Source of the DNA: Nocardioidaceae bacterium
GTDB taxonomy: Bacteria > Actinomycetota > Actinomycetes > Propionibacteriales > Nocardioidaceae
DNA: 35,697 nucleotides
Reading direction: 5' to 3'
Assembly (NCBI GenBank): GCA_025980475.1
Contig: JAICXL010000022.1
Location: 1-35,697 of the forward strand
Notes under the pieces: model-generated
Seen by the model: the letters and a program-made list of their open reading frames with translations, nothing else
What the model was told of the DNA's origin: nothing
The model's database searches: none
Shown: positions 1 to 35,697 of the stretch, piece after piece
Position numbering within the stretch: position 1 is the first letter of the stretch
Layout: every line of letters starts with the position of its first letter
Position numbers and translations under genes: made by a program

Positions 1-1049
1 CGAGCGGCCGGCAGGCACTGGTCCCCTACACGGTCCGCTCCCCCGTCACCGCTGGACGCGTCGCGCTGGTGGCTCCGGTGATGGACTGGCAGGCCTACGA
101 CGACTGGGGCGGCTACAGCCTCTACACCGCTCCGCCGTTCCGGCACCGCAGCTGGGCGGTGAGCTTCGACCGGCCGCAGCCGCCCCCAGGGGCCGGGCAG
201 TTCCTCTTCAACGTCGTACCCGTCGTCACCCTCGCCGAGCGGACCGGCCTACCCCTCGCCTACGAGACCGACGTCGACGTCGCCACCCGGCCGGGGCTGC
301 TGCGGGGGGCGAGGGCCTTCGTGTCGCTGGGACACGACGAGTACTGGTCGGTCTCGGAGCGGCGGGCGGTGACCCGCGCCCGCGACGCCGGCACCAACCT
401 CGCGTTCCTGAGCTCCAACGACGTCTACTGGCGAGTGCGGCTGAGGAGTACGGCGACCGGCCCCGCACGCCTCCTCGTCGGCTACAAGGACGATGCCGCG
501 ACGCACGACCCGGCGCGGTTCTCCGACCCCGCCCGGGTGACCGCCCGATGGCGCGATGGGCCGCACCCTGACCCGGAGAACTCGCTGACCGGGATGCGCT
601 ACGAGTGCTACCCGGTCAACACCGCCTGGCGGATCGCGTCACCGGCCTGGTGGGGCTACCGCGGCACCGGCGTCCGGCGCGGCACCGCCTTCCCGCACCT
701 CGTCAGGATGGAGGCCGACCGGGTCTACCCCGTCCCGGGCACGCCTCACCCGCTGCAGGTGTTGTCGTACTCGCCCTACACCTGCCAGGGCGTGCCGACC
801 TCGGCGGAGTCGGTCTACTACACGACCCCGTCCGGCGCCGGGGTGCTCGACGTCGGCACCCAGTGGTGGCCGTGCGCGCTGCGCCCGCGGTGCGCCGGCC
901 TGCCCGTCCGTGACGACCGGTTCGCCCGCCGGATGATGACCAACGTGCTCACCGCCTTCGCCCGTGGGCCGGCCGGCCGCAGCCATCCCGCGCACGAGAA
1001 CGTGGGCCGGTTCCACCTGCCGCCGGTCGACTCGATCCCACTGCAGTAG
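1..1049 (+). CDS. N,N-dimethylformamidase-like (DUF6605) protein, 5' end missing
   Basis: The reading frame is open from the first complete codon at base 3 to the TAG at 1047-1049, so the gene starts upstream of the window; the GTG at 69 is internal. The visible part resembles the C-terminal region of the N,N-dimethylformamidase large subunit (DUF6605). It shows the block WQAYDDWGGYSLY near the start, then GHDEYWS followed by an Ala/Arg-rich helix and the block NLAFLSSNDVYWRVR. Such domains occur in many secreted or surface actinobacterial proteins of unknown substrate, so amidase activity should not be assumed. No signal peptide can be judged because the N-terminus is absent. The following pyridoxal kinase gene begins 59 bp downstream. 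Family assignment is fairly sure; function is not. Confidence 0.7.
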   Translation, partial: SGRQALVPYTVRSPVTAGRVALVAPVMDWQAYDDWGGYSLYTAPPFRHRSWAVSFDRPQPPPGAGQFLFNVVPVVTLAERTGLPLAYETDVDVATRPGLLRGARAFVSLGHDEYWSVSERRAVTRARDAGTNLAFLSSNDVYWRVRLRSTATGPARLLVGYKDDAATHDPARFSDPARVTARWRDGPHPDPENSLTGMRYECYPVNTAWRIASPAWWGYRGTGVRRGTAFPHLVRMEADRVYPVPGTPHPLQVLSYSPYTCQGVPTSAESVYYTTPSGAGVLDVGTQWWPCALRPRCAGLPVRDDRFARRMMTNVLTAFARGPAGRSHPAHENVGRFHLPPVDSIPLQ

Positions 1050-1108
1050 CGCGGACGTGCCGGCCACGCGCAGCTTGTGGTCGACGGAGAGTGGCAGGAT
1101 CGGCGACC

Positions 1109-1972
1109 GTGCAGACGATCCTCTCGATCCAGTCCGCGGTCGCCTACGGCCACGTCGGCAACTCCGCGGCCGTCTTCCCGCTGCAGCGTCTCGGCCACGA
1201 GGTCTGGCCGGTCTCCACGGTGCTGTTCTCCAACCACACCGGGTACGGCGCCTGGCGGGGCCCGCTGGTGGCGCCCGACGACGTCCGCGCGGTCGTCACC
1301 GGGATCGAGGAGCGCGGCGCCCTGGCCGGTGTCGACCTGGTGCTGTCGGGCTACCAGGGCGGCGAGGGGATCGCCGACGTGGTCCTCGACGCCGTCGAGC
1401 GGGTCAGGCGGGCCAACCCCCGCGCCCGTTACGCCTGCGACCCGGTGATGGGCAACGCGCGCAGCGGCTGCTTCGTCGCGCCCTCGATCCCGGTGCTGCT
1501 CCGCGAGCGCGTGGTGCCGGCGGCCGACATCGTCACGCCGAACCAGTTCGAGCTGGGCCACCTCGTCGGCCGCGAGGACGACGCGCCGCAGACGCTCGGG
1601 GAGGTCGTGGCCACCGCCGACCTGGTGCGGGAGCTCGGCCCGGACACCGTCCTGGTCACCAGCGTCGAGCACGCCGACCGGGAGCCGGGCACCATCGGCA
1701 TGCTGGCCGTGACCGGCGAGGGCGCGTGGCTGGTGGAGACGCCGCTGCTGCCGCTGACGGCCAACGGCTCCGGCGACGTCACCGCGGCCCTCTTCAGCGC
1801 CACCCTCCTCGAGGGCGGTGACCCCGTGACGGCGCTCGAGCAGACCGCGGGCGCCGTCTTCGGCCTGCTGCGGGCCACCCTGGACTCCGGCAGCCGGGAG
1901 CTTCAGCTGGTGCAGGCGCAGGAGGAGTACGTCGCACCCTCCCGCAGCTTCAGCGCCCGCCGCCTCCGCTGA
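1109..1972 (+). CDS. pdxY: Pyridoxal kinase (PdxY type)
   Basis: 287 aa, the usual length for PdxY, which phosphorylates pyridoxal with ATP in the cytoplasmic vitamin B6 salvage pathway. It reads like E. coli PdxY throughout: ILSIQSAVAYGHVGNSAA at residues 4-21, SNHTGYG at 41-47, VLSGYQG near 78, CDPVMG at 110-115, TPNQFEL at 143-149, and the ribokinase-fold ATP/anion-hole block NGSGDVTAA with presumed catalytic base Asp223. GTG 1109 is preferred over in-frame GTG 1091 because it lines up with the E. coli start and has AGGA about 9 nt upstream; a start at 1091 would leave only 1 nt after its purine stretch. The 3' end overlaps the convergent sulfatase gene by 23 bp. The window also holds PLP-dependent aminotransferases and a PLP-fold regulator, but no operon links them. 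Confidence 0.92.
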   Translation: MQTILSIQSAVAYGHVGNSAAVFPLQRLGHEVWPVSTVLFSNHTGYGAWRGPLVAPDDVRAVVTGIEERGALAGVDLVLSGYQGGEGIADVVLDAVERVRRANPRARYACDPVMGNARSGCFVAPSIPVLLRERVVPAADIVTPNQFELGHLVGREDDAPQTLGEVVATADLVRELGPDTVLVTSVEHADREPGTIGMLAVTGEGAWLVETPLLPLTANGSGDVTAALFSATLLEGGDPVTALEQTAGAVFGLLRATLDSGSRELQLVQAQEEYVAPSRSFSARRLR

Positions 1973-3719
1973 CCGGGGGCCCCAGCGCGTCGATCCACCC
2001 GGGGTTGGTGAAGTAGGCCGCAGTGCGCCGGAACTCGTGGTCGGTCAGCCGCTTCTCCTGGGCGGCGCTCAGCTGGAAGCGCCGCGGCAGCGGCGTGGCG
2101 CAGGCCGCCCCCGCGCACTTCTCGTACTGCCGCCACAGTCGCTCCAGGCGCCGCTTGACGCCCGCGTAGCGGGGGTCGTCCTGCAGACTGTGCAGCTCCA
2201 GCGGGTCGTGGGCCAGGTCGTAGAGCTCGACCTCGCCGGTGGAGTAGACGGTGAGCTTCCACCGGCCGAGCCGCAGACCACGCAGGTCGAGCTCGGAGTC
2301 GAAGAGCCTGGTGCCGGTGTCCTTCAGGTAGTGCTGGTTGTTCATCCGGGCCTCGATCACCACCGGTCGCCGCCAGCCGCGGTCGCCGTGCCGAATCACC
2401 GGCACCAGGTCGACGCCGTCCGCGCGGGGCATCCCGCCGCGCACCCCCGCGAGACCGGCGATGGTGGGCGCCATGTCCACGGTCGACACCGGGTCGTAGC
2501 GCCGGCCCCGCGGGATCCCGGGGCCGGTCGCCAGCAGCGGCACGCGCAGCGACGGCTCGTGCAGCGTGGTCTTGTGCTGGCGCTTGCGGTGCTCGCCGAG
2601 GTAGTAGCCGTTGTCGGAGGTGAACATGATGATCGTGTTGTCCAGCTCCCCCAGCGCCCGCAGGTAGCGCACCGTGCGGGCGACCTGCAGGTCGAGGACG
2701 TAGAGCGACTCCGCTCGCTGCCGGGCCAGCATCGTCTCCGCAGCCCGCTCCTGCCGGTTGATCGGCGGGTGGCCCCGCATCCAGCGCGGCTTGTCGGACA
2801 TGTCCGGCTCGGAGAGGCCGTGCAGCCGGACGCCCTGGCCGTGGGTGATCTCCCGGTCGAAGTGGCCCTTGACCCAGTTGGGCCGGGCCGGGGTGCGCCA
2901 CACGTTGAGGTAGCCCTTGTCGTTGTAGGTCCCCGCGGGGTCGTCGGGCTCGCGGGGGGCACCGAAGTGCGGCGCGATCGGGGTGTACCAGAGGAACCAC
3001 GGCTTCGCGGTGGCGGAGTACTTGCCGATCAGGTGGCGGGCCTGCCGGGCCAGCACGGTGGTGCTGTACTTCCGGGGCCAGGTGACCGTGCGGTGGTTGA
3101 TGTCCTGCGTCGCGTGCCGGTAGTTGTAGGTGCCGCCGCCGACCTCCTGCCAGGGCTTCCAGCGGTGGTCGGAGAGCGCGTTGAAGTCCGTCCACCCGGG
3201 GGGCACGTAGTGCAGCGACGACCGGTGCGTGCCGGGGATGTCCTGGCGGCCGTAGCCGTTGAGGTACTTGCCGACGATGGCGGTCCGGTAGCCGGCCCGG
3301 TGCAGCACCGTCGCGATCGTGGTGCGGTCGTGGAAGGCCTGGTAGCCGTAGGGGTCCTGGGTGTCGAGCACCCCGTGGTTGTGGGAGTACTCGCCGCTGA
3401 GGAAGCTGGCCCGCGAGGGGCAGCACAGCGGGTAGGGCGCGAAGGAGTTCTCGAAGGTCAGCCCGGTCCGCTGGATGAGCCGGCGAACGTGCGGCATCCA
3501 GGCCAGGTCGTCGGTGCGCATGTCGTCTGCCTCGATGACCAGGATGTTGGGGCGCGCCGACGGGGCGGCCTGCCCCGTCGTCCGGCCCGGGCTGGGGACC
3601 GATGTCGCCCAGGCGGGGTCGGTCTGCACCACGGGCATCGGGCCGTGGCTGCTGCCGCACCCGGCGAGCAGCCCGAGCGCGAGGACCAGCAGCGCCGCGA
3701 CGGCGGCGCGGGTGCGCAT
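1950..3719 (-). CDS. Sulfatase, predicted lipoprotein
   Basis: 589 aa type I sulfatase that would hydrolyse sulfate esters outside the membrane. The N-terminus has Arg residues, a hydrophobic stretch and a lipobox ending LLAGC (Cys21), so it is probably lipid-anchored. The alkaline-phosphatase-fold metal site is seen as EADDM (Asp65, Asp66) and later TSDNG. The activation motif C-x-P-S-R is Cys99-Cys100-Pro-Ser-Arg, with Cys99 expected to become formylglycine. GKYLNGY and PIAPHFGAP are also typical. The family runs close to N-acetylglucosamine-6-sulfatases and arylsulfatases; the true substrate cannot be read from sequence. No formylglycine-generating enzyme is encoded in the window. ATG 3719 is used; TTG at 3725 is an alternative, because AGGA lies about 9 nt before the TTG and 14 nt before the ATG. 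The end overlaps pdxY tail to tail. Confidence 0.9.
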   Translation of the reverse strand: MRTRAAVAALLVLALGLLAGCGSSHGPMPVVQTDPAWATSVPSPGRTTGQAAPSARPNILVIEADDMRTDDLAWMPHVRRLIQRTGLTFENSFAPYPLCCPSRASFLSGEYSHNHGVLDTQDPYGYQAFHDRTTIATVLHRAGYRTAIVGKYLNGYGRQDIPGTHRSSLHYVPPGWTDFNALSDHRWKPWQEVGGGTYNYRHATQDINHRTVTWPRKYSTTVLARQARHLIGKYSATAKPWFLWYTPIAPHFGAPREPDDPAGTYNDKGYLNVWRTPARPNWVKGHFDREITHGQGVRLHGLSEPDMSDKPRWMRGHPPINRQERAAETMLARQRAESLYVLDLQVARTVRYLRALGELDNTIIMFTSDNGYYLGEHRKRQHKTTLHEPSLRVPLLATGPGIPRGRRYDPVSTVDMAPTIAGLAGVRGGMPRADGVDLVPVIRHGDRGWRRPVVIEARMNNQHYLKDTGTRLFDSELDLRGLRLGRWKLTVYSTGEVELYDLAHDPLELHSLQDDPRYAGVKRRLERLWRQYEKCAGAACATPLPRRFQLSAAQEKRLTDHEFRRTAAYFTNPGWIDALGPPVSGGGGR

Positions 3720-3789
3720 CGACAACGGCAGCTGTCCTCTCTCACGCGTGTCCCCGCCACTTGGCACGGGCGAGGATACGGGAGTCCGG

Positions 3790-5163
3790 TCAGCGGGCGC
3801 GGCCGCCCCAGCCGGTGGTCCGCGCCGCGGCGGCGACCTGGGCGGCGATCTCGTCGAGGTGCTCGCGGACCAGGCCGACCGTGACCCGCACGTGGCCCTG
3901 CTCCTCGGGCAGCACCGTGAAGGGGGCGCCGGGCGCGACGCCGATGCCCTGCGCGGCGAGCCGCACGAGCGCCGCCGCCTCGTCGTGCACCGGCACCCAG
4001 GCGTTGAGCCCGTCGGCGCAGGAGAGCTCGACACCGGCCGCCAGGAGGTGGTCGGCGAAGGCCTCGCGCCGGCGGGCGTACTCCTTCTGGGCGACGGCGA
4101 CCTGGTCCTGGCTCTCCGGGTCGGTGAGCAGGTGCACCAGCACCCGCTGCAGCAACCGGCTGCTCCAGCCCTGGCCCAGCTGGCGCACCCGGCGGACCTC
4201 GGCCAGCAGGTCCTCAGGCCCGCTCATCGCGGCGAGGCGGAGGTCGGGCCCGTGGGACTTCGACCAGCTGCGGATGTGCACCGTGCGCTCAGGCAGCGCG
4301 GTGCCGAGGGTGACGTCGGGGCTGGTGGAGATCGCGCTGGCCGAGTCGTCCTCGACCAGGACCGCGGTCGTGCCCGTGAGGACGGCTGCGAGCTCGCGGA
4401 CCCGCGCCGGAGAGGTCGAGACACCGGTGGGGTTGTGGGCCCGCGGCTGCCAGAAGACCGCCCGGGTCGGCGCGGCCAGCACGCCGGCCAGAGCGGCCGG
4501 CTGCATGCCCTCCTCGTCGAGCGGCACCCCGACGACCTCGACACCGGCGGCCTCGAGCAGGTCGAGCAGCGGTGGGAAGGTCGGGTGCTCGACCGCCACC
4601 CGGTCGCCGTAGGTCAGGGTCGTGCGGATGACCAGGTCGAGGGCGTCCATCGCGCCGTCGACGACGGCCAGCGCAGGAGGCGGGTAGGGCCAGCTGGCGA
4701 CCAGCACCTCGTGCAGGTCCGGCAGCACCGGGTCGTCGAGGTAGCTGCGCGGCGTGCCGGCCGTGGTCACCGCGCGCAGCGCCGGGGCCAGGCCGGGCAG
4801 CAGCTGCTCGTCGGGCACGCCGGTGGACAGGTCGAGCCGGAAGTCGGTCGGGTGCTGCAGCGTCGGGTGGACCGCCCGTCGGTAGCGGCCGTCGCGGGGT
4901 CCGGAGGCGTCGGCGACCACGGTGCCGCGACGGCCGAGCGTGCGGATGGCGCCGGCCCGCGCGAGCACCGACCAGGCCGCGCTGACCGTGGTCGGCGAGA
5001 GCGCCAGCTCGTGGGCGACCCTGCGGATCGGCGGCAGCCGGTCACCGGGCTGCAGCGCGCCGTCGCGGATGGTCCGGCTCACCGCGGTGGCCAGGCCCTT
5101 GGCGGTGGGCTCCGGCAGCCGGGTCTCGATCTCGGAGATCAGCGCACGCACATTTTGTAACAT
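3790..5163 (-). CDS. MocR/PdxR-type regulator: GntR winged helix fused to an aminotransferase-like domain
   Basis: 457 aa. Residues about 15-85 form a GntR winged helix (DRLPPIRRVAHELALSPTTVSAAW, then a wing with GRRGTVV). Residues about 105-457 form a fold-type I aminotransferase-like domain with NPTG at 244-247 and the PLP-binding block SWSKSHGPDLR, giving Lys302. MocR regulators use PLP, often as an aldimine with an amine ligand, to sense a metabolite rather than to catalyse. The usual DDY block reads EDDSAS here, so the Tyr is replaced. The gene diverges from mmsA and the class III aminotransferase gene across 48 bp containing a clear dyad, so it most likely controls that operon and itself. 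The start codon lies inside the operator region and has only a weak AGG upstream, so the start is less certain than the family. Confidence 0.9.
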   Translation of the reverse strand: MLQNVRALISEIETRLPEPTAKGLATAVSRTIRDGALQPGDRLPPIRRVAHELALSPTTVSAAWSVLARAGAIRTLGRRGTVVADASGPRDGRYRRAVHPTLQHPTDFRLDLSTGVPDEQLLPGLAPALRAVTTAGTPRSYLDDPVLPDLHEVLVASWPYPPPALAVVDGAMDALDLVIRTTLTYGDRVAVEHPTFPPLLDLLEAAGVEVVGVPLDEEGMQPAALAGVLAAPTRAVFWQPRAHNPTGVSTSPARVRELAAVLTGTTAVLVEDDSASAISTSPDVTLGTALPERTVHIRSWSKSHGPDLRLAAMSGPEDLLAEVRRVRQLGQGWSSRLLQRVLVHLLTDPESQDQVAVAQKEYARRREAFADHLLAAGVELSCADGLNAWVPVHDEAAALVRLAAQGIGVAPGAPFTVLPEEQGHVRVTVGLVREHLDEIAAQVAAAARTTGWGGRAR

Positions 5164-5205
5164 AGCAGCCTGATCATTGTGTCAGGCAAGCCTGTTACCT
5201 AGATT
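5157..5205. promoter_or_regulatory. Operator and divergent promoter between the MocR gene and mmsA
   Basis: Two perfect inverted repeats share one centre (5177.5): outer arms GTAACA (5157-5162) and TGTTAC (5193-5198), inner arms GCCTGA (5168-5173) and TCAGGC (5182-5187). A plus-strand promoter fits here: TTGTGT at 5177-5182, 17 bp, then TAGATT at 5200-5205, with initiation expected at or beside the mmsA ATG at 5212, giving a leaderless mRNA. The dyad covers the -35 box and also the regulator's start codon. It is presumably the site of the adjacent MocR protein (inference). Confidence 0.6.
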
Positions 5206-5211
5206 CGTGGC

Positions 5212-6735
5212 ATGACCACCCCGCTCTCCGACAACTCCTCCCCCACCACCCGCTCCATCTCCCACTGGGTCGACGGCCGCCTGCAGGCGGGCACCTCCGG
5301 ACGATCCGCCCCCGTCCACAACCCCGCCACCGGCACCGAGTCCGGCCGCGTCGACCTGGCCTCCGCAGCCGAGGTGGACGCCGCCGTCGCCAGTGCCGGG
5401 CGCGCCGCCGCCGAGTGGCGCAGGGCCTCGCTGTCGAAGCGGTCGGCGGTGCTCTTCGCCTTCCGCCAGCTGCTGCACGAGCACGCCGAGAAGATCGCCC
5501 AGGTGGTCACCGGGGAGCACGGCAAGGTGCACGACGACGCGCTGGGCGAGATCGCCCGCGGGATGGAGAACGTCGAGTTCGCCTGCGGCGTCCCGCAGCT
5601 GCTCAAGGGCGGCTTCTCCGAGCAGGCCGCCACCGACGTCGACGTCTACAGCATCCGCCAGCCGCTCGGCGTCGTCGCCGGCATCACCCCCTTCAACTTC
5701 CCGGTGATGGTGCCGCTGTGGATGTGCGCCAACGCGATCGCCTGCGGCAACGCCTTCGTGCTCAAGCCCAGCGAGAAGGACCCGTCCGCGTCGCTGCTGC
5801 TGGCCGAGCTGTGGCAGCAGGCGGGCCTGCCCGACGGCGTCTTCACCGTGGTGCAGGGCGACAAGGAGGCCGTCGAGGCACTGCTGGCCCACCCCGACGT
5901 GGCCGCGGTCAGCTTCGTCGGCTCGACGCCGATCGCGAAGTCGATCTACCAGACCGGCACCGCCCACGGGAAGCGGGTGCAGGCCCTCGGCGGCGCGAAG
6001 AACCACGCGCTGGTGCTCCCGGACGCCGACCTCGACCTGGCCGCGGACGCGATCGTGGGAGCGGCGTACGGCGCTGCCGGCGAGCGCTGCATGGCCCTCT
6101 CCGTCGCCGTCGCCGTCGGCGACGTGGCCGACCCGCTGGTGGAGGCGCTGGCCGTCCGGCTGCCCAAGCTGGTGGTCGGCGACGGCGCGGCCGAGGGCAC
6201 CGACATGGGCCCGCTGATCACCGCCGAGCACCGCGACAGGGTGGCCGGCTACGTCGACCAGGGCGAGCAGGCCGGGGCGAAGGTCGTGGTCGACGGCCGC
6301 AAGGCCGACGTGCCGCCGGACGGCTTCTTCCTCGGCTGCACCCTGCTCGACGAGGTCACCCCCGAGATGACCGTCTACCGCGACGAGGTCTTCGGCCCGG
6401 TGCTCGCGGTCGTGCGGGTGGACACCTTCGAGGAGGGCCTGGAGCTGATCAACGCCAACCCCTACGCCAACGGCACCGCGATCTTCACCCGCGACGGCGG
6501 CGCCGCCCGACGCTTCCAGTTCGACGTCGAGGTCGGCATGGTCGGCGTCAACGTGCCGATCCCCGTGCCGGTCTCCTACTACTCCTTCGGCGGCTGGAAG
6601 GCCTCGCTCTTCGGCGACACCCACATGTACGGCCCCGAGGGCGTCGACTTCTACACCCGCGGCAAGGTGGTCACCTCCCGCTGGCCCGACCCGGCGACGT
6701 CGCAGGTCGAGCTCGGCTTCCCGCGGACGAGGTGA
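5212..6735 (+). CDS. mmsA: Methylmalonate-semialdehyde dehydrogenase (CoA-acylating)
   Basis: 507 aa, full length for MmsA/IolA. The enzyme converts methylmalonate semialdehyde to propionyl-CoA, or malonate semialdehyde to acetyl-CoA, with NAD and CoA and loss of CO2. It shows GITPFNFPVMVPLW (155-170), KPSEKDPSAS, FVGSTPI, LGGAKNH where hydrolytic aldehyde dehydrogenases carry a catalytic Glu, the nucleophile Cys293 in GERCMA, and DEVFGPVL. The missing Glu fits the CoA-acylating branch. The aminotransferase gene follows after 6 bp. Together they suit beta-alanine (to malonate semialdehyde to acetyl-CoA) or 3-aminoisobutyrate breakdown. No ribosome site precedes ATG 5212, and a TAGATT box sits 6 nt upstream, so a leaderless transcript is likely. 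Control by the divergent MocR protein is inferred. Confidence 0.92.
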   Translation: MTTPLSDNSSPTTRSISHWVDGRLQAGTSGRSAPVHNPATGTESGRVDLASAAEVDAAVASAGRAAAEWRRASLSKRSAVLFAFRQLLHEHAEKIAQVVTGEHGKVHDDALGEIARGMENVEFACGVPQLLKGGFSEQAATDVDVYSIRQPLGVVAGITPFNFPVMVPLWMCANAIACGNAFVLKPSEKDPSASLLLAELWQQAGLPDGVFTVVQGDKEAVEALLAHPDVAAVSFVGSTPIAKSIYQTGTAHGKRVQALGGAKNHALVLPDADLDLAADAIVGAAYGAAGERCMALSVAVAVGDVADPLVEALAVRLPKLVVGDGAAEGTDMGPLITAEHRDRVAGYVDQGEQAGAKVVVDGRKADVPPDGFFLGCTLLDEVTPEMTVYRDEVFGPVLAVVRVDTFEEGLELINANPYANGTAIFTRDGGAARRFQFDVEVGMVGVNVPIPVPVSYYSFGGWKASLFGDTHMYGPEGVDFYTRGKVVTSRWPDPATSQVELGFPRTR

Positions 6736-6741
6736 GCTGCG

Positions 6742-8121
6742 ATGACCGCCACGCCTGAGACGACCGGGGCCGCCCTGCTGCCGTCGTACGACGAAGCAAC
6801 CGTCCGCGAGCTCGACCGCCGCCACGTCTTCCACTCGTGGTCCGCGCAGCGGCTGATCGACCCGCTGCCGATCGCGCGCGCGGAGGGCAGCTGCTTCTGG
6901 GACTACGCCGGCAAGCGCTACCTGGACTTCTCCTCCCAGCTGGTCAACCTCAACATCGGCCACCAGCACCCCAAGGTGGTCGCGGCGATCAAGGAGCAGG
7001 CCGACCGGATGGCCACCGTCGCACCTGGCTTCGCCGTGGACGTGCGTGCCGAGGCCGCCCGGCTGATCGCCGAGGTCGCGCCCGGCGACCTCAACCAGGT
7101 GTTCTTCACCAACGGCGGGGCGGAGGCCAACGAGAACGCCGTGCGGATGGCGCGGGTGCACACCGGCCGGCACAAGGTGCTGGCGGCCTACCGGAGCTAC
7201 CACGGCGCCACTGCCGGCGCGATCGCGCTGACCGGTGACCCGCGCCGGTGGGCGTCGGAGCCGGCGATGCCGGGGGTCGTCCGCTACTGGGGGCCCTACC
7301 CCTACCGGTCGGCGTTCCACGCGACCTCGGAGGCCCAGGAGTGCGAGCGGGCACTGGCGCACCTGCGCGACACGATCATGGTCGAGGGCCCGCAGACGAT
7401 CGCGGCGATCGTGCTCGAGACCGTGGTCGGCACCAACGGCGTGCTGGTCCCTCCGGACGGCTACCTCGCCGGTGTTCGCGCCCTGTGCGACGAGCACGGG
7501 ATCGTGATGGTCGCCGACGAGGTGATGGCCGGGTTCGGCCGCTGCGGCGAGTGGTTCGGCGTCGACCACTGGGGCGTGACGCCCGACCTGATCAGCTTCG
7601 CCAAGGGCGTGAACTCCGGCTACGTGCCGCTCGGCGGGGTGCTGATCTCGGACCGGATCGCCGAGACGTTCGCCGAGCGCCCCTACCCCGGCGGGCTGAC
7701 CTACTCCGGGCACCCACTGGCCTGTGCCACCGCGATCGCGTCGATCAACGCGATGCGCGACGAGGGCATCATCGAGCACGCGCGCTCGCTCGGGACCGAC
7801 GTGATCGGGCCGGCGCTGGCCGAGCTGGCGTCTCGCCACCCGTCGGTCGGCGACGTCCGCGGGCTCGGCGTCTTCTGGGCGATCGAGCTGGTCAAGGACC
7901 GCGAGACGCGCGAGCCGCTGGTGCCGTTCAACGCCACCGGTGCGGCCGCCGCGCCGATGGCGGAGTTCGCAGCTGCCTGCAAGGCCGGCGGCGTCTGGCC
8001 GTTCACGCACTTCAACCGCACCCACGTCGTGCCGCCGTGCACGATCAGCGAGGACGAGCTGCGCGAGGGGCTGGCCGTGATCGACGACGCGCTCTCCCTG
8101 ACCGACCGCCACGCCCGTTGA
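6742..8121 (+). CDS. Class III omega-aminotransferase (beta-alanine, GABA or similar amine)
   Basis: 459 aa PLP enzyme of the class III (ornithine/GABA/omega-amino acid) aminotransferases. Landmarks are FTNGGAEANENA (122-133), SYHGATAGA (152-160), the cofactor Asp in VADEVMAGFGR (Asp259), and the Schiff-base lysine in SFAKGVNSGY (Lys288). Its position 6 bp behind mmsA, with GAGGTGA about 6 nt before ATG 6742, indicates one operon. The simplest reading is amine transfer from beta-alanine or 3-aminoisobutyrate to pyruvate or 2-oxoglutarate, giving the semialdehyde used by MmsA. GABA or taurine remain possible, since family members with different donors look alike. The stop codon is also the first TGA of a three-copy 22 bp repeat array. 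Confidence 0.88.
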   Translation: MTATPETTGAALLPSYDEATVRELDRRHVFHSWSAQRLIDPLPIARAEGSCFWDYAGKRYLDFSSQLVNLNIGHQHPKVVAAIKEQADRMATVAPGFAVDVRAEAARLIAEVAPGDLNQVFFTNGGAEANENAVRMARVHTGRHKVLAAYRSYHGATAGAIALTGDPRRWASEPAMPGVVRYWGPYPYRSAFHATSEAQECERALAHLRDTIMVEGPQTIAAIVLETVVGTNGVLVPPDGYLAGVRALCDEHGIVMVADEVMAGFGRCGEWFGVDHWGVTPDLISFAKGVNSGYVPLGGVLISDRIAETFAERPYPGGLTYSGHPLACATAIASINAMRDEGIIEHARSLGTDVIGPALAELASRHPSVGDVRGLGVFWAIELVKDRETREPLVPFNATGAAAAPMAEFAAACKAGGVWPFTHFNRTHVVPPCTISEDELREGLAVIDDALSLTDRHAR

Positions 8122-8183
8122 GTTGGGCCTCGCGGCCCGTTGAGTTGGGCCCCGCGGCCCGTTGAGCTCGGCCTCGCGGCCCC
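8114..8183 (+). repeat. Array A: three 22 bp units beginning at the aminotransferase stop codon
   Basis: Three direct repeats with a 22 bp period start at 8114, 8136 and 8158, with core CCCGTTGAGTTGGGCC. The aminotransferase stop (8119-8121) is the TGA of unit 1; the other TGAs are at 8141-8143 and 8163-8165, so each falls in a different frame. Each unit can form a small hairpin, for example GGGCC-TCGC-GGCCC. Related arrays lie after gpmA and after the YbjN gene. Confidence 0.85.
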
Positions 8184-8297
8184 GGCGTACGACGCTCCCG
8201 TCACGACCCGCGCGCACCGATCCTGAGATGCTGCTGAATCGGCCATCGGGCCTTGGCGTGCTCCCTACGATGGAGGGGGCAACCAGAGAGGTCGAGA

Positions 8298-9260
8298 ATG
8301 ATCCAGGCACGACGGCTGACCAAGCGCTACGGGGAGAAGGTGGCCGTCGATGACCTGACCTTCGACGTGCAGCCGGGCATGGTGACCGGCTTCCTCGGCC
8401 CCAACGGCGCTGGGAAGTCCACGACGATGAGGATGATCACCGGCCTCGACGCCCCCACCTCCGGCTCGGTGACGGTCGACGGCAAGCCGTACGCCGAGCT
8501 CGTCAAGCCGATGCAGGCGGTGGGCGCACTGCTCGAGGCGCGTGCGGTGCACACGTCCCGGTCGGCCTACAACCACCTGCGCGCCCTGGCCGCCACGCAC
8601 GGCATCTCCCGCTCGCGGGTCGACGACGTGATCGACATGGTCGGCCTGCAGGAGGTGGCCCGCAAGCGCGCCGGCGGGTTCTCCCTCGGGATGGGCCAGC
8701 GCCTCGGCATCGCCTCGGCGCTGCTCGCCGACCCGCGCACGCTGATCCTCGACGAGCCGGTCAACGGCCTGGACCCCGAGGGCATCCGCTGGATCCGGGA
8801 CCTGCTCAAGGAGCTCGCCGCCGAGGGCCGGACCGTCTTCGTCTCCAGCCACCTGATGAGCGAGATGGCGCTGACCGCCGAGCACGTGATCGTGATCGGC
8901 CGCGGCCGGCTGATGGCCGACATGGCGATGACCGACCTGATCGCGCAGGCGTCCACCAACGTGGTCACCGTGCGCTCGCCCCAGGCCGCGGAGCTCGCCG
9001 CCGCCCTGGCCGGCCCGGACGTCTCGGTGGCCACCGAGCAGCCCGGCCTGCTGGAGGTGACCGGCCTGACCGCGCCGCAGATCGGCGAGCACGCCCGCCG
9101 GCTGGGCCTCGTGCTGCACGAGCTGACCCCGCGGCAGGCCTCGCTGGAGGAGGCGTTCATGGAGATGACCCGCGACCAGGTCGAGTACCACGCCCACTCC
9201 GCAGCCGACGCCGGTCCCGCCACCACCGACAGCGACGTCTCCTCGAGGAGCCTGGCATGA
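8298..9260 (+). CDS. ABC-2 type exporter, ATP-binding protein
   Basis: 320 aa ATPase of the DrrA/CcmA-like class that powers a separate membrane subunit. Walker A is GPNGAGKST (34-42), the signature is FSLGMGQ (128-134), Walker B is TLILDEP (148-154), and the switch His sits in VSSHLMSEM. A C-terminal extension of about 90 residues is typical of these ATPases. ATG 8298 is preferred to upstream in-frame starts because AGAGAGG lies 7 nt before it and the family usually starts close to MIxAxxLTKxYG. The stop overlaps the permease start (ATGA at 9257-9260), indicating translational coupling. Cargo is unknown; drugs, lipids or peptides are usual. TACGAT near 8270 is a possible -10 box. Confidence 0.92.
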   Translation: MIQARRLTKRYGEKVAVDDLTFDVQPGMVTGFLGPNGAGKSTTMRMITGLDAPTSGSVTVDGKPYAELVKPMQAVGALLEARAVHTSRSAYNHLRALAATHGISRSRVDDVIDMVGLQEVARKRAGGFSLGMGQRLGIASALLADPRTLILDEPVNGLDPEGIRWIRDLLKELAAEGRTVFVSSHLMSEMALTAEHVIVIGRGRLMADMAMTDLIAQASTNVVTVRSPQAAELAAALAGPDVSVATEQPGLLEVTGLTAPQIGEHARRLGLVLHELTPRQASLEEAFMEMTRDQVEYHAHSAADAGPATTDSDVSSRSLA

Positions 9261-10078
9261 CCAGCAACACCCTGCCCCGCCCGGCCGTTCCCGCGGTGCA
9301 GGTCTCACCGGTGAGCCAGCGGCGGGTGCTGCGCTCGGAGTGGATCAAGCTGCGCTCGCTGCGCTCGACCGCCCTCACCCTGCTCGCGGCCGTGGTCGCG
9401 ATGATCGCGCTCGGCATGCTGGTGGGCTGGGCCACCAACGCGCACTGGGCGTCGATGCGCCCCGAGGAGCGCGCCGGCTTCAACCCGATCGACCGCAGCC
9501 TCGCCGGGGTGAACCTCGCCCAGCTCGCCATCGGGGTGCTCGGTGTGCTGCTGATCACCGGCGAGTACGCCACCGGGATGGTCCGGGCGACCTTCGCCGC
9601 CGTACCTCGCCGCCTGCCGGTGCTGTGGGCCAAGGCCGGGCTCTACGCCGTGGTCACCTTCGTGCTGATGCTGGTCTCCGCGTTCCTCGCGTTCCTCGTC
9701 GGCCAGCACTTCCTGGCCAGCCACGGCACCACCCTCTCCGCGCCGCACGCGTGGCGCGCGATCGTCGGGGTGGCGGTCTACCTGACCCTGGTCGGTGTCC
9801 TCGCGGTGGCCTTCGGGTTCCTGATCCGCAGCACCGCCGGCGGGATCGCCACGCTCTTCGGCCTGCTGCTGGTGCTCCCCGGGATCGGGCAGCTGCTGCC
9901 GTCGAGCTGGCAGGTCCACACCCTGCCCTACCTGCCGAGCAACGCCGGCTCGTCGATCTTCAGTGCCCATCCCGACCCCACGGCGCTCTCGGCAGGCACC
10001 GGCCTGCTGGTGCTCTGCATCTGGGTCGTGGTGGCGCTCGCGGCTGCGGCCGTGGTGCTCAAGCGCCGCGACGCCTGA
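9257..10078 (+). CDS. ABC-2 type exporter, membrane permease
   Basis: 273 aa. After a short cytoplasmic lead containing LRSEWIKLRSLRST, a signature of actinobacterial ABC-2 permeases, there are about six hydrophobic segments. They are visible as LTLLAAVVAMIALGMLVG, LAQLAIGVLGVLLI, AVVTFVLMLVSAFLAFLVG, IVGVAVYLTLVGVLAVAFGFLI, IATLFGLLLVLPGIGQLL and a last one before the C-terminal KRRDA. The segment ITGEYATGMVRATFAAVPRR matches the conserved loop of this permease class. The gene overlaps the ATPase gene by 4 bp, and the two should form a homodimeric exporter complex. A hairpin follows 10 bp after the stop. Confidence 0.9.
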   Translation: MTSNTLPRPAVPAVQVSPVSQRRVLRSEWIKLRSLRSTALTLLAAVVAMIALGMLVGWATNAHWASMRPEERAGFNPIDRSLAGVNLAQLAIGVLGVLLITGEYATGMVRATFAAVPRRLPVLWAKAGLYAVVTFVLMLVSAFLAFLVGQHFLASHGTTLSAPHAWRAIVGVAVYLTLVGVLAVAFGFLIRSTAGGIATLFGLLLVLPGIGQLLPSSWQVHTLPYLPSNAGSSIFSAHPDPTALSAGTGLLVLCIWVVVALAAAAVVLKRRDA

Positions 10079-10088
10079 GCGGTCCTCC

Positions 10089-10105
10089 GGGGTTGGTGCA
10101 ACCCC
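10089..10105 (+). terminator. Hairpin downstream of the ABC exporter operon
   Basis: A perfect 7 bp stem GGGGTTG/CAACCCC with loop GTG begins 10 nt after the permease stop. There is no T-tract, which is common for actinobacterial terminators, so termination is likely but not certain. Confidence 0.5.
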
Positions 10106-10152
10106 TCGGTCGGGTACGACGCGCCCACACCCCCGACCGCCAGGAGCACCCA

Positions 10153-10344
10153 GTGAGCACCGACACCTTCCCGCGCACCGCGGACGTCACCGGCGTCGAC
10201 TCCGGGATCGGCCGGGCGATCGGCTTCCTGTGCTCGCCGCGGGTGGCCTACGTGACCGGGGCCTCCTACACCGTCGACGGCGGGCTGAGCCTGATGGCGG
10301 CTCACCGCGATGACCACGCCGGGCAGGAGTGGCACCGGCTGTGA
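10153..10344 (+). pseudogene. Short-chain dehydrogenase remnant with the central domain deleted in frame
   Basis: A 63-codon frame from GTG 10153 joins the two ends of an SDR. Residues about 10-23 read TADVTGVDSGIGRAI, the cofactor-loop motif. They run directly into FLCSPRVAYVTGASYTVDGGLSL, the C-terminal block that normally lies about 200 residues later. The catalytic Ser-Tyr-Lys region is absent, so it cannot be an active enzyme. The frame has stayed open, and GCACCCA stands before the start. The stop overlaps the next gene's GTG (GTGA at 10341-10344). A recent clean internal deletion is the best explanation; a new short protein is possible but unsupported. Confidence 0.75.
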
Positions 10345-10688
10345 ACCGTCGTAGGCTCGCGCTGGCGCACGGTGGCTTCAACGTCGTCACCGGCGGCTGG
10401 GCGCTGGTGCACCTGCGCAGCTTCGAGGCGTTCACCGGACCGAAGACCGACCACTGGCTGGTCCGCACCGTCGCGGCCCTGGTGGTCGCCAACGGCATCG
10501 TCCAGCTGGCGGCCACCGGCTCCCCGGACGCGGTCGCCCAGGCGCGCAGGGTCGGCCTGGGCACCGCTGCCGCGCTCGCCGGGATCGACGCGGCCTACCT
10601 GCCCCGAGGAACCCTCGGTCCGGCCTACCTGCTCGACGCGGCGGCCGAGGTCGGCTGGCTGGTGGCGTGGTTGCGCGCGAGCCGCTGA
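10341..10688 (+). CDS. Small membrane protein of unknown function
   Basis: 115 aa. I do not assign a named family. The protein has about four short hydrophobic segments, visible around GGFNVVTGGWALVHL, TVAALVVANGIVQLAA, LGTAAALAGIDAAYL and LLDAAAEVGWLVAWL, with few charged residues between them and a basic MNRRR start. GTG 10341 is chosen because it overlaps the SDR remnant stop by 4 bp and has AGGAG about 11 nt upstream; this start also removes an odd four-residue lead. Similar short proteins of this layout are, as I recall, widespread in actinobacteria. Coupling to a dead gene suggests it was once the second gene of an SDR operon. Confidence 0.7.
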   Translation: MNRRRLALAHGGFNVVTGGWALVHLRSFEAFTGPKTDHWLVRTVAALVVANGIVQLAATGSPDAVAQARRVGLGTAAALAGIDAAYLPRGTLGPAYLLDAAAEVGWLVAWLRASR

Positions 10689-10789
10689 TCCTCGGGAGGC
10701 CGCCCCGAACTCCTCGTGCTGGTCGACTGCATCGAAGTGCCGCGGGGTACCCCGAGCCGAGAACAGATTCCGGCAACGAGAGGTTCACG

Positions 10790-11716
10790 ATGGCCGTGCG
10801 CTGGGACGTCGACGACAGGCCGGCGACGCTCTACACCCGTGCCTACGTCAAGGGCATGTGGCTGGCCCGCGACAAGCGGGCCTTCGAGGGGGCGCGGAAC
10901 ACCCTGGAGACGGCGCGGAAGCGGCAACGCTCGGGCGACACGCCGCCCACCCGGTGGACCCGGCTGCGCCGGCGCGTCACCGAGGAGCAGGTCGCCGGGA
11001 TGACCGTCTGGACCACCCGCCCGCGCCGCGAGACGCCGGTGGCGCGGGTCATCTACGTCCACGGCGGCGGCTACGTGCACCCGCTCACCAGGGACTACTG
11101 GCGGCTCGTGCGCGCGCTCAGCGACGCCCCGGCGGAGGTGGTGCTGCCGGCGTACCCCCTCGCTCCGGACGCCACCGTCGACGACGTGCTGACCCGGCTG
11201 GTGCAGCTGCACGGCCAGGTCGCCGACCGCGACGACCTGCCGACCGTGCTGATGGGTGACTCCGCCGGTGGTGCGCTGGTGCTCGCGATGGCCGCGCGGA
11301 TCCGCGACCTCGGCGGCCGCGCACCGGCGCGAGTGGTCGGGCTGTCGCCGTGGCTGGACGCCACGCTCGACGAGGACGCGGTCTGCGACCTCGAGGCCAG
11401 TGACCCGATGCTGGCCGAGTCGGGTCTGCGGGCGGCAGGACGGTGGTACGCCGGCCGGCACCGGCCGTCCGACCCGATGGTGAGCCCGGTCAACGAGGTG
11501 CTGCAGGGCCTGCCGCCGCTGGACGTCTTCGTCGGCGACGAGGACATCCTGCGCCCGGCCGTGGACGACCTCGCCGACCGCGCGCGGGCGCAGGCTGCGG
11601 ACCTGCACGTGCACGAGGTGTCAGCGATGTTCCACGTCTGGATGACGCGGGCGATCCCGGAGGCCGCGCGCACTCGGCGGCAGCTGGCGGAGCTGGTGGC
11701 GGCCGCCGGAGCGTGA
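10790..11716 (+). CDS. Alpha/beta hydrolase of the hormone-sensitive lipase family
   Basis: 308 aa, the usual length for bacterial HSL-type (family IV) esterases. The oxyanion-hole motif HGGGY is at 91-95, the nucleophile elbow GDSAGG puts Ser158 as catalytic, the acid is probably the Asp in VGDEDILRP, and the histidine is in MFHVWMT near the C-terminus. A basic N-terminal region of about 75 residues precedes the core, as in other members where it forms a cap. ATG 10790 has GAGAGG about 6 nt upstream. It should hydrolyse short-chain acyl esters in the cytoplasm; the substrate is unknown. It stands alone between two decayed genes, so context does not help. Confidence 0.9.
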   Translation: MAVRWDVDDRPATLYTRAYVKGMWLARDKRAFEGARNTLETARKRQRSGDTPPTRWTRLRRRVTEEQVAGMTVWTTRPRRETPVARVIYVHGGGYVHPLTRDYWRLVRALSDAPAEVVLPAYPLAPDATVDDVLTRLVQLHGQVADRDDLPTVLMGDSAGGALVLAMAARIRDLGGRAPARVVGLSPWLDATLDEDAVCDLEASDPMLAESGLRAAGRWYAGRHRPSDPMVSPVNEVLQGLPPLDVFVGDEDILRPAVDDLADRARAQAADLHVHEVSAMFHVWMTRAIPEAARTRRQLAELVAAAGA

Positions 11717-11822
11717 GTGGTGGCCCGCCCGGCGTCGGCCGGATCCCGGGTCAGCTGGGGGCCCTGTGGACTTTCCCTTGCCACCCGGGGCAGTGTCGGT
11801 GGTCGGTGCTTGAGTGGGTGTC

Positions 11823-12262
11823 ATGAACCCGACCGGCCCGCTCGACCGTTTTGCGGTGATCGAGGCTGTCCGGAGCGAGCGTGACGGGGAGGTCCAGGCG
11901 GCGGCGAACCAGCTGGAGCTGGCCGCCGCCCTCGGGATCGGCAAGGACGCCGGGCGCGCCTTGGTCGGTGAGGCGTTGGAGCTGGCCTACCGGCTGCCCC
12001 GGTTGTGGGAGCTGGTCCAGGCGCTGCGGGTGCCGGCCTGGCGGGCCCGGAGCATCGCCCGTGAGACCGTCGACCTGTCTGCGGAGGCCGCGGCGTTCGC
12101 CGACCGGCTCATCGCCGCCGATCCCGGGCACATCTCCGCCTGAAGACCCACGGCGGCTGGAGCTACCAGCGCCTCGACGACGGCGCCTGCTGCTGGACCA
12201 CCCCCACCGGCCGGCAGTACGCCAGCCGACCGCGTGCCCGAAGACCCTTCACGCCCCGCTGA
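11823..12262 (+). pseudogene. DUF222/HNH endonuclease (13E12-type) remnant
   Basis: The first frame (ATG 11823 to TGA 12143) encodes 106 residues like the start of DUF222 proteins, including LELAAALGIG, ALELAYRLPRLWELVQAL and WRARSIARETVDLSAEAAAFADRLIA. Immediately after, in another frame (12143-12262), comes KTHGGWSYQRLDDGACCWTT and a short basic tail, which matches the C-terminal end of the same family just past the HNH motif. About 250-300 internal residues including the HNH nuclease core are missing. Intact members are about 400-450 aa and occur in many copies in Nocardioides-type genomes. The product cannot be a nuclease. Confidence 0.8.
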
Positions 12263-12368
12263 CCCCGGACGACCGCAAGGCACCGGGGCCATCGGCATGC
12301 CCGGCAATCCCAGGCGGGGCCTGAGCGGTCAGGTCGGGACGTCCATGGACGCCATACTTGCTCACACC

Positions 12369-13838
12369 ATGGACACGACCACCGCACCCTTGGCCCGGGA
12401 AGTCACGGGCCGCCGCTCGCGGATCGGCGAGGGCTGGACCTGGGCCGCGATGGTGGTCGGCTCCCTGGTGCTGGCAGCGGTGACCCTGCCGGTGCTGCCG
12501 CACGGGATCGGCTACGACCCCTGGTCCTGGCTGATCTGGGGCCGCGAGATCGGACACCTCGCGCTGGACACCCGGCACGCCGCCACGGCGGTGAAGCCCC
12601 TCCCGATCTTCGTCGACGTGTTGTTCGGGCCGGCCGGCTCCGCGGCCCCGCTGCTGTGGCTGGTCGTGGCCCGGGCCGGCACGGTGCTGTCCTTCGCGCT
12701 CGTGTTCCGCGTCGCCCGCCGGTTGCGCGGGCTCCTGGCCGGCGCGGCGGCGGCCGCCGGCCTGGCGTTGACCGACCAGTATCTCGGCGCGCTGACGCTC
12801 GTGGGCATGTCGGAGCCGTTGACCACGGCTGCGGTCCTCGCCGCCGTCGACAGCCACCTGCAGGAGCAGCGCCGTGCCACCCTGGGCTTCCTGGTCATCG
12901 CCGGCCTGCTTCGCCCGGAGATCTGGCCGGCGGCGATCGGCTACTGCCTGTGGTTCGCCTGGAGGGGGAGCTGGTGGCGACGACTGCTCGGTGCCCTCCT
13001 CGCGGTGGCCGTGCCGGCCTCGTGGTTCGTCATCGACTGGTTCGGCGCCCACCAGCTGAACCGGTCCACCGAGGCGGCCACCCACCAGAGCCAGGGCGGC
13101 CCGCTGCTGAGCCGGGTGCCGGGCCTCGCCACCTTCGCCGAGACCTGGAGCCTGATGTCGGGACCGGTGCTGGTCGCTTTCCTGCTCGGGTTCGCGGCCG
13201 CACTGGTCGCCTGGCGCCGCACCAGACGACCGGGACCGCTGGTCTGGCTCGGGGTCGGCGTGGTGGGCTGGGTCGCCATCGACGCAGTGCTGGCCCAGCT
13301 GCGATGGGCGACCGGAGCCCCCCGCTACCTGCTGCCGGCGGGGGGGATCGCCTGCGTCGTGGGCGGGTGCCTCGTGGCGGGCGCGGTGCACCGGTTCGGC
13401 CGGGCCGGCAGGTTGTCCGGGCCGGCATGGGTGGTGGTCGGCTTGCTCCTGATGGCGGCCTGCGCGCCGCGCATCGCCGTGGTCGTCGGCCAGGTCGAGG
13501 CGGCCGTCGACGGGGGCGCTCGTCAGCAAGCGCTGCAGGAACGGCTGCCCGCTGCGATCGCCGCGGCCGGCGGGCGGTCGGTCGTCCTGCGCTGCGGGCC
13601 GGTCAGCGTGGGACCGTTCGACGTGCCCAGGGTCGCCTGGCAGCTCCGCGTGCCGGTCGGCAGCCTGCGCTCCGCCAGTGCTGCCAGGGCCGGGACCGTG
13701 ATCGAGTCGGGCCGCAACACGGTGCCGCCCGCCACCCGCCCGCGCTTCCACCTGCTGGCCGGCGGCCCGGGCAGCGATCGGCGCCGCACCTGGACGGTGC
13801 TGAGCACCTGCCACGCGGCCGGGAGGCCGAGCTCCTAG
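12369..13838 (+). CDS. Polytopic membrane protein, GT-C glycosyltransferase-like
   Basis: 489 aa. A basic N-terminus (GRRSRIG) leads into roughly ten hydrophobic helices up to residue 370, followed by a soluble C-terminal domain of about 110 residues. The first loop contains GIGYDPWSWLIWGREI, with an acidic residue and aromatic cluster where GT-C enzymes have their catalytic loop. Overall layout (multi-pass membrane part plus a short extracytoplasmic tail) fits a lipid-linked sugar transferase, but I see no diagnostic motif, so function is open. ATG 12369 is used; ATG 12345 is an in-frame alternative. Neither has a clear ribosome site. The tRNA-Thr promoter begins about 50 bp after the stop. 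Confidence 0.65.
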   Translation: MDTTTAPLAREVTGRRSRIGEGWTWAAMVVGSLVLAAVTLPVLPHGIGYDPWSWLIWGREIGHLALDTRHAATAVKPLPIFVDVLFGPAGSAAPLLWLVVARAGTVLSFALVFRVARRLRGLLAGAAAAAGLALTDQYLGALTLVGMSEPLTTAAVLAAVDSHLQEQRRATLGFLVIAGLLRPEIWPAAIGYCLWFAWRGSWWRRLLGALLAVAVPASWFVIDWFGAHQLNRSTEAATHQSQGGPLLSRVPGLATFAETWSLMSGPVLVAFLLGFAAALVAWRRTRRPGPLVWLGVGVVGWVAIDAVLAQLRWATGAPRYLLPAGGIACVVGGCLVAGAVHRFGRAGRLSGPAWVVVGLLLMAACAPRIAVVVGQVEAAVDGGARQQALQERLPAAIAAAGGRSVVLRCGPVSVGPFDVPRVAWQLRVPVGSLRSASAARAGTVIESGRNTVPPATRPRFHLLAGGPGSDRRRTWTVLSTCHAAGRPSS

Positions 13839-13889
13839 GAGCCAGCAGCACGCGGTCGGTCGGGGACAGTGAGGAGCCGCGGAACTCCG

Positions 13890-13918
13890 TACAATCGGTG
13901 CTCGGCCCCAGGGGCCGA
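13890..13918 (+). promoter_or_regulatory. tRNA-Thr promoter -10 box and leader palindrome
   Basis: TACAAT at 13890-13895 is a near-perfect -10 box; no good -35 is visible. Initiation would fall near 13902, exactly where a perfect palindrome TCGGCCCC-A-GGGGCCGA begins (13902-13918). This ends 2 nt before the mature tRNA, so the 5' leader removed by RNase P would be a single hairpin. Confidence 0.6.
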
Positions 13919-13920
13919 AT

Positions 13921-13996
13921 GCCGCGTTAGCTCAGTTGGCAGAGCATCGCACTTGTAATGCGATTGTCGAGAGTTCGATTCTCTCACGCGGCTCCA
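13921..13996 (+). tRNA. tRNA-Thr, anticodon UGU, CCA encoded
   Basis: A complete cloverleaf. The acceptor stem pairs GCCGCGT with ACGCGGC, the D arm is GCTCAGTTGGCAGAGC, and the anticodon stem TCGCA/TGCGA encloses loop CTTGTAA with anticodon TGT at 13954-13956. The T arm contains GTTCGATTC. The discriminator T (13993) is followed by genome-encoded CCA (13994-13996). The TGT anticodon reads ACA/ACG threonine codons. Confidence 0.95.
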
Positions 13997-14175
13997 CGCC
14001 ATCTGTCGGTGCTCGCCCCTGGCGTCGTGCCGTGAGCAAGGGCAAAGGTTGTGGCACGATCTTCACAGGCCGGCCCAGTTGGTGAGGGAGTGGCTCGCGA
14101 CCGGCAAGCTCGTGCCCTGCGTCCCGGTCACGGTTGAAGGACGCCGCGCGGTCCTGCCCTTAGGCTTGGTTCCCG

Positions 14176-15366
14176 ATGCGCATCGTCGCCAGCCGGCCGG
14201 ACCCGGCGCTGGTCTCCCTCCCCTGGGACAGGCCCCTCGAGGAGTGGCAGGAGTACGTCGTACCCGTCCCTCGTGGGCTCTCCCGGCACGTGGTGCGGGT
14301 GATCCAGCTCGGCCGCAGCTTCTACGCCGTCAAGGAGACACCGGAGGAGCTGGCGTTCACGGAGTACCAGCTGCTCCGCGAGCTGCAGCACCTCGGCCAG
14401 CCGGCCGTGACGCCGCAGGCGGTCGTGGCCGACCGGGTCGACGAGCTGCCGGGCGCGCTGGTGACCCGGCACCTGCCCTTCGCGCTGCCCTACCGCACGG
14501 TCTTCAGCGGCACCCTGCAGCCCGAGACGCTGGCCAGGGTCGTCGACGCGATGGTGGTGCTGCTGGTCCGGCTCCACCTCGCCGACTTCTACTGGGGCGA
14601 CGTGTCGCTGTCCAACGTGCTCTTCCGCCGCAACGCGGGTGAGTTCGCGGCGTACCTCGTGGATGCGGAGACCGGTGAGTTCCGTCCGCAGCTGACCCAG
14701 CAGCTGCGGGAGTGGGACCTCGAGGTCGGCTGCGAGAACGTCTTCGCCGAGCTGCTGGACCTCGAGGCCAGCGGTGCGGTCGAGCGGGGTGCCGACCCCC
14801 AGCAGGTGGTCACGATGCTGCGCGAGCAGTACTCCTCGCTGTGGGCTGCCCTCACCGGCCCGCAGAAGTTCGCCGCCGAGGAGATGTGGCGCATCGAGGA
14901 GCGGATCGAGCAGCTCAACGGCATGGGCTTCGACGTCGACGAGCTCGACATCGTCACCCAGGGCAGCACCGTGCGGATCAAGCCGCGGGTGGTGGAGGCC
15001 GGCCACCACACCCGCGAGCTCGAGGAGCTGACCGGGTTGCAGGTGGAGGACAACCAGGCGCGGCGGCTGCTCAACGACCTGGCCGCGTTCACCGCGCACT
15101 ACCGGCTGGGCGGCCTCGACCGGCACCTGGTCGCGCACCGCTGGCTCAACGACGTCTTCGAGCCGGTCGTCGCGATGATCCCCCCGGACCAGCGGGGCAA
15201 GCTCGAGCCGGCCGAGTTCTTCCACGAGGTGCTCGTGCACCGGTGGTACCTCTCCGAGCGTGCCGGCCACGAGGTCAAGCTCTTCGACGTCGCCCGCGAC
15301 TACGTCGCCACCCAGCTCGGCGGCAAGCCCGAGGAGCAGATCCCGCACCCCGACGGCATCGGGTAG
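14176..15366 (+). CDS. DUF4032 protein with a kinase-like N-terminal fold
   Basis: 396 aa. The N-terminal half resembles the lipopolysaccharide-kinase/RIO-like branch of protein kinase folds: AVKET (Lys53), a catalytic-loop-like HLADFYWGDVSLSN with Asp142 and Asn147, and LVDAETGE where a DFG motif would stand (Asp163). The C-terminal half (about 200-396) is the DUF4032 region, with GLDRHLVAHRWLNDVFEP and WYLSERAGHEV. The family is frequent in actinobacteria, and its biochemical role is not established to my knowledge. ATG 14176 is used; TAGGCT at 14161-14166 may be a -10 box giving a very short leader. The gene converges on rlmB with a 5 bp gap. Confidence 0.88.
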   Translation: MRIVASRPDPALVSLPWDRPLEEWQEYVVPVPRGLSRHVVRVIQLGRSFYAVKETPEELAFTEYQLLRELQHLGQPAVTPQAVVADRVDELPGALVTRHLPFALPYRTVFSGTLQPETLARVVDAMVVLLVRLHLADFYWGDVSLSNVLFRRNAGEFAAYLVDAETGEFRPQLTQQLREWDLEVGCENVFAELLDLEASGAVERGADPQQVVTMLREQYSSLWAALTGPQKFAAEEMWRIEERIEQLNGMGFDVDELDIVTQGSTVRIKPRVVEAGHHTRELEELTGLQVEDNQARRLLNDLAAFTAHYRLGGLDRHLVAHRWLNDVFEPVVAMIPPDQRGKLEPAEFFHEVLVHRWYLSERAGHEVKLFDVARDYVATQLGGKPEEQIPHPDGIG

Positions 15367-15371
15367 CCGGG

Positions 15372-16346
15372 TCAGCCCCGGGCCTGGGCGACGGCGTAGA
15401 GCACGATGCTCGCTGCGACGCCGGCGTTGAGCGACTCCAGCGAGCTGCTCATCGGGATCGACACGAGGTGGTCACAGGTCTCGGCCACCAGCCGCGACAG
15501 CCCCTTGCCCTCCGAGCCGACGACGACCACCAGCGGACCGGTGACCAGCTCGGTGTCGGCGACGAGGTCCGGCAGCGACAGGTCTCCGTCGGCGTCGAGC
15601 CCGACGACCATGCAGCCCTCGCCCTGGTAGGCCTTCAGCTGCCGGGTCAGGTTGACCGCCTGGGCGACCGGCAGCCGCGCCGCCGCCCCAGCACTGGCCT
15701 TCCAGGCACCGGCGGTCATCCCGGCCGCGCGGCGCTCGGGGACGACCACGCCGTGGGCGCCGAAGCCGGCAGCGCTGCGCACCACCGCGCCGAGGTTGCG
15801 CGGGTCGGTGACCCCGTCCAGCGCGACGACCAGTGGTCGCTCGCGGTTGGCCGCGGCGGCCTCGAGCAGCTCGTCGGGGTGGGCATAGTCGTAGGGCGGC
15901 ACCCGCGCGGCCAGCCCCTGGTGCACGGCGCCGCTGGTCATCCGGTCGAGCTCGGAGCGGCTGACCTCGAGCAGGGCGACGCCGCGCTCGGCCACCACCG
16001 CGAACACCTCGCGCATCCGGCCGTCGCGTTCGGCTCCCTGCGCGACGTAGACCGCGGTCACGGGCACCTGAGCGCGCAGCGCCTCGACCACCGCGTTCCG
16101 GCCGGCCACCCACTCGGCGTCCTGCTTGCCCTTCGTCGGGCCCGGGCGGGACCGCTTCGGACGGGCGGCGGCGGCCTGCTCCTCCTTGGCCCGCTGCTTG
16201 TAGGCCTTGTGGTTGGGCCGGTCCTTGGCCTTGGGCGTCGGCCCCTTGCCCTCCAGCCCGCGCCGGACCCGGCCACCCGAGCCGGCAGTGGGGTTGCCCT
16301 TGGCCGACTTGCGGACGGCGCCGCGCCTCGATGAGTTGCCCGCCAT
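15372..16346 (-). CDS. rlmB: 23S rRNA (guanosine-2'-O-)-methyltransferase RlmB/TrmH family
   Basis: 324 aa SPOUT methyltransferase using S-adenosylmethionine. Residues 1-75 form a very basic, disordered extension rich in Lys, Arg and Gly, common in actinobacterial versions. Next come an RNA-substrate-binding region ([13 protein letters not shown]) and the trefoil-knot core with its three motifs: [25 protein letters not shown] and [22 protein letters not shown]. The expected target is a conserved guanosine in the 23S rRNA peptidyl-transferase region. ATG 16346 lies 1 nt after the cysS stop, so the two genes are co-transcribed and probably coupled, the same pairing seen in mycobacteria (cysS then the trmH/rlmB gene). 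Confidence 0.92.
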
Positions 16347-16347
16347 G

Positions 16348-17757
16348 TCACACGCTCCACTTCGGACCGGCGGGCGTGTCCTCGACCTCGATGCCCGCCT
16401 GGGTGAGCCGGTCGCGGATCGCGTCGGCGGTCGTCCAGTCCCTGCTCGCCCGGGCCTCGGCGCGCTGGTCGAGCAGGCTGCGGACGAGGACGTCGACCGC
16501 CTGCTCGAGCTTGCCGTCGCTCCCGGCCGTCGTACCCCACGCCGGATCGGCAGGATCCAGCCCGAGCACGTCGAGCATCGCCCGCACCGACGCCGCCGCC
16601 CCGCGTGCGCCGTCACGATCGCCGGAGGCGAGGAGCTTGTTGCCCTCGCGCATCACGTCGAAGATCGATGCCACCGCCGCCGGGGTGCCCAGGTCGTCGT
16701 CCATCGCCTCGGCGAACGCCGCGCACACGGGCTGACTGCGCCCGGGCGCACCCTCGACGTCTCCCGACCGCTCCAGGAAGTGCTCGATCCGCCGGAAGCC
16801 GGCCGCCGCCTCGTCGAGTGCCTCGAAGCTGAACTCGACCGCTGAGCGGTAGTGCGCGGCGACCATGTAGTAGCGCAGCTCGATGGGCCGCACCCTCTCC
16901 AGCACCGCCGGCACCAGCAACGAGTTGCCGAGCGACTTGCTCATCTTCTCCCCGGAGGTGGTGATCCAGCCGTTGTGCAGCCAGTAGGAGGCGAAGGGGT
17001 GCCCGGCGGCCCGCGACTGGGCCAGCTCGTTCTCGTGGTGGGGGAAGCGCAGGTCGACGCCGCCACCGTGGATGTCGAAGGCGGTGCCGAGGTACTTCCC
17101 CGCCATCGCGGAGCACTCGATGTGCCAGCCCGGCCGGCCGGGCCCCCAGGGTGCCGGCCACGCCGCGGTCGCCGGCTCGGTCTGCTTCTTCCACCCCTTC
17201 CACAGCGCGAAGTCACGCGGATCGCGCTTGCCCCGCGGGTCGGCGTCGTCGGCTGCCTCCATGTCGTCGATCGACTGGTTGGTGAGCTCGCCGTACGCGG
17301 GCCACGACTGGACGTCGAAGTAGACGTCACCGGATCCGTCACCGGCCTCGTAGGCGTGGCCGCGGGCGAGCAGCTCCCCGATCAGCTCGATCATCTCGGG
17401 GATGTGGCCGGTGGCGAGGGGCTCGTAGGTCGGCGGCATCACGTTGAGGGCGTCGTAGGCCTTGTCCAGCTGGCGCTTCATCGCGTAGGCGAGGTTGTAC
17501 CAGGGGCGACCCTGCTCGGCGGACTTGACCAGGATCTTGTCGTCGATGTCGGTGACGTTGCGGATGAAGGTGACGTCGTGGCCGGACGCGAGCAGCCAGC
17601 GGCGCAGCACGTCGAAGTTGACGGCCGAGCGGACGTGGCCGATGTGCGGCTCTGACTGGACGGTCAGGCCGCAGACGTAGATCCCGACCTTGCCCTGCTC
17701 GAGGGGCTCGAAGTCGCGGACCGCGCTGGCGCGCGTGTCGTGCAGCCGGAGAGTCAC
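16348..17757 (-). CDS. cysS: Cysteinyl-tRNA synthetase
   Basis: 469 aa class I aminoacyl-tRNA synthetase that charges tRNA-Cys. It has HIGH at 38-41, KMSKS at 271-275, the zinc-binding pattern Cys29, Cys215 and the His/Glu residues in FPHHENE (near 238-244), and [12 protein letters not shown] 17757 is chosen because it gives the canonical beginning TLRLHDTRA and has AGGA about 8 nt upstream; a longer frame exists but adds an unrelated lead. TAGGAT stands 7 nt before the GTG, so transcription may start at the start codon. It is an ordinary CysS and not the related mycothiol ligase MshC: it has the CysS beginning and lies in the classic cysS-rlmB pair. Confidence 0.95.
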
Positions 17758-17764
17758 CCGGCCA

Positions 17765-17770
17765 ATCCTA
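17765..17770 (-). promoter_or_regulatory. -10 box for cysS (possible leaderless start)
   Basis: On the minus strand TAGGAT is followed by 7 nt and then the cysS GTG, placing initiation at or next to the start codon. The AGGA inside it could also act as a ribosome site if transcription begins further upstream. Confidence 0.4.
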
Positions 17771-17838
17771 GTGAACTGCTCACCACGGCAACGCCGCCGC
17801 GGGTCCACCTCGTCCTAGAGTGCGAAGGGGCGGTGCCG

Positions 17839-18354
17839 ATGAGCAGGAGCGTGGACTTCGACGCGTTCGTCGCGTCCCGCTCGCGCGCGCTGCTGCAGAC
17901 GGCGTGGCTGCTCACCGGTGACTGGCAGCTGGCGGAGGACCTCGTGCAGACTGCGCTGGCGAAGTGCTACCCGGCATGGCAACGGATCACCGACGGCGGC
18001 GACGAGCCCTACGTGCGGCGGACGTTGGTGACGACCTACATCACCTGGTGGCGTCGGGCGTGGCGGCGCGAGCGCGCGACGGACCCGCTGCCGGAGGCGG
18101 TCGAGCGGGTCGAGGGGGCCGAGGACCTGGCCCGCGTGGAGCTGCGCCAGCTGTTGCTGTCGGCGCTCGCCGAGCTGCCCCGGCGGCAACGGGCCACGGT
18201 CGTGCTCCGCTACTACTGCGACCTGTCCGAGGCCGAGGCCGCGGAGGTCCTGGGTTGCTCGGTGGGGACCGTCAAGAGCCAGGCGGCCAAGGGACTCGCG
18301 CGGCTGCGCCGGTCCCCGCTGGCGGCCGCCGCGTCGGAAGGGATCCTGGGATGA
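17839..18354 (+). CDS. SigE-type ECF RNA polymerase sigma factor
   Basis: 171 aa, the short two-domain layout of extracytoplasmic-function sigma factors. Region 2 is seen in residues about 8-70 (FDAFVASRSRALLQTAWLL, then the -10-reading segment DWQLAEDLVQTALAK). Region 4 spans about 110-160 (LPRRQRATVVLRYYCDLSEAEAAEVLGCSVGTVKSQAAKGLARLR), a helix-turn-helix for the -35 box. ATG 17839 has AAGGGG about 10 nt upstream; GTG 17833 is an alternative. TAGAGT at 17816-17821 may be the promoter -10. The stop overlaps the following membrane-protein gene (ATGA at 18351-18354), typical of a sigma factor with its own regulator. Confidence 0.92.
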   Translation: MSRSVDFDAFVASRSRALLQTAWLLTGDWQLAEDLVQTALAKCYPAWQRITDGGDEPYVRRTLVTTYITWWRRAWRRERATDPLPEAVERVEGAEDLARVELRQLLLSALAELPRRQRATVVLRYYCDLSEAEAAEVLGCSVGTVKSQAAKGLARLRRSPLAAAASEGILG

Positions 18355-19154
18355 CCAAGCTGGACGAGCAGAAGCTGGGGACGCTGCTGAAGGAGTCGGT
18401 CCCGGAGCCGGAGCCGGTGCGGGACCTGGCGGAGGGCGCGCGGGGCCTGGCGGTCCGGAACCGCCGTCGGCGAGTGCTCATCGGCTCGGCGGTGGTGGTG
18501 GCCGTGGTCGCACTGGTCCCTGCGTTCGTCCTGTCCGCCCGGGCCGGCGGCGGGCACATCGGTCCGACGAGCACCCCTCCCACCCACGCGGTGCGGACCC
18601 CCGTCCCGACGCTGTGCGGCCGGGCCTGCGACCCTGGGCACGTCGCGCAGCAGATCAGGCGGCCGCTGCACCTGCCGACCGTGTCGCCCGGTGCGGCCTG
18701 CCCGGTGAGCCCGCGACGCACCTTCCCGGGAGGGGCCGGCTTCACCGGGCCGTTCCCGGCGCTCGGCAACGGGCCGCTCCACGTCGCGGGTCTCACCCGG
18801 CACGGCGAGCTTCCGGTCGGCCGGGACGACCGGGGCTGGCTGAACGCGAAGGTGATCTGGGTCTTCGGCAAGCAGTACGGCGGGCCACTCCTGCTGCGGG
18901 GCGACCGGATCGACGGGCCGGGACGGCTGCTGTTCGAGCACTACCTGGGGGCCGCGGCGTACCCGGGTTCGGGGTCCGGCACCGGCCCGCACCGGCAGCT
19001 GCTCTACGTCCGGGGCGGCCTGCACGCAGCGGCCCCGTCCGCGCTCGAGTCGGAGCCGGACGTGCTCTACGTCGACGGCCCCGGCTGCTACGCCGTACAG
19101 GCTGACGGGGTCGGCTTCTCCGAGGTCCTGGTCTTCCGGGTGCCCGGCCGCTGA
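18351..19154 (+). CDS. Single-pass membrane protein coupled to the sigma factor (possible anti-sigma factor)
   Basis: 267 aa. A cytoplasmic segment of about 45 residues is followed by RNRRRR and one membrane helix (VLIGSAVVVAVVALVPAFVLSA). An extracytoplasmic domain of about 190 residues follows, with four Cys (in LCGRAC, AACPV and GPGCYAV) that could form two disulfides. The 4 bp overlap with the sigma gene indicates a functional pair. The short cytoplasmic part has no recognisable zinc-binding anti-sigma motif, so the role is inferred from position and topology only. It could equally be a target that travels with the sigma gene. It converges on an SDR gene 13 bp downstream. Confidence 0.75.
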   Translation: MTKLDEQKLGTLLKESVPEPEPVRDLAEGARGLAVRNRRRRVLIGSAVVVAVVALVPAFVLSARAGGGHIGPTSTPPTHAVRTPVPTLCGRACDPGHVAQQIRRPLHLPTVSPGAACPVSPRRTFPGGAGFTGPFPALGNGPLHVAGLTRHGELPVGRDDRGWLNAKVIWVFGKQYGGPLLLRGDRIDGPGRLLFEHYLGAAAYPGSGSGTGPHRQLLYVRGGLHAAAPSALESEPDVLYVDGPGCYAVQADGVGFSEVLVFRVPGR

Positions 19155-19167
19155 GCCCTCGGTCCGG

Positions 19168-19932
19168 TCAGGCCGACCAACCGCCGTCGACGTCGAGCTT
19201 CTGCCCGGAGACGAAGGCGGCGCGGTCGGAGGCGAGGAAGCAGACCGCCTCGGCGACGTCGCCAGCGATGCCGAAACGGCCGAGCGGGATGTTGGCGCGG
19301 GTCACCGCCAGCGCGCGGTCGTCGAGCTCGCCGGTGCTGACCAGCCGGCCGGCCATCCCGTCGGTGAGCATGCCCGGCCCGACGCAGTTGGCGCGGATCC
19401 CGAAGCGACCCTCCTCGACGGCGAGCGCGCGCACCATCGCCTCGATCGCCGCCTTGGGCGCCGACGACAACGCGTCGCGGGGCGGGAAGCGGGTGGTCGC
19501 CGCCGTCGTGACAGCGACGATGCTGCCGCCGCTGTCGCGCAAGGCGGGGAGCGCGGGCTGGACGACGTTGAAGAAGCCGCCGACGTCGGTGTGCACCTGC
19601 TCCTGCAGGTCGCGCGGCGTGACCTTGCTCAGGTGCCGCATCGGCACCGGCGCACCCGCGGCGTAGACCAGCGTGTGCAGCCCGGAGAAGTCGCTGGTCG
19701 CGCGGTCGACGACGTCGGCGCAGGCACCGGCATCGGTGATCTCGAGCTGGTAGGCGCGGACCTCCGCACCGTTCGCCGCGGCCTCCTGCACGCAGAACTC
19801 GACGTCGCTGGAGTGGTGGGTCAGCGCCACCGCGCTGCCGCGCTCGGCGAGCAGCCGCACGATCGCCCGGCCGAGCCCGCCGCTGCCCCCGACGACGAGT
19901 GCCGCCCCGGTGCGTTCCGAGAAGTCGTCCAT
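19168..19932 (-). CDS. SDR-family protein lacking the catalytic tyrosine
   Basis: 254 aa, normal classical SDR length. The cofactor loop is intact (VVGGSGGLGRAI, residues 13-24), and the C-terminal block GQKLDVDGGWS is present. The active-site Y-x-x-x-K reads SSAPK: the Lys remains but the Tyr is Ser, and the usual catalytic Ser region reads AVTTAATT. The NNAG block is YAAG. Checked on the bases at 19441-19490, the Ser codon is clear. It may bind NAD(P)H without reducing a substrate, or use other residues. TACCGT (19939-19944, minus strand) stands 6 nt before ATG 19932 with no ribosome site, suggesting a leaderless mRNA. The oxidoreductase gene upstream ends 94 bp before it on the same strand. 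Confidence 0.85.
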   Translation of the reverse strand: MDDFSERTGAALVVGGSGGLGRAIVRLLAERGSAVALTHHSSDVEFCVQEAAANGAEVRAYQLEITDAGACADVVDRATSDFSGLHTLVYAAGAPVPMRHLSKVTPRDLQEQVHTDVGGFFNVVQPALPALRDSGGSIVAVTTAATTRFPPRDALSSAPKAAIEAMVRALAVEEGRFGIRANCVGPGMLTDGMAGRLVSTGELDDRALAVTRANIPLGRFGIAGDVAEAVCFLASDRAAFVSGQKLDVDGGWSA

Positions 19933-19938
19933 CCGGCC

Positions 19939-19944
19939 ACGGTA
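19939..19944 (-). promoter_or_regulatory. -10 box for the SDR gene (leaderless candidate)
   Basis: TACCGT on the minus strand, then GGCCGG, then the ATG at 19932. No -35 can be named. Confidence 0.35.
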
Positions 19945-20025
19945 GGCGGCGCGGCGGGTCGGCCGGCGCCCGGGGTCGGGGTCGGGGGTCGTGCGGGTTT
20001 CGGGTCGTGCAGGAAACCGCCGGTG

Positions 20026-21552
20026 CTAACCAGCGGAGAACTCCACCGTGTCCCAGCCGGTCGCGCCGTTGGGGACGACGTCGGCGCGGGCGGCGGTCTG
20101 GGTGTAGCCCGACCGGTCGGTGGCGCGTACGGCGAGCCGGTGCGACCCGGGCCGCAGTGAGACGGTGCCGGCCCATTGCACCCACGTGTCGACGCTCGGG
20201 ACCCGGCCGAGCGTGGCGCGCTGCCAGGCGCCGCCGTCGAGCTGGAACTCGACCCGCCGGATGCCGGTGTGCTGGGCCCACGCGACCCCGCCGACCCGGG
20301 TCCGGCCGGCGGCGACATGGACGCCGGGGCGCGGTGCGTCGATGCGCGACTCGGTCTTCACCGGGCCCTTCTGCGACCAGCCGCGCTCGGTCCAGTAGGC
20401 GGAGAACCGGTCGAACCTGGTGACCTCGAGGTCGACCAGCCACTTGGTCGCCGAGACGTAGCCGTAGAGCCCGGGCACCACCATCCGCACCGGGAAGCCG
20501 TGCTCGATCGGCAGCGGCTGCCCGTCCATCGCCACGGCCAGCATCGCGTTGCGGTCGTCGGTGAGCGCCGACAGCGGCGTGCCGCAGGTCCAGCCGTCGG
20601 CCGAGGTCTGTTTCACCGCGTCGGCGCCTGGGTGCACACCGGCCTCGGTGAGCAGGTCGCGGGCCAGCACGCCGGACCACCAGGCGTTGCCGACCAGATT
20701 CCCGCCCACCTCGTTGGAGACGCAGCAGAGCGTCAGCCAGTCCTCGGTGATCTTGCGGCGGACCAGCTGCTCGAAGCTCAGCGTCATCGGCCGGTCGACC
20801 ATGCCGTGGATCCGCAGCCGCCACTCCCCCGGCGAGACCGACGGGGGCGCCAGGGCGGTGGCCACGAGGTAGAAGCCGGCGGCGGGCGTCCGCCACGGGA
20901 CGACCCCGGGCACGCCGAGGTCGGCGCCCGCGGGCGGGCGTCCGCGGGTGACCGGCAGCCGCAGCAGCCGGCGCGCCTCCTCGACCGCCCGATGGCCACC
21001 GCCCAGGGCCCGGCCACCGACCGCGACCAACCCGGCGACCACGAGCACGCCGAGGGCGTTGAGCACGAAGGCCCTGCGCGCCGGTCCCTCACCGCGCACC
21101 GCGACGGTGCTGCCGTCGGCGGCGCGCACCGGGGTGGCCTGCTGGTCGCCGAGGAAACGCCGCACCACCGCCATCGTGGCGAGACCGACCAGCACCGCGA
21201 TCACCGAGCCCGTGGTGGCGTCGCCCTGCTGCAGCAGCGCAGCGACGCCCGCGACGGCCAGCAGCACGAAGACCAGGTCGGGCAGCAGCCGGTGCCAGCG
21301 GGCCAGGGTGCCGGCCCCTGCGCAGAGCAGCAGGGTGGCCAGCACGGTCCCGGTGACCAGCAGCGGCTTGTCCAGGTGCTTGACGGCGTGCACCAGGAAG
21401 TTCGCCAACCCGCCCGGAGTCAGGTCGCGCACGCTGCCTGCGACCGCGACCACCGGGCCGGTCGCGCCGGTCACGGCCCAGGCGACCGCCTGCGCGGTGG
21501 CCAGCCCGGCGGCACCGGCGACCACCCCCGCCCAGCCCAGACGACTGCTCAC
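20026..21552 (-). CDS. Membrane-anchored molybdopterin-dependent oxidoreductase (sulfite oxidase family)
   Basis: 508 aa. Residues 1-180 hold about five membrane helices (GVVAGAAGLATAQAVAWAV, LLVTGTVLATLLLCAGAG, LVFVLLAVAGVAALL, SVIAVLVGLATMAVV, FVLNALGVLVVAGLVAVGG). A sulfite-oxidase-type catalytic domain follows, with CCVSNEVGG supplying the molybdenum-ligand cysteine (Cys277 by position) and the segment GFPVRMVVPGLYGY. The last 120 residues form the dimerisation/Mo-co domain (GVHVAAGRTRVGGVAW and WVQWAG). The enzyme domain would face outside the cytoplasm; substrate is unknown. GTG 21552 is preferred over ATG 21570 because AGGA lies about 8 nt before it. It diverges from ispF across about 35 bp. 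Confidence 0.9.
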   Translation of the reverse strand: MSSRLGWAGVVAGAAGLATAQAVAWAVTGATGPVVAVAGSVRDLTPGGLANFLVHAVKHLDKPLLVTGTVLATLLLCAGAGTLARWHRLLPDLVFVLLAVAGVAALLQQGDATTGSVIAVLVGLATMAVVRRFLGDQQATPVRAADGSTVAVRGEGPARRAFVLNALGVLVVAGLVAVGGRALGGGHRAVEEARRLLRLPVTRGRPPAGADLGVPGVVPWRTPAAGFYLVATALAPPSVSPGEWRLRIHGMVDRPMTLSFEQLVRRKITEDWLTLCCVSNEVGGNLVGNAWWSGVLARDLLTEAGVHPGADAVKQTSADGWTCGTPLSALTDDRNAMLAVAMDGQPLPIEHGFPVRMVVPGLYGYVSATKWLVDLEVTRFDRFSAYWTERGWSQKGPVKTESRIDAPRPGVHVAAGRTRVGGVAWAQHTGIRRVEFQLDGGAWQRATLGRVPSVDTWVQWAGTVSLRPGSHRLAVRATDRSGYTQTAARADVVPNGATGWDTVEFSAG

Positions 21553-21587
21553 TGCACCATCCTCGCCCATGCCCCCCAGAACACGGC

Positions 21588-22082
21588 ATGATCGGCTCCG
21601 TGACCTCCCCAGGCGAGCTGCGCATCGGCATCGGCAGCGACGTGCACCGCCTCGCCGAGGGACGGCCGATGCGCATCGCCGGCCTCGACTTCCCCGACGA
21701 GCCGGCCGGCCCCGAGGGCCACTCCGACGGCGACGTGGTGCTGCACGCGGTCTGCGACGCGCTGCTGTCGGCGGCCGGCCTGGGCGACCTCGGCAGCAGC
21801 GTCGGTACGACGGACCCGCGCTGGGCCGGCTCGCCGAGCGACGAGCTCCTCGCCGACACTTTGCGACGCGTGCGCGCCGCAGGGTGGCAGGTCGTGAACG
21901 TCGCGGTCCAGCTGATCGGCAACCGGCCCCGCCTCGGGTCGCGCCGTGCCGAGGCGGAGCAGGGCCTCGCCGACCGGCACGGCATCACCGTCTCGGTCTC
22001 CGCGACCACCACCGACGGCCTCGGGCTGACCGGACGCGGTGAGGGCCTCGCCGCGATCGCGACCGCCCTGCTGCAGCGATGA
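21588..22082 (+). CDS. ispF: 2-C-methyl-D-erythritol 2,4-cyclodiphosphate synthase
   Basis: 164 aa, the normal size of IspF, which closes CDP-methylerythritol phosphate to the cyclodiphosphate in the non-mevalonate isoprenoid pathway and works as a trimer. Metal ligands are present: Asp18 and His20 in GSDVH, and His53 in [11 protein letters not shown]. The CDP-binding block [15 protein letters not shown] is intact. The FPDTDP loop reads SVGTTDP, an actinobacterial-type variation. ATG 21588 is used; GTG 21600 is possible, and neither has a good ribosome site. The last 4 bp overlap ispD (ATGA at 22079-22082). The order ispF-ispD is the reverse of the usual actinobacterial order, and the pair runs opposite to carD and cysS. 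Confidence 0.93.
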
Positions 22083-22819
22083 CCACGGCGCCCACCGCCC
22101 CCGCCACACGCGCTGCGGTCGTCATCCTCGCCGGCGGCTCGGGCAGCCGGGTCGGCGCGGGTGTCAACAAGGTGCTGCTGCCACTCGGCGGGCTGCCGAT
22201 CCTGGTGCACTCGCTGCGCACCGCCCTCCTGGTCGACGGCGTGCACCGGCTGGTGGTCGTGGTCCGCCCCGAGGACCGTGACGAGGTCGCCGCGGCCGTC
22301 GAGCCCCACCTCGGCGAGCACGACCTGTGGCTGGTCGACGGTGGTGCGCAGCGGCACGACTCCGAGTGGCAGGCGATCCGCGTGCTGCGCCCCGACATCG
22401 AGGCCGGCGAGCTCGACGTGGTCGCGATCCACGACGCCGCCCGCCCGCTGGCCCCCGCGTCCCTGTTCGCCTCGACGATCGCCGCGGCGGCCGAGCACGG
22501 CGGGGCGATCCCGGTGGTCCCGACGACCGGGCTGCTGCCCCGCGAGCCAGGTCAGCCCGGCATCCCCCTTGGCGTGGTGGCCGTCCAGACCCCGCAGGCC
22601 TTCCGCGCAGAGGCCCTGCTGGCGTCGTACCTCCGGGCCGACGCCGACGGCTTCACCGGCACCGACACCGCCAGCTGCCTGGAGCGCTACGCCGAGTCCG
22701 AGTCCGGGTCCGGGCCCGGGGTCCGGGTCGCCGCGGTGCCGAGCCTGGCGAGCAACCTGAAGGTGACCTTCCCCGAGGACGTTCGGCTCGCCGAGGCGCT
22801 GCTGGACCTGGTCAGCTGA
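22079..22819 (+). CDS. ispD: IspD homologue A, keeps the CTP-binding half of the active site
   Basis: 246 aa cytidylyltransferase, coupled to ispF by ATGA. IspD joins CTP to methylerythritol 4-phosphate (MEP). CTP-side features are present: LAGGSGSR (Arg24), Lys31 where PKQ normally stands, GGAQRHDS (Ser95), HDAARP (Asp119), QTPQ (Thr171) and NLKVTFPED (Lys228). The beta-arm that carries Thr140 and Arg157 in E. coli is altered: the T-D-T-x-K block reads TTGLL, and the position of Arg157 is a Pro in a segment about five residues shorter. So the MEP-phosphate residues appear lost. A partner that supplies them may be the convergent gene at 22812-23351. The name rests on fold and on the ispF linkage; another sugar-phosphate cytidylyltransferase is a less likely alternative. 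Confidence 0.85.
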
Positions 22820-23351
22820 CGCCCTGGCTGGCGCTCATCGCCTCGAGCAGGGCTAGGTCGGCCTGCTCGCCGGCGCGGCGGCCGAGCGGCGGGGCGTCGA
22901 GCAGGCGTACGGCGCCGCCGGCCCGCAACCGCTGCACCAGCAGGGCGAAGTCGTCGGTGTCCGGCGGCACGGCCATCTCTGCGACCACGGCCGGCGGCAG
23001 CACGACCGGGGAGCTGACCACCACGTGGGCGTCCCGGTCGACGGTGGCGCCGACGAAGCCGTCGGTGACCTGCTTGAGGGTGTCGGTGACCGGCCGGCAG
23101 CCGGCCACGACCTCGCCGGAGGCCGCCGCCGCGACCGCCGCGGCGATGAAGTCCGGCGGCGTCAGCGGGCAGAGCGGGTCGTGCAGCACGACCGGGCGGC
23201 CCGACGCGCGCAGCTCGTCCCACGGCACGTTGAAGTCGACCAGCTGCACGCCGGCCTCCTCGAGCGCGAAGCTCGCGGCCGCGACCAGGGACTCCCCGTG
23301 CACCAGCGCGAAGGGCAGCGACCCGCGGCCGGTCACCGGGACGACGCCCAA
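22812..23351 (-). CDS. IspD homologue B, degenerate CTP site but intact MEP-binding arm
   Basis: 179 aa from TTG 23351; shorter than IspD (about 230). Homology to IspD is visible from [15 protein letters not shown] (HDAARPLTPP in IspD) through PVTDTLK (Thr91, Lys93) to TVDRDAH (Arg106), the arm residues matching E. coli Thr140 and Arg157. In contrast the nucleotide loop reads [12 protein letters not shown] without the G-x-G-x-R pattern or Lys27, the central GG-x-x-R-x-x-S segment is absent, QTPQ is SSPVV, and the N-x-K-x-T block near the C-terminus is missing. It cannot bind CTP in the usual way. It lies behind carD, the normal ispD position. Start is uncertain: a CTG at 23408 overlapping the carD stop would add 19 residues. 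It converges on ispD with an 8 bp overlap. Confidence 0.8.
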
Positions 23352-23383
23352 CGGGCCCCCGGGAGCGTGTCCCAGGGGCCCGT
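23351..23383 (-). promoter_or_regulatory. Hairpin between carD and the ispD-like gene
   Basis: A perfect 9 bp inverted repeat ACGGGCCCC/GGGGCCCGT (23351-23359, 23375-23383) continues after one mismatch as GGGA/TCCC around a 5 nt loop. It begins 21 nt past the carD stop. In the mRNA its 3' arm contains the G-rich sequence before TTG 23351 and the first T of that codon. It may limit read-through from carD or mask the start. There is no T-tract. Confidence 0.6.
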
Positions 23384-23404
23384 CGGAGAAGGCGTCGGTG
23401 CTGC

Positions 23405-23890
23405 TCAGGAGGCGAGCACCTCGTCGAGGATGGTCTCGGCCTTGTCCTCGTTGGTGTGCTCGGCGAGTGCCAGCTCGGAGACGAGGATCTGGCGCGCCTT
23501 GGCCAGCATCCGCTTCTCGCCGGCCGACAGCCCGCGGTCGCGCTCGCGGCGCCACAGGTCGCGGACGACCTCGGCGACCTTCATCACGTCACCGGAGTGC
23601 AGCTTCTCGAGGTTGGCCTTGTAGCGGCGCGACCAGTTGGTCGGCTCGTCGGGGACGGTGGCCCGCAGGACGTCGAAGACCCGGTCCAGCCCCTCCTTGT
23701 CGACCACGTCCCGCACTCCGACCAGGTCGAGGTTGCAGGCGGGCACGCGGACCACGAGGTCCTGCTGCGCCACGATCCGGAGGACGAGGTACTGCTTCTC
23801 CTCCCCCTTGATCTTGCGCATCTCGATGTCCTCGATGACCGCAGCCCCGTGATTTGGATAGACAACCGTTTCGCCGACGGTGAAAGTCAT
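23405..23890 (-). CDS. carD: CarD family transcriptional regulator
   Basis: 161 aa, the standard length of actinobacterial CarD, which binds RNA polymerase and promoter DNA to stabilise open complexes, chiefly at rRNA promoters. The N-terminal RNA-polymerase-interaction domain reads [35 protein letters not shown], and the C-terminal helical DNA-binding domain contains [35 protein letters not shown] and [13 protein letters not shown] 23890 is clear from homology, with GGAAAGGGG about 10 nt upstream; the open frame runs further upstream but that part is unrelated. The ispD-like gene follows on the same strand beyond a hairpin. Confidence 0.95.
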
Positions 23891-23916
23891 GTAGCTGAAC
23901 CCCTTTCCAGGTGACC

Positions 23917-23922
23917 AGTCTA
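23917..23922 (-). promoter_or_regulatory. -10 box for carD
   Basis: TAGACT on the minus strand would start transcription near 23910, giving a leader of about 20 nt that contains the carD ribosome site. No convincing -35 is seen. Confidence 0.4.
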
Positions 23923-24057
23923 ACACGAGTCGGGGACTGCCCTTTGCGCGTTTGTGCAGGTCAGAGGCCACATTGGGTCTTGACAACGACGATCTTCTGT
24001 GCGTCCGGGCGGTGGTTCGCCGCCGATCCGGGCAGGGTCTGGTCAATACTTCGGCCC

Positions 24058-24783
24058 ATGAACGTGCACGCCTCGACCCGCCAGCGCGGCCAGGTCCCCG
24101 CCCTGGTCCGGTCGGCGCACCCGCGGCAGGCGGTGCTGCTCGCCGTGGCGGTCGGGGTGGCCGCGGCGATCGCCGGCCGGCCGGCCCGGGAGGCCCTGGT
24201 CGCCGGCGCCGCCGTGCTGGTCGCGCAGCTGCTGCTCGGGCTGGTCAACGACGTCGCCGACGAGCGCGCCGACGTGCGCTCGGGGGCGTCCGGCAAGCCG
24301 GTCGCGGAGGGCGCCCTGCCGGCCGGCAACGCCAGCTTCGTGGCCGTCGTACTCCTGCTCCTGCTGGTGCCGCTGTCGCTGCAGAACGGCACCGTCGCCG
24401 GCAGCACGCTGCTGATCACCGTGGTCGTCGGGTTCGTGCACGACCGCTGGCTGCACCGCACCTGGCTGTCGTGGCTGGGCTGGGCGGTGACGTTCGGCCT
24501 GCTGCCGGCGTTCCTGTCGTACGGCGGCTGGGGCGGCGGCCGGCACGGCGGTCCCCCGACCGTCGCGATCACCGCGGTGGCGGCGGTGCTCGGCGTCTGC
24601 GTGCACTTCCTGACCACGCTGCCCGACCTGGTCGTCGACCACCAGTCCGGCGCCCGCAACCTGCCGCTGCTGGTGGCGCTGCGCACCGGTGCACCGAGGC
24701 TGCTGGTCGGCACCGTGGTCGTCACGCTCGCCGCGGTGGCCGGCCTGGTCGTGGTCGCGCTGCGCGTCGGCCTGCACCAGTGA
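24058..24783 (+). CDS. UbiA-family prenyltransferase-like membrane protein
   Basis: 241 aa with about seven membrane helices. The first Asp-rich motif is [13 protein letters not shown] (64-76), followed by [11 protein letters not shown], matching the N-D-x-x-D and R-P-L-x-x-G pattern of UbiA/MenA-type enzymes. The second is [16 protein letters not shown] (188-203). These enzymes attach isoprenoid diphosphates to aromatic or other acceptors within the membrane. The acceptor here is unknown; it is short for a MenA or UbiA housekeeping enzyme (about 290 aa). ATG 24058 is chosen over upstream in-frame starts because the hydrophobic part starts soon after. The gene diverges from carD. Confidence 0.82.
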
Positions 24784-24869
24784 GGGTCGCGGGGAGCCGA
24801 TCGTCTAGGCTGCTGACGATCAACGACCGCCCCGCCGCGCTCGCGCCGTACCGAGAGGAACGCCTGCTC

Positions 24870-25454
24870 GTGAAGAGGCCCCTTCGCCGCCGTTTCGCCC
24901 TCGCTGCGCTGCTCCTGGTCACCCCGTTGGTCGGCGCCTGCGGCTTCAACTACCAGACCGATGAGGTCTACCAGCCGGCCACCGGCACCGACAACCGCAC
25001 CGGGCAGGTCTACATCCTCAACGCGATGGTGGTCACCGTCGGCGGCAAGCAGGGCACCTTCGCCGGCACGCTGGTCAACGAGAACCAGACCAGGGCCGAC
25101 AAGCTGGTCGGCATCACCGGGCCGAGCATCCAGGGCAGCACCACCCCGGTGCCGCTGCCGCCCAACCAGGCCGTCAACCTCGCCGACAGCGGCCAGATCA
25201 CCATCAGCGGCCCGGACATCAAGGCCGGCTACATGGTGCCGATGACCTTCGAGTTCGCCAACGGACAGTCCACCCAGATGGACGTGCCGGTGGTCTCGCG
25301 CACCGGCGCCTACGCCAACGTGCCGCTGCCCGGGTCGGGCGGGCCGTCGATGACTCCGCTGAGCTCGGCATCGGCGTCTTCGTCCGCCTCGCCCTCGTCC
25401 TCGTCGTCGCCCTCGCCGTCCGCCTCGCCGTCGGCGTCCGCCAGCAGTCAGTGA
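24870..25454 (+). CDS. Secreted lipoprotein with a serine/proline-rich tail
   Basis: 194 aa. GTG 24870 follows GAGAGGAA by about 11 nt. The signal has KRPLRRR, a hydrophobic core ([12 protein letters not shown]) and lipobox VGAC, so the mature protein is lipid-anchored outside. A globular domain of about 130 residues follows ([23 protein letters not shown]), with the look of an immunoglobulin-like beta domain. The last 30 residues are almost only Ser, Ala and Pro, a low-complexity tail encoded at 25366-25450. I do not assign a function. TAGGCT near 24807 may be its -10 box. The stop TGA overlaps the gpmA start (TGATG). Confidence 0.8.
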
Positions 25455-26194
25455 TGGCCACGCTCGTCCTGCTGCGCCACGGCGAGAGCGAGTGGAACGC
25501 CCGCAACCTCTTCACCGGCTGGGTCGACGTCCCGCTGAGCGAGCGGGGCCGGGCCGAGGCGGTCGGCGGTGGCGAGCAGCTCGTGGCCGCCGGGCTGGCG
25601 CCCGACGTCGTGCACACCTCGCTCCTGCGCCGGGCGATCACCACGGCCAACCTCGCCCTCGACGTCGCCGACCGGCACTGGATCCCGGTGCGGCGGTCCT
25701 GGCGGCTCAACGAGCGGCACTACGGCGCCCTGCAGGGCAAGGACAAGAAGGCGACCCTGGCGGAGTTCGGCGAGGAGCAGTTCATGCTCTGGCGACGCTC
25801 GTACGACGTGCCCCCGCCGCCGATCGCCGACGACGACCAGTGGTCCCAGGCCGGCGACGTGCGCTACGCCTCGCTGGGTCCGGAGATGCCGCGCAGCGAG
25901 TGCCTCAAGGACGTGCTCGCCCGCGCCCTGCCGCACTGGGAGTCCGCGATCGTGCCCGACCTGCAGGCCGGCCACACGGTGCTCGTGGCCGCGCACGGCA
26001 ACAGCATCCGCGCCCTGGTCAAGCACCTCGACGAGATCTCCGACGACGAGATCGCCGGGCTGAACATCCCGACCGGGATGCCGCTGGTCTACGAGCTCGA
26101 CGAGTCGATGCGGCCGACCGTTCCCGGTGGGCGCTACCTCGACCCCGAGGCCGCCGCCGCAGCCGCCGCCGCGGTGGCCAACCAAGGCCGGTGA
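25454..26194 (+). CDS. gpmA: 2,3-bisphosphoglycerate-dependent phosphoglycerate mutase
   Basis: 246 aa glycolytic/gluconeogenic enzyme interconverting 3- and 2-phosphoglycerate. The phosphohistidine motif is LRHGESEWN, followed by [15 protein letters not shown], the second active-site region [15 protein letters not shown], and [14 protein letters not shown] with the second His. A poly-Ala stretch near the C-terminus is unusual but harmless-looking. ATG 25454 shares a base with the lipoprotein stop (TGATG), so the genes are coupled; GTG 25451 is an alternative. The stop codon is the first TGA of a 22 bp repeat array. In mycobacteria gpm1 lies near mshA and a YbjN gene; here those are about 2 kb away on the other strand. 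Confidence 0.95.
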
Positions 26195-26254
26195 GTTGCC
26201 CCTCGCGGCCCGTTGAGTTCGGCCTTGCGGCCCGTTGAGTTCGGCCTTGCGGCC
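26187..26254 (+). repeat. Array B: three 22 bp units beginning at the gpmA stop codon
   Basis: Units start at 26187, 26209 and 26231, with core CCCGTTGAGTTCGGCCTTGC. TGA is conserved in all three (26192-26194, the gpmA stop; 26214-26216; 26236-26238), one per reading frame. CGGCC-TTGC-GGCCG pairs in the last unit where array A has GGGCC/GGCCC, a compensated change that supports a hairpin. Confidence 0.85.
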
Positions 26255-26316
26255 GGTCTGGCGGGATCTCGACGTACGACGTCCGAAAACCGCGTGTCTG
26301 TGCCGGCGAGGCTGTC

Positions 26317-26322
26317 TAGGTT
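26317..26322 (+). promoter_or_regulatory. -10 box for the EamA gene (leaderless candidate)
   Basis: TAGGTT is followed by 6 nt and the GTG start at 26329. No ribosome site is present, which fits a leaderless mRNA. Confidence 0.5.
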
Positions 26323-26328
26323 GGCCCG

Positions 26329-27267
26329 GTGACCCTCACCACGGACGACCCGGCAACCGGCCGGCCCGGCTCCACCGCCGCCATCCCGGCCCGGGCCTGG
26401 CTGACCACCGCGGCAGTGGCCGTCACCTTGCTGCTCTGGGCATCGGCGTTCGTGGCCATCCGTCACCTCGGCCACGACGTCGGCCCGGGCGCCCTCTCAC
26501 TGGGCCGGCTGCTGGTCGCCTCGGTGGTGCTCGCGGCCCTCGTCTTCCGACGCCCGCGTCGGTGGCCGGCCAGCCGGGACTGGCCGTTGCTGCTGCTGTG
26601 CGGAGCAGCCTGGCTGGGCGTCTACAACCTCGCGCTGAACGCGGCCGAGCAGCGCATCGACGCCGGCACCGCGGCGTTGGTGGTGCAGATCGGTCCACTG
26701 CTCGTCGCCCTGCTGGCCACCGTGTTCCTCAAGGAGCGGATGACCCGCTGGCTCGCCATCGGCATGGTGGTCGGTTTCGCCGGTGTCGTGGTGATCGGGC
26801 GAGGCAGCGCCGAAGGCGGCAACGGCGACCTGGCCGGCGTCCTCCTTGCGGGGCTCGCCGCTGTCACGTACGCGATCGGCGTCCTTGCCCAGAAGCCCTT
26901 GCTGCGCAGGCTTCCCGGGCTCGAGGTCACCTTCATCGCCTGCCTCGTGGGAGTCGCCGTGTGCCTGCCGTGGACCGGCGAGCTGGTGCACGTCGTGCAG
27001 ACCCGGTCGGCCACTGACCTCGCCTGGATCGCCTATCTCGGCGTCTTCCCGACCGCGATCGCATTCTCCACCTGGGCGTTCGCGCTCTCACGCACCGACG
27101 CCGGGAAGATGGCGCTGACCACGTTCCTGGTGCCGTTCCTCGCCACCGGCCTGGCCTGGTTGCTGCTCGACGAGGTGCCGGCTGTCACGGCGTTCGTCGG
27201 CGGGGTGCTGTGCATCGCCGGCGTGCTGTTGACCCGTCGGAGGTCTCGCCGGCGACCGCCGGCCTGA
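26329..27267 (+). CDS. EamA-family (DMT superfamily) transporter
   Basis: 312 aa with ten membrane helices arranged as two five-helix EamA repeats. The first repeat runs from about residue 25 (AVAVTLLLWASAFVAIRHL) to FAGVVVIGRG. The second runs from LLAGLAAVTYAIGVLAQK to GGVLCIAGVLLTRR. Typical EamA features include WASAFVAI near the start, ERMTRW in the cytoplasmic loop, and the repeated G-P-L/LVPFLA segments. The substrate is unknown; amino acids, sugars or drug-like metabolites are exported by relatives. GTG 26329 is preferred because TAGGTT lies 6 nt before it. It converges on the FAD oxidoreductase gene with a 2 bp gap. Confidence 0.9.
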   Translation: MTLTTDDPATGRPGSTAAIPARAWLTTAAVAVTLLLWASAFVAIRHLGHDVGPGALSLGRLLVASVVLAALVFRRPRRWPASRDWPLLLLCGAAWLGVYNLALNAAEQRIDAGTAALVVQIGPLLVALLATVFLKERMTRWLAIGMVVGFAGVVVIGRGSAEGGNGDLAGVLLAGLAAVTYAIGVLAQKPLLRRLPGLEVTFIACLVGVAVCLPWTGELVHVVQTRSATDLAWIAYLGVFPTAIAFSTWAFALSRTDAGKMALTTFLVPFLATGLAWLLLDEVPAVTAFVGGVLCIAGVLLTRRRSRRRPPA

Positions 27268-27269
27268 CG

Positions 27270-28301
27270 TCAGCGGCCGCGGATGAGCGCGGCCGACTCC
27301 TGGGCGAGCCCGGCGGCCAGCTGGATGCCGTAGCCGCCCTGCCCGACGTACCAGAAGAACCCCTCGACCGCCTCGTCGAAGCGGGCCACCGGCTCCCCTG
27401 ATGGCGCGAACGTCCGCTGCCCGGCCCACGCCGTACGCACGCTCTTGAGGCCCAACGTGGTCGCCTCGTTGATCTCGTCGAGGGCGCGGGCGATCTCCAG
27501 CTCGTCGGGCCGCGGGTCCCCGGGCGGCTGCTCGGTCCGGTCGGCCGGCGAGCAGAGCAGCGCCTCGCCCTCGGGCTTGAAGTACCACCGCTGCCCGACC
27601 TCGAGGGTGAACCCGGGGCCGGCGGCGTCGCCGGTGGGTGCGGAGAGGAAGACGGTACGACGACACGGCTGCAGCCCGACCGGAGCGCAGCCGAACAACG
27701 CGGCCACCTCGTCGCCCCAGGCACCAGCGGCGTCGATGACGAGGCGGGCGGCGACGGGCTCCCTGGTCGTCTCCAGGGTCCAGCCGTCGAGCCGGGTGGC
27801 GCCGACGACACGCGACCCGGTGCGGACGACGCCGCCGCGCTTGCGCAGGCCACGGACGTAGCCCTGGTGCAGGCCGTGCACGTCGACCGACATCGAGGTG
27901 GCGTCGTAGGCGGCGAGCTCGAGCCAGTCCTCCCGCAGGGCCGGGTTGAGCGTGCGCGCCTCGTCGGCTGAGAGCACCTCGATGCCGGTCGTCGCGGCAA
28001 GCTCCCGCACCGCCGACGCCGAGCGGGGACCGCCGACGTAGAGGCAGGGCAGCGGTTCCAGCACGGGGCCGTCGACGTCGAGCGGCGGGTCGTCGAGGAA
28101 CGGTCGGCTGGCGGCGGTGAGCGCGCGGACGACCGGCGGACCGTAGCTGCCGACCCAGGTCGCCGCGGAGCGCCCGGTCGTGTGCCGGGCCAGGCCGGGC
28201 TCCGCCTCGAGCAGGCAGACGGTGCGGTCCGCTGCGAGCTCGTAGGCGATGGAGGCGCCCGCCATCCCGCCGCCGATGACGACGACGTCGAAGCTGTCCA
28301 T
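27270..28301 (-). CDS. FAD-dependent oxidoreductase of the D-amino acid oxidase (DAO) family
   Basis: 343 aa. The dinucleotide-binding motif VVVIGGGMAGASIAYEL is at residues 6-22, followed by a conserved acidic residue in LLEAEP that binds the FAD ribose. RSAATW, the C-terminal motif GQGGYGIQLAAGLAQESAALI and RTAWAGQRTF are typical of DAO/sarcosine or glycine oxidase relatives. These enzymes oxidise secondary or primary amines with O2; no substrate can be assigned. ATG 28301 has GGGAGA about 8 nt upstream. Array C lies between this gene and the upstream YbjN gene on the same strand, so it may have its own promoter there. Confidence 0.88.
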   Translation of the reverse strand: MDSFDVVVIGGGMAGASIAYELAADRTVCLLEAEPGLARHTTGRSAATWVGSYGPPVVRALTAASRPFLDDPPLDVDGPVLEPLPCLYVGGPRSASAVRELAATTGIEVLSADEARTLNPALREDWLELAAYDATSMSVDVHGLHQGYVRGLRKRGGVVRTGSRVVGATRLDGWTLETTREPVAARLVIDAAGAWGDEVAALFGCAPVGLQPCRRTVFLSAPTGDAAGPGFTLEVGQRWYFKPEGEALLCSPADRTEQPPGDPRPDELEIARALDEINEATTLGLKSVRTAWAGQRTFAPSGEPVARFDEAVEGFFWYVGQGGYGIQLAAGLAQESAALIRGR

Positions 28302-28331
28302 GGCGGGAGTCTCCCAGCGCCGGGCCACGGG

Positions 28332-28390
28332 CCCCAATTCAACGGGCCGCAAGGGCGAACTCAACGGGCCGCAAGGGCGAACTCAACGGT
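28332..28390 (-). repeat. Array C: three 22 bp units beginning at the YbjN gene stop codon
   Basis: On the minus strand three copies of CCGTTGAGTTCGCCCTTGC-type units have their TGA at 28385-28383, 28363-28361 and 28341-28339 (22 nt spacing). The first TGA is the stop of the YbjN gene. The third unit has diverged (TTGAATTGGGG) but keeps TGA. Array C lies in the opposite orientation to array B. Confidence 0.85.
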
Positions 28391-28874
28391 CCAGCCAACC
28401 GCGGAAGGCCTCGAGGTTGCGGAGCGACTCGCCGCGGGAGAGGCGCCAGGCGTACTCGCGCCGGATCGACGTGGCGAAGCCGAGCTCGAGGATCGTGTTG
28501 AACGACCCGTCGGCCGCCGACAGCACCACCCCGAGGAGCCGGTCGATCTCGTCGGCCGAGACGACGGCCAGCGGCAGCCGGCTGTCGAGGAAGATGTCGC
28601 CCGCGGCGTCGAGGCCGAACGCGACGCCGAACGTCCTCATGTTGCGCTCGAGCAGCCAGCGGTAGACGCCCTCGTGGTTCTCGTCCGGCTGGCGGCACAC
28701 GAAGGCGTGCACGCCCAAGGCGTGCGCGCCGACGTCGAGGCGGCAGGGCGTCTTCAGCTTGCGCTCACCGGGGAGGACCACGTCGAAGACGCCCTCGGCC
28801 GACTCCTCCCACTCGAGCTCGCCGTCGGCAAGGGCGGCGCGCACCACCTCGATGGCCGCTTCACGAGAGGTCAA
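28383..28874 (-). CDS. YbjN domain-containing protein
   Basis: 163 aa, fitting the YbjN family: an alpha/beta protein similar to type III secretion chaperones, of unclear molecular role. Recognisable parts are [62 protein letters not shown] and the Trp-containing tail. TTG 28874 is supported by a strong GAGGAGG 5 nt upstream and by the overlap with the mshA stop (TTGA at 28874-28871). In mycobacteria the same family gene follows mshA, so the pair is a conserved operon. Its stop is the first TGA of array C. Confidence 0.9.
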
Positions 28875-30127
28875 CGGGCCTCCTCGGCCATGAAGCGGGC
28901 CGCCCGGGCGTAGACGGCGAGGGTGGCGTCCGCCGTACGCTCCCAGCTGAACTGCTGCGCGTGCGCAACCGCACCAGCCGACAGCGCCGCCCGGAGGGCT
29001 GGCGCGTCCAGCACCCGCTCGAAGGCCCGGGCGTAGTCGAGCGGGTCGTGGCCGTCGACGAGCAGTCCGGAGTGCCCGTCGCGCACCGCGGTGGTCAGGC
29101 CGCCGACGGCGGCGGCGACGACCGGGGTGCCGACCGCCTGAGCCTCCACGGCGACCAGCCCGAAGGACTCGTTGTAGGACGGGACACAGGCCAGGGTCGC
29201 GGCGGCGTACCAGTCGACCAGCTCGTCGCGCGGGGCCGGCTTGACGAACCGCACCACGTCGGCGATGCCCAGCGAGTCGGCCAGCTGCGACAGCGCCTCC
29301 GGGTGCTCCAGACCGCTCCCCGAGGGGCCGCCGACGACGGCGACCACCAGCCGGGAGCGGCGCGAGGGGTCGCGGGCGAGCAGTCCGGCGGTGGCGCGGA
29401 GCAACACGTCGGGCGCCTTCAGCGGCTGGATCCGGCCGACGAACAGCAGCACGTCTGCGTCCGCCGGGATCCCGAGCCGCGCCCGGGCACCCGAACGCGG
29501 CCGGAACACGTCGAGGTCGACCCCGGGGCTGACCACCTCGACACGGGCGGCCTCGGCGTCGTAGCAGTTGATCAGGTCCTTGGCCTCGTCGACGGTGTTG
29601 GCGATCAGCATGTCGGCGGCGGCGACGACCTGCTCCTCGCCGATGATCCGGGCCGACGGCTCGGGCGCGTCGCCCTCGGCGAGCGCGGCGTTCTTGACCT
29701 TGGCGGTCGTGTGCATGGAGTGCACCAGCGGCACGCCCCAGCGGTCCCGGGCGAGCGCGCCGACCTGGCCGGAGAGCCAGTAGTGGCTGTGCACCACGCC
29801 GTAGTGACCGGGGTCGAACTGCGCCTCGGCGCGCAGCACCTCGCGCGCGAAGACGCACAGCTGACCGGGCAGCTCGGCCTTGGTCAGTCCCTCGAACGGG
29901 CCGGCGACGATGTGCCGCACCCGTACGCCGGGGGTGGCCTCGACGACCGCGGGCAGCCGCGAGGCGGTGGCGCGGGTGAAGATGTCGACCTCGACGTCGC
30001 GCTCGGCGAGGCGCCGGGCCAGCTCGAGGACGTAGACGTTCATCCCGCCGGCATCACCGGTCCCGGGCTGGTCCAGCGGTGAGGTGTGCAGCGACACCAT
30101 CGCCACCCTGCCGAGTGAACCGCCCAC
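28871..30127 (-). CDS. mshA: D-inositol-3-phosphate glycosyltransferase (mycothiol biosynthesis)
   Basis: 418 aa GT-B fold (GT4) enzyme that transfers GlcNAc from UDP-GlcNAc to 1D-myo-inositol 3-phosphate, the first step of mycothiol synthesis. It shows [23 protein letters not shown] (11-33, sugar-acceptor and UDP loops), [41 protein letters not shown] and the nucleotide-sugar block [26 protein letters not shown] 30127 is chosen rather than GTG 30133 because AGGAGG (30140-30135) is then 7 nt away instead of 1. The ribosome site lies in a stable leader hairpin. The YbjN gene follows, overlapping by 4 bp. Confidence 0.95.
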
Positions 30128-30130
30128 GCG

Positions 30131-30168
30131 CACACCTCCTGCCAGCCTGCAACCACGCAGGAGTGTGT
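30131..30168 (-). promoter_or_regulatory. Leader hairpin enclosing the mshA ribosome site
   Basis: In the mRNA, CTCCTGC (30163-30157) pairs with GCAGGAG (30142-30136); after one bulged G, four more pairs extend the stem (CACA with TGTG), with a 14 nt loop. The right arm contains AGGAGG, the mshA Shine-Dalgarno. When folded, translation of mshA would be hindered. Confidence 0.5.
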
Positions 30169-30195
30169 CCCATTCCCCCCGAAGCCATGCCTGCC

Positions 30196-30283
30196 GCGCC
30201 AGAAGTGACCGGTCGGCGGTCAGCGGCGCGCCAGAAGTGACCGGTCGGCGGTCAGCGGCGCGCCAGAAGTGACCGGTCGGTCA
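30196..30283 (-). repeat. Array D: three 32 bp units beginning at the ornithine aminotransferase stop codon
   Basis: The core CCAGAAGTGACCGGTCGG occurs at 30199, 30231 and 30263 (32 bp period). On the minus strand TGA occurs at 30283-30281 (the rocD stop), 30254-30252 and 30222-30220; spacings of 29 and 32 place them in three frames. Each unit holds the inverted repeat TGACCG/CGGTCA. The sequence is unrelated to arrays A-C, but the arrangement is the same. Confidence 0.85.
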
Positions 30284-31540
30284 GGGGCGGGTCAGGGCGT
30301 CGCCGAACTGCTCCAGCGCCCAGTCGATCTCGTCCTTCTCCACGACCAGCGGCGGCGCGATCCGCACGGTCGAGCCGTGGGTGTCCTTGACCAGCACGCC
30401 CCGGCGCATCAGCCGCTCCGACATCTCCCGGCCGGTCATCAGCGCGGGGTCGATGTCGATGCCGGCCCACAGGCCGCGGCAGCGCACCTCGACGACGCCC
30501 CTGCCGACCAGCTCGAGCAGGCCGCGGTTGAGCACCTCGCCGAGCTCGCGGGCGCGGGCCTGGAACTCGCCGGTCTCCAGCAGTGCGACGACCGCGCGGC
30601 CCACGGCCGCGGCGAGCGGGTTGCCGCCGAAGGTCGAGCCGTGGCTGCCCGGGGTGAAGACGCCCATCACCTCGCGCCGCGAGACCACCGCGGAGACCGG
30701 CAGGATGCCGCCGCCGAGGGCCTTGCCGAGGATGTAGGCGTCCGGCTCCACGCCCTCGTGCTCGAGCGCGAAGGTGGCACCGGTGCGGCCCAGGCCGGAC
30801 TGGATCTCGTCGGCGAGGAACAGCACGTTCGCGTCGGTGCAGGCCTGTCGGACCCGGGGGAGGTAGCCGGCCGGCGGGATGACGACGCCGGCCTCGCCCT
30901 GGATCGGTTCGAGGAGCACGGCGACGGTGTCGTCGGTGATCGCCGCGGCCAGGGCGTCGGCGTCGCCGTAGGGGACGGTGACGAAGCCACCGGTGAACGG
31001 GCCGTAGCCGGTGCGCGCCTCGGGGTCGCTGGAGAAGCTGACGATCGTGGTGGTGCGGCCGTGGAAGTTGCCCGCGGCGACGATGATCTGCGCGCGGTCC
31101 TCGGGGACGCCCTTGATCTGGTAGCCCCAGCGGCGGGCCATCTTGACCGCGGTCTCGACGGCCTCGGCGCCGGTGTTCATCGGGAGTACGGCGTCCATGC
31201 CGGCGAGGCGGGCGAGGTCGCGCGCGAACGGGCCGAGCTGGTCGTTGTGGAAGGCGCGGCTGGTCAGCGTGACCCGGTCGAGCTGGGCGTGCGCGGCGGC
31301 GAGCAGGCCGGGGTGGCCGTGGCCGAAGTTGAGCGCGGAGTAGCCGGCGAGGCAGTCGAGGTAGCGGTTGCCGTCGACGTCGGTCAGCCAGGCTCCGCTG
31401 GCCTCGGCGACGACCACCGGCAGCGGGTGGTAGTTGTGGGCGAGGAACTCGTCGGCCAGGGCCAGGTGCTGCCCGGTCTCGGGAGCGGGCGCGGGGGCCG
31501 ACTCCTGTGCGATGCCGGTCACCGGGGCTGCGGCTTCCAT
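30281..31540 (-). CDS. rocD: Ornithine--oxo-acid aminotransferase
   Basis: 419 aa class III PLP aminotransferase that turns ornithine plus 2-oxoglutarate into glutamate semialdehyde and glutamate in arginine/ornithine breakdown. RocD-type features: NYHPLPVVVAEASG (36-49), LDCLAGYSALNFGHGHP (61-77), MNTGAEAVETAVK (121-133), GNFHGRTTTI, EPIQGEAGV, ADEIQSGLGRTG (Asp244) and the cofactor lysine in ILGKALGGG (Lys273). ATG 31540 follows a strong GGAGGAGGG by about 6 nt. A perfect palindrome stands about 28 bp upstream. No arginase or proline-pathway gene is adjacent. Its stop starts array D. Confidence 0.92.
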   Translation of the reverse strand: MEAAAPVTGIAQESAPAPAPETGQHLALADEFLAHNYHPLPVVVAEASGAWLTDVDGNRYLDCLAGYSALNFGHGHPGLLAAAHAQLDRVTLTSRAFHNDQLGPFARDLARLAGMDAVLPMNTGAEAVETAVKMARRWGYQIKGVPEDRAQIIVAAGNFHGRTTTIVSFSSDPEARTGYGPFTGGFVTVPYGDADALAAAITDDTVAVLLEPIQGEAGVVIPPAGYLPRVRQACTDANVLFLADEIQSGLGRTGATFALEHEGVEPDAYILGKALGGGILPVSAVVSRREVMGVFTPGSHGSTFGGNPLAAAVGRAVVALLETGEFQARARELGEVLNRGLLELVGRGVVEVRCRGLWAGIDIDPALMTGREMSERLMRRGVLVKDTHGSTVRIAPPLVVEKDEIDWALEQFGDALTRP

Positions 31541-31568
31541 GGCTTCCCTCCTCCACAAGTGAGCTCAA

Positions 31569-31581
31569 ATTGTCTGACAAT
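31569..31581. promoter_or_regulatory. Perfect palindrome upstream of rocD
   Basis: ATTGTC-T-GACAAT is a perfect 6+1+6 dyad in an AT-rich patch (31561-31593) that stands out in this GC-rich DNA. It lies 28 bp before the rocD start and 69 bp before the divergent SDR gene. The shape suits a dimeric regulator such as a GntR/FadR-type or Lrp-type protein; none is encoded next to it. Confidence 0.6.
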
Positions 31582-31650
31582 CCAACAATATCAGGCGGGG
31601 GGCCCGTGCCCAAGGCATCGGCGACCCGCGTACCCCGTCAGAATGGCCCC

Positions 31651-32415
31651 ATGGGCGAGGACAGGCAACGACGCACGGCGGTGGTGACCGGGGCCAGCAG
31701 CGGGATCGGTGCGGCGACCGCGCGGGCGCTGGCCGGTGACGGGTTCCGGGTGGTCTGCGCGGCCCGCCGCTCCGACCGGATCGCGGCGCTGGCCGCGGAG
31801 ATCGACGGCGTGGCGGTGGCCTGCGACGTGACCTCGGACGACGACGTGGCGGCCCTGGCCGAGGCGGCCGGCGGGAAGGTCGCCGTGCTCGTCAACGACG
31901 CCGGCGGCGCGTTCGGCGCCGACACCGTCGAGCAGGCCGACCTCGCCGACTGGCAGGCGATGTGGGAGGTCAACGTGCTCGGCCTGGTCCGGGTGACGCG
32001 CGCGCTGCTGCCGGCGCTGCGGGCGACCGGAGAGGGGCTGGTGGTCAACCTCGGCTCGACCGCGGGTCGGGTCGCCTACCCGACCGGAGGTGGCTACACC
32101 GCGGCCAAGCACGCGACCAGGGTGGTCACCGAGACGCTGCGGCTGGAGCTGAACGGCGAGCCGCTGCGGGTCACCGAGATCGCGCCGGGGATGGTGCGCA
32201 CCGAGGAGTTCTCGCTGGTCCGCTTCGGGGGCGACCAGGCCTCGGCCGACGCCGTCTACGCGGGCGTCGACTCGCCGCTGGCGGCCGCGGACGTCGCCGA
32301 GGCGGTCCGGTGGGTGGCCTCGCTGCCGCGGCACGTCAACGTCGACGAGCTGGTGATCAAGCCGGTCGCCCAGGCGGCCCAGCACCAGCTGCACCGCGGC
32401 CCGATCTTCGACTGA
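31651..32415 (+). CDS. Short-chain dehydrogenase/reductase (YdfG-like)
   Basis: 254 aa classical SDR. The cofactor motif TGASSGIGAA is near residues 13-22, CAARRSDRI follows (Arg residues after beta-strand 2 suggest NADP preference), then NDAG in place of NNAG. The catalytic set is complete: Ser in NLGSTAG, Tyr and Lys in GGGYTAAKHA. The segment LRVTEIAPGMVRTEEFSLVRF and the C-terminal VNVDELVIKPVAQ resemble YdfG-type enzymes that oxidise serine or 3-hydroxy acids. It diverges from rocD. No ribosome site precedes ATG 31651, and CAGAAT 6 nt upstream may act as a -10 box. Confidence 0.9.
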   Translation: MGEDRQRRTAVVTGASSGIGAATARALAGDGFRVVCAARRSDRIAALAAEIDGVAVACDVTSDDDVAALAEAAGGKVAVLVNDAGGAFGADTVEQADLADWQAMWEVNVLGLVRVTRALLPALRATGEGLVVNLGSTAGRVAYPTGGGYTAAKHATRVVTETLRLELNGEPLRVTEIAPGMVRTEEFSLVRFGGDQASADAVYAGVDSPLAAADVAEAVRWVASLPRHVNVDELVIKPVAQAAQHQLHRGPIFD

Positions 32416-32492
32416 GCCCGCCGGACGGCGGTCAGCGTCGCAGGAAGCGGCGGATGCCCGCGACCCGGCGACCACCCGGAGCGCCCGTCGGA

Positions 32493-33041
32493 TCATCCCG
32501 CCCGGCCCTCGACCTGCTCACCGGTCAGCGCCGCCGCGATCCGGTCGACGGCCCCGGCCAGCAGCTCCGCCGCGCGGGCATGGGCCGCGTCGCCGCGGCC
32601 GTAGGGGTCGGGGACGTCGAGCTCGACCTCCTCCAGCAGCGAGCGCGCGGCAGCGGCCTCGGCCACCAGCTCGGCGGGCGGCGCGGGGTCGACCCGGTCG
32701 AGGAGGGCTGCGAACTCCAGGACGGTGAAGGTACGACGCAACGCACCCGGCGCCTCGCCGAGCACGCGCGCGCGCAGCTCCCTGGTCGCGGTGAGCACGA
32801 GGTCGGCCCGGCGCAGCATCGCCGGGGTCAGCTGACGGGCGACGAACGCCTCGGCGGAGCCGCCGTACGCCGCCAGCTGCGCCGCCGCCTCCGGCGACAT
32901 CTGCGCGCCGACCATCGCGGCGACCCCGGCGCTGGCCACCTCGATCTCGCGGCCCGGGAGCCGCTGGGCGAGCAGACGCTCCCCGAACGGCGACCGGCAG
33001 ATGTTGCCGATGCACACGAACAGGACGCGGAAGGCGGGCAC
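32493..33041 (-). CDS. Low-molecular-weight protein-tyrosine-phosphatase-like protein
   Basis: 182 aa. The phosphatase loop C-x5-R-S is CIGNICRS (Cys10 to Ser17) right after beta-strand 1, and the general-acid Asp sits in DVPDPYG late in the chain, the classic LMW-PTP order. An insertion of Ala-rich helix lies before that motif, so it is about 30 residues longer than minimal members. It could dephosphorylate protein tyrosine; arsenate reductase is a less likely relative. GTG 33041 is preferred because TATCGT lies 7 nt upstream (leaderless); GTG 33050 would add three residues. It is followed by about 77 bp with no gene. Confidence 0.85.
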   Translation of the reverse strand: MPAFRVLFVCIGNICRSPFGERLLAQRLPGREIEVASAGVAAMVGAQMSPEAAAQLAAYGGSAEAFVARQLTPAMLRRADLVLTATRELRARVLGEAPGALRRTFTVLEFAALLDRVDPAPPAELVAEAAAARSLLEEVELDVPDPYGRGDAAHARAAELLAGAVDRIAAALTGEQVEGRAG

Positions 33042-33048
33042 GCCGCCC

Positions 33049-33054
33049 ACGATA
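33049..33054 (-). promoter_or_regulatory. -10 box for the phosphatase gene (leaderless candidate)
   Basis: TATCGT on the minus strand, 7 nt before GTG 33041, with no Shine-Dalgarno in between. Confidence 0.35.
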
Positions 33055-33084
33055 GACGGGAGCGGTGACAGCCCGGTGGTGCGC

Positions 33085-34650
33085 TCAGCGGTGGCGCGGC
33101 GGCCGGTCGAGCACGGCCGCGAGCACCTCGTCCAGGCTCACGGGAAGCTGGCTCGTGCGCCAGGCGACGACGCCGTCCGGCCGGACCAGCGCAGTGCCCG
33201 CGAGGCCGGCGCCGGTGACGTGCTCGACCGAGACCGGCACGCCGAACGCCTTCTCGGCCTCCTCGGCGACCTTGCCCCACTCGGCCTGGGAGTCGGTGCA
33301 GAACACGGCGAAGCCGGGTCCGGCGACGTCGACGGTCGAGCGACCGTCGGGCAGCGGCGTGTGCGGCACCCGGGTCCCGGCCGCCCAGCTGCGGGTCCGC
33401 GGGTCGTCCAGCGGCGCCGGCGGGGAGGTGTCGAGCACCGCCCCGGACCGGTAGACCGCGCCGAGCTCGATCGAGGCGTCGTCCAGTGGTTCCTGCAGGT
33501 CCTCCTGCGGCAGCGACGGGTCCACGCGCAGCACGTAGCGGGTGTAGGCCTGCTCCGCCGTGAGCGCGCCGATCGGCCGGCGCTCGGGGTCGTACGACGA
33601 CAGCAACCCCCTGCCGGCGAGGCCCTTGGTGACCAGGGCCAGCTTCCAGGCGAGGTTGTGCGCGTCGGCGACGCCGGTGTTGCCGCCGAAGCCACCGGTC
33701 GGCGGCATCACGTGGGCGGAGTCGCCGGCGAGCAGGATCCGGCCGCGGCCGAACGCCTCGGCGGCGCCGGAGCTCGCGCTCCACCGCTGCATGCTCTCGA
33801 CCTCGACGGCGATCTCGGAGTCCCCGAGCGCCGTCCGGACCAGCTCGATCGCCCGCTCGACGGACAACCCCTCGCCCACCTGGGTGTCCCGGGTGCCGTC
33901 GGCCGCGGTCGTGGAGAACACCGCGAGGAAGCCGGCGTCGAGACCGATCGAGAACCGGAAGAAGCCGAGCAGCTCGGGGTGGTTGACGTAGACCACGCTG
34001 AGGTTGCGGTCGCCCATCAGCGGCCGGACGTCGGCCTTGAAGTAGATCGTCACGCAGTCGGCGAAGCTGCCCCGCCCGGACATGGGGATGCCGAGCTGCT
34101 CCCGGACACTGCTGTGCGCGCCGTCGGCAGCCACCAGGGAGTCACAGGTGATCCCCTGCTCCGGTCCGCCGTCTCGTGGCCGCAGCACTGCCCGCACGTG
34201 GTCGTCGTGCTCCTCGAAGGACACCAGCTCGGTGCCGAACAGCTGCTCGGCGCCGAGCTCGACGGCCCGGTCGCGCAGCACGGGCTCCAGCCCGACCTGG
34301 GTGAGGAACAGCCGGTCGGTGGGGCTCAGCCCCTCGACGCCCTCGTTGTAGGAGTGGAAGAAGTAGTGCAGCTCCTTGCCGGCCAGGCTCTCCACCGCCA
34401 TGATCGCGCCGCCCTGCTCGAACTCGGCGGCAGCCGCCTCCTCGACGGCCTCCTGCAGGCCGACGGAGCGGAAGACCTCCATGGTGCGCTGGTGGAACGA
34501 TGCGGCCCGCGGGTGGATCGCGGTGCCGCGGTGGCTCTCCACCAGCAGGTGCTCGACGCCCTGGTCGGCGAGCAGGACCGACGTGGACAGGCCCACCAGG
34601 CTGCCGCCGACGACGAGGACCGGGACGTGCCGGGACTGCTGCGCGACCAT
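33085..34650 (-). CDS. FAD-dependent aromatic hydroxylase-type monooxygenase
   Basis: 521 aa class A flavoprotein monooxygenase (phenol hydroxylase/PheA-TfdB-like). FAD motifs: VLVVGGSLVGLSTSVLLA near the N-terminus, the central DG-type motif VAADGAHSSVREQLG, and GRILLAGDSAHVMPPTGGFGGNTGVADAHNLAWKLA. The C-terminal 100 residues form the thioredoxin-like domain found in phenol hydroxylase relatives (FAVFCTDSQAEW, VLVRPDGVVAWR). It uses NAD(P)H and O2 to hydroxylate an aromatic or polyketide-like substrate. ATG 34650 lies 3 bp after the amidohydrolase stop, so the two genes form an operon. Confidence 0.9.
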   Translation of the reverse strand: MVAQQSRHVPVLVVGGSLVGLSTSVLLADQGVEHLLVESHRGTAIHPRAASFHQRTMEVFRSVGLQEAVEEAAAAEFEQGGAIMAVESLAGKELHYFFHSYNEGVEGLSPTDRLFLTQVGLEPVLRDRAVELGAEQLFGTELVSFEEHDDHVRAVLRPRDGGPEQGITCDSLVAADGAHSSVREQLGIPMSGRGSFADCVTIYFKADVRPLMGDRNLSVVYVNHPELLGFFRFSIGLDAGFLAVFSTTAADGTRDTQVGEGLSVERAIELVRTALGDSEIAVEVESMQRWSASSGAAEAFGRGRILLAGDSAHVMPPTGGFGGNTGVADAHNLAWKLALVTKGLAGRGLLSSYDPERRPIGALTAEQAYTRYVLRVDPSLPQEDLQEPLDDASIELGAVYRSGAVLDTSPPAPLDDPRTRSWAAGTRVPHTPLPDGRSTVDVAGPGFAVFCTDSQAEWGKVAEEAEKAFGVPVSVEHVTGAGLAGTALVRPDGVVAWRTSQLPVSLDEVLAAVLDRPPRHR

Positions 34651-34653
34651 GTC

Positions 34654-35697
34654 TCAGCCCTCGCTCACTGCACCGGCGGCCGACACCGACTGGTGCGTGC
34701 TGGCGCTGCGGTAGTCGGTGTAGGTGTAGGGGTTGTCGAGGACCTTGGTCTCGGGGATCTCCGGGTTCATGCCCTGCTGCCAGGCCTCGGGCCCGAGGAC
34801 GCCCTGCAGGTGCTCGACGGTCTCCTCGACGGTGCGGCGCACAGCGGCCAGGTCGATGTCGACCAGCCGGTGGTCGTGCTTCACCACGCGGCCGTTGACC
34901 ATCACCGTGTGCACGTCCCCGCGCTGGGCCTGGAAGGCGACGTGCCCGTAGGGGTTGAGGATCGGGAACATCGCCGGGGAGTTCTCGTTCTTGATCAGCA
35001 CGACGTCGGCCTTCTTGCCCGGCTCGAGGCTGCCGACCACGTCGCCGAGGCCGAGGGCCGCGGCACCACCGCGGGTCGCCCACTCGACCACCTGCTCGGC
35101 GCGCAGGTGGCAGTTGGTGACAGTGTCCCCGACGTTGTGGGCCTCGAGGTGCTCGCGCGACCGGTCGGCGCCGAGCGTGGAGCGCATCGTGGTGAACAGG
35201 TCCGCGCTCCACCAGACGCTGGTGTCCATCGACAGCGACACCGGGATGTCGTGGGAGCGCAGCACCCAGGTGGGCGGGTAGCCCTGGCCGCAGCTCTGCT
35301 CGCTGTCGGTGGAGACCGAGACGCACCCGCCGGTGGCGGCGATGCGCTGGTAGGAGTCGGCGCTGAGGGTCGCGGCGTGGACGTAGATCGTGCCGGGCAC
35401 CATGAAGTCGTTCTCGAACATCAGCCGGATGCCCTCGTCGTTGGTCGCGCCCCACACGCCGGCGTGGGTCGTCACCGTGGCACCGAGGTCGCGGGCGACC
35501 TCGAAGGCCTTGCGCTCGGGGAACTCCGGGTCACCGGTGACGTCGAAGGCCATCTGGAAGCCGAGCATGTCGTCACCGCTGAACCGGCGCTCGACGAACG
35601 TGCGGAAATCCGGCGCCGTCGACCACTCCCACGGCCCGGCCTGGATGTTGCCGTAGGCGAGCACGAAGCGGCCGGGCACCGACTGCAGCGCGTCGAC
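34654..35697 (-). CDS. Amidohydrolase (cytosine deaminase/ATZ-TRZ-like), 5' end beyond the window
   Basis: The frame is open to the right edge (last codons read VDALQSVPGRF), so at least 347 residues are present and the N-terminal metal motif H-x-H is outside. Visible family features: THAGVWGATNDEG (second metal His region), YVHAATLS, VSVSTDSE, the metal Asp in SLSMDTSVWWSADLFTTMR, and GAAALGLGDVVGSLEPGKKADVVLI followed by VMVNGRVV, the C-terminal beta-sandwich. Such enzymes deaminate or dechlorinate heterocycles or hydrolyse amides. The monooxygenase gene starts 3 bp downstream, suggesting a two-step degradation of a nitrogen-containing aromatic compound (inference). Confidence 0.88.
   Translation of the reverse strand, partial: VDALQSVPGRFVLAYGNIQAGPWEWSTAPDFRTFVERRFSGDDMLGFQMAFDVTGDPEFPERKAFEVARDLGATVTTHAGVWGATNDEGIRLMFENDFMVPGTIYVHAATLSADSYQRIAATGGCVSVSTDSEQSCGQGYPPTWVLRSHDIPVSLSMDTSVWWSADLFTTMRSTLGADRSREHLEAHNVGDTVTNCHLRAEQVVEWATRGGAAALGLGDVVGSLEPGKKADVVLIKNENSPAMFPILNPYGHVAFQAQRGDVHTVMVNGRVVKHDHRLVDIDLAAVRRTVEETVEHLQGVLGPEAWQQGMNPEIPETKVLDNPYTYTDYRSASTHQSVSAAGAVSEG

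Follow-up and report, generated by a model that had tools for sequence, protein, structure and literature searches.

The stretch analysed here, referred to as the window, comprises 35,697 nucleotides of contig JAICXL010000022.1 from a Nocardioidaceae bacterium (assembly GCA_025980475.1) and carries two convergent genes of the IspD family, designated A and B, between ispF and carD (Table 1). A starts with ATG and overlaps the stop codon of ispF by 4 nt, the 3' ends of A and B share 8 nt, and B starts with TTG at 23351, 53 nt beyond the stop codon of carD. Both proteins passed the cut-off of the Pfam IspD model PF01128 (27 bits), B by a very small amount, and neither was recovered by the NCBIfam ispD equivalog TIGR00453, for which A scored 140.5 against a cut-off of 181.3 and B was absent from the matches. 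The ribitol-5-phosphate cytidylyltransferase model NF001183 gave A 75.9 bits against a cut-off of 166. Since A lies under the equivalog cut-off and B barely above that of Pfam, the split can readily go unnoticed in routine annotation.

Table 1. Features of the locus, in positions of the window.
Feature	Position	Strand	Evidence
ispF, later MEP-pathway gene	21588..22082	+	PF02542 172.2 bits; TIGR00151 above cut-off
A, putative CTP-site subunit of IspD (armless IspD), 246 aa	22079..22819	+	PF01128 130.9 bits
A P-loop with Arg24 (E. coli Arg20) and Lys31 (Lys27)	22127..22171	+	Residues kept in 104/105 A rows
A residues 148-165, shortened beta-arm remnant without Thr140/Arg157	22520..22573	+	Alignment
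B, putative arm-donor subunit of IspD (P-loop-less IspD), 179 aa	22812..23351	-	PF01128 27.7 bits
B residues 86-106, arm with Asp90-Thr91-x-Lys93 and Asp105-Arg106	23034..23096	-	Thr140, Arg157 107/107 each
carD, upstream neighbour of B; ORF start codon uncertain	23405..24046	-	CarD_C 127.1 bits

Active-site residues were counted in 105 A rows, 107 B rows and 31 canonical IspDs aligned to E. coli IspD, whose numbering is used for the counts; the rows are not independent, as one genome may appear both as a G genome and as a named locus. Arg20, Lys27, Arg85, Ser88, Asp106, Arg109, Asp139, Arg157, Thr165 and Lys213 were each present in 31/31 canonical enzymes and Gly82 in 30/31, the Thr140 position was occupied by Thr in 26 and by Ser in 5, and Lys142 and Asp156 were found in 19/31 and 27/31, respectively. 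The A rows kept Arg20, Lys27, Gly82, Arg85, Ser88, Asp106 and Thr165 (104/105 each), Arg109 (105/105) and Lys213 (103/105), and had lost the arm residues, with Thr140 and Lys142 in 0/105 and Asp139, Asp156 and Arg157 in 1/105 each; the lone Arg157 came from row L182, mis-cut as the last 300 residues of a long frame, which was also the row lacking Arg20 and Lys27. The CTP contacts named for B. subtilis IspD, i.e. the P-loop, Arg15, Lys22, Gly80, Ser86 and Lys209 (PMC5099578), match residues that A retains. The reverse was found for B, in which Arg20, Lys27, Gly82, Arg85 and Arg109 were each present in 0/107 rows and Ser88 in 3/107, Lys213 was replaced by Arg and Arg109 by Cys in 107/107, Thr165 was Ser in 98/107 and Thr in 4/107, and Asp106 was kept throughout (107/107). 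The arm of B was preserved, with Asp139, Thr140 and Arg157 in 107/107, Asp156 in 106/107 and Lys142 in 104/107, the respective residues in the window being Asp90, Thr91 and Arg106, Asp105 and Lys93. The canonical single-chain pattern was found in neither kind, Thr140 being missing from every A row and Arg20 and Lys27 from every B row. Because it is fixed in roughly 100 A and 100 B rows, the complementary pattern is, on this alignment, not due to chance. The arm stretch of A was variable, with 0/18 invariant columns versus 36/228 elsewhere, and the arm core of B was the better conserved part of that protein, with 7/21 invariant columns versus 12/158 for the rest in a 27-row alignment and 5/21 versus 24/158 in a 62-row alignment.

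The residue numbering of the preliminary description, which placed the CTP site of A on Arg24, Lys31, Asp119, Thr171 and Lys228 and the arm of B on Thr91 and Arg106, was correct, these positions being kept in 103-105 of 105 and in 107/107 rows, respectively. Its statement that A lacks Thr140 and Arg157 also stood, but not their placement on Gly151 and Pro163: Asp139 aligned with Gly151, Thr140 with Leu152 and Arg157 mostly with a gap. The shortened loop of A aligns ambiguously, and Thr140 and Arg157 are missing under either alignment. The loss of Arg20, Lys27 and Lys213 that it had described for B was likewise recovered, but needed qualifying as something other than simple loss throughout, given the kept Asp106, the Arg at position 213 and the predominant Ser at position 165.

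Single-chain models of A and B were predicted with AlphaFold2 from 62-row alignments. The model of A (pLDDT 93.5, pTM 0.91) has no strands from 149 to 166, the expected place of the arm, and that of B (pLDDT 93.8, pTM 0.88) has four strands within residues 81-118, corresponding to the arm; as modelled, B folds confidently as an arm-bearing IspD and A is armless. Foldseek searches of the PDB gave B. subtilis IspD as the best match for A (TMq 0.82) and mycobacterial IspD for B (TMq 0.72-0.75 in the top five), and the 50 matches listed per query were all IspD or TarI-type proteins, together with human ISPD for B. Median dN/dS was 0.218 for B (38 pairs of relatives) and 0.247 for A, by which measure B is under purifying selection. 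The possibility that B is a pseudogene was discarded on the basis of dN/dS and arm conservation.

The distribution of both genes was determined in 294 Nocardioidaceae genomes. A, counted at E <= 1e-40, was present in 195/294 genomes, setting aside G111 and G117, whose matches were to other IspDs, and scoring G271 and G314, in which A is frame-split, as A-present. Strong B matches likewise numbered 195/294, and a further 13 of lower strength (E 1e-5 to 1e-14) were not counted. Both genes were found in 194 genomes, A only in one, B only in one and neither in 98, so that the co-occurrence suggested beforehand as a check on related genomes was borne out. The A-only genome (G063) carries a shrunken B that retains the arm beside A, and the B-only genome (G023) is a fragmented draft. 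That B might be a chance ORF opposite A was ruled out by the 195 strong matches. At E <= 1e-20, B was found class-wide in 22/394 genomes, every one belonging to the Nocardioidaceae. A scan of the genome collection yielded 165 B relatives, of which 80 were kept as named loci; these 80 belonged to Nocardioidaceae or to MAGs with a name at higher rank only, and the nearest to the window's B among them was in a Marmoricola MAG (L125, 61%). A lies on the facing strand in 79/80 named loci, the 80th ending with its contig, and the two genes are within 200 nt of each other in 75/79 and 0.4-2.5 kb apart in the other four. A first set of 26 A-bearing genomes had both genes on one contig in 25 cases and on separate contigs in G001.

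In 63 of the 80 named loci the neighbourhood had carD, A on the facing strand and ispF accompanying A; the others had ispF on the opposite strand (5), carD and A only (10), A and ispF only (1) or carD only (1). Canonical ispD genes of related genomes follow carD and either face ispF or are followed by it (e.g. L217, L221, L225, L097-L110), and B occupies this canonical ispD slot after carD, with A added. Phylogenetic analysis recovered A and B as one clade each (100/100 each). In the unconstrained tree A fell next to the IspDs of E. coli/B. subtilis and B on the side of the actinobacteria; branches were long, and a constrained tree with A and B as one clade was not rejected (p-AU 0.325); an origin of both from a single duplication is therefore neither supported nor excluded by the tree.

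Full IspD matches were defined as genome-wide matches to PF01128 at E <= 1e-20. Exactly one was present in 135/194 A+B genomes, this lone match being taken as A, and two or more in 58/194, both of them A copies in G017; G271 had none, because its A is frame-split. The check suggested beforehand, whether any other full IspD exists, was favourable in the 135 genomes, and some others carry further IspD candidates beside the pair. B of the window's own genome went unreported in the genome-wide search, which could therefore also overlook a further divergent IspD. Extra copies included L118 (G020), an IspD-SDR fusion by Pfam, with which L119 and L121-L123 group, and additional shorter matches in frames of 256-257 aa in G008 and G075. 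The window's own genome, a draft of 92.8% completeness in which the PF01128 search is insensitive to divergent copies, gave A and two further matches of 35.8 and 19.4 bits that cover the N-terminal half only. A complete IspD elsewhere in this genome was considered and rejected on these grounds, the 35.8-bit match lying in a 500-aa frame, as is presumably expected of GlmU. Genomes lacking the pair had a full IspD match in 93/98 cases; none was found by this search in G086, G104, G177, G193 and G298 (58-96% complete).

The IspD-SDR fusion type, which we take to be Bcs1/TarIJ-like, is represented by L118-L123, L222 and L224. In four genomes (G024, G027, G030 and G036) carD and ispF are near neighbours, the search found no ispD in the interval, and the only full IspD match is of the IspD-SDR type, which may serve as IspD there. 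G313 belongs to a genus in which A+B is otherwise common; it lacks both A and a strong B and carries a full IspD (L219) that groups with the IspD-SDR clade. Among pathway partners, IspF was found in 58/58 genomes tested and DXR in 18/20, including 15/17 of those bearing A; the DXR search gave no match in G031 or in the draft genome of the window. For G313 and most of the A+B genomes tested, the PF02670 match of DXR is divided into two closely spaced pieces, spanning about 1-58 and about 77-129 (e.g. G004:C44:4992-5306), which points to an in-frame deletion in the NADPH-binding domain specific to this lineage; the match is unbroken in G027 and G030.

Seven genomes (G139, G153, G198, G200, G213, G267 and G075) carry the arrangement carD-B1-B2 facing A, in which B1 is armless (7/7) and B2 has the motifs DTVK and GT(I/L)DR (7/7). 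In quick trees with SH-aLRT support, some branches of which are weak, A and B2 of these genomes both cluster with the G022/G033 types. There the B1 genes join B of the Nocardioides type (99); six of them form a group (94), and that of G075 is loosely placed inside. Between G139 and G213, dN/dS was 0.135 for A, 0.106 for B2 and 0.404 for B1. A and a matching B would thus appear to have travelled together, with the resident B, once relieved, losing its arm; an old duplication with differential loss is a possible alternative. The armless B1 genes (L214-L216, L252-L255) are IspD remnants without nucleotide loop or arm whose ORFs are still open. On the single contig of G063, A is accompanied by a B ORF of <=142 aa (L257:2116-2541, + strand, equal to L227:1008-1433) in which the arm is retained and the HDPLCPL core is gone; longer B forms occur in the G031/G033 types. 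Frame splits were seen in four one-contig genomes, in A of G271 and G314 (L212, L213) and in B of G087 and G305 (L256, L258), and are either sequencing error or decay. A possible, if rather doubtful, extension is that the IspD arm is a separable and exchangeable module, with B able to shrink to an arm-only form of <=142 aa as in G063, A and B moving as a unit between lineages and the leftover armless B1 taking on a second, arm-independent role.

A and B very probably constitute an obligate asymmetric heterodimeric IspD with one active site, to which B donates the MEP-binding arm. From homology, complementary conservation, co-occurrence, synteny, purifying selection and predicted folds, we infer that the two proteins pair physically, that the arm is donated in trans and that only the pair is active. 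The pair would catalyse MEP + CTP -> CDP-ME + PPi as the IspD of the organism. A, its beta-arm lost, would bind CTP-Mg via the P-loop, Arg24, Lys31, Arg92, Asp119, Thr171 and Lys228; B, lacking its nucleotide loop and a large part of the N-terminal half, would reach with its retained arm across the CTP site of A, where Thr91 and Arg106 would hold MEP. The site of B itself would be dead, and A would have no arm with which to serve it. The heterodimer is the best reading because of the complementary degeneration, the near-perfect co-occurrence and the exceptions provided by G063 and the tandem-B genomes, and the central claim of the preliminary description, that each paralogue keeps the active-site half lost by the other, is supported by the 105 A and 107 B rows, by co-occurrence and by the single full match in 135/194 genomes. 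Several findings count against it: B still has Asp58, Ser114 and Arg159; arm donation alone leaves the persistence of armless B1 in seven genomes unexplained; two or more IspD-like matches are present in 58/194 A+B genomes; the DXR search missed in G031 and the draft genome of the window; and A or B is frame-split in four genomes.

The conserved core residues of B and the armless B1 kept in seven genomes favour an unlikely alternative in which B is an allosteric pseudoenzyme activator of the prozyme type, whose binding switches on a weak but complete site in A, as described for trypanosome AdoMetDC and deoxyhypusine synthase (PMC5201418, PMC3663545). B lacks nucleotide-site residues, one of two features that such a role would need, the other being that activity depends on the partner; however, its Thr140 and Arg157 are fixed in 107/107 rows, the B of G063 keeps the arm with the core gone, and the model of A shows no substitute for an arm. 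Were the arm dispensable here and A alone the IspD, B would be a vestige of the ancestral carD-linked ispD in the course of decay, consistent with its position in the ancestral slot, the loss of much of its fold and the frame splits in G087 and G305. This is exceedingly improbable in view of the low dN/dS of B, the invariance of its arm residues over a deep clade and the strong B in 194/195 A genomes, with an arm-bearing remnant in the 195th. It is also very unlikely that the pair makes another CDP-alditol, e.g. CDP-ribitol, with IspD activity coming from elsewhere. IspD and TarI do form one superfamily and IspD-SDR fusions occur in several relatives, but A overlaps ispF and scores far under the cut-off of NF001183, 135/194 A+B genomes have only one full IspD match, and 93/98 pair-lacking genomes possess a full match.

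IspD, whose described forms are homodimeric, is essential and is a target for antibacterial agents and herbicides. Thr140 and Arg157 reportedly act in trans in the E. coli IspD structures of Richard et al.; a statement to this effect was not found in the literature searched, nor was any report of a two-gene or heterodimeric IspD, most subscription papers lying outside that search. In known IspDs, the arm is a hook linking two monomers whose interface constitutes the active site (PMC11796317), it holds the MEP site (PMC11770629), and the beta-meander is the major dimer contact (PMC5099578). The resolution of a homodimer into unequal paralogues is a principle known from other enzymes (PMC5201418, PMC3663545). 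A shared active site split over two genes would be a clear-cut example of the conversion of a homodimer into an obligate heterodimer, and would allow a direct test of which subunit gives which residue, inseparable in a homodimer.

The pair resembles homodimeric IspD (E. coli YgbP, B. subtilis 5HS2, mycobacterial 2XWL/3Q80) in fold, in the CTP site of A, in the arm residues of B and in the carD/ispF neighbourhood of actinobacterial relatives, but differs in having two unlike subunits, the armless A and the P-loop-less B, with one predicted active site, rather than two identical subunits with two. The IspD-SDR fusion proteins share the IspD domain and the bacterial family, but join a full IspD domain to a short-chain dehydrogenase in one protein and form a separate clade. 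The trypanosome AdoMetDC-prozyme and deoxyhypusine synthase pairs likewise join an impaired enzyme to a catalytically dead paralogue; these are other, eukaryotic enzymes, however, and the dead paralogue there is described as an activator (PMC5201418, PMC3663545), whereas here it would share the active site through a division into CTP site and MEP-binding arm.
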